Shown: piece after piece, positions 1 through 64,000 of the stretch | Layout of the letters: each line of letters starts with the position of its first letter | Position numbering within the stretch: position 1 is the first letter of the stretch | Translations under genes and position numbers: made by a program | DNA from: Lachnospiraceae bacterium JLR.KK002 | Lineage (GTDB): Bacteria > Bacillota > Clostridia > Lachnospirales > Lachnospiraceae | Length of the DNA stretch: 64,000 nucleotides | Assembly: GCA_036941025.1 (NCBI GenBank) | Contig: JAYMNP010000001.1 | Span: 2,068,501-2,132,500 of the forward strand | Reading direction: 5' to 3' | The notes under the pieces: model-generated | Seen by the model: only the letters and a program-made list of their open reading frames with translations | Told to the model about the DNA's origin: nothing | Database searches by the model: none

Positions 1-2735
1 AAGCGGAAATCTTCTTCGGTAATGCCAGTCACTTCAAGAAATACATCATCTTCCGTATAATCATCAAAATTAGCCAGTGTCAGTTCCCCATCGCCATAAG
101 CCATGATAAAGCTGGGAATAGTTCGGGAAAAGCCTCGCAAATGTGCCCGCACTTCTTCCTCCACACTGTTCTTTTCCTGCTCCGCTTTGTTCCGTTCCAA
201 TTGCTCCACCAGTTCTTTCGGCTTATCTTCTATAGTTTTTTGGACATTCTCCTCTACCGTCTTTACAAAAGTTGCCATTGCATCAGCCATATCCTTCTGA
301 AATTCCTGTTCTGCCACTTTAACTTCCTGCTCCGATTCTGCCACTTTCTGCTTCTGCTCAAATTCAGCTTTTGCAATCGCTGCCTGCTGTTTATAGTCTC
401 CCTGGATTTTTTCAAAAGAACGCTCTATTTCTCGGTTCACTTGCTTTTCTAAACGGTTCTGCATCCCTTTCTTAACTTCATATTCGTTTATAACCGGAGC
501 AAGCACATTCTCTTTAATACTGTCTTTTACTGTATCTACCAGCGTTTCTATCTGCTTGTCCACCTCATAAGTTCCACTTTCTGCAAAGTTGTTTACCTGT
601 GACTGAACATCCTGCGCAAACTGTTCATATACTTTTGTGCCAAACAAATCCTGTGCTTTCCCAATCACAACTTCTTTAGGAATCTCCACTTCTCCATTTT
701 CATTCACAGCTACATCAGAAATGCCTTCTAATGTGTCCTGCTTACCTTTCTTTGATTCTTCATGAGCTGGTGTCAATTTTTCCACAATTTCTTTCACTAC
801 ATTCGGCGCACCGAATACATTACTGATATTTTGGAACAAAAAGTTAGACAGGAATCCACGTCTGACAACTTCCTGACTTTTAATCTTCCTTGGAATAGAA
901 AGAACGGCTGCCGCATCCAGTTCTTCCATTGTTCCTTCTTCATCTTCCCCAAGCACTGGGAAGAAATTAAGAAGACGTTTAATGTTATCCTTTCTCTCTT
1001 CTCCCGTCCCATGCCCGCCTACAGTATCAGGCGATAAATTATTAGCAAATTTATCAAAAATAATCAGTGTTCTCGCTGGATCAAAATCAAAAATATAAGC
1101 TGTTTCCTTACGATAACGCTGTCCATTTCTGGTCATGATACATGGGTTCTGTGCTCGAAATGCCGCCTGCATATATGAAGAAGGACTTTTCATATTGCAC
1201 AACATAAGCACACCACTCCATTCCGGCACGGTTACTCCAACTGTAAGCTGACCGACACTTAGTGTAATAGTCTTATCGTATTCTGCAATTGCATTTTTTA
1301 CTTTATTGTAGGAACTCTCATTTTCTTTTTCTGTATCTAGCTTCCCATCTCCTGCTGCCAAAACAACATGATATTCCTTGAATACCTCATCTTCCTTTAA
1401 AAGCTTAGCTAATGCTTTTGCACTGCTGACACGATTTAAAATCCACAGTGTATGGGATAACTCCTCTCTCAACTCTGGTGTAGAGAATGGATACCTTTCC
1501 TGTGTATTCAGAGCATGAAAAAATTTACAAATTTCTTCCTCATGAATAAATCTACCACTTTCATTGGTCATAAAAAATTCATTTAAATCAAATGCGTAAT
1601 CAATACTCCCTTCTTCATCTGGAAGTTCCATTCCCTTTTGAATCTTCTCATAAATCATATTTGACAACCGGTAAGTATACATGGTAAGTCTCGGCAATGC
1701 TTCATATGGGTTATAATCATCTTTGTCCCATTTTTCCTTTGCCTCCTGTTCATCTGCATAAGACCAGTTAAAAATCTGATCTGGCGCAAACTGCTCATTT
1801 GCCAATGCTTTAAAAGGTGTTCCTGATAGATAGAGCGTATGCTTCCGGGTAATATTAGAAAATGCCCTGTCCGTCCTTATGGTATCAACACCCTCCTGCG
1901 CCTCATCTACAATCAGCAGATCAAACTCCAAATCACTCATCCATTTTAATTTTTTGTAGTCTCCGCCAAAATAAACAGAACCCTTTAATCCCTGCAAAGA
2001 CTCAAACGCAACCATTCCTTTTACTTCTGTATCATCAAGTGGTGTCATAACTTTCGTATATTCATCTCTGGTCATGACTCCCGGTTTATCTTTTAAGGCA
2101 TCTGTATCTGAAACAAAACAGAGTTTTTCTTTCCATGCAATAAATCTGTGAAAATCATCTGCCCATGAGTTTGCTATACTTGGTCTATTTGTAACAATAA
2201 GAACTTTTGTAAAACCCATATTGCAAATCAAATCATAAGAAGCTAATGTCTTACCAAATCTTGGCTTTGCATTCCACAAGAACTCTGAGCCACCATTTTT
2301 AAAATACTCCCTTGTCATAGTAACAGCTTCCTGCTGTTCCTTACGCAAAACATAGGTGCATTTTTCTTCATTTTGCTCTATATTTTCACGTCTGGAAAAT
2401 TGATTAAAGTAGTTCTGAGAATCCTGCCCACTAACTTTAAACCACTCCGTTCCCGGTTCACGTTCTATCTTTGCGGCAGATTCTAAGAAAGTATGAAACT
2501 CCCGATCTGTAAAGTACTCACCAGATCCATCTTTAAACATGGCATTATCCTGCCATGCCAGTTCCCATTTTATCCCTACTGTATGTGCCTGCTGATTTAT
2601 TCTCTGTGATACTGTCTGTTTTTCTGTGTATCCAATCTTTGTCCATCCCTCATGGTATGTAACTCCCGGTGTGTTATAGGCATAAATCATTGGAACCACA
2701 TGGGTAAAAGACTGGATTTTCGTTGTATTGCTCAT
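1..2735 (-). CDS. GIY-YIG nuclease-helicase restriction subunit (3' end beyond window)
   Basis: Continuous open frame from an ATG at 2735 to the left edge, so the C-terminus is missing. Residues about 13-55 read like a T5orf172/GIY-YIG nuclease domain (MIYAYN, then GWTKIGYTEK). It is followed by a superfamily 2 helicase core: KPRFGKT Walker A, LLIVDEAQEG Walker B and YLSGTPF motif III. The far end is rich in charged, coiled-coil-like sequence (repeated EQ/KVAE stretches). The ATG lies one base after the stop of the upstream methylase and uses a ribosome site inside that gene (AAAGGAGATGG), so the three genes 4734 to 1 are one operon. Likely role: DNA translocation and cleavage in a restriction-modification system. 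The nuclease assignment rests on motif recall; the helicase part is firm. Confidence 0.75.
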   Translation of the reverse strand, partial: MSNTTKIQSFTHVVPMIYAYNTPGVTYHEGWTKIGYTEKQTVSQRINQQAHTVGIKWELAWQDNAMFKDGSGEYFTDREFHTFLESAAKIEREPGTEWFKVSGQDSQNYFNQFSRRENIEQNEEKCTYVLRKEQQEAVTMTREYFKNGGSEFLWNAKPRFGKTLASYDLICNMGFTKVLIVTNRPSIANSWADDFHRFIAWKEKLCFVSDTDALKDKPGVMTRDEYTKVMTPLDDTEVKGMVAFESLQGLKGSVYFGGDYKKLKWMSDLEFDLLIVDEAQEGVDTIRTDRAFSNITRKHTLYLSGTPFKALANEQFAPDQIFNWSYADEQEAKEKWDKDDYNPYEALPRLTMYTYRLSNMIYEKIQKGMELPDEEGSIDYAFDLNEFFMTNESGRFIHEEEICKFFHALNTQERYPFSTPELREELSHTLWILNRVSSAKALAKLLKEDEVFKEYHVVLAAGDGKLDTEKENESSYNKVKNAIAEYDKTITLSVGQLTVGVTVPEWSGVLMLCNMKSPSSYMQAAFRAQNPCIMTRNGQRYRKETAYIFDFDPARTLIIFDKFANNLSPDTVGGHGTGEERKDNIKRLLNFFPVLGEDEEGTMEELDAAAVLSIPRKIKSQEVVRRGFLSNFLFQNISNVFGAPNVVKEIVEKLTPAHEESKKGKQDTLEGISDVAVNENGEVEIPKEVVIGKAQDLFGTKVYEQFAQDVQSQVNNFAESGTYEVDKQIETLVDTVKDSIKENVLAPVINEYEVKKGMQNRLEKQVNREIERSFEKIQGDYKQQAAIAKAEFEQKQKVAESEQEVKVAEQEFQKDMADAMATFVKTVEENVQKTIEDKPKELVEQLERNKAEQEKNSVEEEVRAHLRGFSRTIPSFIMAYGDGELTLANFDDYTEDDVFLEVTGITEEDFR

Positions 2736-2736
2736 A

Positions 2737-3777
2737 TTATTCCATCTCCTTTACATGCGATTCAATAAAATCAATTTCTTGTTCATCTAAGCCATATTTT
2801 TCATATAGTTGTGAGTCAATCTCTTGAACAGATTTTGACCAATCAATATCAGAGGATTCTGTAAAATTTTGCAACGGAATCATCCGCCATACAGGCTTAT
2901 TGCCATTTTGAGTTACCTTCAAAACACTCAGCAAAGTACGAGCAAATTTAGTTTTAATGTACTTTTCTACCGACTTAGCCTCATCCTCTGTATCAAATTT
3001 CCCAATACTAATAAATGTTTCCGTAGCTCCTACCCCTGGCTTTTCAACTACAGGATCACTCATTGCTTCGCCGAATTCTCCGCTTCCATTTGCTTGCGCC
3101 ACATATAATTTGTAAAAATCAAGATTATCAACTCGCTTCACATAATCCCTACGAATATATTTATACACACGCTTACCATTATCTCGTCCAAGAATTTGAA
3201 TATAATCATTTTCATCATCTGGTTCAACATCAAAAAAAATGTCAGGTAATCGCTGTAATATGTTGGAAGACATATCATAAGCATGTCCATTACTTAATTT
3301 ATTTATCGCATCAGGATGCTCTTCGTGCATTCTATCAGTAAAACGATATGATGTTCTCGAATAAACAATGTCCATCAATGTTTGAAAAGATGCATCATTG
3401 ATTACTTTCTGTAATATAGCATTAACCTCTGGAAATTTTGTAAATGCTTGGATTGCACCATATGACTCAGATGCATTTCTATATGTAATTGCAACACCAC
3501 CCCTTAGCGGTGTAGTAAGAGATGGAAAAATCTTATTTCCATCCTCTTCATAATAAAGCACCTTGAAATGTTCATCTTGGAGCATTTTTTCATTCCATGC
3601 CTTTGGAGTTGAACCAGCATTGAATAAAAATCTTGCCGGATGAATCAACTCTACTACATCAGCAATTTCATAACATGCATCCATAAATCTATCATAAATC
3701 GGCGGGGCATAATTCCTCATTTCCCCATTAGATTCATCCTGATACGGCGGATTACCAATAACAAAATCAAACTTCAT
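2737..3777 (-). CDS. Adenine-specific DNA methylase, Eco57I-like subunit
   Basis: 346-residue protein with FDFVIGNPPYQDE at residues 3-15, the NPPY catalytic motif IV of N6-adenine methyltransferases. Such proteins methylate adenine in a recognition site to protect host DNA. It lacks the N-terminal part usual in single-chain enzymes; that part sits in the preceding gene, six bases upstream. The start follows GGGATAAGATACT, with the upstream stop inside the leader, so translation is probably coupled. The gene is followed one base later by the helicase/nuclease gene. The target site cannot be read from sequence. Confidence 0.8.
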   Translation of the reverse strand: MKFDFVIGNPPYQDESNGEMRNYAPPIYDRFMDACYEIADVVELIHPARFLFNAGSTPKAWNEKMLQDEHFKVLYYEEDGNKIFPSLTTPLRGGVAITYRNASESYGAIQAFTKFPEVNAILQKVINDASFQTLMDIVYSRTSYRFTDRMHEEHPDAINKLSNGHAYDMSSNILQRLPDIFFDVEPDDENDYIQILGRDNGKRVYKYIRRDYVKRVDNLDFYKLYVAQANGSGEFGEAMSDPVVEKPGVGATETFISIGKFDTEDEAKSVEKYIKTKFARTLLSVLKVTQNGNKPVWRMIPLQNFTESSDIDWSKSVQEIDSQLYEKYGLDEQEIDFIESHVKEME

Positions 3778-3783
3778 AGTATC

Positions 3784-4734
3784 TTATCCCTCTCTCTGTA
3801 ATGATAAAAACTCTATACTGGAACATTTACCACGCCAATCAAAAATACGACAAGGTGGTTGCGTATTCTCTTCTTCACTTTTTGTATCTATCCCCAACAG
3901 TTCCATCAAATCCATTTGATGATATGTTTCTTCTGCTGTACTATATGGAATAGTTCCTGTCAATCCATCCATCTGCCAAATATTCCAGACAATCACTTTG
4001 ACAATCTTCCTATATTCTTCTACAGACGGTTTACGTTGCCACCTGTCCTGCAGATATTCCTCAAAGGTCATTAAAAGATTAACACGTGCTATCAGCAAAT
4101 TATCCCCTTGAAATTCATATCCATAAGTTGCCTGAAAAGCACGCTCTACCCATCGAAACCATTCTGCTTCCGTATGCGTATTTTCATTCACTACCCGTAA
4201 CTTTCGATCCAATACTCCTATACGTTTCACAATAGGAATCATTTCTCCTGTTTCTACATCATATCTGCTAACAAGATACGGGGCTTCTCCGCAAGTAATT
4301 TCAAGCCTTCTGGAATCTACATAGCATTTCCAGTCATTTTCTTCTTGAAATACCACTCGTTTAGTTGGTTTCCCGTCTTTTTGAAAGATATCTTTATCTC
4401 CAAACCACACTTCATCCGCATAATTGTTCATCTTATTACAAATCCACAATGGCGTGAATACCTCAGCATGCTGTCTGGTTCTTTCGGTCTGCTGCTCCAT
4501 TGCTTTACGGGCACGCGTCTTGATAACTCCCGCATTGCTACCTGTTATCAAATCCGTAGTAATCTGTTCATTACGCTCATACTTTGTCCCTAATGCACTG
4601 TGTGCATCAGTAGCCCACATAATATTTCGTTTCGTGGTTTTATCTGCTAATATTTTATCAAGCAATCCCAATGCCTGTATCTTCAAAATATCATCTTGAA
4701 TATTTATAATCACAGGGTACGCCCCTTTCAACAC
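3784..4734 (-). CDS. Restriction-modification methylase, N-terminal subunit
   Basis: 316 residues, first gene of the restriction-modification operon. The sequence RQHAEVFTPLWICNKM at about residues 88-103 matches the HxEVFTP region that precedes the SAM-binding motifs in Eco57I/type ISP-like adenine methylases. The catalytic NPPY is absent here and present in the next gene, so the two chains together would make one enzyme. This could be an old split of a single gene, but the second gene has its own start and I recall free-standing homologues of it, so I read it as a natural two-subunit arrangement. Confidence 0.65.
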   Translation of the reverse strand: MLKGAYPVIINIQDDILKIQALGLLDKILADKTTKRNIMWATDAHSALGTKYERNEQITTDLITGSNAGVIKTRARKAMEQQTERTRQHAEVFTPLWICNKMNNYADEVWFGDKDIFQKDGKPTKRVVFQEENDWKCYVDSRRLEITCGEAPYLVSRYDVETGEMIPIVKRIGVLDRKLRVVNENTHTEAEWFRWVERAFQATYGYEFQGDNLLIARVNLLMTFEEYLQDRWQRKPSVEEYRKIVKVIVWNIWQMDGLTGTIPYSTAEETYHQMDLMELLGIDTKSEEENTQPPCRIFDWRGKCSSIEFLSLQREG

Positions 4735-4850
4735 TGTGTATATCTATAATCATCCAAATTAAAGTATACCATCAAATCATTAAAATTTCGAGAAATTTTT
4801 TAATTTAAATTGCATAATGAATAGGAGCAGATTTCTCCGCTCCCCTTTGG
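4735..4850. other. Short AT-rich gap between R-M operon and tnpV
   Basis: AT-rich spacer upstream of the methylase operon and downstream of tnpV. It should contain the operon promoter for the leftward genes, but no clear -35/-10 pair could be fixed. Confidence 0.3.
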
Positions 4851-5240
4851 CTACCTGTATATAATCTCTTCTTTCACAATCTCCTCCACCCTTACCTTTA
4901 TCCCATTCACCCTTCCCACCCATTCCAGCAGTTTCTCCTTCTTCAACTGCTCCGTCACACCCTCTTTCTCCATAATCCGCTTTACCGCCAGTTCCACCTC
5001 CCTGTGACACTCCTCATCCACGTCATGCAGATGCTGATTCCAAGTACCAGCCATAAGCATTTTCAGATACTCATGCCTCCGATACTTTATCATATACTCC
5101 CCACGTATGATACCGTACTTTCCTATCACATAATCTGTTTTCTGTTCCAGGCTTAGTTGTGGATAATAACAACCATCCTCTGCTAAATGATATGTAATTC
5201 CATTCTCTACAATAATCTCCTCCAACTTATCTTTTCCCAT
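4851..5240 (-). CDS. tnpV: TnpV-like transposon protein
   Basis: About 129 residues from the ATG at 5240, which follows GGAAAGGAGATCGTT; an ATG at 5300 is in frame but lacks this site. The C-terminal pattern EQLKKEKLLEWVGRVN followed by a VEEIVKEEII end matches the TnpV family of mobilizable Clostridium transposons (Tn4451 type), whose function is not established. A second, diverged member lies at 45736-46110 in this window. Its presence beside the R-M operon suggests that this cargo arrived with, or beside, a transposon of that type. Confidence 0.7.
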   Translation of the reverse strand: MGKDKLEEIIVENGITYHLAEDGCYYPQLSLEQKTDYVIGKYGIIRGEYMIKYRRHEYLKMLMAGTWNQHLHDVDEECHREVELAVKRIMEKEGVTEQLKKEKLLEWVGRVNGIKVRVEEIVKEEIIYR

Positions 5241-5390
5241 AACGATCTCCTTTCCGCTGGGTGCAACGCACCCAGACTTATACTTATTCACAATTTTCAA
5301 TAATCTCGCTTTCCCCGATTCCCACGTTACTTACCTCTTATTCCCCATTACACGCAGACAACCATAAAATCTTATTATGTCTTTTCTAAA

Positions 5391-6668
5391 TCAACACAAT
5401 CCCCTGTGTTTCTTACATCCCCACACATACCAGCCTATCAGCACCAACAATACATCCACCAACAGCCATATTCCAAACAGATTAACAGAAACAAGCTCTT
5501 TCACATAATCTCCAAAATACACCAGCCACGCCAAAATGAGCACTGCTACAGAACAATTCCACACATCAATCCCTTTACGGATATCTTCACCATACTTCTC
5601 CCAAAACTTGTATATTCCAAATCCAATCAATGCTGCTGGCATTATCCATAGCAAAACTACCATGCCCCATTTCAAAATAACCGCTGCCACATTATTTGGC
5701 ACTCTCTCCGTTACTTCTGCTATTGATAAAATAGTAGCGTGCATATGAACCGCAAAAATCTGAATTACTTTTCCAAATCCCTTAAAAAATTGAATGGCAT
5801 CCCCACAAAAAACTCTCTGCCGAATAACAGACAATATCGTTGTCACAAAACATATCATAGTCAGCACTCCCACATATCCCTGCATTGCTGCTTTTTTCGT
5901 CTGATACCAAATCTGTAACTGCCTGCGGGTATCTTCTGTCAACCGATTCGCTTTCTGATCGGTCAACTTCTGAACCACAGACTGCACACTTATTGCCTTC
6001 TGCTTTTCCTGCTCTGCATCCTCAATCAATCGGTCAAGTTCCTGCTCTTTCTGATAATACTCCGATTTAACGTGAGCGACCTCTTTCTCCGCCTCCTCTC
6101 TGGCTTTTCTCTCGCTCTTTTGCAATTCCCCGTTTTGCTTCTTGAGTTTTTCGTTCTCTTTCAGCACCAAGTCTGCACCGTTCAGCTTCACGATTTTGTC
6201 GCTGAGATTCTGAATCTCGGACTTGAGTCTGGATATCTGTGAGGAATGATTCTGTTCCATCTGCTTCAAGTCCAGCTCTGCTTTTTCGGCTTTCTTCTTC
6301 CATTCCTGAGCCAGATTTTGTGCCTGCAAGATCTGCGAATCTTTCTCGGATAGCCTGCTCTCGTGCTGTTCTCTCAGATTGCTTTCCGTCTCTGCCATAT
6401 CTGCTCTGACCTGCTCCAGATTGCTTCTCAATTCCGATATTTTTCGGTTCTGTTCCCTGATATCCGATACCTGCTGGCGGATTATCTTCTCCTGTTCGCT
6501 GATCGTATTCTTCTGTGTGCGAATTGTCTCGGACTGATCCGCCAGCAGCATCCTGTACTTCTCGGTAGTATCGTTCCAACTCTGCGTTTTCTTGCTCTCG
6601 TCTGTCTGCAAGTTCTCGCTCATATCGGGCGGTTTCATCTCTGACTGCCGCCTGTCTTTCAAATTCAT
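5391..6668 (-). CDS. Coiled-coil membrane protein (DUF6040-like) overlapping the relaxase
   Basis: About 425 residues if translation starts at the ATG at 6668, which is preceded by AAAGGAGG nine bases upstream; the longer frame to 6746 has no such site. Residues about 15-240 are a highly charged coiled coil (EQ/KE repeats). The C-terminal third has four or five hydrophobic segments, including VGVLTMICFVTTILSVI and GMVVLLWIMPAALIGFGI. I recall this layout as DUF6040, found next to relaxases in Lachnospiraceae elements. The first ~600 bases are also the 3' part of the relaxase gene in another frame. It may tether the relaxosome or coupling complex to the membrane; that is inference. Confidence 0.7.
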   Translation of the reverse strand: MNLKDRRQSEMKPPDMSENLQTDESKKTQSWNDTTEKYRMLLADQSETIRTQKNTISEQEKIIRQQVSDIREQNRKISELRSNLEQVRADMAETESNLREQHESRLSEKDSQILQAQNLAQEWKKKAEKAELDLKQMEQNHSSQISRLKSEIQNLSDKIVKLNGADLVLKENEKLKKQNGELQKSERKAREEAEKEVAHVKSEYYQKEQELDRLIEDAEQEKQKAISVQSVVQKLTDQKANRLTEDTRRQLQIWYQTKKAAMQGYVGVLTMICFVTTILSVIRQRVFCGDAIQFFKGFGKVIQIFAVHMHATILSIAEVTERVPNNVAAVILKWGMVVLLWIMPAALIGFGIYKFWEKYGEDIRKGIDVWNCSVAVLILAWLVYFGDYVKELVSVNLFGIWLLVDVLLVLIGWYVWGCKKHRGLC

Positions 6669-7461
6669 CTGCCAATGCCTCCTTTGATATATCAAGATGG
6701 AATGTCTTGGAAAGGTTACTGTCACGCACTTTCTTCCCCTCTGCATTTTGAAACGTGATGTGCTTCCTGCTGTCCTTCCATATCACATTCCATCCCCTCT
6801 CTGCCATATGCTGGGTAAATTCCTCCCTGCTGCAACTTATTTCTAAAGAATCCAGACAGGCAATCCCACAGTCTGCCACAAAGCTGTTCTTAGATTCATT
6901 CTGCATTAAATGATATTTGTCTTTACTCCATGCTCTGACTGTTCCCTGCTCCAATTCATTTCCATGAAAGTCCCTGCCCTTCTGTGCCACACTCAATCCT
7001 CTCTCCAAGCACATCCGATTGGTAAAATCCTTCATACGCTGTAAATCTTTCTTTGTGTTATGCAGCTTATGACCATCCATGAAACTAACGGAATTGGTTA
7101 CAATGTGGCAATGCACATGATTCCGATCTATATGCACACCTACCAGACTTTGAAATCCGGCAAACCACTGTTCCGCAAATTCCTTTCCAAACTCCAGTGC
7201 CTGCTCTGGTGTAATCGGTTCGTCCTCATGCCAAGAGATAATGTTGTGGGCATACATCCTGCCGGAATCCTTGCCCCAAATCCGCTTTTCTTCCAAAAAG
7301 GATTGGTATACACCATCATAAGAAATGGAATCCGGCTCGTAAGGACCGATAACCTCCACCAGTTCCCCTCTGGTCTTATCCACCCTCGTCACATATTCGA
7401 TACAGTTCCGCATGGCTCCATGACTTTTTGTAGACTTATTAATTGTCTTATTAATCGCCAA
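6067..7461 (-). CDS. Relaxase/mobilization nuclease
   Basis: 464 residues. The N-terminal relaxase domain carries the metal-binding histidine motif HVHCH at residues 115-119, in GVHIDRNHVHCHIVTNS, and conserved YVTRVDKT near residue 25. Relaxases nick one strand at oriT and pilot it during conjugation. The last ~200 residues are low-complexity, Arg/Glu/Gln-rich, and correspond to the region that is also read in another frame by the DUF6040-like gene. It starts inside the mobC gene (overlap 7389-7461), the usual arrangement for a mobC-relaxase pair. The family is MobP-like; the exact subclass is not assigned. Confidence 0.85.
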   Translation of the reverse strand: MAINKTINKSTKSHGAMRNCIEYVTRVDKTRGELVEVIGPYEPDSISYDGVYQSFLEEKRIWGKDSGRMYAHNIISWHEDEPITPEQALEFGKEFAEQWFAGFQSLVGVHIDRNHVHCHIVTNSVSFMDGHKLHNTKKDLQRMKDFTNRMCLERGLSVAQKGRDFHGNELEQGTVRAWSKDKYHLMQNESKNSFVADCGIACLDSLEISCSREEFTQHMAERGWNVIWKDSRKHITFQNAEGKKVRDSNLSKTFHLDISKEALADEFERQAAVRDETARYERELADRREQENAELERYYREVQDAAGGSVRDNSHTEEYDQRTGEDNPPAGIGYQGTEPKNIGIEKQSGAGQSRYGRDGKQSERTAREQAIRERFADLAGTKSGSGMEEESRKSRAGLEADGTESFLTDIQTQVRDSESQRQNREAERCRLGAERERKTQEAKRGIAKEREKSQRGGGERGRSR

Positions 7462-7790
7462 GTAGCATCAAACTCCTTTCGGAACAACTGCAGTTCTTGG
7501 TGCAACTGCTCCAGTTGCGACTGCTGTGGTATCTGTCCGTAGCCGTTTGCCACATGTGCCATCTGGTTGATATTTGTTGCCATGCCCCTGAGCTGTCTGT
7601 TGGTGTCGGCAAAATGTCCGTTTAACTTTTGTAGTTCTTTTACTTCCTCCCTGCCGGAAACCTTTGCCCCCAGCACTGCATTGATAATAAATGACTGTAA
7701 TGTCTGACCGGATTCCGCCACCCTCATAGTAAGAGCTGCATATTCATCCTCCGTCATACGCACCGATACATTTTTGTTTCTTCTACGCAT
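7389..7790 (-). CDS. mobC: MobC-like relaxosome protein
   Basis: 133 residues. The N-terminus RRRNKNVSVRMTEDEY is a ribbon-helix-helix signature, and the C-terminal half (GMATNINQMAHVANG) matches the MobC core that binds oriT and helps the relaxase nick. The ribosome site GGGAGGATTTTT precedes the ATG at 7790. The 3' end overlaps the relaxase start by 73 bases, implying coupled expression. A hairpin-rich region at 8118-8530 upstream is the candidate binding site. Confidence 0.8.
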   Translation of the reverse strand: MRRRNKNVSVRMTEDEYAALTMRVAESGQTLQSFIINAVLGAKVSGREEVKELQKLNGHFADTNRQLRGMATNINQMAHVANGYGQIPQQSQLEQLHQELQLFRKEFDATWRLIRQLISLQKVMEPCGTVSNM

Positions 7791-8028
7791 AAAAATCCTC
7801 CCTCTGAAATCCTTTAAATGATACTAAACTGTCACTCTCTATTTGCTGATATACAAAAACCGCAATCAGCATCTTCACCATGAATGATTTTTCTGCTGAT
7901 AAAATGCCAGCAGCCATTCTTCCAAAAAACCAAAATGTGTAATTCTTCCTTAAATCCGGCATGTGTTTAACAATCTCCCCTCTAATTGAATACTGACTAA
8001 AAACAGATATCTTAGCATTTTTCAACAT
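7783..8028 (-). CDS. Doubtful small ORF upstream of mobC
   Basis: 81-codon frame overlapping the first eight bases of mobC. No family recognised, no convincing ribosome binding site, and no clear signal peptide or domain. The overlap with mobC is the only argument for it. It may be untranslated leader of the mob operon. Confidence 0.2.
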   Translation of the reverse strand: MLKNAKISVFSQYSIRGEIVKHMPDLRKNYTFWFFGRMAAGILSAEKSFMVKMLIAVFVYQQIESDSLVSFKGFQREDFYA

Positions 8029-8117
8029 GATCTACTGGTAGAATAAAAACACATGGACTACAAAATACCTGGATAAACATCTGCTTACGCAAACCAAACT
8101 GCAATAAGTACATTTCC

Positions 8118-8530
8118 CAGCTCTCCGAAAATGGAACGGAGAAACTTTCAGTGGACGTTTCGTAGTTTCATTTTCGGAGAGCTAACCAAGGGTTCAAAGG
8201 GAGTGGAACTCCCTTGCAAGTTTAGGATGTGCCCGAATAGGGTGCATCCGGTGCAAAATGGCATGCCGTTTTGCGAAACTTGCCTATCATCCCCACCACG
8301 ATTACAGCGATTTTTGAGGGGTGTGGATGTGGAGAAAGCAGCCTCTGCAAGAGCGTTGCTTTCCCCACATTCGCCCCCGAAAAAAATTTCAGAAACCTCC
8401 AAGGGGATGATAGTGGTTTTGTGATTTTTCGTAGGGAATGGGCAAGTGGAAAACAAGGCTCTGTTTCAGAGGATTGTTTTCCACTCGTCCATTGCCGGAG
8501 AAAAATCACTCGGCTGCAAAGCAGCCGACC
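8118..8530. other. Hairpin-rich non-coding region, candidate oriT
   Basis: At least five inverted repeats follow one another upstream of mobC: 15-bp perfect arms at 8119-8133 and 8169-8183 (AGCTCTCCGAAAATG); a near-palindrome at 8253-8274 around GGCATGCC; 12-of-13 arms at 8328-8340 and 8357-8369; nested arms at 8421-8430/8500-8509 and 8446-8456/8474-8484; and a tight hairpin at about 8511-8529 (TCGGCTGC arms). Short frames here run through the repeats in several phases and look like chance. The position beside mobC and the relaxase fits an origin of transfer or a single-strand origin; the nick site is not identified. Confidence 0.5.
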
Positions 8531-8591
8531 TGTTCCTGCCATATTCCCCAGAAATATAAATTGTAATTCCCATAAAAATACCGGATACACT

Positions 8592-8696
8592 TGTTTAACA
8601 CACCACTGTTTTGTTTTACAATTTGTTAAACACAAATATCACTTTATTTCTGCTGTTTGACAAACTGTGCAACATTGTCTGACACACTGTAAAACA
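8592..8696. repeat. Six TGT-nnn-ACA nonamers, candidate centromere/iteron array
   Basis: Six nine-base copies: TGTTTAACA (8592), TGTTTTACA (8612), TGTTAAACA (8624), TGTTTGACA (8654), TGTCTGACA (8676) and TGTAAAACA (8688). Each has the frame TGT...ACA. They lie just after the stop of the ParR-like gene at 8712. A ribbon-helix-helix ParR would bind such an array to form a segrosome with ParM; alternatively these are replication iterons or simply operators. Confidence 0.5.
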
Positions 8697-8711
8697 AAAA
8701 TAAAAATCTTC

Positions 8712-9227
8712 TTACAATCCAGACAGATAAGCAAGGGCTTCTTCCGGCAGAACGTCCTCTTTTGTATTTTCCAAACTTGTACCTTGTTCCGTTTTGCCAT
8801 CCTGTTCTTCCATACTCTCCTTAAAAATACTGGAGAAATTGTCGTCATCGGACCTGCCATATTCTTCGCTTGCACCAGTAGAAACTTTTCTATCATCAAC
8901 TGCACGAATCACTGCCTCTGCTACCATAGCCGCCAGTCTTTTGTCATGTTCCACCAGTTTATCCAGAAACACTTCGCCCTGTTTTTCTGCCAATTCCTTC
9001 AAATAACTCTGCATTTCCTGTCGGTTCCGCTCCTGCAACTCTAATTCACTTTCCTGCCTGTGGTAATGCTTAAGAGCCGCTTTCACATAAGCACCGGAAC
9101 TACCGTAAATATCATTCTCCCTCCCCCGTCCATGCTTCATAATGGCATGGTACAATTCCCGTTCCTCTTCTTTCGCAATATTTAGTCGAAAAGCAACCGT
9201 TTTCTGTACTTCCTTTTTTCCTGCCAT
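8712..9227 (-). CDS. ParR-like DNA-binding partner of ParM
   Basis: 171 residues downstream of the parM gene on the same strand. The N-terminus (VQKTVAFRLNIAKEEERELY, then GSSGAYVKAALKHY) resembles a small DNA-binding fold like those of ParR/RHH adaptors. The rest is acidic and coiled-coil-like, as expected for a tail contacting ParM filaments. The assignment relies on synteny with parM and the adjacent repeat array more than on sequence. Confidence 0.5.
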   Translation of the reverse strand: MAGKKEVQKTVAFRLNIAKEEERELYHAIMKHGRGRENDIYGSSGAYVKAALKHYHRQESELELQERNRQEMQSYLKELAEKQGEVFLDKLVEHDKRLAAMVAEAVIRAVDDRKVSTGASEEYGRSDDDNFSSIFKESMEEQDGKTEQGTSLENTKEDVLPEEALAYLSGL

Positions 9228-9355
9228 CCGTCTGCTCCCTTCTTCCCATGATTACAGATAAAAAGAATATATCTCACTCTTTTGATTCATTCCGCATCTG
9301 ACAGCTTTATGGAAAATCTACTTTCCCATAAAGCTGACCAAATACCTTAACAACA

Positions 9356-10270
9356 TCACAACTTACATTTCTGCCTCGCCAGATACTCATACCCTCTGGC
9401 ATTTGCCCGTATATCATCCAGATAATGCACATGAGTTCCCCGTATTGTTCCATAGCGTTTCATTACTAACGCACCGCCTCCGGCATACACAACTGGCATC
9501 ATTTCTAAATCAAATCCCAACTCTGACAGCTTCGCTTCAATCCCTTTTGCAAAATTCCGCAGTCCATCTCTGATAACCGACTTGCAATCTTCCGGTATCA
9601 TGGCATCTCCATCTACAATCATCTGACGGATGATATCTTCGCTTACTTTCTTGTTACAAATCTGGTATACACTGCTTTTAATCCCTTCCATGCACTGGAT
9701 CAATGCCTCCGGGATGCTGGTGCTTTCCCGTTCCACTGGCACATATTTCTGGACATGGATCACATCAACCGTCTTGCTCCCAACATCAACAATCAGGCTC
9801 TCTGCACCATACATCCGCATCCTGTCTGCAATGGCAGCATAGCACTGTGGAAATACCATCACATCTTTTATGCAAATTTGGTAATCCTTTCCACTGTACC
9901 GAAAGAAAATCTCCCCTTTCCGAAATAGATAATCACGAAACTCCTGTTTCTCCTGCCCGAACCGACTGAACGGAAGCCCCACCGCCAGAATAACATCTGC
10001 ACTTTGTTTGTGGTACACATCCAGTTCCTTTGCCACTCCTGCCAGTGTCAGCAGAAAATAACTCTCGTCCTCTGTTTTGGTTTTCATCATGGGCAGTCTG
10101 CCCTCCCCCACTTTATAATTTTTTCCATTGTAAACAAGGGTATTGTTGGATAAGGTTGCCTCCCCGCCCAACTGTTCCACCCCGTTGTCAAAGATTGCAT
10201 GAGTGGTTTTCATGGTAGAAAAGCCATGATCCAGACCGCAAAGCAATACATTCTTCTCATTAAAATACAT
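9356..10270 (-). CDS. parM: ParM/StbA-family actin-like partition ATPase
   Basis: About 304 residues from the ATG at 10270 (AGAGAGG five bases upstream); an in-frame ATG at 10315 is less well placed. Actin-fold motifs are visible: LLCGLDHGFSTMK (phosphate 1), ESLIVDVGSKTVDVIHV (phosphate 2) and MPVVYAGGGALVMK (adenosine loop). ParM proteins form filaments that push plasmid or element copies apart. On an integrative element this would stabilise the excised circle. It is followed by the ParR-like gene and the nonamer array. Confidence 0.8.
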   Translation of the reverse strand: MYFNEKNVLLCGLDHGFSTMKTTHAIFDNGVEQLGGEATLSNNTLVYNGKNYKVGEGRLPMMKTKTEDESYFLLTLAGVAKELDVYHKQSADVILAVGLPFSRFGQEKQEFRDYLFRKGEIFFRYSGKDYQICIKDVMVFPQCYAAIADRMRMYGAESLIVDVGSKTVDVIHVQKYVPVERESTSIPEALIQCMEGIKSSVYQICNKKVSEDIIRQMIVDGDAMIPEDCKSVIRDGLRNFAKGIEAKLSELGFDLEMMPVVYAGGGALVMKRYGTIRGTHVHYLDDIRANARGYEYLARQKCKL

Positions 10271-10324
10271 AAGTACCTCTCTTTCCGCACAAATCATTGT
10301 GCTTTTAAAATCCATAACATTGCT

Positions 10325-10747
10325 TCATTCCTGCATATTCTCGGTTGCAACTGATACCGACTCAACACCCGATATTGCAGACTGTTTTTCGCTGGTGTTT
10401 GCTCCTTCCCACAAATACCTTGCACCGTCCAGCATCCATAAAATAGCTTTCAGCATATTTACAAAATCTGTCTGCATTTCCTGCAAACCTTCATTCGTCA
10501 ATGTTGTTTCTTCTTTCCTTAGTTGCTCTGCTACTTCCTGAATAACGGTCTGCATCTCCCGAAGTTCCTCAACCAGTCGATACACCGTTTCTTTCTTCCC
10601 CACCACACATACCCTGTTATAAATACAACTGCGGGCAAAATAATCTTTCTTGCTCATTCCGCTGGCAATAATTTTTGCTTCGATCTGCCGCCTTTCATCC
10701 TCCGTAATCCGAAAACTGATGGTTGGATTTTTGTGTACGCCACTCAT
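10325..10747 (-). CDS. RHH-type mobilization/accessory DNA-binding protein
   Basis: 140 residues. The N-terminus NPTISFRITEDERRQIEAKI followed by SGMSKKDYFARSCI is a MobC-like ribbon-helix-helix region, with a coiled-coil middle (ELREMQTVIQEVAEQLRKEE). Its ATG overlaps the integrase stop in an ATGA, so it is translated after the integrase. It differs from the true mobC beside the relaxase and may be a second oriT- or att-binding accessory factor. Confidence 0.6.
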   Translation of the reverse strand: MSGVHKNPTISFRITEDERRQIEAKIIASGMSKKDYFARSCIYNRVCVVGKKETVYRLVEELREMQTVIQEVAEQLRKEETTLTNEGLQEMQTDFVNMLKAILWMLDGARYLWEGANTSEKQSAISGVESVSVATENMQE

Positions 10748-11817
10748 ATCTCCAGCTCCTTTCTCTGAAATTCTCCATTTAACCTATCTGCAAGCTGTGC
10801 CTGCTTATTGGGATATAAATGGGAATAAGTGTTCAATGTTGTCTCCACTTTCTCATGTCCCAAACGGTCAGCAATTTCTTTGATAGAGAAATTCATCTCC
10901 ACAAGCAAACTGGCATGCGAGTGACGCAGATCGTGCAAGCGAATCTTCTTTACTCCCGTCTTTTTCACGCCACGAAGCATCTCCGCAGTCAGATAACTCT
11001 TGGTAAATTGAAACATCCTTGCATCCGGCATGATGCCATAAAGTTTTGATGTGTATTCCCTTAAATCCTCCACCAAAAAATCCGGCAATGTAATAACACG
11101 ATTGCTTTTAGGAGTTTTTGGTGTAGTAATCACATCCCTGCCCTGAATCCGTTGATAAGATTTGTTAATGGAAATCGTTCTCTGTTCCCAGTTGATATCG
11201 TTATAAGTTAATGCCATCAATTCTCCAATCCTTACCCCAGTCCAGTATAATAGCTGAAATGCCATATAGGATACCGGCTTGTCCCGCACTCCCTCAAGGA
11301 ACTGCAGATATTCATCCTTCGTCCAAAAATCCATTTCCTCTGCCCTACTTTTTCCAATACTTCCTGCCTTCTTGCATGGACTTCCCTGCAAGTCGTAATA
11401 TCGCTCCGCATAATTGAAAATAGCCGACAACTGATTGTTAATGGTCTTGAGATACGTTTCTGAATAACCCTTTTTCAGCATTTCATTCTGCCACTTGCGG
11501 ATATCCGCTGCCTTGATTTCGTTGATTGCGCGACTTCCAAAGTAAGGGAGAATTTTCAAATCAATAATATACCGCTTGGTGCGTACCGTATTTTCTTTCA
11601 GCCTCGCCTCCATATCCTCCAGATAAATCTCCACGAACTTGTCGAAGCGCATCTCCAGATTACTTTCCTGCTGTTGCAAAAAATCCCTTGCCCATGCCTC
11701 CGCTTCCGATTTTGTTCGGAAACCACGTTTAAACTTTTTCTTCCGGTTGCCCTGCCAGTCCGTATAATAAAACTGGCACAACCATTTTCCTGTTTTCTTG
11801 TCCTTGCTTAAATTCAT
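10744..11817 (-). CDS. Tyrosine integrase
   Basis: 357 residues, usual length for Tn916/phage-type integrases. An N-terminal AP2-like arm-binding domain (KTGKWLCQFYYTDWQGNRKKK) precedes a SAM-like core-binding domain. The catalytic domain shows R in TGVRIGELMAL (about residue 194), HDLRHSHAS (about 291-299) and LGHEKVETTLNTYSH with the nucleophile tyrosine near 330. It excises and integrates the element. The excisionase and divergent repressor lie just upstream. The right attachment site should lie between the repressor and guaA. Confidence 0.9.
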   Translation of the reverse strand: MNLSKDKKTGKWLCQFYYTDWQGNRKKKFKRGFRTKSEAEAWARDFLQQQESNLEMRFDKFVEIYLEDMEARLKENTVRTKRYIIDLKILPYFGSRAINEIKAADIRKWQNEMLKKGYSETYLKTINNQLSAIFNYAERYYDLQGSPCKKAGSIGKSRAEEMDFWTKDEYLQFLEGVRDKPVSYMAFQLLYWTGVRIGELMALTYNDINWEQRTISINKSYQRIQGRDVITTPKTPKSNRVITLPDFLVEDLREYTSKLYGIMPDARMFQFTKSYLTAEMLRGVKKTGVKKIRLHDLRHSHASLLVEMNFSIKEIADRLGHEKVETTLNTYSHLYPNKQAQLADRLNGEFQRKELEI

Positions 11818-11873
11818 TTGCTCTCCTTTCCTGCCCCATAAATACCATCATCCGTCTGGCATTCCGGCATAAA

Positions 11874-12116
11874 TCAAACTGTCTGCTTTTTAACTGCATG
11901 TTTTCTGGCTTCTTCCAACATTTCATCTGTGAGTTCCATACCGTAAAACTTTTCAAGGAAAAATTGTGTTGGAATCTTGCCCGGAATGACAATCTTATCC
12001 ATCTTCTCCAATTCATCATTGAGCTTTGCTACCAACTCATAACAGTATGACTTTGACATTCCCAGCAGCCCTTGAATTTCAGCCACCGATAAAAACATCT
12101 GTCTGGTTGTCCCCAT
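11874..12116 (-). CDS. Excisionase-type HTH protein
   Basis: About 80 residues from the ATG at 12116, which follows GAGAGGGGGAATTTTT. The sequence FLSVAEIQGLLGMSKSYCYELV is a MerR/Xis-type winged helix-turn-helix, typical of small excisionases (helix_turn_helix_17). It sits directly upstream of the integrase on the same strand and downstream of two operator palindromes, so the divergent repressor probably controls xis-int. Confidence 0.75.
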   Translation of the reverse strand: MGTTRQMFLSVAEIQGLLGMSKSYCYELVAKLNDELEKMDKIVIPGKIPTQFFLEKFYGMELTDEMLEEARKHAVKKQTV

Positions 12117-12140
12117 AAAAATTCCCCCTCTCATAATATT

Positions 12141-12407
12141 AGATACATTTGTATCTCTTCGTGTAATTCACATAATAGCAGATACAAATGTATCCTGTCA
12201 ATAGAATTTTTCAATTTTTTATTTTTCATCTTGTAAAATCCATTCCTTACCTCTATTTCTATCTGGAAATTCCTGCTTTGATATATTCCAATTATCCCGT
12301 CTCGTTACTGCCTTCCATCCTATCCCACCATTTCTGCCCTTTTTGTTCTTATCTGTCATTTTTCTGTTTTCATTTCTTTCTGCCTGTGCTACAATACAAA
12401 TGTATCT
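12141..12407. promoter_or_regulatory. Divergent control region with three operator palindromes
   Basis: The palindrome GATACA-nn-TGTATC occurs at 12141-12156 and 12181-12194; a third, slightly degenerate copy (AATACAAATGTATCT) is at 12393-12407. The first two lie just in front of the excisionase gene. The third overlaps a TACAAT -10-like box (12390-12395) of the rightward repressor gene. This is the pattern expected for a Cro/CI-type repressor controlling xis-int and itself. The 200 bases between the outer sites hold no gene. Confidence 0.65.
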
Positions 12408-12435
12408 GTCAAATATACTTATTGGAGGATTTCTA

Positions 12436-12978
12436 ATGACTGTTGGAGAAAAAATAAAGACTTACCGCAAAATGCGTGGCATCTCCCAAAAAATGCTGGG
12501 AGAGCTGGCAGGCGGCATAAATGAAGTAACGATACGGAAATATGAAGCTGGAGACCGCAACCCAAAACCGGAACAGCTTTTGAAAATCGCTAATGCACTC
12601 GGCATCAGCATTAACATCTTTATGGATTTTGATATTGAAACAGTATCAGATGTGCTGTCCCTGATTTTTAAGATGGACGAGCAGTTAGATATTGAATTTA
12701 CGGGTAAGAAGAATAAGAAAGGGGAATATGATCAGAATTCCATTGCTTTGAAATTCAATAATCCGGCAATCAATGACAGACTTGCAAAATGGGCGAGAAC
12801 TAGGGACTTGGTTCAAAAAACAGTGGATGCCAGAGACGAGTTTGAAACAGAAGAAGAATACCAGAATGAAGTTGCTGATATGCGGGATAAAGCGGATGAG
12901 GTGAAGCAACATTTGATGGATAGTAATATGGTTGTGAAGAAAGGTACTGAAGGCATAGTTATAAAAAACAGGAATTAA
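12436..12978 (+). CDS. XRE-family repressor of the integrative element
   Basis: 180 residues from the ATG at 12436 (TTGGAGGATTTCTA upstream); the frame is open further upstream but without a start signal. Residues 1-62 form a Cro/CI helix-turn-helix (EKIKTYRKMRGISQKMLGEL). The C-terminal part is acidic, with DEFETEEEYQNEVADMRDKA, and has no recognised peptidase dyad. It is divergent from xis-int and flanked by three identical-type operators, so it is the likely element repressor. Confidence 0.8.
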   Translation: MTVGEKIKTYRKMRGISQKMLGELAGGINEVTIRKYEAGDRNPKPEQLLKIANALGISINIFMDFDIETVSDVLSLIFKMDEQLDIEFTGKKNKKGEYDQNSIALKFNNPAINDRLAKWARTRDLVQKTVDARDEFETEEEYQNEVADMRDKADEVKQHLMDSNMVVKKGTEGIVIKNRN

Positions 12979-13035
12979 AAGAACTACAAGGCATGAATAA
13001 TAATGAATAGTGTTTTTTATACCAAGGAGGCATTT

Positions 13036-15015
13036 ATGTTTGAACATCAAATTATAGAAGAAGTCAACCGATACTTAAAAGATGATTCTTATCAATATGC
13101 AATTCTTATAGATGGTGAATGGGGATGTGGTAAGACTTACTTTGTCAAACATATTCTTTTAGATAAAATCAAAGAACTTGAGCAAGATTCCAACAAAAGA
13201 ACAGCAAAATACATTTCCTTGTATGGATGCAAGACAATTCAAGATATACAAGAGGCAATGGTATGGGTTTTTGCAGAAGAAGCAAAAAATTTTTTAGCAC
13301 AAAGAACAACAAAGCATATAAATCCCATTATTAAAAACATCCCTAAATATATAAAACAAAAAGCTCCAAACAATATAGAACCTGCTATCGGAAATATACT
13401 GTCAACATCTAAAAAAATTCTAAATAAAGTTAGGGAAAAATTTCTACCAAATGTTAATGTTTTTGAATTCACTTCCGATTGGTTTTTAATGAAAGACTTC
13501 ATATTCATTTTTGATGATTTAGAGAGATGCGACTGCCCTATCAATGAACTATTTGGATTTATAAATGGTCTTGTAGAACATGAGAACACAAAGGTTATCC
13601 TTATCGCAAACGAAAAGGAAATCTCCATGAAAGAACTCCATGTCCAAAAAGAACTCCAGTACTTTTTAGTTTTAAATGATAGGATTGAATGGAAAAAGAA
13701 AGAAGACTCAAATAACCATTATCATACTTATAATACGAACAATGGTAAAATCAAAATTTCTGAACTTGAAGAAAGAAGGAGGCTGCTTTTTTCTGATGAA
13801 ATATATGATAGTCAATACAAAAAAATCCGAGAAAAATTAATAGGCATTACTTTACACTATCAACCAAATGTAAGAGAGATATGCAAACAGCTTATCTCAA
13901 ATACCAGTTTAGACAATACTCTTGCCAAAGAATTAAATGAACATATTGACATATTCTACGATTATATGAACCAGTATTCTCATCATAACTTAAGAACATT
14001 TCAATTTTACATTTCAAAAATATCATATCTTTGTCAAAGATTGTCAGAATTATCAATTGACGATGACTATTTCGATGCTGTAATGTCATTTTTGATCCAA
14101 GACTGTTTTATTTGGGCTATCGAATTCAAGTCCGAATTTAAGCCACCAACAGATGAATGGCAGAAAATTCATTATGATGTAAGACCTAAATCCATAGCAG
14201 TAAAAAAATATGTTGAAACTGGAGAATTTGTTTCTGACGATTTTAAATCTGATATAAACAAGTATATAAACGAGCAATTAAGGGAGAAACTTTCAATTAA
14301 TGATCCTGTTAATCAGTTATATAATGGTTATTACTACCATTCTCAAGAATGGTGCGAGAAACAGATTAAAAACATTAAAGATAGACTAACTGATGATAAA
14401 TATCCTTTTTTTGTCTATCAAAAAATCATTATATTATTACAAAGACTCATAGATATTGGTTTTTCTTCAGAGTATTTGAATGAATTTAAATCAATTATGT
14501 TAAACAATATAAATAACAGCAATAATCCAGTTAAAATAGATTCTGATTTATTTTTTGTTGAAGATAAAGTATTTAAAGAAAAAGTACTATCACAACTCAG
14601 AGAACTAAATAATGCCATTGCTGAAAAAAGCGATCTCTCAAAAGAAAAAAGCATTATTGATATACTAAATGGCTCTGATTGGGCTCACGAACTGGATAAC
14701 TTCGTTACAGACTATAGAATAAATTATGATCCCGACAGTGTATTATTCAGCAAAGCACCAACAGATATATGGATAAAAACAATTGCTAATTCAAATGCCG
14801 CTGATATAGATGAATTCAGACATATTTTAAATACTTTGTACTCATCAAATATTGTTCGCAGTAAAAATTGCCTTGATGACCTTTCTGCACTAAAAGATAT
14901 TGATGAAGCAATAATTCCAGAGAATTATGATGATTTAATTATACGTGCTAACTTAGGTTGGTTAAAGAAACAAATTACATCAATTTTAGAGCATTATCAA
15001 AAAAGATTAGAATAA
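13036..15015 (+). CDS. KAP-type P-loop NTPase, candidate defence protein
   Basis: 659 residues from the ATG at 13036, preceded by AAGGAGGCATTT. Walker A is GEWGCGKT at residues 27-34 and Walker B is IFIFDDLERCD near 156-166, the combination typical of KAP/STAND-related ATPases. No membrane segment is evident, unlike classic KAP proteins. The C-terminal ~400 residues are helical, AT-rich in codon use and unrecognised. It is codirectional with the repressor 57 bases upstream and could be expressed from the lysogenic promoter, as cargo defence genes often are. An antiphage role is inference; no partner gene remains between it and the IS at 15069. Confidence 0.65.
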   Translation: MFEHQIIEEVNRYLKDDSYQYAILIDGEWGCGKTYFVKHILLDKIKELEQDSNKRTAKYISLYGCKTIQDIQEAMVWVFAEEAKNFLAQRTTKHINPIIKNIPKYIKQKAPNNIEPAIGNILSTSKKILNKVREKFLPNVNVFEFTSDWFLMKDFIFIFDDLERCDCPINELFGFINGLVEHENTKVILIANEKEISMKELHVQKELQYFLVLNDRIEWKKKEDSNNHYHTYNTNNGKIKISELEERRRLLFSDEIYDSQYKKIREKLIGITLHYQPNVREICKQLISNTSLDNTLAKELNEHIDIFYDYMNQYSHHNLRTFQFYISKISYLCQRLSELSIDDDYFDAVMSFLIQDCFIWAIEFKSEFKPPTDEWQKIHYDVRPKSIAVKKYVETGEFVSDDFKSDINKYINEQLREKLSINDPVNQLYNGYYYHSQEWCEKQIKNIKDRLTDDKYPFFVYQKIIILLQRLIDIGFSSEYLNEFKSIMLNNINNSNNPVKIDSDLFFVEDKVFKEKVLSQLRELNNAIAEKSDLSKEKSIIDILNGSDWAHELDNFVTDYRINYDPDSVLFSKAPTDIWIKTIANSNAADIDEFRHILNTLYSSNIVRSKNCLDDLSALKDIDEAIIPENYDDLIIRANLGWLKKQITSILEHYQKRLE

Positions 15016-15068
15016 ATATGCGTATAGAGTTCCCCGTATGTAGATTGTATCTAATATCAAATCTAACT

Positions 15069-16675
15069 AGTGTCTGCTGATTAGGTTGCAAACACTTGAT
15101 TTTACTGACTTTTGCCCCGTTTTCTGGTACAATAATTGCAAGGATTTTGACGAAAACAAATCGTTTTTCTTGCAGTTTTTTACAGATTTTGAGTATAAAG
15201 GAGCTAAAACAATGTACAAACCGATTGACAAGTTACAGCATTCATTCCTCGATTTCAACCAGCCTATGGGACTCCACATGAATCCGGATAACCGTTGGAT
15301 CAAACTGGCTGACCGCATCCCATGGGACGAGTTTGAAGTAAAATATGCCAAGCTGTTTCCAAGTGATACGGGCAATGTTGCCAAGCCTCTTCGTATGGCA
15401 TTAGGAGCTCTGATCATCCAGACCAAGTTCCAGTATTCCGACCGTGAGCTTGTAGAACAGATCGCAGAGAATCCGTATCTGCAATACTTTATCGGGCTTC
15501 CTGGATTTCGGGAAGAAGCTCCGTTTGATGCAAGTACACTGGTTCTCTTCCGTAAACGCATTTCCGCAGAGATGCTGATGGAAGTAAACGAGTATCTTCT
15601 TTCCCATAAGGATGATGACAAAGATGACCATACTCCTCCATCCGTAGGAAAATCCGGTGATGATGGTACTGCAAAAGAAGATACAAACAAAGGAACGCTG
15701 ACCCTTGATGCAACCTGTGCACCTGCAAACATACGTTATCCGCAGGACATCTCGCTTTTGAACGAAGCAAGAGAGAAGCTGGAAAACATCATTTACCGAT
15801 TTTGTAAATGTTATGGTCTTAAGCTGCCCAGAAGATACCGCAAACGCGCCAGAAAAGAGTATCTTGCATTTGCCAAGAGCAGAAAGCACACGGCAAAGAA
15901 AATCCGCAGCGCAATCCGCAGACAGCTTGGCTATGTGAAAAGAGATCTTGGCTATTTGGAACAGTTCATGAGTGATGGATACGCCATGGCAGGTAAGGAT
16001 ATCGACTTGTATCTTACCATCATCAAGCTGCATGAACAGCAACAGTATATGTATGATAACAGAGTCCATTCTGTGGAGCATCGCATTGTAAGCATTGCGC
16101 AGCCATGGCTTCGACCGATTGTCAGAGGTAAGGTCAAAGCACCTGTTGAATTTGGTGCAAAATTTGATCTCAGTCTTGACAGCGAAGGTTACGGGCGTAT
16201 CGAAAAAATATCTTTTGAGGCATACAACGAGAGTACCTGCCTGATTGAAGCAATAGAGCGTTTCAAAGAACGTACTGGTTATTATCCGGAACGTGTTCTG
16301 GCAGATCAGATATATCGGACCAGGGAAAACAGGAGTTATTGCAAGGAGCATGGGATCCGGTTATCAGGTCCAAAGCTGGGCAGACCAAGTGCCACAGCAA
16401 AAGTTGATAAAAAGCAAGAGTATCAGGATAATACCGATAGAATCGAAGTGGAGCGCACCTTCAGCCTGAGCAAACGCTGCTATGGTATGAGCTGCATTAC
16501 CACAAAACTGGAAGAAACGCAGCTGACTTCTATTGCATTATCTGTATTCGTGACGAATCTGTTCAGGATTCAGAGGCGAATACTTTGCGCTCTTTTGCAT
16601 CTGTTCCGATTCTGGCATGACCGGAGCAGATGTAAGAGTTGGAAGTTGCAGATAGCTACTTAATCAGCAGACACT
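15069..16675 (+). mobile_element. IS element copy 1 (IS5/IS1182-like), 1607 bp
   Basis: Terminal inverted repeats begin AGTGTCTGCTGATTA (15069) and end TAATCAGCAGACACT (16675). A 4-bp target duplication AACT is visible at 15065-15068 and 16676-16679. One transposase gene fills it. A diverged copy in opposite orientation is at 28594-30195. It landed 53 bases after the KAP gene, which is therefore intact. Confidence 0.9.
15212..16663 (+). CDS. DDE transposase of IS copy 1
   Basis: About 483 residues from the ATG at 15212 (AAAGGAGCTAAAACA upstream); the frame is open back to 15086 inside the left end. An N-terminal DUF772-like region (DRELVEQIAENPYLQYFIG, then ASTLVLFRKRIS) is followed by an RNase H-fold catalytic domain with LTLDATCAP and a C-terminal DNRTDRIEVERTF-like region supplying the last acidic residue. 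It cuts and inserts the IS. The family label IS5 versus IS1182 is uncertain. Confidence 0.85.
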   Translation: MYKPIDKLQHSFLDFNQPMGLHMNPDNRWIKLADRIPWDEFEVKYAKLFPSDTGNVAKPLRMALGALIIQTKFQYSDRELVEQIAENPYLQYFIGLPGFREEAPFDASTLVLFRKRISAEMLMEVNEYLLSHKDDDKDDHTPPSVGKSGDDGTAKEDTNKGTLTLDATCAPANIRYPQDISLLNEAREKLENIIYRFCKCYGLKLPRRYRKRARKEYLAFAKSRKHTAKKIRSAIRRQLGYVKRDLGYLEQFMSDGYAMAGKDIDLYLTIIKLHEQQQYMYDNRVHSVEHRIVSIAQPWLRPIVRGKVKAPVEFGAKFDLSLDSEGYGRIEKISFEAYNESTCLIEAIERFKERTGYYPERVLADQIYRTRENRSYCKEHGIRLSGPKLGRPSATAKVDKKQEYQDNTDRIEVERTFSLSKRCYGMSCITTKLEETQLTSIALSVFVTNLFRIQRRILCALLHLFRFWHDRSRCKSWKLQIAT

Positions 16676-16810
16676 AACTAAGAAGGCAAAAAAGATAGGA
16701 AACCAGAAAACATCTTGAAAGTGTGATGACAGTTAGAAGCTCTGCAAAGTTCAACTGGAAACGTATGCAAAAAAATAAAATTTAGAAGCAAAATAGAAGC
16801 ACTCCAAAAA
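16676..16810. other. Junction between IS and guaA; candidate att region
   Basis: No gene. Contains three copies of TAGAAGC (in GTTAGAAGCTCTG, TTTAGAAGCAAA and ATAGAAGCACTCC) within about 70 bases, which could be integrase arm sites. The integrative element to the left must end between the KAP gene and guaA, and the guaA 3' end is a known integration hotspot in Firmicutes. The left end of the element is outside the window, so no att duplicate could be compared. Confidence 0.3.
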
Positions 16811-16853
16811 AACAAACGCTACACCCCCTATAAACACTGGGCTGTAGCGTTTT
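16811..16853 (-). terminator. guaA terminator
   Basis: On the minus strand, arms AAACGCTACAGCCC and GGGTGTAGCGTTT flank a short loop and are followed by a run of T. It lies seven bases beyond the guaA stop codon. Confidence 0.85.
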
Positions 16854-16859
16854 CCCTAT

Positions 16860-18401
16860 CTACTCGAACTCAATTGTTCCAGGCGGCTTTCCGGTACAGT
16901 CATACAGTACCCGATTAACCCCCTTCACCTCATTCACAATTCGGTTGGTAACTTTCTGCAACACTTCCCAGGGAATCTGCGCCGCTTCTGCAGTCATAAA
17001 GTCAGAGGTATTCACAGCCCGGAGGGCCACTGCATAGTCATAAGTTCTGAAATCCCCCATAACGCCCACGGAACGCATGTTGGTCAAAGCTGCAAAATAC
17101 TGGCCCAGGTCTTTATCCAGTCCGGCTTTTGCGATTTCTTCCCGATAAATATAATCCGCCTCCTGGACAATCTTCACCTTTTCTTCCGTCACCTCGCCGA
17201 TGATACGGATTCCAAGGCCAGGACCCGGAAATGGCTGGCGGAATACAAGATATTCCGGAATGCCAAGCTCCAGTCCGGCTTTGCGGACTTCATCCTTGAA
17301 AAGCATACGAAGGGGTTCAATGATTTCCCTGAAATCCACCACATCCGGAAGGCCTCCCACATTGTGGTGAGATTTAATGACAGCGGATTTCCCAAGGCCT
17401 GATTCTATTACGTCCGGATAAATGGTACCCTGCACCAGAAAATCCACAGCACCGATTTTTTTTGCTTCCTCTTCAAATACGCGAATAAATTCTGAACCGA
17501 TAATTTTTCGTTTTTCTTCCGGCTCCGTAATGCCTTTCAGCTTTTCATAATACCGCTGCTGTGCGTTGACACGGATAAAGTTCAATTCATATTCCCCGTT
17601 GGGGCCAAATACTTTTTCCACTTCATCCCCCTCATTTTTGCGGAGCAGGCCATGATCCACAAAAACGCAGGTCAGTTGTTTTCCCACTGCTTTTGAGAGC
17701 AGCACTGCAGCTACAGAAGAATCCACGCCGCCGGACAGAGCGCAGAGCACTTTACCACCGCCGATTTTCTCCCGCAGACTCTGAATAGTGGTTTCCACAA
17801 AAGAATCCATTTTCCAGTCCCCGGCACAGCCGCATACTTTAAAAACAAAATTTTCAAGCATTTTCATACCTTCTCTGGTATGCATAACTTCCGGATGGAA
17901 CTGGGTTGCATACAGTTTCTTTTCCGGAAATGACATTGCGGCAACCGGACAGACAGGAGTATGAGCAGTAATTCGGAAGCCCTCCGGCACCTGAGCAATA
18001 TAATCCGTATGACTCATCCAGCAGACACTTTCTGAAGATGTGTCATCAAACAAAATATCTGTGGTATCAACGGACACCTTTGTATGGCCGTACTCACTGA
18101 CAGGTGCGGTATTTACCGTTCCGCCCAGTAAATGGGCCATTAGCTGGGAGCCATAACAGATTCCCAGTATGGGAATTCCAAATTCAAATATTTCTTTGGA
18201 GCAACTGGGAGAGGTATCTTCATAAACGCTGTTTGGCCCTCCGGTGAAAATAATACCTTTCGGTTTCATGGCTTTTATTTCGTCCAGATTCATGGTATGA
18301 GATTTTACCTCACAGTATACATTACATTCCCGTACGCGCCGGGCAATGAGCTGATTGTACTGTCCGCCGAAATCAAGAACGATGACTGTTTCTCTATCCA
18401 A
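16860..18401 (-). CDS. guaA: GMP synthase (glutamine-hydrolysing)
   Basis: 513 residues when started at the TTG at 18401, seven bases after AGGAGGG; the frame is open further upstream but those residues are not GuaA-like. The class I glutamine amidotransferase domain shows [17 protein letters not shown] (nucleophile Cys) and QFHPEV. The ATP-pyrophosphatase domain shows [12 protein letters not shown], and the C-terminus ends with the conserved KPPGTIEFE. It converts XMP to GMP in purine synthesis. This is the first clear chromosomal housekeeping gene right of the integrated element. Confidence 0.97.
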
Positions 18402-18528
18402 AATTTTTCCCTCCTGTGTTGTATGGCAGAAGAAAATTCTGCTGTTTATGAAAGCTACTGGAAAATACAGGGATATTTCTGGAAAATACTCCCATATTTT
18501 ACAGCAGCTTTTCATGGAGTTTTGATTC

Positions 18529-19650
18529 TTATATGATTTTGATGATTTCCCATTCCGGAAGATTGAGCATGTCTACTACCGAACCATCGTCTAACTGAAT
18601 CATGGGCCGGGTAAGATGTTTGGCATTAATCATAACAATGTTCGCACTCTGTCCGTTATTCAGCAATACCCGATTATTCTGATAGGTGTTTGCAATACGG
18701 TTCAGGAATGTCAGGATATATTTGGGACTGTATAACTGAAGTCCGTCTTTTTCAAACATGTCAATTGCCTGGAAAGGACATAAAGGGGAGCGGTAGGAAC
18801 GGGCTGCGGTCATTGCATCGTATACATCTGCAATGGCAATAATTTCCGCAAAATCATCAATCTGGTCAGCCTTCAACTTCTGAGGATAACCGGAACCGTC
18901 ACAACGCTCGTGGTGCATCAGAGCTGCTTTTTTGATGCGTTCATCGATGGACAGATATCTCAAAAGATTGTAGCTTGTTACAGGATGCTGCTGAATCAAA
19001 GCAAACTCCTCATCTGTGTATTTTCCCGGTTTGTTCAGAATCTCATCCGGAATCTGAACTTTTCCAATATCATGGAAGAGACCGCACAGAGTCAGCACAT
19101 CCATGTCTTCCACTGAAAAATGGAGCCATTTTCCCATCTGCCGGGCAATCAGTGCCACATTCAGACAGTGGGAATATACACTGTCATCATCCAGCCGCAT
19201 ATTGTGCAGTTTATCAAATAAATCTACGGTAGTTTTAGTCAGAGAAGTCAGTTTGGAACATTCATTCAGAACCTTGCTTATGTCAATGGGCTGTGTTGGA
19301 TTCTGAATGATGCCGTCCAGTAAACTCCGAATAGAATTTACCTCTTTCGTATATTCAATCTGATATGCCATAAATTCCGGCTGAGATTTCACTTTCTGAG
19401 AATAGGATGGATTGGAAGCCCGGCTGGGATTCGGCATACTGACATTTTTATTTTTATCTGTTTCCGGGGTTGACCGGGTTCCCACAGGAACTTCTGCAGA
19501 AGCAGAAGCTATCCCATAATAAGAGAGACGGTCAATCAATGCAGAGGTCAGAACAGTACCGGCATCCATAACCATCTGTCCGCTGTTAGTATAAACCGGT
19601 TCTACAACCTTCATGCCGGGACGTAAATCTCTGATAGGATAATTCTTCAT
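18529..19650 (-). CDS. HD-GYP domain phosphodiesterase
   Basis: 373 residues. The N-terminal ~65 residues ([20 protein letters not shown]) are the segment often preceding HD-GYP domains. The catalytic part has HD at residues 193-194 in [20 protein letters not shown], then [11 protein letters not shown] at 246-256 and [15 protein letters not shown]. Such enzymes hydrolyse cyclic di-GMP; no receiver or membrane segment is seen, so it is a soluble single-input form. A linker of low complexity lies at about 55-90. The start follows AGGGGGAAACACAA. It is monocistronic. Confidence 0.9.
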
Positions 19651-19755
19651 TTGTGTTTCCCCCTGTTACATTATAAAAAAATCCATAAAACATACAAATT
19701 CAAACTACTCATTTAAGTATAAAAATAAAGGCAACATTTGTCAAGAAAGAAATAC

Positions 19756-19784
19756 TTGACAGAATAAAAAAAAGGTAGTATGTT
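19756..19784 (+). promoter_or_regulatory. Promoter of the SAM riboswitch-metK transcript
   Basis: TTGACA at 19756-19761 and TATGTT at 19779-19784 with a 17-base spacer. It lies about 70 bases before the riboswitch aptamer. Confidence 0.65.
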
Positions 19785-19858
19785 AATGGGGAAGAAAGAT
19801 TGAAAACCGAATATTGTTATACTGAATAGAATGTATCTGTTCTGTCAGTTATTAATTT

Positions 19859-19955
19859 CTCTTATTCAGAGTGGTGGAGATACATAGGATCTGTGAAGCC
19901 ACGGCAACCCCTCTACGGAAGGTGCCAACCTGAGCGAGTAATCGAACAATAAGAG
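19859..19955 (+). ncRNA. SAM-I (S-box) riboswitch aptamer
   Basis: P1 arms CTCTTATT (19859-19866) and AATAAGAG (19948-19955) enclose the S-box core: AGAGTGGTGGAGA, then GTGAAGCCACGGCAACC and GGAAGGTGCCAACCTGAGC. SAM binding should favour the terminator at 19983-20011 and shut off metK, which makes SAM. Confidence 0.95.
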
Positions 19956-19982
19956 GATTTGAAAATCTTTTGTAAGAGTCGG

Positions 19983-20011
19983 GTCCGCTTATTTGTTAAG
20001 CGGACTTTTTT
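19983..20011 (+). terminator. Riboswitch-controlled terminator
   Basis: GTCCGCTTA and TAAGCGGAC arms with a short loop, followed by six T residues. It is the expression platform between the aptamer and metK. Confidence 0.9.
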
Positions 20012-20173
20012 ATCTTACAGGATTAGGACGTCACGCTAATGCGTGAAAGTATTTCCTGTAAGCAAAAATTATTATACACAGGTCACGGAGAGAAAGTGGA
20101 GCTGTCCGCTTTGTTCTCTAAAAGCAAATGTTAATACCTGGCTACATAAGGTACAGTAAACAGGAGGAAAAAA

Positions 20174-21361
20174 ATGGAAAAAAGATTATTTACATCAGAA
20201 TCAGTAACAGAGGGACATCCGGACAAATTATGTGACGCAGTATCAGATGCGATTTTGGATGCGTTAATGGCGAAAGATCCTATGAGCCGGGTAGCATGTG
20301 AAACCGCGGCATGTACCGGATTTGTTCTCGTAACAGGAGAAATCACCACAAAAGCGGAAATTGATATTCCCCAGATTGTCAGAGATACCGTAAAGGAAAT
20401 TGGCTACACAGATGCTGCCATGGGATTTGACGGAAATACCTGCGCAGTTATGGTTGCACTGGATAAACAGTCAGCAGATATTGCCATGGGTGTGGACAAG
20501 GCGCTGGAAGCAAAAGAAAATAAAATGTCCGAAGAAGAACTGGAGGCAATCGGCGCCGGAGACCAGGGTATGATGTTTGGTTATGCCACCAATGAGACAC
20601 CGGAGCTGATGCCATATCCCATTTCTCTGGCACACCGTCTGGCTCTTCAGCTTACAAAAGTTCGCAAAGAAGGTACCTTGAAATACCTGAGGCCAGACGG
20701 AAAAACACAGGTTTCTGTAGAATACGACGAACAGGGCCAGCCCAGACGCCTGGAAGCGGTAGTTCTGTCCACACAGCATGACCCGGAGGTAAGCCAGGAA
20801 CAGATTCATTCAGATATCCGAAAATATGTATTTGACCCCATTCTGCCGCAGGAACTGGTAGATGAGGATACGAAATTTTTCATCAATCCCACCGGACGTT
20901 TCGTAATTGGCGGACCCCAGGGAGACGCCGGACTGACCGGACGGAAAATTATTGTGGATACATATGGCGGATATGCCCGTCATGGCGGCGGAGCTTTTTC
21001 CGGTAAGGACTGCACCAAGGTAGACCGTTCCGCAGCTTATGCATCCCGCTATGTTGCAAAAAATATTGTGGCAGCAGGACTTGCAGACAAATGTGAAATT
21101 CAGTTGTCCTATGCTATTGGTGTTGCACAGCCTACCTCCGTTATGGTAGATACTTTTGGCTCCGGAAAGATTTCCGACGAGAAACTGGTAGAAATCATCC
21201 GAGAGAACTTTGATCTTCGTCCGGCAGGAATTATCAAAATGCTGGATTTAAGACGTCCTATCTATAAACAGACAGCAGCCTATGGACATTTTGGACGAAA
21301 TGATCTGAATCTGCCCTGGGAAGCAACTGATAAAGCAGAAGTTTTGAAAAAATATTTGTAA
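20174..21361 (+). CDS. metK: S-adenosylmethionine synthetase
   Basis: 395 residues, normal family length. Signature motifs are EGHPDKLCD at residues 13-21, [12 protein letters not shown] near 127-138 and [19 protein letters not shown] around 267-285 (phosphate loop). It makes SAM from methionine and ATP. The ribosome site is AGGAGGAAAAAA. Its leader carries the SAM-I riboswitch, giving end-product control. Confidence 0.98.
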
Positions 21362-21382
21362 AAATATACGGGTAATATTATC

Positions 21383-21430
21383 TGATATCCGGCCTTTTGC
21401 CATAGAAACGGCAGAAGGCCGGATATTTTT
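21383..21430 (+). terminator. metK terminator
   Basis: ATATCCGGCCTTTTGCC pairs with GGCAGAAGGCCGGATAT and is followed by TTTTT. It lies about 22 bases after the metK stop. Confidence 0.9.
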
Positions 21431-21433
21431 CTT

Positions 21434-21596
21434 CTGCAGGAAATCCTCTGCTACTCCAAAGTATAAAAATATCTTTTGGTACTTTTATTTCTGATTTTCT
21501 GCACGAGGATATCTGCGAATCCATAACAAAACTCTGCAAAATCCAAATTATGTACAAAAGCAGTTCCCTCGGTGGGGTAAATCAGATAACTATTTT
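21434..21596. other. Non-coding stretch before IS4-type element
   Basis: Between the metK terminator and the IS. The only frame here begins inside the IS and, after virtual removal of the IS, has an in-frame stop and no start, so I see no gene. Ends with the target duplication AACTATTTT (21588-21596). Confidence 0.5.
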
Positions 21597-23170
21597 CTTG
21601 AGTTTCCGCAAACTGCACTGAAAAAATGAATATGCCTATTAAAAGTACCAATCTGCCATTTTTTGAATGCAGTCGAGAGGCAGCATCTGCGAGTAGAGGT
21701 ACCGGAAATAAGCCCCGCCGGAACCGGACTGTGGGAGAACTATTCTTTTCTCTATTCAGACGGCCAGCTTAAGGCAAAGCTGACGGTAAGCCGGACGCTT
21801 CGTCCGAAACCAGAGCCTGATGCCCTCTTTCGCATACGAGAGTATGCCGATGATGCCTTTTGCCAGCCGGTAATAGCTGAAGCCCACTTTCTCCTTTATG
21901 GGAGCAGCCGTTTTTATGATGGAGACTTTAAGGGCATTCGTCTCCGGCTTCATGGACAGGTGTGCCAGGAATGCCATGCATAAGGTGATATAAAAATTTA
22001 AAGCGTTGATGGCTTTGAGTCTCCGTACCCTGAAATGCTCAAAGCGAAATACCTGTTTTTTGCAGCGGAAATACTCCTCAATGCGCCATCTGGAAAAGTA
22101 GAGCTTTGCAATCCGGATGACATCTTCCCTGGAACTGATTTTTTTATTTGTAGCCAGCATCATGGGATGCTCCGTGATACCGTAGACCAGGACAAGGTAG
22201 ATGTCCTTTCTGGAAGCCGTGATCTGCACTTTCACATGGGAAAGATAGGCATCATGGTTTTTGCCTTTATAATAAAGCGGCATTTTGATCTTGCCCTTGC
22301 GCTGTTCCCGAAGATGTGTCGCCGGGACCCATTTCCCATGGAAAAGGAGTTTGCGCTTTGTCGTAAGGCGGATGACGTAGTCCTGTTCCAGCCCATGGAG
22401 TTTCAGGAACATCTTGTTGTCATCGTATCCCCTGTCCATGACGAAAGTGGCCTTTCCGAACAGGGAGGCTGCCTGTTCCATTGCTGAAAAAGTCACATCA
22501 TTGATGGATGTGAAGTCTTTCTCTTTCGAAGAATGGACCTTAGAGAGGATACTGACGGGATGGCCATTCTTCGTAAGGGCGCAGGCTTCTGTGACATGGT
22601 AGCCTTTTTCATAGACGTTCTTTGTGTCCGTGCTTTTGGAGCCATCCCTGACGAGGCCAGGGGATTCAAACTTGCGGCCATCCGGTTTCACGATATCGCT
22701 GTCATCGATATGGACGACAGGTTCATCCGGAATCCATTTGCGTATGGTGTAAAGGTATGATTTCTGCGCTTTTCCAGGAATCCCTTTATTCAAATGCCTG
22801 GTGAGCCGCTCTACGGAATTGACTTTTTTGGAACGTTCGTGGAGCTGGTCTACGATGTCGGTCAACAGGCAACTTCCGGAAGCGAGGATGCCGTAAGTCA
22901 TATCGGCAATAAACTTTTTGTCCGGTTTTGAAAGCTTTTTGGAAATTTTATTAGAAAAAGTTAAAATTTCCCGTTTCAAAGTGTAGGTATTTGATGTAAA
23001 ATGAGCCATAAGGAATCCTCCTCTTTTTTGTTTAGTGGATAATTGTTGTGGCGACTTTATTTTACATCAAAAAGGAAGAAGATTCCTTATATTTTAGGCA
23101 TTTTACAAAAATTGTAGATGGTGATATGTGGATAATTGGACTTTTTTGGATAGAACTGCGGAAACTCAAG
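21597..23170 (-). mobile_element. IS4-type element, 1574 bp
   Basis: Inverted ends CTTGAGTTTCCGCA (21597-21610) and TGCGGAAACTCAAG (23157-23170). The nine-base duplication AACTATTTT is present at 21588-21596 and 23171-23179, as expected for the IS4 group. It inserted between metK and the MarR gene, about 90 bases upstream of the MarR start. Confidence 0.92.
21756..23009 (-). CDS. IS4-type DDE transposase
   Basis: 417 residues. The catalytic acids are seen in VVHIDDSDIVKPDGRKFE (first D), TFVMDRGYDDNKMF (second D) and YFSRWRIEEYFRCKK (the YREK-like glutamate region typical of IS4). It lies fully inside the element with intact ends, so the IS may still be active. Confidence 0.9.
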   Translation of the reverse strand: MAHFTSNTYTLKREILTFSNKISKKLSKPDKKFIADMTYGILASGSCLLTDIVDQLHERSKKVNSVERLTRHLNKGIPGKAQKSYLYTIRKWIPDEPVVHIDDSDIVKPDGRKFESPGLVRDGSKSTDTKNVYEKGYHVTEACALTKNGHPVSILSKVHSSKEKDFTSINDVTFSAMEQAASLFGKATFVMDRGYDDNKMFLKLHGLEQDYVIRLTTKRKLLFHGKWVPATHLREQRKGKIKMPLYYKGKNHDAYLSHVKVQITASRKDIYLVLVYGITEHPMMLATNKKISSREDVIRIAKLYFSRWRIEEYFRCKKQVFRFEHFRVRRLKAINALNFYITLCMAFLAHLSMKPETNALKVSIIKTAAPIKEKVGFSYYRLAKGIIGILSYAKEGIRLWFRTKRPAYRQLCLKLAV

Positions 23171-23258
23171 AACTATTTTATGTTGCTTTTTATTCTCTGT
23201 TGTGATAAACTATAATTATTCTATATAGAAATGTTCTAATTGGATTAGAGGCGATTGG

Positions 23259-23699
23259 TTGGAAACAAAAGGCGGATTCTATATCACACAGATAAAGCAG
23301 CTCCAGGACAGAATCTTTGAGCGGTTATTACTGGAATATGGAATTGAAATAAGCGGCGGGCAGGGAAGAATTCTGTTTATCCTGTGGAAGACGGATCATC
23401 TTACTGTCAGTGAAATCAGTGAAAAAACTTCTCTTGCCAAAAACACCGTATCTGTTGTCATAAACGGTATGGTAAAAAAGGGAATTGTAGAAAGAAATAT
23501 TAATCCTCAGAACCGTCGGCAGACTATTATATCACTGACAGAATATGCAAAATCTCTGCAGGAAAAATATGAAATGGTATCACAGCAGATGAACGAAATA
23601 TTTTATCAGGGTTTCTCTGAGGATGAACAGAAACAGTTTGAGCAACATCTTACGAGAATACTTGATACATTAACAGAATATCTGCATACAGGCAAATAA
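23259..23699 (+). CDS. MarR-family regulator
   Basis: 146 residues from a TTG at 23259. The winged helix region LTVSEISEKTSLAKNTVSVVINGMVKKGIVER is preceded and followed by helices for dimerisation, as in MarR. It is 21 bases upstream of, and probably cotranscribed with, the split-barrel oxidoreductase, a common pairing. The near-palindromic stretch around 23219-23240 (TTCTATATAGAA) could be its operator. The IS4-type insertion lies 88 bases upstream and may separate it from its original upstream region. Confidence 0.85.
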   Translation: METKGGFYITQIKQLQDRIFERLLLEYGIEISGGQGRILFILWKTDHLTVSEISEKTSLAKNTVSVVINGMVKKGIVERNINPQNRRQTIISLTEYAKSLQEKYEMVSQQMNEIFYQGFSEDEQKQFEQHLTRILDTLTEYLHTGK

Positions 23700-23720
23700 T
23701 TGAAAACAGGAGGACTTCCG

Positions 23721-24149
23721 TTGAAAACAAGAGAAGAAATAATTGAATTTATTCAGAAACAAAAAGTAGCTTTTATTGCCTCTGTAGACGAAGATGGTTT
23801 TCCCAATATGAAAGCCATGTTTATACCGCGTAAAATAGACGGCGACTGTTTTTATTTCTCAACAAATACTTCCTCTATGCGCTCACAGCAGTTTATGAAA
23901 AATCCAAAGGCAAGCATATATTTTTACAATAAAGGACGTTTTAAGTATGAAGGCATTATGCTGACAGGCACCATGGAAGTTTTGCAGGATGATGACATAA
24001 AACAGGAAATATGGTGTACCGGAGATACGATGTATTACAAACTGGGTGTAACCGACCCTGATTATAGTGTACTGAAATTTACAGCAATAAAGGGCAGACA
24101 TTATTGTAATCTGAAATCAGAAAGTTTCCATATGAAAGAGCTGACGTAA
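23721..24149 (+). CDS. Pyridoxamine 5'-phosphate oxidase-like flavin protein
   Basis: About 142 residues from the TTG at 23721, seven bases after ACAGGAGG. The sequence KVAFIASVDEDGFPNMKAMF, then FYFSTNTSSMRSQQF and ASIYFYN, is the FMN-binding split-barrel fold of the general stress/PNPOx-like group. Substrate unknown; likely a redox or flavin/heme-binding enzyme controlled by the adjacent MarR protein. Confidence 0.8.
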   Translation: MKTREEIIEFIQKQKVAFIASVDEDGFPNMKAMFIPRKIDGDCFYFSTNTSSMRSQQFMKNPKASIYFYNKGRFKYEGIMLTGTMEVLQDDDIKQEIWCTGDTMYYKLGVTDPDYSVLKFTAIKGRHYCNLKSESFHMKELT

Positions 24150-24314
24150 TGAATAATCCGGGGTGAAATCCATCACCTGTCCGGCGGATGGAAATCATCA
24201 ATCCGTTTAGTCGGAAATCGCGTTTCCGTTAAAAAGGAAATCGCTTTATCTATAAAAACCTTATAATGAGTCATGCACCAGTTGGTGTAAATTCATTATA
24301 AGGAGGTCACGATT

Positions 24315-25853
24315 ATGACCAAGTACAGAGAAATCATTCGCCTTACCGGACTGGGATTCTCACAACGCGATATCATGGCCAGCTGTGGTGTCGCACAGAA
24401 AACTGTCGTCAAGGTTCAGAAACGTGCCAGAGAATTAAAACTTTCATGGCCGCTTGATGAAGCAATGACCGACACAGAACTTCAAAGGCTCATGTTCTCT
24501 AAGGAGAACAGGGTATCACCTAACAAGCGTATGCCTGACTACAATTACATCCATAAGGAGCTGCTCCGCAATGGAGTCAGTAAAAAGCTTCTGTGGACAG
24601 AATACATGGAGGACTGCCGTGCGAATGGTGAGGAACCGCTCATGTATTCCCAGTTCTGCTATCACATCCAGCAGGATGAGCAGAAACGACGCGCTACCAT
24701 GCATATCAACCGCAAACCCGGCGAACAGGTTGAAGTAGACTGGGCAGGGGATCCGGCAACGATCATCGATCCGGATACAGGAGAAATCATCAAAGCCTAC
24801 ATATTTGTTGGTGTGATGACTTACAGCCAGTATGCATATGTGGAAGCATGTATGGATATGAAGCAGAAGTCATGGATCAATGCCCACATTCATATGTACG
24901 AATATTTTGGCGGCGTTGCCAGAATACTCGTACCGGACAACTGCAAAACTGCAGTTGTCCATAATGGTGGATTTAAGGACCAACAAATCAATGAAACATA
25001 TCAGGAAATGGCCGAACACTATGGCACCGCTATTATTCCGGCGCGTGTCAGGTCACCTAAGGATAAGCCGAATGCTGAAGGAACGGTAGGAAACATATCT
25101 GCCTGGATTACAGCGGCACTTCGGAAGGAACAGTTCTTTTCCCTTGCCGAATTAAACCGTGCAATCAGAGACAAGCTCGAACTGTTCAACCAAAGGCTCT
25201 TTCAGAAAAAAGAGGGCAGTCGGCGAAGCTTATTTCTTGGGGAAGAAAAACCATTGCTGGCACCATTACCTGCTACCCGTTTTGAACTGAGTGACTGGAA
25301 AACAGCCACCGTGCAGTTCAATTATCACATATCTGTGGACGGAATGCTATACTCAGTTCCGTATGAATACATCAAAAAGAAAGTTGATGTCAAGGTAACA
25401 GATACCACTATTGAGATTTTTTACAACCATAACCGCATTGCTTCCCATCGCCGTTTGAAAGGACGTACCGGGCAGTACAGCACTGTTACAGAGCATATGC
25501 CTGAAGACCATCAGAAATATCTGGAATGGAACGGCAACCGCTTCCGTAAGTGGGCTGAGCGGATTGGCATAAATACATACACTGCAGTCAATGCGATATT
25601 GACCTCCAAAGGTGTGGAACAGCAGACCTATCGGAGCTGTATGGGACTTCTAAAGCTTGCCGAGAAATATTCAGATGCATTGCTGGAAGCTGCCTGTAAA
25701 AAGGCGTTATCCTATACAGCATCGCCGAGTTACAAGAGCATTAAAAACATCCTTGTAACTGGTTCTGACAAGCCTGCATCAAAAACAACCGATACCAAGA
25801 CCACACAGAAAGCACGCGGCATCACAAGAGGCGCCGACTATTATCGGAGGTAA
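24315..25853 (+). CDS. istA: IS21 transposase IstA
   Basis: 512 residues. An N-terminal helix-turn-helix (TGLGFSQRDIMASCGVAQKT) is followed by the integrase core with VEVDWAGDPATI (first D), LVPDNCKTAVV (second D) and SPKDKPNAEGTVG (E). The C-terminal part is basic. It carries out strand transfer together with IstB. Start after AAGGAGGTCACGATT. Confidence 0.95.
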   Translation: MTKYREIIRLTGLGFSQRDIMASCGVAQKTVVKVQKRARELKLSWPLDEAMTDTELQRLMFSKENRVSPNKRMPDYNYIHKELLRNGVSKKLLWTEYMEDCRANGEEPLMYSQFCYHIQQDEQKRRATMHINRKPGEQVEVDWAGDPATIIDPDTGEIIKAYIFVGVMTYSQYAYVEACMDMKQKSWINAHIHMYEYFGGVARILVPDNCKTAVVHNGGFKDQQINETYQEMAEHYGTAIIPARVRSPKDKPNAEGTVGNISAWITAALRKEQFFSLAELNRAIRDKLELFNQRLFQKKEGSRRSLFLGEEKPLLAPLPATRFELSDWKTATVQFNYHISVDGMLYSVPYEYIKKKVDVKVTDTTIEIFYNHNRIASHRRLKGRTGQYSTVTEHMPEDHQKYLEWNGNRFRKWAERIGINTYTAVNAILTSKGVEQQTYRSCMGLLKLAEKYSDALLEAACKKALSYTASPSYKSIKNILVTGSDKPASKTTDTKTTQKARGITRGADYYRR

Positions 25854-25861
25854 ATACACAT

Positions 25862-26638
25862 ATGACCAATCAGAGTACAATTGATAAATTGATCGAAATG
25901 CGCCTTACAGCTATGGCAGATGCATTCCGTAACCAGCTGGATAGTCCCAAATGCAGGGAACTTCCATTTGATGATCAATTCGGTATGCTGGTAGATATCG
26001 AATATAGCAGTCGTAAAAATAATCGTCTCAATAGACTGATCATGAATGCCGGATTCGACCAGCCGGAAGCAAATATCATGGATATCAACTACACTTCCGG
26101 GCGCAAGTTGAACAAGGAACTGATTCGAAGACTTGCCACTTGCGAATATATATCTGAACACCGGAATCTTTTTATTACCGGCGCTACAGGCTGTGGTAAA
26201 ACTTACATGACCTGTGCCTTTGGCATGGAGGCTTGTAAGCAGTATTTCAATACCAAGTATGTCCGCCTTCCTGATCTGCTTATTGACTTAGAGATGGCAC
26301 GGACAGATGGCAGCTACAAAAAAGTCATGGCTAAGTATGCCAATCCTGTTGTCCTGATTCTGGATGAATGGCTTCTATTGAAACCAACAGATTCGGAACA
26401 AAGGGATATCTTCGAACTGCTCCACCGGAGACGCAAGAAATCTTCAACGATTTTCTGCTCCCAGTATGAATTTGAGGAGTGGTATGACCAACTGGGTGGT
26501 AATGACAGCCCACTGGCAGATGCAATCATTGATCGCATTGCCCATGACAGTTATCGTATCAACATCACAAGCATTGATGCCGAGCATGACATCTCAATGC
26601 GTGAGGTCTATGGATTAGACAAAACATTACGCGAGTAA
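25862..26638 (+). CDS. istB: IS21 helper ATPase IstB
   Basis: 258 residues, AAA+ protein. Walker A is FITGATGCGKTYM at about residues 102-114 and Walker B is PVVLILDEWLLLK near 161-173. IstB assembles on target DNA and recruits IstA. It begins eight bases after istA; the two are one transcript. Confidence 0.95.
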   Translation: MTNQSTIDKLIEMRLTAMADAFRNQLDSPKCRELPFDDQFGMLVDIEYSSRKNNRLNRLIMNAGFDQPEANIMDINYTSGRKLNKELIRRLATCEYISEHRNLFITGATGCGKTYMTCAFGMEACKQYFNTKYVRLPDLLIDLEMARTDGSYKKVMAKYANPVVLILDEWLLLKPTDSEQRDIFELLHRRRKKSSTIFCSQYEFEEWYDQLGGNDSPLADAIIDRIAHDSYRINITSIDAEHDISMREVYGLDKTLRE

Positions 26639-26670
26639 ACTTGCATAAGATGATTTCCACTTCCCGGACA

Positions 26671-26831
26671 TCTGATTTCCAGACTTCCGGAAGTGCGATT
26701 TCATCGCACAAGAATATTCAGGTTGGGGTAATTTTATATTTGACCGCGGTATTATTTGGCGGTTACACTACTTCCACTAAATCACATAATTCCGCCATGT
26801 TTGACTTCCCCTTTCATCTTATATATTTTCT
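26671..26831. other. Spacer between two IS elements
   Basis: Contains extra IS21-like GGAAATC terminal motifs just after the right end and then unassigned AT-rich DNA. No gene is seen. It could be the remnant of another IS21-type end. Confidence 0.35.
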
Positions 26832-28590
26832 TAGGCGTTTGCGAAACGCCAGAACCCACATAAATACGGGATTCTCTTTGTTACAAAATAAAACAACTCC
26901 TCACTGGTCTGTGGTATAATTGAAATGTCCAGTAACAATTATCCATATCCACCAGTAAAGGAGTCGTATCTATATGATAACACATAAACAGCTCTCTTTG
27001 GCAGATATTTTTACCGATTGCCAAAATAAATTTGATAATGATAAATATCAGTTCCTTGCACTTCTCGAAAATACCATCAACTTAGATGAAATGGTCCCAG
27101 TGTCCTTTATTTCTCATTTCCATGCTGCCACTGGCAGGCCCCGTAAGCATCTGCTTTATCCAATGCTCAGGGCTCTGTTATTACAGCTTATCTTCTCAAT
27201 CCCAACAACATCCCTGCTGATCATATTCCTGAAATACTCCCAGGAACTGCGGGACTTCTGTGGGTTTGATGTTGTCCCGGATGCCTCTAAATTCACCCGG
27301 TTCAAACAGGATTTTTTATCGGACTTACAATCCATGTTCGATCATCTTGCTGACTTGACCGAACCGATCTGCCATTGTATTGATACACAGAAAGCTTCCA
27401 TGCTTCTCTTTGACACCTCCGGCATTGAGGCATGGGTTACAGAAAACAATCCCAAATATGCCAACCGTATCATCAAACAGCTGAAAGCCTTCAAAAAAGC
27501 AAAAGGGATGGCCGATTCCTTTGACCCTTATAAAGCCGCCTACGGCTCCATGCCTTCCCATGCTGCCGCCAGTCCAGCCATTCAGCAGATGTACATTAAC
27601 GGGCATTTCTGTTATGCTTATAAATTCGGCATTATTACCAACGGACTCGGCATTGTCCGGGATATTTCCTTTTATAACAAGGACTTTCTTGCGGCTCATC
27701 CTGACATCATTGTTGGAAAAAAATCTGATTCCCCGGATGAAGATAAGAGTCTTGCCGATTCCAGGGCATTGATTCCCACTTTAAAGGATTTCTTTCGCAA
27801 GCATCCGCTTATCAATCCGAAAACTTTTCTGGGAGACGCCGCATTTGATTCCATTGAAATCTACAAATACCTGTTACAGGAAGCTTCCTTTGAGCAGGCT
27901 TACATTCCCCTCAACGGCAGAATCTCCCTTCCAAAATCCGACTGCCCGCTGAATAAGGACGGCATCCCCTGCTGCCCCAAAGACCCATCCCTTCCAATGA
28001 AACGGGAAGGAAGCAAATCCCATCTCCGCTGCGGACTGCCAACCATGAAGTTTGTATGCCCGAAAATGAAATGGGAATATGATAAATCAACCGGTAAGAG
28101 CAAACGCGTCTGCCACTGTGAAAATCCCTGTACTGAATCCCCCTGCGGCAGGATGTTTTATATTTATCCCGAGAAAAACCTGCGCGCCTATCCTGGTACG
28201 CTCCGTAGTACGGCCGAATGGGATTCCACCTATAAGATCAGAGTAAATGTTGAGAAATCAATCAACCATTTCAAGGACAGCTTCTGTGTTGCCGGGCGTA
28301 AAACGCAGAATGAAAAAACGCTTCATGCTGACCTGCTTCTCGCCGGGATTACCCAGCTTATTACTGTAATGGTGGCTGATAAACTGCACAGGCATGAATA
28401 TATCCGCAGTTTAAAACCTCTGATTGCATAACCTTACATACCGCATACCATTTCACGGGCAGATATCCTTATCTGCTTTGTTTTCATGTCTTAAAATCCT
28501 TGTTATCCACATCCACCTCCTGTAAGTCCGGCTCAACCGGGCCTTTGCCCTATTGGAATCAAGATTTTGAACTTGTTTCGCAATTACCTA
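26832..28590 (+). mobile_element. Unclassified DDE insertion sequence (ends approximate)
   Basis: One transposase gene between weak inverted ends: TAGGCGTTTGCGAAAC from 26832 and the reverse complement of TAGGTAATTGCGAAAC ending at 28590 (13 of 16 identical). No clear target duplication. The second copy of the IS5/IS1182-like element begins four bases further on. Confidence 0.6.
26974..28431 (+). CDS. DDE transposase, ISNCY/IS1182-like
   Basis: 485 residues, preceded by AAGGAGTCGTATCT. N-terminal LRALLLQLIFSIPTTSLLII and CGFDVVPDASKFTRFKQDF resemble the DUF772 region. The catalytic part has LLFDTSGIEAW (D), TFLGDAAFDSIEIYKYL (D) and a Cys-rich stretch near residues 325-390 (CPLNKDGIPCC, then CHCENPCTESPCG), ending with INHFKDSF. 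I recall such Cys-rich insertions in clostridial transposases of this group; the exact family is not assigned. Confidence 0.8.
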   Translation: MITHKQLSLADIFTDCQNKFDNDKYQFLALLENTINLDEMVPVSFISHFHAATGRPRKHLLYPMLRALLLQLIFSIPTTSLLIIFLKYSQELRDFCGFDVVPDASKFTRFKQDFLSDLQSMFDHLADLTEPICHCIDTQKASMLLFDTSGIEAWVTENNPKYANRIIKQLKAFKKAKGMADSFDPYKAAYGSMPSHAAASPAIQQMYINGHFCYAYKFGIITNGLGIVRDISFYNKDFLAAHPDIIVGKKSDSPDEDKSLADSRALIPTLKDFFRKHPLINPKTFLGDAAFDSIEIYKYLLQEASFEQAYIPLNGRISLPKSDCPLNKDGIPCCPKDPSLPMKREGSKSHLRCGLPTMKFVCPKMKWEYDKSTGKSKRVCHCENPCTESPCGRMFYIYPEKNLRAYPGTLRSTAEWDSTYKIRVNVEKSINHFKDSFCVAGRKTQNEKTLHADLLLAGITQLITVMVADKLHRHEYIRSLKPLIA

Positions 28591-28593
28591 TAT

Positions 28594-30195
28594 AGTGTCT
28601 GCTGATTAAGCAAATATTTGCAACTTCCAACTCTTACATCTGCTCCAGTTACACCAAAATCGGATCAGATACAAAAGAGCATAAAGTATTCGCCTCTGAA
28701 TCTTGAATAGATTCATCACAAATACAGATAATGCGACAGAAGTTAACTGCGTTTCCTCCAGCTTGGTGGTAATACAGTCCATGCCATAGCAGCGTTTGCT
28801 TAAGCTAAAAGTACGTTCCACTTCGATTCTGTCAGTATTATCCTGATACTCTTGTTTTTTATCAACTTTTACTGCAGCACTTGGTCTGCCCAGTTTTGGT
28901 CCTGACAGACGGATCCCATGCTCTTTGCAATAACTCCTGTTTTCTCTGGTCCGGTATATCTGATCTGCCAGCACACGTTTCGGATAATAACCGGTGCGTT
29001 CCTTGAAGCGTTCTACCGCTTCAATCAGGCAGGTGCTCTCGTTATATGCTTCAAACGATATTTTTTCGATGCGTCCGTATCCTTCACTGTCAAGGCTTAG
29101 ATCAAACTTTGCACCAAATTCAACTGGGGCTTTTACTTTCCCCCTGACAATAGGACGAAGCCATGGCTGCGAGATGCTTACGATACGATGTTCCACTGAG
29201 TGTACTTTGTTATCGTACATGTACTTCTGCTGCTCGTACAGCGTGATGATAGTCAGATACAAACTAATTTCTTTATCTGTCATCGCATATCCGTCGCTCA
29301 TGAACTTTTCCAGATATCCGATGTCTCTTGCAACGTAACCAAGCTGTTTGCGCAGTGCCTTCCTGATTTTCTTTGCACTATGTTTTTTACTTTTGGCAAA
29401 TGAAAGATAATCTTTTCTGGCACGTCTTCTATAGCGTCTTGGCAGTGGAAGACCATAGGATTTGCAAAAACGGTAAATGATGGTTTCCAGTTTCTCCCTT
29501 GCTTCGTTCAGGAGTGAAATATCCTGGGGATAACGGATGTCTGCCGGTGCACAGGTTGCGTCCAGTGTCAGTGTTCCTTTGTTTGTGTCTTCTTTCAAAG
29601 CGTCATTATCGCCGGAGTTTCCGGAAGATGGTGGTGTATTGTTGTCATCATCTTTGTGAGCAAGAAGATACTCATTTACTTCCATCAGCATTTCAGCAGA
29701 AATGCGTTTGCGAAAAAGAACCAGTGTGCTTGCATCAAACGGAGCTTCTTCCTGATAGCCGGGAAGTCCGATAAAGTACTGCAGATATGGATTCTCTGTG
29801 ATCTGTTCCACGAGTTCACGATCAGAATACTGGAACTTGGTCTGGATGATCAGGGCTCCTAACGCCATCCGAAATGGCTTGGCAACATTACCCGTACCAC
29901 TCGGGAACAGTCTGGCATATTTTACTTCAAATTCATCCCATGGGATTCGGTCAGCCAGTTTGATCCAGCGGTTATCCGAGTTCATGTGGAGTCCCATAGG
30001 CTGGTTGAAATCGAGAAACGAGTGGTGTAACTTGTTAATAGGTTTGTACATTGATTTAGCCCCTTTATACATAAAATATGCAGAATAACTGCAAGAAAAA
30101 CGGTTTGATTTTATCAAAATCCTTGCAGGTATTATACCATAAAATGCGGTAAAAGTCGGTAAAATCAAGTGTTTTAAACCTAATCAGCAGACACT
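28594..30195 (-). mobile_element. IS element copy 2 (IS5/IS1182-like), 1602 bp
   Basis: Same termini as copy 1 (AGTGTCTGCTGATTA at 28594 and its complement ending 30195), flanked by the 4-bp duplication ATAT (28590-28593, 30196-30199). It is in opposite orientation to copy 1 and differs from it at several residues, so it is a related but separate copy. Confidence 0.9.
28606..30051 (-). CDS. DDE transposase of IS copy 2
   Basis: About 481 residues from the ATG at 30051 (AAAGGGGCTAAATCA upstream). Closely related to the copy 1 protein, with differences concentrated in the linker near residues 150-165 (DDDNNTPPSSGNSG here, DDDKDDHTPPSVGKSG there) and in several surface positions. All core motifs, including LTLDATCAP and the C-terminal ERTFSLSKRCYG, are kept. 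Confidence 0.85.
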   Translation of the reverse strand: MYKPINKLHHSFLDFNQPMGLHMNSDNRWIKLADRIPWDEFEVKYARLFPSGTGNVAKPFRMALGALIIQTKFQYSDRELVEQITENPYLQYFIGLPGYQEEAPFDASTLVLFRKRISAEMLMEVNEYLLAHKDDDNNTPPSSGNSGDNDALKEDTNKGTLTLDATCAPADIRYPQDISLLNEAREKLETIIYRFCKSYGLPLPRRYRRRARKDYLSFAKSKKHSAKKIRKALRKQLGYVARDIGYLEKFMSDGYAMTDKEISLYLTIITLYEQQKYMYDNKVHSVEHRIVSISQPWLRPIVRGKVKAPVEFGAKFDLSLDSEGYGRIEKISFEAYNESTCLIEAVERFKERTGYYPKRVLADQIYRTRENRSYCKEHGIRLSGPKLGRPSAAVKVDKKQEYQDNTDRIEVERTFSLSKRCYGMDCITTKLEETQLTSVALSVFVMNLFKIQRRILYALLYLIRFWCNWSRCKSWKLQIFA

Positions 30196-30213
30196 ATATA
30201 TATTTTCTGGCAG

Positions 30214-30246
30214 CAAAAAAGAGCCTGTTTTTACGACTGGCTCTAA
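30214..30246 (-). terminator. Likely terminator of the Panacea operon
   Basis: On the minus strand AGAGCC and GGCTCT arms flank a 13-base loop and are followed by TTTTTT. It lies about 150 bases beyond the stop of the membrane protein. Confidence 0.5.
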
Positions 30247-30398
30247 AGTCGTTTTTTAAGATTGTGCTTCCTGCTGCAGCACATATGCACCCGCATATTT
30301 TTCTCTTGCGTTCCGCTGCCCAATTTTCTATTTTATAGATAGAAAAAGGTAAAGCCTCTTTCTCTCACGATAGCGAACATTTACAAGATGAGCATTTG

Positions 30399-31119
30399 TT
30401 ATTTGCTCCAAGGCAGAAATTCAGATATAAAATCAGGTAATTGATTAGCATTCAACAACCATGCAACTATTATGACAAACGTGATAACTAGACACGCAAT
30501 ATTCAATGCTTTAACGTTAAAAAAATTTGTATTCTTCTCATTTATTGTAAAAATAAACTTAACTAAAATATAAATGGTATTGATAAGAATAAATGCCAAA
30601 AAATCAATCACTAACAATAATCTGAATATACTTACCATTGATATGTTTTGCAAAACAGATGTAGAAAATGTAATACCACCTACAAAAGCCAATACAATAG
30701 CTGCAAAAATTCCCAGTATGGATATATACTCTTTTTCAACACTTTTAATTTCCTTTTGCAAGTTTTCCTTGGCTTCCTTGATACTGTTAGCAAAAATATT
30801 ATTAACATTTTCTATCTGATGCAACGCAAGTTGAAAATGGTCATAAATTTTAACTATCAATTTTTTACTATCCTCTGCAACATTATTATTTTCGTCCAAA
30901 GAATATAACAACAATTTTTCTAGATTAGTTGCAAAAATACCTCGTTGTGCCATTTCTAATGAAAAAACATAATTGCTTATCTCTGAATATAGTATCCTGT
31001 CTAACTTATTAGGTGATGCAATATAAGCATTGATGTTTTCAACTGTCTTCTGCGGGTCATATTTTTTCGTTTCTAGTGTTAATGCTTTACAAATTGCATT
31101 TATTGTCTGTATAATGGGG
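30399..31119 (-). pseudogene. Membrane coiled-coil partner of Panacea, 3' part (split by IS200)
   Basis: The frame is open from the IS junction at 31119 to the stop at 30399; an internal ATG at 30953 would give a 184-residue fragment. Joined to the 5' part (31740-31840), the two pieces make 822 bases, exactly 274 codons, reading through the junction as KRKLNPIIQTINA. In the 273-residue whole, residues about 120-165 are a coiled coil (ANSIKEAKENLQKEIKSVEK) and three hydrophobic segments lie near 166-188, 197-224 and 236-256. No family recognised. By position it is the toxin/effector partner of the Panacea antitoxin. The IS insertion should abolish the full-length protein, although the internal ATG could give a membrane fragment. 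Confidence 0.75.
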
Positions 31120-31739
31120 TTAAAACCCTCGCCTTTAGGCGAAACCTTTAGGTAAACCCCATAGCTTCAAGTTTAGAAAAGGTGAAAACAGAGATACTAA
31201 ACTTGAGGTGAAAGAAATGGAAAATTACAGAAAGTCAGCACATTGCACATACGATATCAAGTACCATTTAGTCTGGATAACAAAATATCGAAAACCAGTG
31301 ATAACAGGAAAAATAGCGATAAGAACAAGAGAACTCATCAGAATCATCTGCCAGAGCAATGAAGTAGAAATACTGGCAGGACATGTTGGAAATGACCATA
31401 TCCATCTGTTGGTATCCGTTCCGCCGCATTTGTCAGCGAGTAAGTTGGTACAGTATATAAAAGGGAATACGTCGCGAAAATTGCAGATGGAATATAAAGA
31501 ATTAAATAAGCAATTCTGGGGTCAACACTTGTGGGCAAGAGGCTATTTTGTAGCAAGCAGTGGAAATGTAACAGATGAAATCATCAAGGAGTATATCAAG
31601 AATCAAGATCTGCAAGAGAGGAGCAATTCTGATAACTTTGAGATAGGATAAAAGTAATGGGATACCGATAACTTGCAGCATGCACAACTTTAGGCTGCTT
31701 TAGCAGCATGTTGAACCTACCGGCTTTAGCCGGTAGTGG
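31120..31739 (+). mobile_element. IS200-type element (about 620 bp)
   Basis: Encodes one Y1 transposase and has small hairpins near both ends: CGCCTTTAGGCG near 31130-31141 and ACCGGCTTTAGCCGGT near 31720-31735. No inverted repeats or target duplication, as expected. The boundaries were set by requiring the interrupted gene to rejoin in frame. Confidence 0.85.
31217..31651 (+). CDS. tnpA: IS200/IS605 Y1 transposase TnpA
   Basis: 144 residues from the ATG at 31217 (TTGAGGTGAAAGAA upstream; a GTG at 31208 is in frame). The HUH motif is HIHLLVSVPP in AGHVGNDHIHLL, and the catalytic tyrosine is in the C-terminal helix ...IIKEYIKNQD. It is within the 130-150 residue range of the family. It moves single-stranded DNA at replication forks. 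Confidence 0.95.
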   Translation: MENYRKSAHCTYDIKYHLVWITKYRKPVITGKIAIRTRELIRIICQSNEVEILAGHVGNDHIHLLVSVPPHLSASKLVQYIKGNTSRKLQMEYKELNKQFWGQHLWARGYFVASSGNVTDEIIKEYIKNQDLQERSNSDNFEIG

Positions 31740-31840
31740 TTCAGTTTTCTTTTAGTATTATTGAATTTTTTTGACTGCTCCAAAGACATTGTTGTGTTAT
31801 CCGTTGTTCGAAGCAGCACATCCAAACCATCATCAGCCAT
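31740..31840 (-). pseudogene. Membrane coiled-coil partner of Panacea, 5' part
   Basis: Starts at the ATG at 31840, which overlaps the last eight bases of the Panacea gene (AATGGCTGA), so it was translated by coupling. It encodes MADDGLDVLLRTTDN and continues to the IS200 junction after KRKL. Hydrophilic N-terminus without a signal peptide. See the 3' part for the reconstructed protein. Confidence 0.75.
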
Positions 31841-32318
31841 TAAAATACTCCCTTATTGCCTCAATTGTAATCTCATTGTTTTGATATGGAACATAAGCAT
31901 CAATCCATGGTGACTGTTTATGCGTTAATGATACAAGGTCAGTAGCAGAATATTCTGAAAACTTATCTATAACCTTATCTATGAGTGACTTGTCTTCATC
32001 TAAAATAATGTCATCATGAAAACAAACTCTCTTAGAATTCCAAATATCATCCTCGACTAATACAATATAAGATTTGACAGTGGGAATATCTCCACTTCCA
32101 TATTGCTTATACTCATGATATGCTTCTGGCACAACAGGGCCAAAATCCCATGCCTCAATTTTTTCATCAAAACAAAGAGTGTGGTCTTTTTTATTCGTCA
32201 AAAAATAAGCTTGTATGAAATAAAGCACTTTCTGGAGTTTAAGATTGGAAATGCCATAATCGTTCTCATTACTATAATTTATCACATGACGGCAAACATC
32301 TAATACGTTGTAGCTCAT
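31833..32318 (-). CDS. Panacea-domain (SocA/DUF4065-like) antitoxin
   Basis: 161 residues. NVLDVCRHVINYSNE, then ISNLKLQKVLYFIQAYFL and IEAWDFGPVVPEAYHEYKQYG, is the Panacea fold signature (LKLQKLLYF, WxxGPVxxxxY). Panacea proteins are antitoxins paired with many unrelated toxins. The start is preceded by AAGGAGGTCAAGATA, and TATAAT near 32350 may be the -10. The gene is intact, while its downstream partner is split by IS200. Neutralisation of that membrane protein is inference from family knowledge and gene order. Confidence 0.85.
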   Translation of the reverse strand: MSYNVLDVCRHVINYSNENDYGISNLKLQKVLYFIQAYFLTNKKDHTLCFDEKIEAWDFGPVVPEAYHEYKQYGSGDIPTVKSYIVLVEDDIWNSKRVCFHDDIILDEDKSLIDKVIDKFSEYSATDLVSLTHKQSPWIDAYVPYQNNEITIEAIREYFNG

Positions 32319-32393
32319 TATCTTGACCTCCTTCCTTTGTGAATACTTATTATATCACTTTTTATAGGATTTGTGGTAACTTTTAATAAATTT

Positions 32394-32549
32394 TTATGTT
32401 ATCCAATCCACTATGATGATTTGATATGCGGCATCGTAAATCTCCTGCGTGCTTTTGCTTAGGTTGTCCTCACGGAAATCGGCAAGCTCACGCTGTACTT
32501 TTTCAGCCAGGTTTTGATTCAGGGACTGTCTGTACTTTTGGTAATCTAA
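32394..32549 (-). pseudogene. DUF3848-like remnant without start
   Basis: The frame encodes DYQKYRQSLNQNLAEKVQRE and continues to ...IYDAAYQIIIVDWIT. It resembles the N-terminal part of small DUF3848-type proteins of conjugative elements. A strong AAGGAGG site is present just upstream, but the expected start codon is replaced by an in-frame TGA, so it looks decayed. Confidence 0.4.
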
Positions 32550-32719
32550 TCACACACCTCCTTGAAAATAAAATATGCTGAGGGATTTTCATTGTGAAAA
32601 CCTCTCGGCTATGTAAAATATTATAAAATTGTAATAAAAAGTAAATAGCAATTGGAAGAAGTAGAGCTATTAATTTCAATTTCTATGTCTAAATACTAAT
32701 TATTTATTTGGTTTCTTCT
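32550..32719. other. AT-rich gap with one end of a 16-of-18 direct repeat
   Basis: No gene. The 18 bases at 32601-32618 (CCTCTCGGCTATGTAAAA) match those at 48601-48618 at 16 positions, in the same orientation. The two copies bracket AbiGi, the TnpX-type transposon and DUF4365. Confidence 0.4.
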
Positions 32720-33454
32720 TTATTGAATCAATATTTTATTTTCATATAATCTGAAATTATCTTTTAACTCATAACACAATAAAGATGCACTTTCCTGATT
32801 TGGTACTATTATAGTTTCCAAATCATCAAGCGTAAATTTTAGAGTATATCTCTGTATCATATGATTATTTAATTTTTCTTTTTCTTTCTCATTATCCACT
32901 GTTTCTGGCATAAGTCGATTACAATAACCATCTATTTTAACGCCAGTATCCTTAAACGGTGGTAAATATCTCCATTCTCGTTCATCATAGAATGGTTTAG
33001 AATTTAATGTCATATCATGACTGTATTCTTTAAGAAATCCAGCATAGTTCATAAAAGCGTCCATCAATTCAAGCGCATTAGGTCTATCCATATTTTCATC
33101 ATCTAATTTTAATGCATTTTGCACTACAACCCATTGTAAGTGATTATATGCATTATATATTTCAGAACCTTTTATCATATAACTAATTGGATTGAGTCCT
33201 TTTTTTATACCCCATTCTTTTTTCATTCCAAGTCCAAATAAGCCATATTCTTTTCTATGCTCATCTGCTAACTTAATTGGTATATCCGTAAAACAAACCA
33301 TCGGAATCCCAACTCTCGCTTCTTTATATTCTGGCATCATAAATGATATATCTTCAATGGCTGTCATTGGCCAAAATCCTTCTTTTAATATAGAAATCAA
33401 TACATCAATATTTCTTGTAAAATGATATAAAAAATTTGAACTTGATTGATACCA
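32720..33454 (-). pseudogene. AbiGi-type abortive infection protein, 5' end displaced by transposon
   Basis: The remaining frame begins WYQSSSNFLYHFTRNIDVLI and contains GIPMVCFTDIPIKLADEH, YGLFGLGMKKEWG and FYDEREWRYLPPF, which I recognise as the AbiGi family (PF10899, antitoxin-like half of AbiG). The start codon is missing here: a 12.67-kb transposon sits at codon 8. Joining 33454 to GA plus 46128-46146 restores ATG TGG AGT GAA TAT CTT and a 756-base gene (251 residues). The frame now runs leftwards out of the transposon end without a good start (only a GTG at 33508 inside a hairpin). No AbiGii toxin is visible nearby. Confidence 0.75.
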
Positions 33455-33460
33455 GATAAG
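33452..33460 (+). repeat. Left attachment copy of the TnpX-type element
   Basis: CCAGATAAG, with the GA dinucleotide at 33455-33456. The same nine bases occur in direct orientation at 46123-46131. GA is the crossover dinucleotide used by Tn4451-type TnpX recombinases. Confidence 0.75.
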
Positions 33461-33516
33461 GATAAAAATAGATATGTATGGGCAGGAGCATAGATTTTCT
33501 CCTGCCACGCCTATAT

Positions 33517-35175
33517 TTAGGCGGTTTGACGTTTGGTACGTTTTCCGTATTCACGTTCCATTTCCCGCATTTCTTCATCCGTTGGAATATCTACAATCCC
33601 GACATAGGAATAGTAGATGTCAATATCCTGTGTCCGTTTCCCGTCTTTTTTCTCGCATTCGTGGACTATGATTTTATCCACAAAAGTATTTAAAATTTCG
33701 GGCGTTAGCTCGTCAATACGGGTATATTTTTTGGTAACGGCTATCAGCTTGGAAACATTGGTTGCTTCTGTGTCGGCTTCACTGACTTCGGCTTTCAAGG
33801 CTTCGATTTCCTGTTTTAGCTGTTCCTGCTCGGCTTCATATCCATCTGACAGCTTGTAAAAGCGTTCGTCATTCAACTTTCCATTGACATTATCCTCATA
33901 GATTTTACGGAACAGGCGGTCAAGCTCTTCCATGCGCTTTTCGTCCTTTTCAATCTGTTTCTGCTTTGCGGATAATTCGTATCGGCGTTCCGCAAGGGTA
34001 GTGTCAATCTGTTGTCGGATAAATACCCTTTCAAACTGCTGTAAATAGGACAGGAAATGCTGAAGTTGTTTTAATACCAACTGGTATAGGGCATCTTCTC
34101 TGACATAATGCTGTGTGCATGCGCCGCTCCTGCTGTTTCCTTTATATTTGGAACAGCGGAAATACAGATAGCTCTTTGAGGAGCGCAGGCTTAGCTTTGT
34201 ACCGCAGTCAGCACATTCCAGTAATCCTGTGAAAATGCTTGTCGCACCGTTTTTTGTCGGTCTGCGTTTATTTACCCGTATCATCTGCACTTTGTCCCAT
34301 AGTTCCCTGTCAATAATAGGGGTGTGGGCATTTTCGATATACGTCCGCATTTCTTTTGCGGTAGGAATACGCTTTTTGCTCTTAAAGCCTAAGCGGGTAG
34401 ATTTAAAATTTTCTGTAACACCGATATATGCCACGTTTTCAAGAATTAATGCTACTGTGGTAGATTCCCAATTATATGGGTTTCCTGACACGATTGCCGC
34501 TTCTAATCCTTTTGAAGCCTTATATGCGGATGGGGTTAATATTTTATCTTCCCAAAGTATATCAGCAATAGCAGATATTCCCTTTCCCTGCATACAGAGT
34601 GAAAATATCCTGCGGACAACTGCCGCAGCTTCCTCATCCACAAGCCAACGGGTTTTGTCATCTGGATTCCGTAAATATCCGTATGGCGGCGGTCCCAGAT
34701 GTTCTCCTGCAAGCCCTTTCGCTTTCTTGACTTCCTTCACCTTTTTGCTCGTGCTTTTTGGATACCATTCGTTGAATAGGTTGGTAAATGCGGCAAATTC
34801 GTTGCTCTCAAGGCTGCCCGTGTCCACGTTGTCCATGATGGCGATGAACCTCACGCCCGCTTCGGGGTAGATGATTTCGGAGTAAGAGCCAACCTCGATA
34901 TAATTCCTGCCGAAGCGTGATAAGTCTTTGACAATGACGGTCTTTACAAGCCCTTTTTCAATGTCCGCCGACATTTCCTTAAAGCTTGGGCGGTCAAAAT
35001 TTGTACCCGTATAGCCGTCGTCCACATAGAATTTCGGGTTAGGGAAACCGTGTTCTTTTGCGTATTTCATCAGATATTCTTTCTGGTTTACGATGCTGTT
35101 GCTTTCACCTTCCCGCCCATCATCTTGGCTTAATCTACAATATAATGCCGTGAATTCTTCCTGCTGTCTTTTCAT
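33517..35175 (-). CDS. Large serine recombinase, TnpX-like
   Basis: 552 residues from the ATG at 35175 (GGAAAGGAGAGCTTT upstream). The resolvase domain carries the nucleophile Ser16 in ALYCRLSQDDG and VKDLSRFGRNYIEVG. A recombinase domain follows (PPPYGYLRNPDDKTRW), then a zinc ribbon (LECADCGTKLSLR ... FRCSKYKGNSRSGAC) and a coiled coil (about 395-500). It is the last gene before the left end and should excise the element as a circle at GA dinucleotides. Confidence 0.93.
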   Translation of the reverse strand: MKRQQEEFTALYCRLSQDDGREGESNSIVNQKEYLMKYAKEHGFPNPKFYVDDGYTGTNFDRPSFKEMSADIEKGLVKTVIVKDLSRFGRNYIEVGSYSEIIYPEAGVRFIAIMDNVDTGSLESNEFAAFTNLFNEWYPKSTSKKVKEVKKAKGLAGEHLGPPPYGYLRNPDDKTRWLVDEEAAAVVRRIFSLCMQGKGISAIADILWEDKILTPSAYKASKGLEAAIVSGNPYNWESTTVALILENVAYIGVTENFKSTRLGFKSKKRIPTAKEMRTYIENAHTPIIDRELWDKVQMIRVNKRRPTKNGATSIFTGLLECADCGTKLSLRSSKSYLYFRCSKYKGNSRSGACTQHYVREDALYQLVLKQLQHFLSYLQQFERVFIRQQIDTTLAERRYELSAKQKQIEKDEKRMEELDRLFRKIYEDNVNGKLNDERFYKLSDGYEAEQEQLKQEIEALKAEVSEADTEATNVSKLIAVTKKYTRIDELTPEILNTFVDKIIVHECEKKDGKRTQDIDIYYSYVGIVDIPTDEEMREMEREYGKRTKRQTA

Positions 35176-35283
35176 AAAGCTCTCCTTTCCGACAGCAGAC
35201 ACGGTATTGTGAAGTGTAGGTACAGTGTACCACATCTGTCCTCAAACTTCAACGCTTTAAAGCGGTAATTCTTCCGCTGCCTG

Positions 35284-35586
35284 TTATTCCCCGTCATCAT
35301 CACCCCAATTCTCATTATCATAAAATCCATATCCCTGTGCGCCACGCCGAAAAATATCCGTAAGCATTACAAGCAAATCCCTCCCGTCTTTTCGGAAGTG
35401 GGCGTTGACGGTGTATTCCGTGCCGCCGATTTTCTCGGTAATGCTCATCGGCTCTGGGATGCGGACAAGGGGCGTGACGTTCTGGACAGGCGGCAAAGGG
35501 GGATATATTTTGTCGGGATTTACCATAGGGACATTCTTGTATTCCTCCATAATCGCCTGTATTTCTTCCTCGGACAGTCTGCTCAT
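35284..35586 (-). CDS. TnpW-like small transposon protein
   Basis: 100 residues. The central ITEKIGGTEYTVNAHF followed by LVMLTDIFRRG is the pattern of TnpW proteins in Tn4451-type transposons. The role is unknown. The ATG at 35586 overlaps the end of the relaxase gene (ATGA at 35583-35586), so it is translated with it. The N-terminal 35 residues are proline-rich. Confidence 0.65.
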   Translation of the reverse strand: MSRLSEEEIQAIMEEYKNVPMVNPDKIYPPLPPVQNVTPLVRIPEPMSITEKIGGTEYTVNAHFRKDGRDLLVMLTDIFRRGAQGYGFYDNENWGDDDGE

Positions 35587-36947
35587 CGCAATGATTCCTC
35601 CCTCCTGCGGTCTGTTTTTACTGGCTGTTTCTGCCGATTCGACCTCTGATTTTCAATCGTATCATGGATTTGGTTTAAGCAGTCATCAATGTGTGCGGAG
35701 CGTCTTTCAATCCCGTCTGCATATTTCAGACGTTTCCTAAGCTCCGTTATCTGCTCCGTTACGCCCTGCTTTTCTTCCCGAATTTTTTCTTTTTCGGCTG
35801 GTGTGGCACGGCGTACCTTGTTCCGCAAATGCTGTCGGTAGTCAATCAGTTTATTCATTTCGGTCTGGTTTTTCTCTCTGTCGGCGTGTAAGTCGGAGAG
35901 GGTTGAGATGTTATGCTTTGACATATACCTTACCTGTGCGGTAATCTCGTCCAGTTTCCGCAGCTCCTCTTTCATCATCGGGCTTGTCGGCTTGTAGTCC
36001 GTGCCTTTGGGGAATATCCCTAACTGATAGCACCAGTAGTAATACAACGCTAAAATTCCCATGGTTTTCTGATGCGGTTTCCATGCGTTTTTGTACTGCT
36101 CTGGCATATGCGGGGAGTAGGAAATTCTTGCTTTGTAGTTCCCATATCGGGAAGTCCCGCCTAAACATGACCGTATGAAATCGGGTGTCAGCCGCTCGTC
36201 AAGCGTGTCTAACCTTGTGAAGTGCTTGTACTGTGGCAGCTTCATCTTCCAATGACCGCCCGAAAAATCAACCTCATATCCTTTATCGGTAAGGTATTTT
36301 ATCATGTGCTGTAAATCCCTGCTCCCGTTGATTGCCTCCCTTAAATCCTCCCGATAGACGTTGTACCGTGTCGGCTTTCCGCTTTTTTCGTCCAGATACA
36401 GCGGTCTTGACGGTGCTTTCTTCGGGTTTTCAATTACCGACAAACTGTACTCTCGGCATAAGCGGTCGGACACTTCCCGCAACCGTTTCTGCTCCGATTT
36501 TGAGTAATTGTATTTGCTCCCATCCAGATAAGAAACGGAGTTAAAGCAGAAATGGTTGTGGAGATGTCCTTTGTCAAGGTGGGTGGCAACGATTATCTGG
36601 TATTTATCACCCCACATTTCCCTTGCCAGTTTCAATCCGATTTCGTGGCATTGTTCGGGCGTTACCTCGTCTGGCTTGAAGCTCTGGTAGCCGTGCCATG
36701 CGATATACCCGCCTGTCTTTTGGTACTGTTTCTTCGTCAAAATCATCTGCTGTAAGGCGGTTTCTTTCAGACAGTTGACAGCGGAAACATACTCGCCTTC
36801 ATTTGTTTTTGACGTATTCTCCACATAGGAAAACACGTCAAAGAAGTCCTGCATATCTTGATTCTGCACGGTCTTTTCTGGGTTTTCTATATAGTCAATC
36901 ACATCTTTTATGCTCCCTTTGACATGCCATAGGCTCGTTACCGCCAT
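35583..36947 (-). CDS. MobP-type relaxase
   Basis: 454 residues. The HUH motif is HLDKGHLHNHFCFNSVSYL with HLHNH at residues 128-132; an N-terminal YIENPEKT stretch and C-terminal coiled coil (about 330-440) complete the usual form. It nicks the transposon oriT so that the circle can be moved by a helper conjugation system. Start is inside mobC (ten-base overlap). Confidence 0.9.
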   Translation of the reverse strand: MAVTSLWHVKGSIKDVIDYIENPEKTVQNQDMQDFFDVFSYVENTSKTNEGEYVSAVNCLKETALQQMILTKKQYQKTGGYIAWHGYQSFKPDEVTPEQCHEIGLKLAREMWGDKYQIIVATHLDKGHLHNHFCFNSVSYLDGSKYNYSKSEQKRLREVSDRLCREYSLSVIENPKKAPSRPLYLDEKSGKPTRYNVYREDLREAINGSRDLQHMIKYLTDKGYEVDFSGGHWKMKLPQYKHFTRLDTLDERLTPDFIRSCLGGTSRYGNYKARISYSPHMPEQYKNAWKPHQKTMGILALYYYWCYQLGIFPKGTDYKPTSPMMKEELRKLDEITAQVRYMSKHNISTLSDLHADREKNQTEMNKLIDYRQHLRNKVRRATPAEKEKIREEKQGVTEQITELRKRLKYADGIERRSAHIDDCLNQIHDTIENQRSNRQKQPVKTDRRREESLR

Positions 36948-37306
36948 ATCAGACCGCCCCCTTGTTCCGTCAATTCTTCTATGCTGAACCGTTGTGGGAG
37001 AGTAGATTTCTGTTGCAGTTCTAAGATAAAATCCTCAATCTCCTTACAGATTTCAACGGCGGTTGGATAGTAGGGGACACATTTTTTGAAAGCGTCATGC
37101 ACCTCATAGAGCCTGTTTAACAGCTCCCAAAACTCGGTTTTAGGCTGTGACTGCGGGGCGTTTCCTTTGCATAACTGGCGCATAAATTCTGCTGCGGACA
37201 GACCGCAAGCGGCGGCGCACTGCTTTAATTTTTCATGTTCTTCCTCGTTCAGTCGGACGGTAATCGGGACATTCCGCACGTCCTTTTCTGATTTTTCTTT
37301 GCTCAT
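36938..37306 (-). CDS. mobC: MobC-type relaxosome protein
   Basis: 122 residues. The N-terminal VPITVRLNEEEHEKLKQCAA is ribbon-helix-helix-like, then GLSAAEFMRQLCKG. The C-terminal helix is acidic. It lies directly upstream of the relaxase. The start follows TTAAGGAAA. Confidence 0.8.
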   Translation of the reverse strand: MSKEKSEKDVRNVPITVRLNEEEHEKLKQCAAACGLSAAEFMRQLCKGNAPQSQPKTEFWELLNRLYEVHDAFKKCVPYYPTAVEICKEIEDFILELQQKSTLPQRFSIEELTEQGGGLIWR

Positions 37307-37770
37307 TTTCCTTAATCCTCCAGTCTTATTTTTCTTTCTTCGGGGCAGACAGGGGCTGTTCCCTGGGTGAAGTCCACACGCCTTTAGGCTGTGGATTGGA
37401 TTGTGGCTGACACAATCCGATGCTCGCTATCTCTGTGGACAACTCCGCAGAGCATTTTTCTGTGTAGCCGACATCTTCCATACCTGTCTTACCCTCCGAA
37501 AAGAAAATCCTATGTCCTTTCCACCTCCGTTCTGGATTCGGTTTCTCTTAACTTTTGGATAAATGAAAAAGCCGCTACACTGCACTACGAACGACAGGAG
37601 TATTTTCTCCTGTTCGGATTCGCAATGCTATGTAACGGCTTTGGGATTCAAAACCTTGCTGCCATACGCCAGCCGAAAAGGACGGCTTACGTTCGGCGAC
37701 AGTCAGCTTTATCCATTGGCTGACATTCCATTCTTCCATCTATGTGCTATTTAATTTTCAATCTTCAAGA
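37307..37770. other. Non-coding mob leader with candidate oriT and large hairpin
   Basis: No convincing gene. Short repeats near 37370-37420 (GGCTGTGGATTGGATTG, then ACAATCC pairing with GGATTGT) fit an origin of transfer upstream of mobC. A long imperfect hairpin spans 37568-37642 with AAAGCCG and CGGCTTT outer arms and an inner ACAGGAG/CTCCTGT stem. A further hairpin with GCCGAA/TTCGGC arms lies near 37673-37700. Confidence 0.4.
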
Positions 37771-38220
37771 TTACTTCCTGCGTTTCTTAAATTTCTCCTT
37801 TGCATACTCATAGGATTCTTGGATATATGGTTTCAATTCCTCGAATGTCTGTTCAGAGGGGTTCAATGCACATATCCACGCCATCCATGCGTAGACGGGA
37901 TGGGGGAGTATCTCATTCAATACGGTAAAGTCGTAATCCATATCTACAACGCCGCCCGCTGGTGGACGTTTTGGGACTGTTCCAAACAATTCCGTAAAAG
38001 TGCTTTTCCGTATTCCCAAATTCACACGGTAGACGTTCTCTCTGTTTAAATCAGAGCCTTTGTCATTATCGCCATCCTTTTCCTTAACTGTCAATATATA
38101 AACGCCACGCTTCAGTACATGGTCTGGGTTATAGAAAATCCCTTTCTCGCCCCAACTCTCAACTAAGACTGTTCCCTCAAGATTTTGAAGGCAGTAATTC
38201 AATATTTTATCTGGTGTCAT
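37771..38220 (-). CDS. DUF6194-like protein
   Basis: 149 residues. GVYILTVKEKDGDND, VYRVNLGIRKSTFTELFG and MPHPVYAWM-like HPVYAWMAWICALNP match the DUF6194 family as I recall it, a small soluble protein of unknown biochemical role related in shape to MmcQ/YjbR-type proteins. It is common as cargo in such transposons. Monocistronic. Confidence 0.6.
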   Translation of the reverse strand: MTPDKILNYCLQNLEGTVLVESWGEKGIFYNPDHVLKRGVYILTVKEKDGDNDKGSDLNRENVYRVNLGIRKSTFTELFGTVPKRPPAGGVVDMDYDFTVLNEILPHPVYAWMAWICALNPSEQTFEELKPYIQESYEYAKEKFKKRRK

Positions 38221-38423
38221 TCTGACAGCTCCATTTCTGTCTTACTTCTAATTCTCCTATGAGTATTTTAGAATATCATAGCGGCTATATTTGTGTCAAG
38301 ATTTTGGGCAAATTTTTTAGTATTCCCTGTGGACAGGAATTTTATTCATCAATTTTAGTAATTAGGCGGGGGATTTTTATCCCCCACCCAATAGCCCGTC
38401 AAAAAGCAGTCTTTATTAGCTGG

Positions 38424-38849
38424 TTATAAAATCTTCCGCAGCTTTTTCCGCAGATGGTCTAGCCTTGCATAGATAGCCCCTGTTGTCAATCCAACAAGCG
38501 GGGCAATTTCCTTTGTGGAATAACCCTGCATTTTCAGCAGGATGATTTGCAGGGTACGCCTGTCCACCGCAAGCAATGCCCGATACAGAGTTTCGTCCTC
38601 AATCTCGTCCAGTAAATCAGCAACCGTCTTTACCTCTGTATGCCGTTCTTTGTCTGCCATCCCCTCAAGGTATTCGCCAAAGTCGCTTGTCCAATGGTAA
38701 AACCGTCTGTTGGAATTGAAGTCTGCCCTGTCATCAGTACGGATTTGTTCAATGGTGGTTTCATTAACGCCATGTTCCCGCAATATTTTTTCCTCGGCTT
38801 CTTTCCAGATAAGCCATTTCCTGTTCTCCCGTCCGTTGTTGTATGCCAT
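38424..38849 (-). CDS. Sigma-70-like regulatory protein
   Basis: 141 residues from the ATG at 38849, preceded by TTGGAGGAAAAAAGA; the open frame further upstream is a structured leader, not protein. The C-terminal LLAVDRRTLQIILLKMQGYSTKEIAPLVGLTTGAIYARLDHL is a sigma region 4 helix-turn-helix. A paralogue with a paralogous leader is at 54046-54522. These proteins usually regulate conjugative or cargo genes. Confidence 0.8.
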   Translation of the reverse strand: MAYNNGRENRKWLIWKEAEEKILREHGVNETTIEQIRTDDRADFNSNRRFYHWTSDFGEYLEGMADKERHTEVKTVADLLDEIEDETLYRALLAVDRRTLQIILLKMQGYSTKEIAPLVGLTTGAIYARLDHLRKKLRKIL

Positions 38850-39171
38850 TCTTTTTTCCTCCAATCTGAAATTTTTGAAATGTAATAATCCAGATTGGAA
38901 AGGCGGCGAACGGCAGCCAACAGCAAAAACAGCCCTTCGGCACATTCCGATAAAAAACCACAAAAGAAAAACCGCAAAGGCTCTGTGACCTCTACGGTTA
39001 TAGGAGATACATATTCTGTTGAGTTGAGATTCTACTTCTGGTTTCATGGTGAGAAGTAGCCTTGCATGGTCGGGGATAATTTTTTTAACTGGCTTCCTGC
39101 CAATCCCCGATATGCTATGTATAAGTCAAATCTGCGTTGCATGAGCAGATAGGTTACTGCCCGAAAAAAGG
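38850..39171 (-). promoter_or_regulatory. Structured leader of the sigma-like gene
   Basis: Non-coding. Shares blocks with the leader at 54523-54815: AGAAAAACCGCAAAGG, TCTGTGACCT and a GGGGAT/ATCCCC hairpin around a run of T. The conservation of non-coding blocks between two elements suggests regulatory RNA structure. The IS110 pair inserted at its far end. Confidence 0.5.
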
Positions 39172-39301
39172 ACATAAAAACCTGCTAACAAAAGTCAAGA
39201 CTTTTTAGCAGGTTTTTAAATATATTTTTCGTATGAATTTTTCCTACGACAATTAGACCGGTGGAAAATCCGGTCTGCCGTATCCGCTGTTTTAGTTCTT
39301 T

Positions 39302-40504
39302 TTACTTCTGGTATACTTCCATCACACGTGCATAATAAATCCTAAGGAATTTATTTAATCCCGCTATTTTTGCTGCACGTTTTGACTTTCCTTCTTTTTC
39401 TTTCTTCAAAATAAATCTATACACTGCTGCGTCTGCTGGCTCTTTATGGGTTTTCAGACATCTCATCACTTCATATCCAATCTTTCGCAGGCTGGAAGAA
39501 CCTCTCTTGGATATTTTCCTCTCTGTCCCCATAAACTGCCCTGACTGATAGGGCGGCGCGTCGATTCCTGCGTGGGCTATCAGGGCTTTTCCGCTATGGA
39601 ATCTTCTCACATCCCCAATCTCTGCAATCAATTTAGGCGCAAGGACATTTCCAACACCTCCCATTGCCCTGACAACCGGATATTCCGGCAGACTCTTGGC
39701 TAATGCCTGCATCTGTGTTAGAATGGTCATCAGAGTGTTATCGACTTCTCGTAACACCCGTACTGCCTCCTGTACCAGCATTTTGGTCGATGGGGTATCG
39801 GAGGGTACTGTGGGGATGCCTTCTTTTGCCAGTGCATAGATCTTGACGGCTTTATCCTGGCTCTGATGGTATCCCTTCTCTTTTGCCCATTTCAGATAGC
39901 TCTCTATAAACTGTTCCTCCGGTTTCTTCGTGATATTGTCATAATGCCAGTATTCTTCCGCAAAATCCCCCAGCTTATCTTTCCCATTTGTTTCATTCCA
40001 GCCTTTCAGCAGCGTTTTGATCCCAGGCATCGTATAGTCCAGAAGATGAGTCAGTTCCAACACGCTCTCCACACGCATCCGCATATAGTGACGGTACTGC
40101 CTTCCCAAAAGCTTCAGCTCCGCATAGACGCTTTCTTCTGCCTCATAGTCCTTCAGCCTGTACCAATGGTCAATCCCATAGTTAGAGATTGTAATGGCAT
40201 CCTGCTTATCCGTTTTCACACGTCTTAACCCCTGACAGCGGTATTCCTTCATCTCAAATGGATTAATCACTGCCACAAACAGCCCTTTTTCTTTCAGATA
40301 GCTTAATACAGGCAGATGGTAGATCCCAGTAGCTTCCATGACCACACGGATGTCATCATTCAGACGCAGCAGCATGGAAGTCAGTTCGGACAGTTCTTTC
40401 TCCACATGACAGACTTCAAAAGGCCTGCTCACAACCTCACCATAAGGCTTTAAGATACATACGGTACTTTTTTCTTTTGACACATCAATTCCTACACTTA
40501 TCAT
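39302..40504 (-). CDS. IS110 transposase, copy A
   Basis: 400 residues from the ATG at 40504 (GGAGGTTACAG upstream). The N-terminal RuvC-like DEDD domain starts ISVGIDVSKEKSTV and has VVMEATGIYH and VKTDKQDAI. The C-terminal Tnp_20 domain has VVRAMGGVGNVLAPKL and the serine-bearing SKRGSSSLRKIGY. Identical to copy B. It recombines DNA guided by a bridge RNA. Confidence 0.95.
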   Translation of the reverse strand: MISVGIDVSKEKSTVCILKPYGEVVSRPFEVCHVEKELSELTSMLLRLNDDIRVVMEATGIYHLPVLSYLKEKGLFVAVINPFEMKEYRCQGLRRVKTDKQDAITISNYGIDHWYRLKDYEAEESVYAELKLLGRQYRHYMRMRVESVLELTHLLDYTMPGIKTLLKGWNETNGKDKLGDFAEEYWHYDNITKKPEEQFIESYLKWAKEKGYHQSQDKAVKIYALAKEGIPTVPSDTPSTKMLVQEAVRVLREVDNTLMTILTQMQALAKSLPEYPVVRAMGGVGNVLAPKLIAEIGDVRRFHSGKALIAHAGIDAPPYQSGQFMGTERKISKRGSSSLRKIGYEVMRCLKTHKEPADAAVYRFILKKEKEGKSKRAAKIAGLNKFLRIYYARVMEVYQK

Positions 40505-40767
40505 CTGTAACCTCCAAAATAAATCTGTAATTGTCCCATCCACACTTATTACCACTCATTTTAGTTCGTTACACGAAAGCACCTTACGGGTTTCAACCTG
40601 CTTAAACGACTGCTTATAATAAGGGATGGTTGACGGTTTTTATGACGGATGTGGTTAATCCAAAAATCGCTTCGCCAGACCAATTACTCCCTTATCATAA
40701 AAAAATAAGTGCAGAAGGTAAAGCACTATTGATATGCCTTATCTCTTACACTTATATGGTACTAAAA
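40505..40767 (-). ncRNA. Candidate IS110 bridge RNA region, copy A
   Basis: 263-base non-coding long end between the transposase start and the element tip. In IS110-group elements this end encodes the bridge RNA with target- and donor-binding loops. The loops were not resolved by eye. The same sequence lies at 42105-42367 in copy B. Confidence 0.45.
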
Positions 40768-40771
40768 AAGA
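40768..40771. other. Junction of tandem IS110 copies
   Basis: The four bases AAGA separate copy A from copy B. The junction places the downstream end of copy B against the long end of copy A, as in a circular intermediate. On the minus strand TTTTTA and TATAAG lie 18 bases apart across it, a possible hybrid promoter. Confidence 0.5.
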
Positions 40772-42367
40772 ACATAAAAACCTGCTAACAAAAGTCAAGA
40801 CTTTTTAGCAGGTTTTTAAATATATTTTTCGTATGAATTTTTCCTACGACAATTAGACCGGTGGAAAATCCGGTCTGCCGTATCCGCTGTTTTAGTTCTT
40901 TTTACTTCTGGTATACTTCCATCACACGTGCATAATAAATCCTAAGGAATTTATTTAATCCCGCTATTTTTGCTGCACGTTTTGACTTTCCTTCTTTTTC
41001 TTTCTTCAAAATAAATCTATACACTGCTGCGTCTGCTGGCTCTTTATGGGTTTTCAGACATCTCATCACTTCATATCCAATCTTTCGCAGGCTGGAAGAA
41101 CCTCTCTTGGATATTTTCCTCTCTGTCCCCATAAACTGCCCTGACTGATAGGGCGGCGCGTCGATTCCTGCGTGGGCTATCAGGGCTTTTCCGCTATGGA
41201 ATCTTCTCACATCCCCAATCTCTGCAATCAATTTAGGCGCAAGGACATTTCCAACACCTCCCATTGCCCTGACAACCGGATATTCCGGCAGACTCTTGGC
41301 TAATGCCTGCATCTGTGTTAGAATGGTCATCAGAGTGTTATCGACTTCTCGTAACACCCGTACTGCCTCCTGTACCAGCATTTTGGTCGATGGGGTATCG
41401 GAGGGTACTGTGGGGATGCCTTCTTTTGCCAGTGCATAGATCTTGACGGCTTTATCCTGGCTCTGATGGTATCCCTTCTCTTTTGCCCATTTCAGATAGC
41501 TCTCTATAAACTGTTCCTCCGGTTTCTTCGTGATATTGTCATAATGCCAGTATTCTTCCGCAAAATCCCCCAGCTTATCTTTCCCATTTGTTTCATTCCA
41601 GCCTTTCAGCAGCGTTTTGATCCCAGGCATCGTATAGTCCAGAAGATGAGTCAGTTCCAACACGCTCTCCACACGCATCCGCATATAGTGACGGTACTGC
41701 CTTCCCAAAAGCTTCAGCTCCGCATAGACGCTTTCTTCTGCCTCATAGTCCTTCAGCCTGTACCAATGGTCAATCCCATAGTTAGAGATTGTAATGGCAT
41801 CCTGCTTATCCGTTTTCACACGTCTTAACCCCTGACAGCGGTATTCCTTCATCTCAAATGGATTAATCACTGCCACAAACAGCCCTTTTTCTTTCAGATA
41901 GCTTAATACAGGCAGATGGTAGATCCCAGTAGCTTCCATGACCACACGGATGTCATCATTCAGACGCAGCAGCATGGAAGTCAGTTCGGACAGTTCTTTC
42001 TCCACATGACAGACTTCAAAAGGCCTGCTCACAACCTCACCATAAGGCTTTAAGATACATACGGTACTTTTTTCTTTTGACACATCAATTCCTACACTTA
42101 TCATCTGTAACCTCCAAAATAAATCTGTAATTGTCCCATCCACACTTATTACCACTCATTTTAGTTCGTTACACGAAAGCACCTTACGGGTTTCAACCTG
42201 CTTAAACGACTGCTTATAATAAGGGATGGTTGACGGTTTTTATGACGGATGTGGTTAATCCAAAAATCGCTTCGCCAGACCAATTACTCCCTTATCATAA
42301 AAAAATAAGTGCAGAAGGTAAAGCACTATTGATATGCCTTATCTCTTACACTTATATGGTACTAAAA
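40772..42367 (-). mobile_element. IS110-family element, copy B
   Basis: Identical to copy A over its full length and in the same orientation. It is followed by TCCCTCCAAACTC. The related region at 54815-54830 reads AAAAAAAATCCCTCCAAACT uninterrupted, which shows that the pair entered an A-rich site before a terminator. Confidence 0.85.
40902..42104 (-). CDS. IS110 transposase, copy B
   Basis: Identical 400-residue product to copy A, with the same start signal (GGAGGTTACAG before the ATG at 42104). Both copies have all visible domains. Confidence 0.95.
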   Translation of the reverse strand: MISVGIDVSKEKSTVCILKPYGEVVSRPFEVCHVEKELSELTSMLLRLNDDIRVVMEATGIYHLPVLSYLKEKGLFVAVINPFEMKEYRCQGLRRVKTDKQDAITISNYGIDHWYRLKDYEAEESVYAELKLLGRQYRHYMRMRVESVLELTHLLDYTMPGIKTLLKGWNETNGKDKLGDFAEEYWHYDNITKKPEEQFIESYLKWAKEKGYHQSQDKAVKIYALAKEGIPTVPSDTPSTKMLVQEAVRVLREVDNTLMTILTQMQALAKSLPEYPVVRAMGGVGNVLAPKLIAEIGDVRRFHSGKALIAHAGIDAPPYQSGQFMGTERKISKRGSSSLRKIGYEVMRCLKTHKEPADAAVYRFILKKEKEGKSKRAAKIAGLNKFLRIYYARVMEVYQK

Positions 42368-42490
42368 TCCCTCCAAACTCTAAAAACAGGTCTGGAGAGT
42401 GTCTGTTAAGTTTTTTGGGCATAGCAAAATCGCCCGCCACACGCCGTTTTTTTTATTTGGTGGGCGTTCGCCTTAAAATCATATGAAATG
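42368..42490 (-). terminator. Cargo terminator and hairpin cluster
   Basis: CTCCAAACTC...GGTCTGGAG and CGCCCGCCACA...TTTGGTGGGCG hairpins with T runs. Closely matches the block at 54820-54915 after the ABC-F gene, another sign that the two transposon segments share ancestry. Confidence 0.55.
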
Positions 42491-42491
42491 A

Positions 42492-42590
42492 AAGAGAGCC
42501 GACAGACTATGATATTAACTCACATGTTTATCGGCTCTGCATCTATGTGTCTGGCTCTTTAATATCTGCTATTTTACATTTCTTGTTTTT
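42492..42590 (-). pseudogene. 3' remnant of a second KTR gene with its terminator
   Basis: The block around 42492-42567 (GAGCCGACAGACTATGAT ... ATCGGCTCTGCATCTATG) repeats the 3' end and terminator of the intact KTR gene at 43331-43401. The remaining minus-strand codons read ...DIKEPDT before a stop. The rest of the gene is gone. Confidence 0.5.
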
Positions 42591-42643
42591 CAAGATTGCT
42601 CATTTACCTTTTGGCATATTACTTCATTTCTTGACTTATAATT

Positions 42644-43126
42644 TTATAAAAGTTCACTATCTAAAGCTCGTAAATTTATGACAGAGACAATTTCCTGTTG
42701 TACTCTTTCAACTTCATCAATTCTAACTCTGCCAATACGGTTTCTTTCCATTTTATAATCTACATCTGGAAATAATTTTTCCAGCAAATTATTTATTTCT
42801 GGAGATGCCCCCATTGAAGCTATCACAAGTGATGTCATATCATATTGTTCCAGTATATCTCTTAATTCGTTTTCTGGAACTTCTGATAATTGCTCAAAAT
42901 CAGTTATCTTTTTAGTCGGTATATTTGGCTCTAAAATATCATTTATAGTAATTCCGTAAAGCTTAGATATTTTTAACAGAACCTCTAAATCTGGAATAGC
43001 TGTTCCCGTCTCCCATTTTGAAACAGCCTGTCTGGATATATCCAACCTTTTTGCTAATTCATCTTGTGTGTAGTTATGTTTTTTTCGCAGTAATTGCAAA
43101 TATTTTGAAATGATATTTGTATTCAT
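42644..43126 (-). CDS. XRE-family regulator
   Basis: 160 residues. Helix-turn-helix LRKKHNYTQDELAKRLDISRQAVSKWETG at residues 13-41, a SinR-like N-terminus. The C-terminal 90 residues are acidic and helical without recognised domain. Start after AGGGAGGGAATTTTT-like sequence at 43127-43140. It lies downstream of the KTR gene and may be separately transcribed. Confidence 0.85.
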   Translation of the reverse strand: MNTNIISKYLQLLRKKHNYTQDELAKRLDISRQAVSKWETGTAIPDLEVLLKISKLYGITINDILEPNIPTKKITDFEQLSEVPENELRDILEQYDMTSLVIASMGASPEINNLLEKLFPDVDYKMERNRIGRVRIDEVERVQQEIVSVINLRALDSELL

Positions 43127-43330
43127 AAAAATTCCCTCCTTTTTGTATTATAAAATGACCTTATAGAAAAATAAAGAGCTTGAAAAGTGCCAAAAAGCAA
43201 TTAGCAGTTGCTGTCATTTACCTTATTTCGGCAGATGGCTTATCTGTATTCGGTATATCGCAGACTTTCTATGTATTGTAAGATAAAGCAGTAAAATGAA
43301 AAATCTTGACTGTCTGCATAAGCAAAAACA

Positions 43331-43378
43331 GAGCCAACAAACTGTGATTTTATTTCACAAGTTCATCGGCTCTGCGTC
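43331..43378 (-). terminator. Terminator overlapping the KTR stop
   Basis: AGAGCCGATGAACTTGTGA pairs with TCACAGTTTGTTGGCTCT and is followed by GTTTTT on the minus strand. The 5' arm includes the last codons of the KTR gene region. Confidence 0.7.
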
Positions 43379-43551
43379 TGTGCGTCTGGCTCTCTGATAA
43401 CAGACATATTCATTTGTCGGACATTTATAAGAGTTTCCTGCTTACATTTTGGGCAAAATAAAGGAAATTTCTCAAGTACTGTATCTTCACGCAATTTCAA
43501 TCTCGTCTTGTTTCCACATACAGGACACAATAGCCACTTTTCCTGCTTCAT
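43363..43551 (-). CDS. Cysteine-rich KTR protein
   Basis: 62 residues. LCPVCGNKTRLKLREDT and LFCPKCKQETLINV supply two CxxC pairs of a zinc ribbon with the KTR tripeptide of the Cys_rich_KTR family (PF14205). Function unknown; very common as cargo in Clostridia transposons. Its ATG overlaps the MFS stop (ATGA). Confidence 0.9.
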   Translation of the reverse strand: MKQEKWLLCPVCGNKTRLKLREDTVLEKFPLFCPKCKQETLINVRQMNMSVIREPDAQTQSR

Positions 43552-44801
43552 GCTGACACCTCCTGCTGTTCCCTTTCCATATTCTTAAAGAAGTTCATTG
43601 CAGATAATCCTACAATGCAAACTATGATGCCAGTCGGGATTAAGACAAAATATATGGCACTGTAAAATTTGTCAAACAAAAAGCCGTACACGATTTGTCC
43701 TATGGGCTGGACGCACAAAGTAACCGTTGATGTATAAGCCATCACTTTTCCTATTAAATGATTTGGCGTCCTCTGCTGTATGAGGGAAACAGCGAAAATA
43801 GAAAATATACTGATAACAGCCTGCATACCGCAAAATGATACAACCGTAACTCCATACTTTATAATGGCATTCACTGGCAAAATGAAAACAATGCCGGCAG
43901 GGATAATGAAAATACCCATAGAAGCAAGCAGGACAGATAATTTATGTATTTTCAATTTCTCTGCCAAAACTCCTGCGGCAATGCTCCCTAAGATTGTAGC
44001 GACTGCCAACGCACTTTCCGCTGCCCCATAATATTTTGCATTCAATCCGAGGACAGTCCGCACAAGAAAGGGAAGCCCGACTATGGTAATGCCCATCACA
44101 AAAAACCTTGAAAATGCCGTTAAGAGCAGCATTTTTGATATGCTGGTCTGTTCTTTTGAAATATACTGCATACTTGATAAAAAATCCTGCTTAACAATCT
44201 GAAGCACACCGCCTTGACTTTGAATACGCTGATAACTCAATTTTATAAAACATTCAAACAGAGCAGTAATAAAAAAACAGACAACGCTTGCATACATTAC
44301 GGGTTCTAGCCCAAGCATGGCATACAATACGCCGCCCAACATAGGGGCAATCAAATAGGATAAAGACGCCACTTGATTTACAACGGCATTTCCTTTCATA
44401 ATATTGTCCCCTTGTAACATGGTAGGAATACACGCTTGAACAGTAGGCGTTTCAAACGCACCCAAAATAGAAAGAATAATAAGCAACGTACTGATTACAG
44501 CAATGGCATTGTTTTCCGACAGGAATAGCGCCGCACATAAAACGGATACGCCAGTCAATGCGTCTAACGCCACCATAATATTCCGTCTGTCTGCCCTGTC
44601 CGCCAGGATGCCGCCAAGCGGTGACAAAAGAATGGTCGGGATTGTCGCAGCAGACAATATCCCTGCAAATATGGCTGCCGAACCAGTCGCTTCCAATACA
44701 TACATGGACAATGCCAGTTTCAATATAAAATTTCCAAATAATGAGGTTAGCTGCCCCAAAATAAGGAGCGCAAAATTTTTCGTAAATAATTTTTCCGTCA
44801 T
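43548..44801 (-). CDS. MFS efflux transporter (Mef-like)
   Basis: 417 residues from the ATG at 44801 (AAGGAGGGAATCAGCC upstream). About 12 hydrophobic segments; the loop GGILADRADRRNIMV after helix 2 is the MFS motif A. Overall similar to the MefA/macrolide-type efflux group, with NFALLILGQLTSLFGNFIL at the start. A drug substrate is likely but cannot be named. It is in an operon with the upstream TetR gene. Confidence 0.85.
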   Translation of the reverse strand: MTEKLFTKNFALLILGQLTSLFGNFILKLALSMYVLEATGSAAIFAGILSAATIPTILLSPLGGILADRADRRNIMVALDALTGVSVLCAALFLSENNAIAVISTLLIILSILGAFETPTVQACIPTMLQGDNIMKGNAVVNQVASLSYLIAPMLGGVLYAMLGLEPVMYASVVCFFITALFECFIKLSYQRIQSQGGVLQIVKQDFLSSMQYISKEQTSISKMLLLTAFSRFFVMGITIVGLPFLVRTVLGLNAKYYGAAESALAVATILGSIAAGVLAEKLKIHKLSVLLASMGIFIIPAGIVFILPVNAIIKYGVTVVSFCGMQAVISIFSIFAVSLIQQRTPNHLIGKVMAYTSTVTLCVQPIGQIVYGFLFDKFYSAIYFVLIPTGIIVCIVGLSAMNFFKNMEREQQEVSA

Positions 44802-44887
44802 GGCTGATTCCCTCCTTTTTCCTTGATTTTGCCTGCATTCTCTGGCATAGAAGTACGGCCCAGGCCGCCATCTCTTGACACTTCGTG

Positions 44888-45553
44888 TCAATTCACCTTG
44901 TGCCCGCAGGGTGTTTCTGTAATATCAGTGATAAATTTTTCTGTAAAGGCTGTCGTATCATCATCATAAAGCGGCAGTCCCATATAGGCTAACACTTCTT
45001 TCACAAAATGATATTTATGATACAGTTCTTCCTCTGTTGCAGGGAATACCGAGGGCATGAGCCAGAAGTTGATAAGCGGCAAAAGCTCGGAAAGCTCCTT
45101 TATGTATTCCGTCTTGATAGAACCGTCCTTTTTTCCCTTCTCCAGCAATTCCAGCCACAAGGGAGTTAATACACGCCTGTTTTCTGCAACTGCCGCCGCT
45201 AAAATGTGCGGGTCTTTCAAAATCGGGACTGCCTGCATATTTATCTGGTTTCGTTCAGCGTCCGACTGATTCAGTGTAAGCAACAACCTGATTTTTTGCA
45301 GACCGTTCAGGTCATCCCTCCCCTTGACTGTTTCAAATGGGTTGTCCTCAAAAAACATTTGATTGCCTAATGCGTACATTATTTCCTCTTTGCTTTGGAA
45401 ACAACGGTAAAACATTCCTTTTGCCCCGCCCACCGTATCCATAATATCGGAAATTGAAGTTTCCTCATATCCTTTAGAAATAAATAAGTTTTGGGCAGCA
45501 TTTAGGATTTCTTTTCTCCATTCCTCTGGTGTCTTTTTTACAGGTCTAGCCAA
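44888..45553 (-). CDS. TetR-family repressor of the efflux operon
   Basis: 221 residues, best start TTG at 45553 (AAAGGAGG 10 bases upstream; a GTG at 45565 overlaps that site). The N-terminal helix-turn-helix is EILNAAQNLFISKGYEETSI followed by SDIMDTVGGAKGMFYRCF. The C-terminal ligand domain is typical in length. It is the first gene of the tetR-MFS-KTR operon and is preceded by a 27-bp palindrome. Confidence 0.9.
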   Translation of the reverse strand: MARPVKKTPEEWRKEILNAAQNLFISKGYEETSISDIMDTVGGAKGMFYRCFQSKEEIMYALGNQMFFEDNPFETVKGRDDLNGLQKIRLLLTLNQSDAERNQINMQAVPILKDPHILAAAVAENRRVLTPLWLELLEKGKKDGSIKTEYIKELSELLPLINFWLMPSVFPATEEELYHKYHFVKEVLAYMGLPLYDDDTTAFTEKFITDITETPCGHKVN

Positions 45554-45577
45554 ATGTGATTGCACCTCCTTTGTATT

Positions 45578-45604
45578 TAGTTATTGACTTGAAGTCAATA
45601 ACTA
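45578..45604 (-). promoter_or_regulatory. TetR operator and promoter
   Basis: Perfect 13+1+13 palindrome whose arm is TAGTTATTGACTT. The TTGACT in it can serve as -35 for the leftward operon, with TACAAA as a weak -10. Repressor binding would block its own promoter. Confidence 0.75.
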
Positions 45605-45735
45605 TTTTAGCACTATTCTTATATTTTTGCAATAGCCATAATTTGCCATAGCACAAAAATCACTTATTTGCAAAATCCATAAAATTCTTGACATTACAAA
45701 AGCGACAGAGATTTCTCCCTGCCGCTTTTGTCCAC

Positions 45736-46110
45736 TTATGCAAAAATGATTTCCTTATTTACAATCTCCCTTGCACAAACTCTTATGTTGCCTAACTGTC
45801 CTACCCATTCTAAGGTATTTTCAGCCTTTAGTTGTTCCGTTATGACTTGTGTCTGTTTCATGTCCTCAATGAGTCTTTCAAAGCATTCCTGCGCCTGTCT
45901 GTCAATGTCGGCAAGATAAGTGTTAAGTTTGCCGCTTGTGAGAAGATTGGTGTATGTAACTTTGCAATATTGCTTCAGATAGTCCAGATGCCGCTGTCCC
46001 CATGCGCCTATCGGCTGTTCTTCTTCGGCGGGCAATCGTAAATCTGGAATAAGATACCCATTTTCTTCGTGATATGTACCGCCTAACTGTTCAAATAATG
46101 ATTTTTCCAT
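45736..46110 (-). CDS. tnpV: TnpV-like transposon protein
   Basis: 124 residues. The C-terminal QVITEQLKAENTLEWVGQLG plus REIVNKEIIFA matches the TnpV pattern also seen at 4851-5240. It is the first gene inside the right end of the transposon: its ribosome site TCTGGAGG overlaps the attachment sequence, so in the integrated state it may be driven by the flanking promoter. Confidence 0.75.
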   Translation of the reverse strand: MEKSLFEQLGGTYHEENGYLIPDLRLPAEEEQPIGAWGQRHLDYLKQYCKVTYTNLLTSGKLNTYLADIDRQAQECFERLIEDMKQTQVITEQLKAENTLEWVGQLGNIRVCAREIVNKEIIFA

Positions 46111-46122
46111 TTTCTATTTCCT

Positions 46123-46131
46123 CCAGATAAG
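46123..46131 (+). repeat. Right attachment copy of the TnpX-type element
   Basis: CCAGATAAG in direct orientation relative to 33452-33460, GA at 46126-46127. An inverted related copy (TCCTTATCTGGT) lies outside the element at 46186-46197. Confidence 0.75.
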
Positions 46132-46300
46132 ATATTCACTCCACATATTTGTGTCTACTGTCTTAAACACAATTTTTGAGTTTTGTCCTTATCTGGTTTC
46201 ATACTTATTTTGCTATTATACATAAAGCCCTCTCTTTACTTAGTCTAATGTTTTTCCATCATTGCATTTATTTTTAGTTACAGCTATTTAAACTATAATA
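46128..46300. other. Displaced AbiGi start and upstream region
   Basis: Bases 46128-46146 hold the first six codons of the AbiGi gene (minus strand ATG TGG AGT GAA TAT CTT). The rest is AT-rich spacer after the DUF4365 gene; the AbiGi promoter would lie here or in DUF4365. Confidence 0.6.
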
Positions 46301-46669
46301 TTAATAATCAGCAATCCCTTCAATTTCATAAAGCAGACGTAAATGCTCAGGATTAAATCGAAGTGCTATGCACTGCATAGATGTCTTAATAATACTTGTA
46401 TTTCTTAAAATTTGAATATATACATTTTTAAGTGGCTTTTCATTTGTTTTTTTTATTTCCTTTATTAATTTAATGGTTTCAACAAATAGGTTGGATTTAA
46501 ATCTTTCTGGTATATTTTCTGAACACGATACCGCTTTCTTCAAGGCTTTTTCAATATCTTTAATCGTATACCATATTTCATCAAAACCCATATCTTCATA
46601 TGTAAAAACCTTTGGTATATTTATATCTATATCATCTAATGCTAAATAATATTGAACCCAACTATTGTA
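46301..46669 (-). pseudogene. DUF4365 gene, 3' part (split by IS630)
   Basis: The frame is open from the IS boundary and reads NSWVQYYLALDDIDINIPKV before an internal ATG at 46591 that leaves 96 residues. The joined gene with the 5' part matches the usual C-terminal helical region following the DUF4365 domain. Simple removal of the IS plus one TA leaves the two parts one base out of frame. Confidence 0.65.
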
Positions 46670-46704
46670 CTGACCTGTTGATATTTAGCATTACTACCAC
46701 CTCA

Positions 46705-47337
46705 TCAAGAGGCAGCAGTAAATACAGGGTATAAGGAACTGAGCTTTATTCTGGCATCAGTAGTCCGGAACTGCCAGTTGACCTTTGCCGCCACTGTATT
46801 CCGCTCCGTTTCCCATGCGGACAGTTCTTTGCGTAACAGTCCTGTTTCAGCGATGCGGCGGCTGAGACATTGCCTGGTCATTACATTAAGCTCTATTTCT
46901 GCAATGTCCAGCCAGCTCCCATGCTTTGGCGTATAATGTATCTCCAATTTTTTTATGATGCGTCTTGCTTCTTCAGGCGGATACCGTTTGTACAGGGAAG
47001 CTGCTTTATGTGTGTTCAGATTATCCATCACAAGGACGATCTTCTCGGCATCAGGGTACATGATGTCCACCAGATACCTGATTTCCTCTGCCCAGTCGAC
47101 GGCTGTACGGTGTTCCCGGACACTCACATGGTGCATCCCTCCGAGCGGTTCCACGAAGGCAAAGATGCTGACCGTACCATTGCGGACATATTCCGAATCG
47201 GTTTTCCGGTCACTTCCGGGAATCATTGGCAAAGGCTCCCTGGACTCTCCCAAAAGCTGATATGGTTTTTCGTCCATACACACAACCGGACGATTTTCAT
47301 CATAGGGGCGTTCGTAAACATCAGGGATATCCTCCAT
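46705..47337 (-). CDS. IS630 transposase, catalytic part (frame 2)
   Basis: 210 residues from an internal ATG; the frame is open upstream through RPHKNDYWCIPSKEDPEF to the poly-A site. DDE motifs are VVCMDEKPYQLL (D), KIVLVMDNLNTHKAASLY (D) and IHYTPKHGSWLDIAEIEL (E). It needs a -1 shift from frame 1 to be made as one protein. Confidence 0.85.
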   Translation of the reverse strand: MEDIPDVYERPYDENRPVVCMDEKPYQLLGESREPLPMIPGSDRKTDSEYVRNGTVSIFAFVEPLGGMHHVSVREHRTAVDWAEEIRYLVDIMYPDAEKIVLVMDNLNTHKAASLYKRYPPEEARRIIKKLEIHYTPKHGSWLDIAEIELNVMTRQCLSRRIAETGLLRKELSAWETERNTVAAKVNWQFRTTDARIKLSSLYPVFTAAS

Positions 47338-47342
47338 GCAGG

Positions 47343-47861
47343 CTATGAATTCCGGGTCTTCTTTTGACGGGATGCACCAGTAGTCGTTTTTGTGAGGTCG
47401 AAGTTTGTTTTTTTTAGGGCATTGCGGATTGCCTCCCTGCCCACAGGGGTTTCCAGAACCACTTTGGATTTTTCCTCAAGCAGACGGATTGTCCACCGGG
47501 AGTGCCCTTCTGGAACGGGGCCGCAGGCAAGTTCAATCAGCCGGGCCTCTGTACGCCCGTCAACCTTGCGCCTTGCATTATCTGAATTTATGTTCCTTTT
47601 AAATTCAGTAACTGCGTCAATGCCGCCATTGATGTATTTCGTCACAGTATTGGTGACGGTTGCCATACAGACACCATTGGACTTTGCGCTTTGTTCATGA
47701 GTTAAAACTTTTCCATGCGCCTCGTCCAGATCAAGAATAACCTGGCATCTGCTGCGGATAGTTTTTGAAGTTTCCTTCTTACGGATAACAGATTTCAACT
47801 TTCTAAATTCTTCTTCTGTGAGATGGATATTATACTTTTTAGGTCTTGCCATAGGAATCAC
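47343..47861 (-). CDS. IS630 transposase, DNA-binding part (frame 1)
   Basis: 172 residues, probably from MARPKKYN (ATG at 47852). It carries the helix-turn-helix pair of IS630 enzymes (VLTHEQSAKSNGVCMATVTN). Near its end CTA AAA AAA ACA contains an A AAA AAA slippery heptamer within A8; a -1 slip there joins it to the catalytic frame. Confidence 0.85.
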   Translation of the reverse strand: MIPMARPKKYNIHLTEEEFRKLKSVIRKKETSKTIRSRCQVILDLDEAHGKVLTHEQSAKSNGVCMATVTNTVTKYINGGIDAVTEFKRNINSDNARRKVDGRTEARLIELACGPVPEGHSRWTIRLLEEKSKVVLETPVGREAIRNALKKTNFDLTKTTTGASRQKKTRNS

Positions 47862-47933
47862 CGCCGTTTCTTTTATTATATATCAAAACAGCTGTGGTTA
47901 CCAGAATTATTTGATTAAATATCAACAGGTCAG

Positions 47934-48416
47934 TACACTATGCTCGAATTTTGGGAATTTAGCTATATATTCTAAATGTTCTATTCGTTTTTCTAAGTCT
48001 AAAATATTATCTTTAGGAAAATAAATAGTATTTGTATCTTGTTTTCTCCAAGTGGGATTATCAAATTGCAATCGAACCCGGATATATTCCTGTAACCAAA
48101 CATAGTAACATTGTTGAGGGTTGGTAATAGATACATAAACGAGTATTAATGGTGTTGTAAACATTTCTGCATATTGCAATTCCTTTGTTTTCAATGAAAA
48201 CCTCGGATTATTAGTGTCAATTTCCTTTTCTGTTCCTTTTATTTGAAGTAAAAGAAATTCACTGGTTACATATTCATTTTCAAATCGTTCGACCATTTTA
48301 TCAATTCCAAAATCACGTCCTGTTAAGTCACGTATTTCCCAATTACGATTAAATTTACTTGATACTATTTTACATGCCTCTGAATCTATCTCATGTTGTA
48401 AAATTCTATGTGACAA
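47934..48416 (-). pseudogene. DUF4365 gene, 5' part (split by IS630)
   Basis: About 160 residues from a TTG at 48416, then interrupted after KFPKFEHS. RDLTGRDFGIDKMVERF followed by FLLLQIKGTEK is the DUF4365 nuclease-like signature (D...E...QxK). DUF4365 proteins are restriction-endonuclease-like and frequent in defence islands. It is codirectional with the displaced AbiGi gene, about 150 bases downstream in the pre-insertion arrangement. Confidence 0.7.
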
Positions 48417-48666
48417 CCTAATTTCTGATATTTTCAGCCTTCCTTTTTATTGAAAATAGTAAATTATTTCAGAATAAAAATTTTTTACTTTCTACCAATT
48501 GTTTTGATAAATCTCAATTATAACACTCATTATACTTTATAAATGCAAAAATATCAACTTACATAAACTGTAACACAACCATTGAGAAAAAATAATATAT
48601 CCTTTCAGCTATGTAAAAGCTGGCATCAGCTCCACGCCAACACCGTCCCTTTCCTCGGTCAGTCCG
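48417..48666. other. Intergenic, with second copy of an 18-base direct repeat
   Basis: No gene. Bases 48601-48618 (CCTTTCAGCTATGTAAAA) match 32601-32618. Just downstream the minus strand reads GFYNGLTEERDGVGVELMPA in the frame next to the end of the 48667-48996 gene, a possible frameshifted tail. Confidence 0.35.
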
Positions 48667-48996
48667 TTATAAAATCCCTGCCTTTTTCAGATACCCTACA
48701 CTGTCATAACAGCCACGGAAGTAAACCAACTGCATCTCCATATCCGTAAGTTTGTTCCTAAGCTCCATCACTTTAATAAGTGCGGCACATTCTTCCTCGG
48801 ACAGTTTCGCCGATGTTTCCGTATCAAACACGCCTAAAACTTTCGGATATTTCTCATAAAGACTCTCAATCTCGACTCTTATGGCACGGTATTCCTCATT
48901 TTCTCTGAACAGCTTTGCCATGACAGAGCCGAGGTATTCATTAAAGATATTGCTATGGACATCTACAAAAGTTTCAAATCTGAACGCATCAGACAT
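48667..48996 (-). CDS. Small helical protein of conjugative elements
   Basis: 109 residues, not assigned to a named family. Mostly helical with LSEEECAALIKVMELRNKLTDMEMQL and a C-terminal YDSVGYLKKAGIL. Start after GTCGGAGGTGAGGAAGA. I recall similar small proteins in Lachnospiraceae conjugative transposons. Its upstream region is cut by an IS 43 bases before the ATG. Confidence 0.6.
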   Translation of the reverse strand: MSDAFRFETFVDVHSNIFNEYLGSVMAKLFRENEEYRAIRVEIESLYEKYPKVLGVFDTETSAKLSEEECAALIKVMELRNKLTDMEMQLVYFRGCYDSVGYLKKAGIL

Positions 48997-49039
48997 TCTT
49001 CCTCACCTCCGACTCTTTATTATCGCCATTTACTATATT

Positions 49040-50508
49040 ACACCACTTTACAACTTTTCCATAAAAAAAATGTCATACAGGACTTTCTGATGTATAATAA
49101 GTTTGCAAACAAAAAAATACGAAAGAAAGTGATCCTGTACGACAGACTTATTATACAACGAAAAAACTATAATTGGTAGACTTTATCATTATTTTTACAT
49201 TTATTTTGAGGCTTGTTCCATTCCTACAGCCGAGACATTGGTCCTGCTCCTGCTGTCCATACTGACACTGGAGTCAGCGGATTCCATCCGTTTCCTTTAC
49301 AGACATTTCCTGTCAAAGCTAACAGATAAATCCCTGAATGCCTTTTACTATGCCTGCTCCTATGCCAAAGTGGATTATTCCAGGTTTATGAATGCAACAG
49401 CATCTATGGCATTGAAACTAATCCCGAAATCCTTAGAGACGCAGCCCGTTTTTTTATGCATGGATGATACCATTGTTCCCAAATATGGAAAGAAATTTGA
49501 GGATGTCTCAAAACTCTTTGACCATTCCGCGCACAACGGCAGCGGCTACCTGAATGGGCACTGCTTTGTAAGTGTCATGCTCTGTGTGCCAATGTGGGAT
49601 AAAGGCAAGATTGTTTACCAGGCGTTTCCGCTTTCCTACCGTATGTGGCAGAAAGAAGAGTCAAAATTAAAGCTGGCTGCTTCCATGGTACGCCAGGCCA
49701 TGCCTGAATTACAGGAAAAGGCGAATGTCATTATCCTATGCGACAGCTGGTATACAAAAGGGGATCTGGTTTCTGTCGTGGATGAATACCCAAACCTTGG
49801 CCTAATCGGAAATGCAAGGTATGACTCTGTCCTTTATGACCTTGCCCCGCAGCCGACCGGAAAAAGGGGCAGGCCTGCAAAACATGGGAAACGTCTTTCG
49901 GCGGAAAAAGATTTTACACTTTCGGATGAAAAAATAGGCGGTTATTATATTGGGATGCGCCGTGTCCTTACAAATATTTTCGGCACAAGGGAAGTTTTTG
50001 CCTATGTGACAGCCACAGAGAAGGAAGGCGGTTCCAGGCGCCTGTTCTTCAGTACGGTTTTCCCCACACAGCTGCAGATTTTTTGTGCATGGCAGGAAAA
50101 GACCCCCCTGAACCAGACGGGGAGTGCATGGATGGATTACATCCCCTTGTTCCTGTACTCATTCAGATGGAAGATAGAAGTCAGCTATTACGAACAGAAA
50201 ACCTTCTGGTCACTATGCAGCTATATGGTGCGCAGCCGGAAAGGGATTGAAATGCTGGTTAATCTGATCAACATAGCTTATTGTGCGATGAAACTGCTGC
50301 CATATCAGGATGAAGCATTTTCAAAGTACCGTAGGGAAAGCGCACAGGATTTCAGGTTTGTGCTCAGCGAGCGGATCAGGCAGGAGGTATTTTTTGCCAC
50401 TTTCGTGAAAAAGAGCGAAAGTATAATAAAATCATCTGCCCTTATGAGAGCCTTAAAATACCTTGTTCAGCAAAAGGAGCGCTATTTATAATAGTTGTAA
50501 AGTGGTGT
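49040..50508 (+). mobile_element. IS4/IS701-like element, 1469 bp
   Basis: Inverted ends ACACCACTTTACAACT and AGTTGTAAAGTGGTGT, with the 5-bp duplication ATATT at 49035-49039 and 50509-50513. It separates the small gene at 48667-48996 from the type I toxin locus. Confidence 0.9.
49238..50491 (+). CDS. DDE transposase of the IS4/IS701-like element
   Basis: 417 residues from a TTG at 49238; the frame is open upstream to about 49130 (GACLLYNEK-like sequence without ATG, GTG or TTG), so the true start is uncertain. FLCMDDTIVPKYGKKFEDVS gives the first acid, VIILCDSWYTKGDL the second, and SFRWKIEVSYYEQKTFW the glutamate. Ends RSRKGIEMLVNLINIAYCAM. Confidence 0.85.
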   Translation: MVLLLLSILTLESADSIRFLYRHFLSKLTDKSLNAFYYACSYAKVDYSRFMNATASMALKLIPKSLETQPVFLCMDDTIVPKYGKKFEDVSKLFDHSAHNGSGYLNGHCFVSVMLCVPMWDKGKIVYQAFPLSYRMWQKEESKLKLAASMVRQAMPELQEKANVIILCDSWYTKGDLVSVVDEYPNLGLIGNARYDSVLYDLAPQPTGKRGRPAKHGKRLSAEKDFTLSDEKIGGYYIGMRRVLTNIFGTREVFAYVTATEKEGGSRRLFFSTVFPTQLQIFCAWQEKTPLNQTGSAWMDYIPLFLYSFRWKIEVSYYEQKTFWSLCSYMVRSRKGIEMLVNLINIAYCAMKLLPYQDEAFSKYRRESAQDFRFVLSERIRQEVFFATFVKKSESIIKSSALMRALKYLVQQKERYL

Positions 50509-50534
50509 ATATTACTCAATGATAGGAAAACAAA

Positions 50535-50563
50535 TTGCCGAATACCTTAAAATATGCTATAAT
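50535..50563 (+). promoter_or_regulatory. Promoter of the type I toxin mRNA
   Basis: TTGCCG (50535-50540), 17-base spacer, TATAAT (50558-50563). Transcription would start near 50570, giving a leader of about 65 bases before the toxin ATG. Confidence 0.8.
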
Positions 50564-50633
50564 TCGTAAATGGAGCAGCCGTGTTACAAGGTGGTAGCCT
50601 CCCTAACTTCACAGAAGACGGGAGGCGATGCAT

Positions 50634-50732
50634 ATGAGTACATACGAAGTTTTAAGCCTGTTATTTTTTGGTGGTTCGTTTCTCGTTGCATTGCTTGCCT
50701 ATTTAGACAATAGGAACAACAAGCGAAAATAA
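50634..50732 (+). CDS. Small membrane (holin-like) type I toxin
   Basis: 32 residues, MSTYEVLSLLFFGGSFLVAL then LAYLDNRNNKRK: one membrane helix and a basic tail, the form of the TxpA/BsrG/Fst and putative holin-like toxins of Firmicutes. Ribosome site GGGAGGCGATGCAT. It has a strong promoter 70 bases upstream and a convergent promoter beyond its terminator, the standard type I arrangement. Too short for most gene callers. Confidence 0.85.
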   Translation: MSTYEVLSLLFFGGSFLVALLAYLDNRNNKRK

Positions 50733-50774
50733 ATAAGCCTACCTTGTAATCTTGCCGGATGCAGGTAGGCTTAT
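50733..50774. terminator. Shared bidirectional terminator
   Basis: ATAAGCCTACCT and AGGTAGGCTTAT arms with an 18-base loop lie between the convergent toxin and antitoxin transcripts. Confidence 0.8.
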
Positions 50775-50820
50775 ATAGCTATTTGCGGAGGCTAACCACT
50801 TTGTGGGCGGCTGCTCCTTT
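50733..50820 (-). ncRNA. Candidate antisense RNA antitoxin
   Basis: A minus-strand promoter TTGAAT (50854-50849), 17-base spacer, TATATT (50831-50826) would start an RNA near 50818 running into the shared terminator and the toxin 3' end. Its first 31 bases (50817-50787) and those of the toxin mRNA (50572-50602) share GGAGCAGCCG at the 5' side and AGCCTCC at the 3' side, so the RNAs carry common repeat elements as in Fst RNAI/RNAII. Confidence 0.7.
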
Positions 50821-50884
50821 CCTATAATATAACATTTCTATATCTGAAATTCAACATTCTTTTTTTGAATCTCGGCAGATTATC

Positions 50885-51211
50885 TCATATCATATTAAAA
50901 TGCCTAAACGCCGCCATAATCGCTTTTTCTTTCTCCGGCGGGCATTGCGGTACACGGCTTTTATTTTCGCCTACATTGTAATTCAGACGTTTCTCAATAC
51001 CGCATTTATCTTTTATCTGTGCTACATACAGTGACGATACCTTTAAACCATACTCTGATTTTATCCATTCTTTGATTTCTGTATAGGTTGCACAGCCTTT
51101 GACATCCTTCAGATATTCATTATCTTTCGGCTCATAATCAACATAAGCATAGACTGTTTCAGCAGTGTTACTATTTCCTACCCAAAAGGACGCACGTCTC
51201 AACATGTTCAC
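50885..51211 (-). CDS. RlmD/RumA-type C-terminal fragment at the element boundary
   Basis: The frame from 51211 overlaps the recombinase end. From residue about 20 on, AYVDYEPKDNEYLKDVKG, then ATYTEIKEWIKSEYGLKVSS and QCPPEKEKAI...FNMI, matches what I recall as the C-terminal extension of clostridial 23S rRNA (uracil-5-)-methyltransferases. No catalytic domain is present. Recombinases of this group insert in rlmD, and such tails flank them. It may be host gene remnant or a carried replacement tail. Confidence 0.55.
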   Translation of the reverse strand: MNMLRRASFWVGNSNTAETVYAYVDYEPKDNEYLKDVKGCATYTEIKEWIKSEYGLKVSSLYVAQIKDKCGIEKRLNYNVGENKSRVPQCPPEKEKAIMAAFRHFNMI

Positions 51212-52847
51212 CGTTGTCCAAACCTATACTTAAATCATTTTCAATAATCGGCAGCTTAAACCGAATTGATTTAAGCCACTGACCATTGGGTTTGCGTTCC
51301 TCATAAATCTGTATTTCTGCAATCAACGCTTCGATAAGCTGTCGCCGTTCCACATCGTTCATAGCGAAATACAATTTGTCAAAATAAATCAATACCTTGT
51401 AAATATTATCCCCTGTGATTTTCTCGGCTTCGATGGATGTCTTTTTGGCTCTGGCGTCCATCAACTGCGATTCCAGTTCTTCTATCTTATCATACATCCG
51501 ATAAAGCCTGTCATCAAGGTCTGCCTTTCTTCTGATATAATGTCTGTCATCGGGATTGAGGTTATCAATTTCCTCAATCAGCTTCGATTTGATGGCATAA
51601 TCTTGACGGAGCTGTTTTTCATAATTGGTTATCTCTTGGTCTATGGCGGTCGTATCAACTTTCATGTTGATTTTTTCCTGCATCATTGCCGCAAAATGGG
51701 GATTACTGACTAGCTTTACTATCACTTCGGCTACGGCATCGTCCAGAAGTTCTTCCCTTATCTGCTTTCTGTAATCGCATTTATGCCCCCGCTGCATACC
51801 ACGGTGTTTACACCCATAATAGAAGAAATCCTTGTATTTCGTTCCGTCCTTTTTGTATTTGATGCTCTTGTTCCCATACATCCCCGCTCCGCATATGGGA
51901 CACTTCACAATCCCAGAAAGCAGATGCGTCCGCTCGTTCTTTCCCTTATTGACGTGTTCATACTTCTTCGCCTGTGCAATCAGTTTTGCCTGCGCCGCAT
52001 TCCAGACATCTTCTGGGATAATCGCTTCATGCAGTCCGTCTACCAAAAGAAAATTTTCCTGCTCCACGAGATGGTATTCATTCCGTGTCCCGTGGACTTT
52101 TTCTGTTTTCCTGCGTCCATAAGCAATTTTACCGCAATAGACTGGATTTTTCAATATCAGTCGGACTAAGTGGGCATCAAAAAGAGGGTTCTTCCCATTC
52201 TGACGCTGTATCTTACGGATGCCGTGGTTTTCCAGATATTTTGAAATCCCATTTGAGCCAATATCCGTATTCACATACTGTTCATAGATGGTTCGGATTG
52301 CAACCGCTTCTTCTTCGTTAATTTCCAACTTGCCATTTACGAGCTGGTATCCATATGGCGCAAATCCGCCGTTCCATTTCCCCTCTCTGGCTTTCTGGAT
52401 TCTACCCTCCATTGTCTGGACACGGATATTCTCACGCTCAATTTCGGCTACCGCCGACAAAACGGAAATCATCAGCTTGCCCGCATCTTTGGATGAATCA
52501 ATCCCATCCTCCACGCAGATTAGGTTCACTCCGAAGTCCTGCATGACCTGCAAAGTGGAAAGGACGTCTGCCGCATTTCTCCCAAAACGGGATAACTTGA
52601 ATACCAAGACATAAGAAATGTTATCTTTTCCTGACTTTACATCCTCCATCATCTGTCTGAATTGCATCCGCCCTTCAATGGATTTGCCCGATTTCCCCGC
52701 ATCCTCATACTCGCCTACAATTTCATAGTCATTGAAATCTGCATACGCTTTCATCCTTGACCTCTGTGCGTCCAGTGAATAACCGTCAATCTGCATGGCG
52801 GTGGAAACCCTCTTATAAGTGTAAACCTTTATTCTTTCTTTGTTCAT
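51171..52847 (-). CDS. Large serine recombinase of the conjugative transposon
   Basis: 558 residues from the ATG at 52847 (AAAAGGAGTTGCTGATACT upstream). The nucleophile is Ser15 in VYTYKRVSTAMQIDGYSLD; VFKLSRFGRNAADVL follows. Zinc ribbon IVKCPICGAGMYGNK ... FYYGCKHRGMQRGHKC and a C-terminal coiled coil. The last residues, GEHVETCVLLGRK, equal an RlmD-like stretch, so the attachment site is at its 3' end. It directs integration of the element extending rightward. Confidence 0.92.
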   Translation of the reverse strand: MNKERIKVYTYKRVSTAMQIDGYSLDAQRSRMKAYADFNDYEIVGEYEDAGKSGKSIEGRMQFRQMMEDVKSGKDNISYVLVFKLSRFGRNAADVLSTLQVMQDFGVNLICVEDGIDSSKDAGKLMISVLSAVAEIERENIRVQTMEGRIQKAREGKWNGGFAPYGYQLVNGKLEINEEEAVAIRTIYEQYVNTDIGSNGISKYLENHGIRKIQRQNGKNPLFDAHLVRLILKNPVYCGKIAYGRRKTEKVHGTRNEYHLVEQENFLLVDGLHEAIIPEDVWNAAQAKLIAQAKKYEHVNKGKNERTHLLSGIVKCPICGAGMYGNKSIKYKKDGTKYKDFFYYGCKHRGMQRGHKCDYRKQIREELLDDAVAEVIVKLVSNPHFAAMMQEKINMKVDTTAIDQEITNYEKQLRQDYAIKSKLIEEIDNLNPDDRHYIRRKADLDDRLYRMYDKIEELESQLMDARAKKTSIEAEKITGDNIYKVLIYFDKLYFAMNDVERRQLIEALIAEIQIYEERKPNGQWLKSIRFKLPIIENDLSIGLDNGEHVETCVLLGRK

Positions 52848-52908
52848 AGTATCAGCAACTCCTTTTTTACCAAAACCGTGATATTTATTTTCTGCACTTA
52901 AAATTGTA

Positions 52909-53082
52909 TCAGCGATTCTCTGAAACAACAAATGTGCGATTTTGGTGAATATTAGAGTCGCTGTTATATTCTTTGTTATGACTGGCATCGGGCATACCGT
53001 CTATACCCAGTTCGGAAGCGTATTTTGCTATCAGATTTGCCAACAGGTCAGCTAATCCGTTCCACTCATCATCAATGAGCAT
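52909..53082 (-). CDS. Small conserved ORF between MazF and recombinase
   Basis: 57 residues from the ATG at 53082. LADLLANLIAKYASELGIDG is a helix similar to small proteins I recall in front of such recombinases. Function unknown. It begins 20 bases after the mazF-type stop and ends 61 bases before the recombinase start, so the three are likely cotranscribed. Confidence 0.55.
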   Translation of the reverse strand: MLIDDEWNGLADLLANLIAKYASELGIDGMPDASHNKEYNSDSNIHQNRTFVVSENR

Positions 53083-53101
53083 ATTCCGATACACCCCCCC
53101 T

Positions 53102-53458
53102 TTATTTCTTTGTCATGGCAAGGCTAATGGCAAGAGCCTTGTCAACCCTTGCCATTATATTATTGGGCATTGTACCCATATGGTTTTTAAGCCTTTGCTT
53201 ATCAATCGTCCGTATCTGTTCAAGCAGGATAATAGAATCCCTGTCAAGCCCCTCAACATCTTTTACCTCGGTATGTGTCGGCAGTTTTGCCTTTGTCTGC
53301 GTCTTGCCTGTGATTGCCGCAATAATGACTGTCGGGCTGTGGCTGTTGCCTATATCATTGGAAATGATAAGTACGGGTCTTGTTCCGCCCTGTTCTGAAC
53401 CAACAACGGGATTAAGCTCTGCGTAGAAAATATCGCCACGCTTAATAGTCCTATCCAT
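53102..53458 (-). CDS. PemK/MazF-family toxin
   Basis: 118 residues. [29 protein letters not shown] is the MazF N-terminal signature, with [20 protein letters not shown] and [13 protein letters not shown] following. MazF toxins cut mRNA at short sites. No MazE-like antitoxin precedes it: the 580 bases upstream hold no clear gene. It may be controlled by the small downstream protein, or act as a regulator of element transfer. Confidence 0.9.
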
Positions 53459-54045
53459 AGTGTCTGACCTCCTATTTTGATTTAGGCAGGAATACCCTGC
53501 CTATGTAACAGCCAGACGCAAGGAAGCATTTAAGGTCGGGAGAATATAAAACAAACTCTGTTCCATTGACCGCCCTGCATCTGGCTTTATGATAAAAAGC
53601 ATTTTCTATTTGTCCCCGACACCCCGAAAATGCTGATGCGTTACAACGCAAGGGAAGTCACCAAACGGTCAGCAGCGAACTGACGCCACGGGAGTTGCAC
53701 CCCAACTGTCGGTCTGACAGAGCCGCCCCCATTGCCTGCGGCGGAGTGGTTACCGCTCGGACTGTGGCTGGACGGGAGTATCATTGTCCTCTTTGTGGGT
53801 CTTGGCGAAATCGGGAGCTGCCCGATATTTTCAGTCGGTGTTTTCCGCTTGCCGCCTTTCGGCGGGTCATGGCGTACCGCTGCACACGCTTACACTTATT
53901 ACAGCCACAAAGAGAATGTATTTGGTGAATGGATATTCGGTTGTCAAAGAGCCGTCCCGTTCCTGCCATAAAGCGAAACAGGTGAAAGGGCTTAAGCCCC
54001 TTCACCTGTTTGCTCACTCACCAAAGGCTACGTGTAGTGCAAATT
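53459..54045. other. Structured non-coding region between MazF and sigma-like gene
   Basis: No supported gene; a 79-codon frame at 53732-53971 has no start signal. Repeats include TCGGGGTGTCGGGGACAA-type G-rich blocks, AGTTGCACCCCAACT (53694-53708) and a strong hairpin CAGGTGAAAGGGGCTTAAG type at 53980-54010 that probably ends the sigma-gene transcript. Some of it could be an oriT-like or recombination region. Confidence 0.35.
53980..54010 (-). terminator. Hairpin downstream of sigma-like gene
   Basis: CAGGTGAAAGGG and CCCTTCACCTG-type arms with a short loop; on the minus strand it is followed by GCTTTATG rather than a T run, so termination is only likely. Confidence 0.5.
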
Positions 54046-54522
54046 TTAAAAAATCTTAAAATTCTTTTTCAGCTTTTCAACCGCAATATCCACGCTGAAT
54101 TTTACCGCCCTTTTCGTGCAGCCCTCCAACTTCGCAATCTGCTCATAGGTCAGCTCCCCGAAAAAGTACAGCTTCAGCCTGCGTCGCTGTACTTCGGGAA
54201 GTTCGGAAACCGCCCTATGTAGCTGCTCATATTCGATACTCTCCGAAACAATATCCTCAACCCGTTCTGCCTTATAAAAAGCTCTGTCATTCAGCGTTTC
54301 ATCGGTCAGCTCGGAGTGTTCAATGTGCCTGCTCACCCTGTTCAGATGGGATATGTCCTCAAGCTCAAATCTGTCAAACGTCTGATACAGCATTTCGTCA
54401 ATCTCAATATTCTGCTGCTTTCCACGCCCGTCCTTAAAAGAGAGGTAATAATGCCCCTCAGTTATCGTCAAAGTGTACGGGTTATACTTGTCCTTTTTTC
54501 GGTTTGGATGCTTTTCAAGCAT
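54046..54522 (-). CDS. Sigma-70-like regulatory protein
   Basis: 158 residues from the ATG at 54522 (TGGAGGAAATTACA upstream). The C-terminal AVSELPEVQRRRLKLYFFGELTYEQIAKLEGCTKRAV is a sigma region 4 helix-turn-helix. Related in form and leader to the gene at 38424-38849. Common in Tn1549/Tn5397-type elements, where it likely regulates transfer or cargo. Confidence 0.85.
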   Translation of the reverse strand: MLEKHPNRKKDKYNPYTLTITEGHYYLSFKDGRGKQQNIEIDEMLYQTFDRFELEDISHLNRVSRHIEHSELTDETLNDRAFYKAERVEDIVSESIEYEQLHRAVSELPEVQRRRLKLYFFGELTYEQIAKLEGCTKRAVKFSVDIAVEKLKKNFKIF

Positions 54523-54815
54523 TGTAATTTCCTCCAATCAATCTGAATTTTTTTGAAAATCCAGATTGACGGGCGGAGAACGGCATCCAATCCCAGAAAC
54601 CGCCTTACGACGTGTTCTAACAAAAAACGACAAAAGAAAAACCGCAAAGGTTCTGTGACCTTCACGGTTTAGGGAGATTTTAGTTCTAATATGTAGAAAT
54701 ATGACTTCTACTTGCAGGGTGCAAAGCCCCCATACGCTGACGGGGATTTTTTTAACAGGTTACCAACCCATCCCCGACACGATATATGTAAATAAAAAGC
54801 ACTTCCCGTATGCAA
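54523..54815 (-). promoter_or_regulatory. Structured leader of the sigma-like gene
   Basis: Shares several blocks with 38850-39171: AGAAAAACCGCAAAGG, TCTGTGACCT, AGACTTCTACTT-type and a GACGGGGAT / ATCCCCGAC hairpin enclosing T7. No gene. Conserved order of hairpins suggests a regulated leader. Confidence 0.5.
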
Positions 54816-54819
54816 AAAA

Positions 54820-54915
54820 AATCCCTCCAAACTGAAAACAGATTTGGAAGGACTTTTATTTTTGGCATGGCAAAGCAGCCCACCAAACACTGTTTTTTTA
54901 TTTGGTGGGCTTCCC
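54820..54915 (-). terminator. ABC-F gene terminator(s)
   Basis: GTCCTTCCAAATCTG...CAGTTTGGAGGGA followed by eight T on the minus strand, preceded by a second hairpin with AGCCCACCAAA / TTTGGTGGGCT arms. Confidence 0.8.
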
Positions 54916-54951
54916 CTTACCTCTGGCACTATTTAAAGATGTGCCTTTCAC

Positions 54952-56487
54952 CTATATTTTCTTTTCTATGTCTATCACTTTCTGCGTCCATTCTCGATAA
55001 AACGCTTCCTCATGCGACACTAACAGCACTGTCCCCTCAAATTCTTCCAGTGCGTTTTTCAATGATTCTTTTGCCAGTGCATCAAGGTGGTTTGTCGGCT
55101 CGTCCATGATAAGGAAATTGCACGGCTTCATCATAAGCAGGCACATTTTGACCTTTGCCTGTTCCCCTCCGCTCAAAGTACCTATTTCCTGCATGGCGTG
55201 TTTGCTTGAGATGCCGCAGCCCGCAAGACGCTTTCTCACGTCTTTTATCGCAAGCGGTGGGTAAGCATCGGAAACAATCTGAATGGGCGTTTTTTCTATA
55301 TCCGCCCATGCCAGCTCCTGCTCAAAATACCCAATCTTTACCTGCTCCGAAAAACGGAAACTCCCGCTTAATGAGGGTATTTGGCTGATAAGCGTTTTTA
55401 GCAGGGTGGATTTGCCGATGCCGTTAAATCCCGTCATAACAATTTTCTCTCCCCCTTTTATGGAAAAGCTGATGTCCGACAAAACAGGATAGTGGTAGCC
55501 AACATCCAGATGTTTTACTTTTAGATGCTCTGTCGTAGTCAGCGGGAGAGCCGTAAACCGAAAATGCGGCTTGATTTCTTTCTGCTCCAGAGCTTCCATC
55601 TTATCCATTCGGTCGAGCTGTTTCTGCCTGCCACGAGCCATTTTTGACTTTCTCCCTGCAATATTCCTGCGGATAAATTCTTCCGTCTTTTTGATTGTTT
55701 TCTGCTGTGCGGCATACTGTCTGATATAATCCTCACGGAGCAGTGCCTTTTTTCTCGTGAACTCTGAATAAGTGCCAAAATATTTTGTAATCTTCTCGTT
55801 ATCAATGTCGCATATCCTTGTGGATATTTTCTCTAAAAAGTCATAGTCATGCGATACTACCAGAAAAGCGTTTGGCAGACTGGAAAGATACTCGGCAAGC
55901 CATGTAACGTGTTCCTTGTCCAAGAAGTTTGTCGGCTCGTCTAAAAGCAAAATATCTGGCTTTTCAAGCAGTAGTTTCGCCAGTATGACCTTTGCCCTCT
56001 GTCCGCCGCTCATCTGCTCAATCGGTCTGTCTAACCCGATTGCCGTTAAGCCCAGACCTGTTGCCACCTGTTCTATCTTTGTATCAATCAAATAAAACTC
56101 CTTGCGCTCTAATTCTTCCTGATACCTTGCCGCCATGCCTAGCTTTGCCATATCCCCATTCGCAGACTGGCAGTACAGTTCATTCATCCTGTTTTCTATC
56201 TCATACAGCCCAGAAAATGCGGATTGCAGGAACTCCCTCATCGCCACGCTTTTTTCAATTTGGGCGTACTGGTCGAGATACCCTATTTTTGTGTTCGGCT
56301 GCCATACTATCCTGCCAGAGTCGGGGATAAGCTGCTCCGTGCAAATTTTTATGAACGTGCTTTTTCCCGCCCCGTTCTGACCGACAATCCCGATATGCTC
56401 CCCTTTGTTCAATGTAAAATCTGCGTTTTTAAACAGATAATTTTCTCCAAAAGAATGCGTTAATCCCGTAACTTCTAATAAACTCAT
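54952..56487 (-). CDS. ABC-F ATPase, candidate ribosome-protection protein
   Basis: 511 residues from the ATG at 56487 (an ATG two codons earlier is possible). Two ABC domains without membrane segments: GIVGQNGAGKSTF, EQMSGGQRAKVIL and ILLLDEPTNFLD; then GFNGIGKSTLL, TLSGGEQAKVKM and IMDEPTNHLD. The linker (about 235-315) is basic (RNIAGRKSKMARGRQKQLDR), as in ABC-F proteins that reach the ribosomal P site. The upstream attenuator with leader peptide suggests antibiotic-inducible expression, so target protection is plausible; subtype unassigned. Confidence 0.85.
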   Translation of the reverse strand: MSLLEVTGLTHSFGENYLFKNADFTLNKGEHIGIVGQNGAGKSTFIKICTEQLIPDSGRIVWQPNTKIGYLDQYAQIEKSVAMREFLQSAFSGLYEIENRMNELYCQSANGDMAKLGMAARYQEELERKEFYLIDTKIEQVATGLGLTAIGLDRPIEQMSGGQRAKVILAKLLLEKPDILLLDEPTNFLDKEHVTWLAEYLSSLPNAFLVVSHDYDFLEKISTRICDIDNEKITKYFGTYSEFTRKKALLREDYIRQYAAQQKTIKKTEEFIRRNIAGRKSKMARGRQKQLDRMDKMEALEQKEIKPHFRFTALPLTTTEHLKVKHLDVGYHYPVLSDISFSIKGGEKIVMTGFNGIGKSTLLKTLISQIPSLSGSFRFSEQVKIGYFEQELAWADIEKTPIQIVSDAYPPLAIKDVRKRLAGCGISSKHAMQEIGTLSGGEQAKVKMCLLMMKPCNFLIMDEPTNHLDALAKESLKNALEEFEGTVLLVSHEEAFYREWTQKVIDIEKKI

Positions 56488-56531
56488 AATCATTATCCTC
56501 TCTTTTTACTGTCTGATTTTTCAAAATGGGC

Positions 56532-56579
56532 AAAAAAATAGCAGAAGTCAGATACTCTTGGTATCATGCCTTCTGCTAT
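56532..56579 (-). terminator. Attenuator terminator in front of the ABC-F gene
   Basis: On the minus strand ATAGCAGAAG and CTTCTGCTAT arms enclose a GATAC/GTATC stem and are followed by TTTTTT. It ends about 45 bases before the ABC-F start, as expected for premature termination. Confidence 0.85.
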
Positions 56580-56870
56580 ATCCGTTCCATCGCAAACCGC
56601 TTGCAGGAAACAGCCCATATACAACAAAAGGCTACGGACAAAACACTGTCCATAGCCTGCTGCACACAAATTTGTACGGAAAAAGAAACAATATATGAAA
56701 AAGACATAAAATCCCTCTCATGTACTGCTGCATTTCCCGATGAAATCCTAACGTGTTATATTACGCTATACTCTGTACAATGTTTCATCGGATTTGATTG
56801 TACAGAGCTGATTTTCTTTTTAGGCGGAAGTTCGTTTGTGATGTAAAAGCTCATGAAACTGTTCTCCTTT
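56580..56870 (-). promoter_or_regulatory. ABC-F leader with competing stems
   Basis: The leader encodes an upstream peptide and can fold in mutually exclusive ways: CTCTGTACAAT (56771-56781) pairs with ATTGTACAGAG (56797-56807), while TTTCATCGG (56783-56791), in the loop of that stem, pairs with CCGATGAAA (56737-56745). A further GCTACGGACA / TGTCCATAGC hairpin lies at 56631-56656, then the terminator. Confidence 0.7.
56756..56854 (-). CDS. Leader peptide of the ABC-F gene
   Basis: 32 codons, MSFYITNELPPKKKISSVQS then NPMKHCTEYSVI, with AAAGGAGAACAGTTTC before the ATG at 56854. It covers both arms of the first stem and the shared arm of the second, so a ribosome paused on it would change the fold. 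Typical of attenuators for ribosome-targeting antibiotic resistance genes. Confidence 0.7.
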   Translation of the reverse strand: MSFYITNELPPKKKISSVQSNPMKHCTEYSVI

Positions 56871-57022
56871 AAAATTAGTGCAAATTATTTTAGCATGAAA
56901 ACCAGCAGTTTGTCAAATCCTATTTTTATGAAATTTTCAGACTTTTCATCTCACATAACTTGAGATTACAACAATTTGATTTTAGAAATTACAATTTTTT
57001 ATGTTTCAATTACCACTCACTA

Positions 57023-57652
57023 TCATGCTTGAATCAACTTCCCTTTCTTTACCCGAAAAATGGTGTCCGCCTGTTTTGCAAGGTCGTTCGAGTGGGTAAC
57101 AATAATCACGCATTTATTCATTTCATGGGCGCATCCTTTCAAGATGGAGATAATCTCTGCCGCTGTATCTTCGTCTAAATTTCCAGTTGGCTCGTCCGCA
57201 AGTATCACTTTCGTATCGGAAGCCAATGCACGGGCAATCGCCACACGCTGCTGCTGACCGCCTGAGAGTTTTAAGACATTTCGTTTACATTCTTCCTCGG
57301 TCAGCCCGACACGCTCTAAAATTGGCTGCGGTGAAAGCTTTGCTGTCAAAGCGACATTTTCTTTTGGTGTTAGATAATCAATCAGATTGTAGCTCTGGAA
57401 GATAAATGCCACATTATTTTTTCTGTGATTGGCAAGCCCTAACTTTTCAATGTCCTGTCCATCGTATAAAATCTGTCCGTCTACGGGGCTGTCCAGACCT
57501 CCCAGCAGTGACAGAAGCGTGGTCTTTCCACATCCCGACTGTCCGAGGATAGCGTACATTTTCCCCTCATCTAATGCCATATTGATACCGTTTAATACAT
57601 TCCGCTTATTGTCATAGGAATAACGGATGTTGTTCATTTCCAAAACGCTCAT
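57023..57652 (-). CDS. ABC transporter ATPase (MacB/Vex2-like)
   Basis: 209 residues. GQSGCGKTTLLSLLGGLD (Walker A), LSGGQQQRVAIARALA (signature) and VILADEPTGNLDEDT (Walker B) identify a LolD/MacB-type ATPase for FtsX permeases. Last gene of the three-gene transporter operon, 13 bases after the second permease. Confidence 0.92.
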   Translation of the reverse strand: MSVLEMNNIRYSYDNKRNVLNGINMALDEGKMYAILGQSGCGKTTLLSLLGGLDSPVDGQILYDGQDIEKLGLANHRKNNVAFIFQSYNLIDYLTPKENVALTAKLSPQPILERVGLTEEECKRNVLKLSGGQQQRVAIARALASDTKVILADEPTGNLDEDTAAEIISILKGCAHEMNKCVIIVTHSNDLAKQADTIFRVKKGKLIQA

Positions 57653-57664
57653 TGTAAAATCCTC

Positions 57665-59056
57665 CTAATCCATTTGTGATAAAATCTTTCTTGGTTTCAT
57701 CTGTATGACCGTGATAGATGCAACTGAAACGGAAACAGCAATAAGTAATGCCCCAAAGATGTAGATGTAGAGCAAATCACTTGGTCTGACATTTACCCGA
57801 ACACTCTCCACCGTTTCCAGTTCAGAAGTATCATAGGGGATATATTGCCCTGTTATGTCAAGATACTCTGAACCATCGTCTGGAACTTCTATTTCTGGTG
57901 CCTCCTGCGATTCGGCTACCCGATGGAAAATCAAATCGCTGATTCCCTGCGAAACAAAACTGCTTGCAACATAAGACAATCCAAATGCCAGAATTGCTAT
58001 CATAAGGATTTCTATAATATACTGAAAGACAATCCTGCCTTTCGTTATCCCGACAGCAAGCAATATGCCCGTTTCATGCCGCCGCTGTTTTATCCACATA
58101 GACAAAATCAATGTTAAAATACCTACGCTTACCAAAACGCATCCTACAATCATCCAGATAATCAGTTTCTGCATCGCTGTCAAAGACGAAGCGACCGCTT
58201 CATAAGCAGAATTATCTACCGTGAGCTTAAAGCAGTCCCAGTCCAAATCAAGAGCTTGTATCTGTTTTGCGATGCCGTCAATTTCTCTGGGGTCGTCTAC
58301 ATAAAAATCAACGCCATTGTCATACTGGATTTCATCTCTCTGCATAATTTCACGCATTGCCTTATGGTCGATAACCAGACGGTTACGCTTGTCCGTTGAG
58401 GTCGTATGAAAAGATTCAGAGTCCCCCATATACTCATAAATGCCGATGATTGTCAGCGTTACATCGGGATAATCCCCACTGTCGTAACAGCACTGTACGG
58501 TAATGGTATCGCCTAGCTTTAACTTGTTGTTCTCTGCAACTGCCGTACTGATTAAAACAACATGGTCGTCGTCCTCTTTGATGTGCCGCCCCTCCACCAA
58601 CCGAAATGCCTTGCGGGTAAAAAAGTTGAAATACTCTGAATTTGTTACGGATGGAAGCCTGCTGTAATCGCTTCCCTCCCCAAAGCTGAAACCCGATATA
58701 AACTCAAAATCCTTTGCAAAAACACTGCCATCTCCCAAGCCATTGTATGACTTGATTCCATCTACTGACAGTATCTCTTGAATATCCTTGTCAGTGATGG
58801 GAGTTCCCGTATAAGCGACCATCGTTCCTCCCGCCGCCTGCTGATACTGCCAGTTCGCACGGTTATTTTCATCTAATTCAAGGCGGATGCTCCCGCCTAT
58901 GGATTGCCGCAGGCTGTATGCTGAATTGTCCGCTGCCTTATAGATAGACAGTCCAGTTAAGGTAAATGTGGACATTGCCAGCAGCAAAAAAAATAAAATA
59001 ACCGTTTTTACTTTTTTCCGAACCGTATATAAAAATGCTCTTTTCCATGTACTCAT
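57665..59056 (-). CDS. FtsX-like permease (Vex3-like)
   Basis: 463 residues. N-terminal TM (KTVILFFLLLAMSTFTLTGL), a large extracellular MacB_PCD-like domain, then three C-terminal TM helices (IIWMIVGCVLVSVGILTLIL, IIEILMIAILAFGLSYVASS, LLYIYIFGALLIAVSVSVAS). Contains the MacB-type MWIKQRRHETGILLAVGITK coupling motif. Paired with the similar permease upstream. Confidence 0.9.
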   Translation of the reverse strand: MSTWKRAFLYTVRKKVKTVILFFLLLAMSTFTLTGLSIYKAADNSAYSLRQSIGGSIRLELDENNRANWQYQQAAGGTMVAYTGTPITDKDIQEILSVDGIKSYNGLGDGSVFAKDFEFISGFSFGEGSDYSRLPSVTNSEYFNFFTRKAFRLVEGRHIKEDDDHVVLISTAVAENNKLKLGDTITVQCCYDSGDYPDVTLTIIGIYEYMGDSESFHTTSTDKRNRLVIDHKAMREIMQRDEIQYDNGVDFYVDDPREIDGIAKQIQALDLDWDCFKLTVDNSAYEAVASSLTAMQKLIIWMIVGCVLVSVGILTLILSMWIKQRRHETGILLAVGITKGRIVFQYIIEILMIAILAFGLSYVASSFVSQGISDLIFHRVAESQEAPEIEVPDDGSEYLDITGQYIPYDTSELETVESVRVNVRPSDLLYIYIFGALLIAVSVSVASITVIQMKPRKILSQMD

Positions 59057-59072
59057 AATTTTTATCCTCCTG

Positions 59073-60302
59073 TCAGCTCATTTTTGATAAAATATCTTTT
59101 GGCTTCATACGGGCAACTGGCAGGGATGCCAGAATTACCGTGAATATGATAACGAATGTTTCTATCAGAAATTGCAGCAATATGTTTTGCAGAGAAAGCG
59201 GCATATGAATGACTGTTTCCATACCTTTTAAAGCATTCTCTGCCTGCCCTGTGACAAAACTGCCAAGTGGAAAAGATACCAGAAACGCTAATACAGCCAC
59301 CATTAAGATTTCATAGATGAACTGCATTGTAATCTGTGAAACAGATGTGCCTATGGAAAGCAATATCCCTGTTTCATGTATTCTGTTCCTTATCCGCATG
59401 GTAATCACAAGGAAAATTACAATGATACCGATAAGCATAACCACTAAAAGCATGATTCCCGTAAGCTGCTCCAATGTTTGGATTTGGTATGCAACTGACT
59501 GGTATTCCGATTCATTGATTCGGATAAAATAGTCCTCCCACGGAATAGATGCAATCTGTTTTACCTGCTTGACAATGTGCGTCAATTCCTCTGGGTCGGT
59601 CACAAAAAAAGCCACGTTTCCAGAATATGCAGATGTTTTTTGGTTAGACAGCTTCCAGAAAATATCATGCGTTGTAAAAATGGTGTCATTGTCATATTCC
59701 ATTTTGCTGTCACTGATATAGATTCCTGCGACGAAAACTTTCGCCTGTTCCCCGCTGCCATCAGAAGCAGATTTCAATATCAACTCACTGCCAATCCCTA
59801 AATTATTTTCTTCTGCCAGTTTAGCACTGATAACAGCCGCATCCGTATCCTCTGCCGTAATATGCCTTCCCTCCGTAAGTTCCAGTATTCCGCTTACAAA
59901 ATCTGCCTGATAAGCGGTTTCCGTATTAGCAGAAAGATTACCGCTTTCCATTCCAGAGAGAAACTCCATTCCCTCCACAAAAATGGAAAGATTTTGTTCG
60001 GCATTGTACGCCTTTATCCCGCCAACGCCTAAAATCTGTTTCACTGTTTCATACGGGATAGGAATTTTTTCAGCGGTATATCCCGTTTCGCTCCCGTCAA
60101 ATTCCAGATGATTGATACTGCCACTCATCGTAAAGGACGCCCCTATCGTTTCCCGTAAAGCTCTGGCTGCTTTTTCTGTTCCGCTTCGGATGGAAATGCC
60201 GACCATAACGGAAACGGTCAGCAAAAGCAATAGCAAAAAAAGCGTCAGACTTTTTCCTTTCTTCCGTACATCATAAAGAAATGCCCGTTTCAAGCTGCTC
60301 AA
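59073..60302 (-). CDS. FtsX-like permease (Vex1-like)
   Basis: 409 residues from a TTG at 60302, eight bases after AAAGGAGG. Same layout as its neighbour: N-terminal TM (SLTLFLLLLLLTVSVMVGIS), extracellular domain, RIRNRIHETGILLSIGTS motif and C-terminal TMs. First gene of the transporter operon. Its promoter region carries a repeat box shared with the response regulator gene. Two permeases plus one ATPase next to a two-component system recall Vex123-VncRS of streptococci. Confidence 0.9.
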   Translation of the reverse strand: MSSLKRAFLYDVRKKGKSLTLFLLLLLLTVSVMVGISIRSGTEKAARALRETIGASFTMSGSINHLEFDGSETGYTAEKIPIPYETVKQILGVGGIKAYNAEQNLSIFVEGMEFLSGMESGNLSANTETAYQADFVSGILELTEGRHITAEDTDAAVISAKLAEENNLGIGSELILKSASDGSGEQAKVFVAGIYISDSKMEYDNDTIFTTHDIFWKLSNQKTSAYSGNVAFFVTDPEELTHIVKQVKQIASIPWEDYFIRINESEYQSVAYQIQTLEQLTGIMLLVVMLIGIIVIFLVITMRIRNRIHETGILLSIGTSVSQITMQFIYEILMVAVLAFLVSFPLGSFVTGQAENALKGMETVIHMPLSLQNILLQFLIETFVIIFTVILASLPVARMKPKDILSKMS

Positions 60303-60352
60303 AAAATTTTCCTCCTTTCGTTTGTTTCGCTTAAATTTTATACCTCTGGTGT

Positions 60353-60388
60353 GAGTGGGGTATCAGTCTAATGTGAATGGCATGTGAA
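60353..60388 (-). promoter_or_regulatory. Response-regulator box upstream of the transporter operon
   Basis: Minus strand TTCACATGCCATTCACAT (60388-60371), a direct repeat of TTCACAT with an 11-base period. A TATAAA -10 lies about 28 bases downstream. A near copy (15 of 18) is upstream of the response regulator gene. Confidence 0.65.
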
Positions 60389-60392
60389 ATCA

Positions 60393-60433
60393 CAAAAAAA
60401 CTGCCTGTTTTCGATACAGACAGCTTTTTTATC
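60393..60433 (-). terminator. Terminator after the histidine kinase gene
   Basis: Minus strand AAAAAAGCTGTCTGTATCG...ACAGGCAG followed by seven T. Confidence 0.75.
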
Positions 60434-61915
60434 CTATTCAAATTCAATCGTGAAACGCATCCCACTATTATCCTCTAAGGCGGTAAACATATAGGGGATT
60501 TGCAGCGTTTTCAATACCGTGTCTACAATGTATAACCCTAAACCATTCCCCCTTGTTTCCCTGTTTCCGCCGAATGGCATCATGGTATCCCCGCAGGGGG
60601 CTTCCTTAACTCCATATTCAAATCGGTAAAATGGTTCAAATATATGTTTTTGGTATTCCTGCGGGATTGGGACACATTCATTTTCCAGAACCAATTTCTG
60701 TTCTTCTATATAAATTTTTATAGTACCTCCTTTGGGCGTATAAGAAACTGCATTTGACAGTAAATTGGAAATTACTTTCCTTATCATTGATATAGGGTAT
60801 TGGACAGAGAACTTTTCTGAAACATCCATTTCTATGCGAATACCCTTTGATTTTGCAATCATCTGATACGGCTCCGACATCTGCTCTATTAGTTCTGATA
60901 TATCAATTTCAGTATCTTTTTCCTTATCATTCGTTGCAGATTTTGAAGCGTCTAAAATTTCTTTAATCATCACTGCAAGTTGTTCTGTGAGCATTTTGCA
61001 TTTTGGCAGATAAATCGTATGGTCTTTGTATTTCCCTACGTTTAAAATCATATTTTCCAACATGGCATTGATAGCCGTAACAGGCGTTTTTAACTCATGG
61101 GATGCAGAGCGCAATAAATTTGTTTTCTGCACTTCCATTTCTTCTACCTTATAAATTTCCTGCTCTAAGTTATGGATTGTTTTTAGCAGATTATCATAAA
61201 GTGCGTTTACATTGTCCGCTAAAGTTTCAATTTCATCGTGTGTATGGACTTCGCAGGAAATCCCGTGCGTTAATCCCTGCATTTGTTTTGTTACATTAGT
61301 AATCTGCTTGATAGGCTTCGTGAGCATATGGGAATACAGCAATGCAGACAATAGTGAGATAAGCGTACAGGCAAATGCTGTAACAGGCAGGATAACTATG
61401 ATGGCGCTGACTGCATCCTCAATCTGCTGCCTTGATATGACCGCCCTCACATACCCTTTCTGGTTCGGAAATATCTGTTCTGCATATAAATAATTTTTAT
61501 CTCCTTTGGGACTTTGGGATAATGATATTTTTATCTTGTCATCCGATTTTTCTGCAATGATATTCACATCTTCCTTATTGCCACTTGGATTTTCGGCGTC
61601 CTCTGAACGCTTCAAATATCCGTTATCCCCCACGTTCAACAGTTTCATTTCATATGTGTATCCATCGTATTTTACCAGAATATCCGCATACCATTTCCCC
61701 GCAAAATCTGTCACGAAAGCGAGCCTGCCCGCATCTTCTGTATCTGCAATTTCCTCGCATAATTTCTTAATATCGGCTTCTAACGCATTACGCTGTCGGT
61801 AATTGTAAACAGTAGGAAGCAGGATATAGATTAGCAAATGGGAAACCGCCACAATAATTATCATTAGGCTAAATGTGTATAAAAAAGTCTTTGGAAATAA
61901 TTTCAGTTTCTTCAT
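60434..61915 (-). CDS. Sensor histidine kinase (VncS-like)
   Basis: 493 residues. TM1 at about 11-34, extracellular sensor of ~135 residues, TM2 at about 168-195, then a HAMP-like segment. HisKA with His273 in LLRSASHELKTPVTA; N box NLLSNAVSYTP and G box RGNGLGLYIVDTVL of the ATPase domain. It likely senses a cell-wall-active peptide and phosphorylates the response regulator. Its ATG overlaps the regulator stop (ATGA). Confidence 0.93.
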   Translation of the reverse strand: MKKLKLFPKTFLYTFSLMIIIVAVSHLLIYILLPTVYNYRQRNALEADIKKLCEEIADTEDAGRLAFVTDFAGKWYADILVKYDGYTYEMKLLNVGDNGYLKRSEDAENPSGNKEDVNIIAEKSDDKIKISLSQSPKGDKNYLYAEQIFPNQKGYVRAVISRQQIEDAVSAIIVILPVTAFACTLISLLSALLYSHMLTKPIKQITNVTKQMQGLTHGISCEVHTHDEIETLADNVNALYDNLLKTIHNLEQEIYKVEEMEVQKTNLLRSASHELKTPVTAINAMLENMILNVGKYKDHTIYLPKCKMLTEQLAVMIKEILDASKSATNDKEKDTEIDISELIEQMSEPYQMIAKSKGIRIEMDVSEKFSVQYPISMIRKVISNLLSNAVSYTPKGGTIKIYIEEQKLVLENECVPIPQEYQKHIFEPFYRFEYGVKEAPCGDTMMPFGGNRETRGNGLGLYIVDTVLKTLQIPYMFTALEDNSGMRFTIEFE

Positions 61916-62577
61916 ATACCCACCTCTATCTTATAGCCAATCCCCTTTACAGTAACAATACAGTCAAGTTCCAGTTTTTTACGCAGGTTTCTAATATAAC
62001 TGTCAACAATACGGTCTATCACATAAGAGTCATCTCCCCACACTGCATTTAATATCTGCGACCGTGACAGCACCAGACCTTTATGGTCAAGCAGGAGCTT
62101 TAGCAAGTCAATTTCTTTTGGCGTTACATCTATTTTCCCCTTTGAGTTGCAGGCAGAGTACCCAGAAAAATCGACTGTCAAATCACCGTATTTCCAAATT
62201 TTTGTTTCTTCTTTCCCACCTGCCCGACGGAGTAATGCCATGATGCGTTTCCCAAGCACTACCATAGAAAACGGCTTTGTCATATAATCATCTGCCAGAC
62301 AGTCAAAACTTGATACCTGTGTGTACTCATCTTCCAAAGCCGTAAGCATGATAACTGGTATCTGGCTTGTCTTTCGTACAGCGTTTAATACTGCAAGCCC
62401 CGACATGGTAGGGAGCATAATATCAAGAACAATTAAGTCCACTGTATTCTGCGAAAAAAGCTCTAAAGCATCTGTTCCGTCATATGCGGATATGATTTCG
62501 TGACCTGCTTCCTGCAAGTATTCAGAAAGGGCTTCGTTTGTATCTATGTTATCCTCTACAATCAATATTTTTGCCAT
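61912..62577 (-). CDS. OmpR-family response regulator (VncR-like)
   Basis: 221 residues from the ATG at 62577 (CTTGGAGGTGGTCTTT upstream). Receiver domain with ILIVEDN acidic pocket, phospho-acceptor Asp52 in LIVLDIMLPTMSG and lysine in MTKPFS. C-terminal winged helix (VTPKEIDLLKLLLDHKG, then SYVIDRIVDSYIRNLRKKL). It probably binds the TTCA direct-repeat boxes upstream of itself and the transporter operon. Confidence 0.95.
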   Translation of the reverse strand: MAKILIVEDNIDTNEALSEYLQEAGHEIISAYDGTDALELFSQNTVDLIVLDIMLPTMSGLAVLNAVRKTSQIPVIMLTALEDEYTQVSSFDCLADDYMTKPFSMVVLGKRIMALLRRAGGKEETKIWKYGDLTVDFSGYSACNSKGKIDVTPKEIDLLKLLLDHKGLVLSRSQILNAVWGDDSYVIDRIVDSYIRNLRKKLELDCIVTVKGIGYKIEVGI

Positions 62578-62610
62578 AAAGACCACCTCCAAGTTTATTT
62601 TAGCATTTCT

Positions 62611-62628
62611 GTGTGAATGGCGTATGAA
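62611..62628 (-). promoter_or_regulatory. Response-regulator box upstream of its own gene
   Basis: Minus strand TTCATACGCCATTCACAC (62628-62611), matching the box at 60371-60388 in 15 of 18 bases. TAAAAT lies downstream as a candidate -10 at 62600-62605. Confidence 0.6.
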
Positions 62629-62821
62629 TTTTTATACTGAACCACTTAATACTCCCATTATAATTATCTGTTTTTTGTGATTCAACTGTGCGAATACCCA
62701 CTTTTATCTCTCAAGACAAGAGATAGAACCTCTTATTAGCAGAGATTTCACATCGTTTTATAAGAACTTCCATCTCTGTAAAATAGATATTATAAAATTT
62801 TTTAGTATGGGCGGTGAAAAA
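62629..62821. other. Divergent intergenic region
   Basis: Separates the leftward two-component genes from the rightward XRE gene. No gene. AT-rich with CTCTTATTAGCAGAGA-like inverted repeats near 62715-62750 that could be operator for the XRE protein. Confidence 0.35.
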
Positions 62822-63178
62822 ATGGGTAATGATTTGGAAAATTTTGATTTTCTGGAATTAGGGCAGGCAATCCAAGATGCACGTGAAAAACAGCGGATTA
62901 CAAGAGAGGAATTAGCCGAGGAGCTTGGAATTTCGGCAAGGCATTTGCAGTCTATTGAAAAAGAGGGGCAGTATCCGAGTTTTCGGCTGTTTATTCAGCT
63001 TGTGACAATGTTCCACATATCCGTAGACCAGTACATACACCCAGACAGTCCGATAAAGAAAACAACTTTACGTCGGCGTTTAGATGTGCTTCTTGATACT
63101 TTTGATGATGCGGAATTGACTATTATAGCAGGGACGGCGCAGGGGATATGTAAGGCAAAAGAGCAGCCAGAGGATTGA
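62822..63178 (+). CDS. XRE-family regulator
   Basis: 118 residues from the ATG at 62822 (GGGCGGTGAAAAA upstream). Helix-turn-helix REELAEELGISARHLQSIEKEGQYPSF is followed by a C-terminal helical region found in regulators of Tn1549/CTn-type elements (LDVLLDTFDDAELTIIAGTA). It is the only rightward gene here and probably controls conjugation or the neighbouring modules. Confidence 0.85.
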   Translation: MGNDLENFDFLELGQAIQDAREKQRITREELAEELGISARHLQSIEKEGQYPSFRLFIQLVTMFHISVDQYIHPDSPIKKTTLRRRLDVLLDTFDDAELTIIAGTAQGICKAKEQPED

Positions 63179-63205
63179 CCTCTGGTTTCCTTTTACCTTG
63201 TTCAA

Positions 63206-64000
63206 CTAATAGTTTGGACATCCGTAGCCGTATATTGAACCGCTCCCGACTGGATAGCTCCGCTGTTTGCAGGCGTCCCCAGAGTTGCCCTCCACGGTGT
63301 AGACCGTCCCATTCTCGCATTTTTCCACGATTCCCACATGGTCGATTGAGCCGTTGCTCCCCCAATCAAAGAAAATGAGGTCGCCTGCCTGCGGCTCATA
63401 GTTCTTATCCTGCCATTGCCCTTTGCCCTTGAACCAGTTCACGCCGTCCGAGCAGAGGGAGAATTTCGGGATAATGCCGCTTTCCAGATAGCCGCACTGG
63501 TCGGCACACCACGATGCGAAGCAGGCGCACCATTCCACACGCCCGCCAAAGCCGTACCAGCTCCAATAGGGCTGCCCGCCCTCGTTGCCGAGCTGTGTCA
63601 AAGCAACCTCCACAATGGCTTGGTTTCCTCCGCTTGTAAACGCCCGCCCGTATGGGTAGTAGCGCAGCACATGGGCGGGGTACTGCGTGTCGCCGTATTT
63701 CTCCCAACCGAGCCGCTGTGCCTGCATAGCGGAAAACTCCACCGCATTTGCATAGGAATAGCCGCCGTAGTTGGTCTTTGCCCATGAGATATACCCGTTG
63801 CCGAAGTTGTAGCCCTGCAAGGCGAGCTTGATGCGCTCCATGTCAATCGGGTTCTCCACCTCGGCTGAAATGAGAGCCGCCTTTAATCCCTGCACGCCGC
63901 ACTCGATGGAATATTCGGGGTCTTTGATGCCGTTCGGCTCATGGGGGTATTTCTTGTTGAAGCTCCCCTCCGCCGCCTGCATCGGGTCAAGTCCACGTCC
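63206..64000 (-). CDS. Lysozyme-like/CHAP cell-wall hydrolase of the conjugation module (partial)
   Basis: The frame is open from the right edge; about 264 residues are visible. GRGLDPMQAAEGSFNKKYP and YNFGNGYISWA are the transglycosylase-like lysozyme domain of conjugative transposon hydrolases (Tn916 Orf14 type). The C-terminal domain has EWCACFASWCADQ (Cys) and SIDHVGIVE (His), a CHAP amidase. Such proteins open the wall for the transfer channel. It marks the beginning of the conjugation genes to the right. The N-terminus is outside the window. Confidence 0.92.
   Translation of the reverse strand, partial: GRGLDPMQAAEGSFNKKYPHEPNGIKDPEYSIECGVQGLKAALISAEVENPIDMERIKLALQGYNFGNGYISWAKTNYGGYSYANAVEFSAMQAQRLGWEKYGDTQYPAHVLRYYPYGRAFTSGGNQAIVEVALTQLGNEGGQPYWSWYGFGGRVEWCACFASWCADQCGYLESGIIPKFSLCSDGVNWFKGKGQWQDKNYEPQAGDLIFFDWGSNGSIDHVGIVEKCENGTVYTVEGNSGDACKQRSYPVGSGSIYGYGCPNY

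What the first reader, a model, noticed from the sequence alone, without database searches (positions are those of the whole stretch)
30399..32318. Panacea antitoxin coupled to an unrecognised 273-residue membrane coiled-coil partner, split by IS200
Seen: the Panacea gene stop overlaps the next ATG (31840). That gene is cut at 31740 by a 620-bp IS200 element and continues at 31119. The joined parts are 822 bases, exactly 274 codons, and read KRKLNPIIQTINA across the join. The product has a coiled coil and three hydrophobic segments and matches no toxin I know. Known: Panacea domains neutralise diverse toxins encoded beside them. Inference: this is a membrane-acting toxin or abortive-infection effector not described before, here inactivated by insertion while the antitoxin persists. 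This is my best candidate for a new system in the window.
Basis: partly seen in the sequence, partly recalled or inferred. Interest (0 to 1): 0.78.

Follow-up and report, generated by a model that had tools for sequence, protein, structure and literature searches.

The report
IS200-broken membrane toxin with Panacea antitoxin
A jumping gene has recently broken the probable toxin half of a bacterial toxin-antitoxin pair; intact relatives of this membrane protein are found in gut bacteria, Campylobacter-type bacteria and phages, almost always beside the same kind of antitoxin, so it is a new member of a known kind rather than a new system.

Summary
One detail is wrong. The element is about 642 bp (31104-31745), not 620, as six other copies in this genome and intact relatives show.

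The partner belongs to a large family (917, 1036 and 128 overlapping hits from three queries) that no Pfam, NCBIfam or PADLOC model names. In 51 of 55 distinct loci examined a Panacea gene lies directly upstream; the four exceptions are two decayed remnants and two contig-end cuts. All 43 distinct toxins compared share an invariant Tyr and His in an N-terminal domain; 39 carry a YITILGIF-type signature entering 3-4 hydrophobic segments.

Best reading: a type II toxin-antitoxin pair whose toxin depolarises the membrane, inactivated here by a recent insertion. "Not described before" is doubtful: Kurata et al. 2022 validated a Panacea-neutralised Helicobacter toxin with a similar layout, and relatives occur in Helicobacter. 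I could not get that sequence.

The parts
31833..32318 (-). panA: Panacea-domain antitoxin gene, 161 aa, open
   Evidence: PF13274 E 1.7e-20; 83.8-87.0% identical to the Panacea genes of L008-L013 and L022
31746..31840 (-). 5' piece of the panT-like toxin gene; reading from its ATG runs into the element and stops after 46 residues
   Evidence: boundary uncertain by a base
31104..31745 (.). IS200-type element interrupting the toxin gene, about 642 bp, preceded by TTTAT
   Evidence: seven copies in the genome compared
31208..31651 (+). tnpA, Y1 transposase of the element
   Evidence: PF01797 E 6.8e-44; NF033573 E 2.9e-46
30399..31103 (-). 3' piece of the panT-like toxin gene: rest of the helical domain, possible coiled coil, YISILGIF signature, hydrophobic segments
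   Evidence: hydropathy on the intact relative P0006
32349..32354 (-). promoter-like -10 (TATAAT) upstream of panA, invariant in 9 of 9 aligned rows (8 distinct loci)
   Evidence: alignment only, not a functional test
32327..32331 (-). Shine-Dalgarno-like GGAGG before panA

Best explanation
This is a type II toxin-antitoxin pair of the PanAT kind, carried as cargo beside a mobilisation/recombinase module. PanA, a stand-alone Panacea domain, is made first from a short operon. It binds its partner PanT and holds it inactive. PanT has an N-terminal helical domain (invariant Tyr and His), an amphipathic coiled-coil-like helix, and a C-terminal membrane module of 3-4 hydrophobic segments entered through a YI(T/S)ILGIF signature. 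When PanA is titrated or lost (phage infection is the likeliest trigger, or loss of the element), PanT is proposed to oligomerise through the coiled coil, insert in the inner membrane and collapse the membrane potential, stopping growth or aborting infection. In this genome an IS200 element recently split panT after about 32 codons, so toxin activity is presumably lost while panA stays open as an orphan antitoxin. SHOWN here: gene order, overlap, insertion, family, linkage, conservation. INFERRED: toxicity, neutralisation, depolarisation, the trigger, and any phage defence.
For: Linkage: 51 of 55 distinct family loci have Panacea directly upstream on the same strand; gaps of -71 to +28 nt in 43 distinct measured pairs. 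Co-divergence: tree distances of PanA and PanT correlate (Spearman 0.66 over 33 representatives, 0 of 2000 shuffles reach it). The linkage crosses lineages: Blautia, Peptoniphilus and others, a Helicobacter rodentium prophage and a Listeria phage. Conserved architecture: Tyr and His in 43 of 43 distinct toxins, YITILGIF-type signature in 39 of 43. Literature: Panacea antitoxins bind and neutralise their toxins; PanT_Hel.sp. (coiled-coil-like region plus C-terminal TM) depolarises the membrane without SYTOX uptake (PMC8832971). A stand-alone Panacea domain is reported to neutralise a membrane PanT directly, with mutational support (PMC10440598 passages). Recency of the insertion: six of seven IS copies identical over 642 bp, the seventh differing at one base; a 98%-identical uninterrupted 266-aa protein is in the database, its source column blank (P0003).
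Against: No toxicity or neutralisation was measured here. Of 25 pairs tested in Kurata et al., 8 PanTs were not toxic in E. coli, 5 were toxic but not rescued by their PanA and 3 could not be cloned, so linkage alone does not prove a TA pair. No fold could be predicted and no solved structure matches. The coiled coil rests on a crude periodicity test that one of four relatives failed. The invariant Tyr/His pair in the soluble domain suggests more than a passive pore former. Identity with PanT_Hel.sp. was not tested by sequence, and the paper introduces its membrane toxins by way of 'putative small peptides'; I did not see that protein's length.
Confidence: 0.7

Rival explanations
1. The partner is a PanT whose soluble Tyr/His domain is a ligand-binding or enzymatic module and the membrane part is only an anchor; killing is by an activity other than depolarisation.
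For: Tyr and His are invariant in 43 of 43 distinct toxins although 28 N-terminal domains average about 20% column identity. Published PanTs include enzymes such as toxSAS, Fic/Doc, RNases and a putative cyclase.
Against: In 299 genomes the N-terminal domain was not found convincingly without the membrane part: of 12 hits, 11 are family members and one (L123, E 8.5e-4, partial, no His region, no Pfam family, no Panacea beside it) is weak and probably unrelated. The membrane signature is itself conserved in 39 of 43. No enzyme family matches above cut-off in the proteins scanned.
Confidence: 0.18
2. The pair is a Panacea-coupled phage sensor/effector, not a classical TA: PanA is mainly a sensor of phage components and PanT an abortive-infection effector without stand-alone toxicity.
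For: Relatives lie in prophages and phages, for example between the lysin and integrase genes of a Listeria phage. The window pair lies next to an AbiGi gene. The 2023 paper proposes Panacea as a sensor (abstract passage).
Against: Operon order, gene overlap and published PanAT behaviour fit ordinary TA equally well; I saw no phage data for this family in what I read.
Confidence: 0.3
3. The two genes are merely neighbours on mobile DNA and the partner has an unrelated membrane function.
For: Many of the loci lie on viral contigs or beside recombinase genes; no function is tested.
Against: 51 of 55 linkage across distant bacteria and phages with co-divergence is not expected from chance neighbours.
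Confidence: 0.03

Closest known systems
PanA_Hel.sp.-PanT_Hel.sp. (Helicobacter sp. 13S00482-2, WP_095295401.1/WP_095295403.1; Kurata et al. 2022, PMC8832971)
   Same: Panacea antitoxin gene paired with a toxin having an N-terminal coiled-coil-like region and C-terminal membrane helices; relatives of the window gene occur in a Helicobacter rodentium prophage and in H. bilis.
   Different: Sequence homology to that very protein was not tested (no tool gave its sequence or length); the window copy is broken by IS200; a different bacterial lineage.
PanT_Esc.col. (T3) and PanT_Bar.api. (T12) membrane toxins
   Same: Panacea-neutralised membrane toxins that depolarise the membrane.
   Different: [quoted passage not shown] No sequence comparison was made here.
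phrog_5763 (PHROGs, unknown function)
   Same: The relatives P0006, P0131, P0245 and P0246 match it at 8e-21 to 2e-41: the family is known as an unannotated phage protein.
   Different: PHROGs gives no function or Panacea link.
SLATT predicted pore-forming effectors
   Same: One relative (P0131) shows a weak NCBIfam SLATT_4 match at residues 172-231, E 4.4e-4, 20 bits; predicted membrane effectors (recalled).
   Different: Far below the curated cut-off of 55 bits; different genomic partner; not a member on this evidence.

Membership tests
PanAT (Panacea-neutralised type II TA) | Antitoxin with a Panacea/SocA domain | tested here: met
   PF13274, 74.4 bits against cut-off 25.7
PanAT (Panacea-neutralised type II TA) | Two-gene overlapping or adjacent operon with the partner conserved across genomes | tested here: met
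   51 of 55 distinct loci; gaps -71 to +28 nt in 43 distinct pairs
PanAT (Panacea-neutralised type II TA) | Partner is toxic and is rescued by PanA | not testable with these tools
   needs expression assays
PanAT (Panacea-neutralised type II TA) | Direct protein-protein complex | not testable with these tools
   structure tool off
PanT_Hel.sp.-type membrane toxin | C-terminal TM helices | tested here: met
   hydropathy of five relatives: three or four hydrophobic regions in the C-terminal half
PanT_Hel.sp.-type membrane toxin | N-terminal coiled-coil-like region | tested here: inconclusive
   hydrophobic periodicity of 3.55-3.6 in 3 of 4 relatives; the fourth (P0198) peaked at 4.55; no dedicated coiled-coil program was run
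PanT_Hel.sp.-type membrane toxin | Sequence homology to WP_095295403.1 | not tested
   sequence not obtainable; relatives in Helicobacter and Campylobacter found
PanT_Hel.sp.-type membrane toxin | Depolarises membrane without large pores | not testable with these tools
   needs dye assays
IS200 (single-tnpA IS200/IS605; features recalled) | Y1 transposase and a fixed short 5' target without target duplication | tested here: met
   Y1_Tnp/NF033573; TTTAT before 7 of 7 copies and differing right flanks
IS200 (single-tnpA IS200/IS605; features recalled) | Hairpin-forming ends | not tested
   inverted stretches seen by eye only
SLATT | Match to a SLATT profile above its cut-off | tested here: not met
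   NF033632 20.1 bits against 55; no SLATT among the Pfam matches listed

The most novel reading that the evidence does not exclude
A lineage-crossing, Panacea-dependent family of gated membrane effectors that no protein library used here names: an N-terminal helical domain with an invariant Tyr and His (and a near-invariant Lys) is the switch (Panacea docking and/or a small ligand), and a YITILGIF-entered membrane module is the executioner, making it a regulated depolarising channel used by phages and mobile elements against rival phages. Its invariant soluble residues would set it apart from membrane toxins that are little more than a pore.
Probability: 0.2. Interest if true: 0.6.

Novelty: new member of a known kind. 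Interest (0 to 1): 0.42.

Why it matters
The family is large, spans Bacillota, Campylobacterota and phages (phyla recalled from the genus names), and the members scanned have no naming entry in Pfam, NCBIfam or PADLOC, yet it sits with a Panacea antitoxin in 51 of 55 places examined. A profile for it would let annotation pipelines recognise hundreds of unnamed probable toxins. It also offers a set of diverse natural PanA-PanT pairs for asking how one antitoxin domain neutralises a membrane toxin, and what the invariant Tyr and His do.

Tried and rejected
Chance adjacency: rejected by 51 of 55 linkage. Rows kept out of the family count: L037 (OpuAC/BPD_transp_1 transporter) and L038 (Pkinase with PASTA), both E about 1e-3 and shown unrelated by Pfam; and L123 (E 8.5e-4, match over 9-87 of 136 positions with one stop inside, a 472-residue frame with no Pfam family), which I think unrelated but cannot exclude as a distant relative of the N-terminal domain without Panacea.

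SLATT membership: tested, not met. One search found four sub-threshold PF18160 matches in 150 genomes, none followed up. A non-coding antitoxin: Rfam found nothing at gathering score in 28000-38000. Plasmid carriage: no match in PLSDB with P0006. A broad phylum sample: 0 of 397 other genomes matched with A5, although relatives exist in other taxa by other searches; in the rows shown at most 5 candidates per genome were scored, so its sensitivity is limited. Viral scans: P0131 found no relative; P0246 and P0339 found only loci already held. DefensePredictor paper: no Panacea mention in the main text (passage search). Pfam matches of family members were below cut-off except DUF3112 in L033, 23.5 bits against 23.3 with no single stretch passing; precomputed Pfam labels appear for 1 of 120 listed proteins (PF20990) and 3 of 120 (PF20990 twice, PF00523 once). 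I treat these as chance membrane-helix matches. PADLOC gave only an E 0.066 match for P0246. Literature searches; among their listings only the two PNAS papers deal with Panacea partners at length. Supplementary files could not be read, so I cannot say the family is absent from the papers' cluster tables.

Full report
WHAT IS THERE. On the minus strand, panA (31833-32318, 161 aa) matches Panacea/SocA (PF13274, E 1.7e-20, 74.4 bits against a cut-off of 25.7). Its stop overlaps by 8 nt the ATG (31840) of the next gene. That gene is split by an element carrying a Y1 transposase of the IS200 type (31208-31651, plus strand). It is the only Panacea gene found in this genome. No Rfam family was found at gathering score in 28000-38000.

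THE INSERTION. Searching the genome with 31090-31760 gave seven copies, the window's included. Comparing them puts the element at 31104-31745, 642 bp, with one terminal T ambiguous. Six copies are identical over that length and one differs at a single base. TTTAT precedes all seven, and the right flanks differ. Reading from the ATG runs 46 residues and stops inside the element. A downstream ATG opens a 184-aa frame; I did not test whether it is expressed. P0003, 98% identical and uninterrupted (its source column is blank, so I cannot say where it comes from), together with the near-identity of the IS copies, points to a recent insertion (inference).

THE PARTNER FAMILY. The 239-residue piece finds 917 proteins at E <= 0.001 among 1408 candidates; none of the 120 listed has a precomputed Pfam domain. 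A 37%-identical relative in the genus (L004) finds 1036 of 3871 candidates. A Helicobacter rodentium prophage relative finds 128 of 1706, with named hits in Helicobacter bilis, several Campylobacter, Aliarcobacter and Peptostreptococcus. The three hit sets overlap. No Pfam or NCBIfam model names the members scanned. Matches stay below the curated cut-offs, except DUF3112 for L033 at 23.5 against 23.3 bits with no single stretch passing. PADLOC gives only an E 0.066 match for P0246. A few listed relatives carry precomputed PF20990 or PF00523 labels (1 of 120, 3 of 120). PHROGs gives phrog_5763, unknown function. No solved structure matches the profile. In the window's genus 3 of 29 genomes match, the window included; in its family 14 of 397, the window included and two of them unrelated proteins; in a phylum sample 0 of 397 others, with a shallow first look.

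LINKAGE TO PANACEA. I examined 55 distinct family loci: the window; L003-L005; L008-L014; L022-L024; 11; 28; and two. Repeats were removed: L028 equals L010, L106 equals L105, and L076, L082, L107 and L108 equal L022, L023, L024 and L079. L099/L100 (98%) and L084/L085/L087 (97-98%) are near-identical but were kept. 51 of the 55 have a Panacea gene directly upstream on the same strand. The four exceptions are L014 (5'-truncated, in-frame stop) and L027 (five stops inside), both remnants, and L039 and L095, both cut at a contig end. Among the 51 are broken copies too: the window, L005 and L124. Two further hits are a transporter (L037) and a kinase (L038) by Pfam. L123 is a weak partial match in a 472-residue frame without Pfam family or Panacea neighbour, probably unrelated. 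In the pairs measured (44 rows, 43 distinct) the gap is -71 to +28 nt. Not measured there: L032, whose long overlap fell outside the script's range; the cut or repeated viral loci L082, L083, L095, L096, L100 and L106; and the window, L005, L014, L027, L039, L121 and L124. Tree distances of the two genes correlate (Spearman 0.66 over 33 representatives; 0 of 2000 shuffles). This shows shared history; it does not by itself prove binding.

ANATOMY. Across the same 44 rows (43 distinct) a Tyr (position 71 of L008) and a His (121) are invariant, a Lys (117) is present in 42 rows, and the stretch at 158-165 reads [YF][IVL]x[ILV]LG[ILV]F in 40 rows, 39 distinct. The four without the full stretch (L031, L033, L035, L036) keep the Tyr and His. 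The N-terminal domains of 28 members average about 20% column identity. A search of 299 genomes with that domain alone gave 12 hits: 11 are family members, among them the broken window copy, one at a contig end (L122) and one decayed (L124), and the twelfth is L123. The open members also carry the membrane part and a Panacea neighbour, so I found no convincing separate use of the domain. Hydropathy gives three main hydrophobic regions in P0006, P0131 and P0245, three or four in P0310, and four in the Listeria phage protein P0246. The stretch before the first segment has hydrophobic periodicity of 3.55-3.6 in three of four relatives; the fourth peaked at 4.55. That is only weak evidence for a coiled coil; no dedicated program was run.

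EXPRESSION AND SURROUNDINGS. Upstream of panA a TATAAT is invariant in 9 of 9 aligned rows (8 distinct loci, the window included), followed by a GGAGG-like site in most. In four of seven relatives with long flanks (L008, L009, L010, L022) the pair follows a large serine recombinase 40-54% identical to the window's own at 51171-52988. In the window the pair lies behind an AbiGi gene (32720-33508), a serine recombinase, a MobA-type relaxase and a NikA-like gene, that is, in the cargo position of a mobilisable element (inference). In the Listeria phage the pair lies between the lysin and the integrase genes, a usual place for lysogenic cargo (recalled).

MECHANISM. Panacea antitoxins bind and neutralise diverse toxins, and membrane toxins are a main class (PMC8832971: passages, and sections 6 and 10 read). 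PanT_Hel.sp. has C-terminal TM helices and an N-terminal coiled-coil-like region; it depolarises E. coli without SYTOX uptake. In PMC10440598 (passages only) a stand-alone Panacea domain is reported to neutralise a membrane PanT directly, and the authors suggest Panacea is a sensor. I therefore think it most likely that the intact family is a depolarising toxin held by its PanA and released on phage infection or element loss. Toxicity, neutralisation and trigger are inferred; of 25 pairs tested in that paper several were not toxic or not rescued. In the window copy the toxin is broken and panA is left as an orphan, which may still protect against related incoming toxins (inference).

NOVELTY. 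The kind is described, and PanT_Hel.sp. may well be a member of this very family; the missing sequence comparison is the single test that would settle it. Against that, the paper introduces its membrane toxins by way of 'putative small peptides', and I did not see the length of PanT_Hel.sp. New here, on what I could search (papers; supplements not readable), are the extent of the family, its near-exclusive linkage, the invariant Tyr/His domain and the YITILGIF signature. I score it as a new member of a known kind, of moderate interest.

Noticed in passing
window 32720-33508 (-): AbiGi-like gene (PF10899 E 6.6e-25; PADLOC AbiGi 3e-39) directly after a serine recombinase; I did not search for its AbiGii partner.
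   Followed up: partly
window 33517-37306 (-): Serine recombinase with DUF4368, MobA/VirD2-type relaxase and NikA-like gene: a mobilisable element next to the pair.
   Followed up: partly
G000 (seven places): The IS200 element is present in seven nearly identical copies (one base different in one copy), all preceded by TTTAT: recent burst of transposition in this genome.
   Followed up: yes
L008, L009, L010, L022: PanAT pair lies right after a large serine recombinase related (40-54% identity) to window 51171-52988, as if riding at the integrase end of mobile elements.
   Followed up: partly
G011:C23 (L005-L007): Another genome of the genus carries a frame-broken relative of the toxin behind an open Panacea gene, a second case of toxin decay with the antitoxin kept.
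   Followed up: partly
L033, L034: Longer family members (478 and 415 aa) with additional C-terminal hydrophobic or soluble parts behind Panacea; function unexplored.
   Followed up: no
L123:304-1722 (-): A 472-residue frame without Pfam family weakly matches the N-terminal domain profile (E 8.5e-4, part only) and has no Panacea or membrane part.
   Followed up: partly
window 37771-38220 (-): DUF6194 gene (PF19694 E 2.4e-50) near the relaxase module.
   Followed up: no
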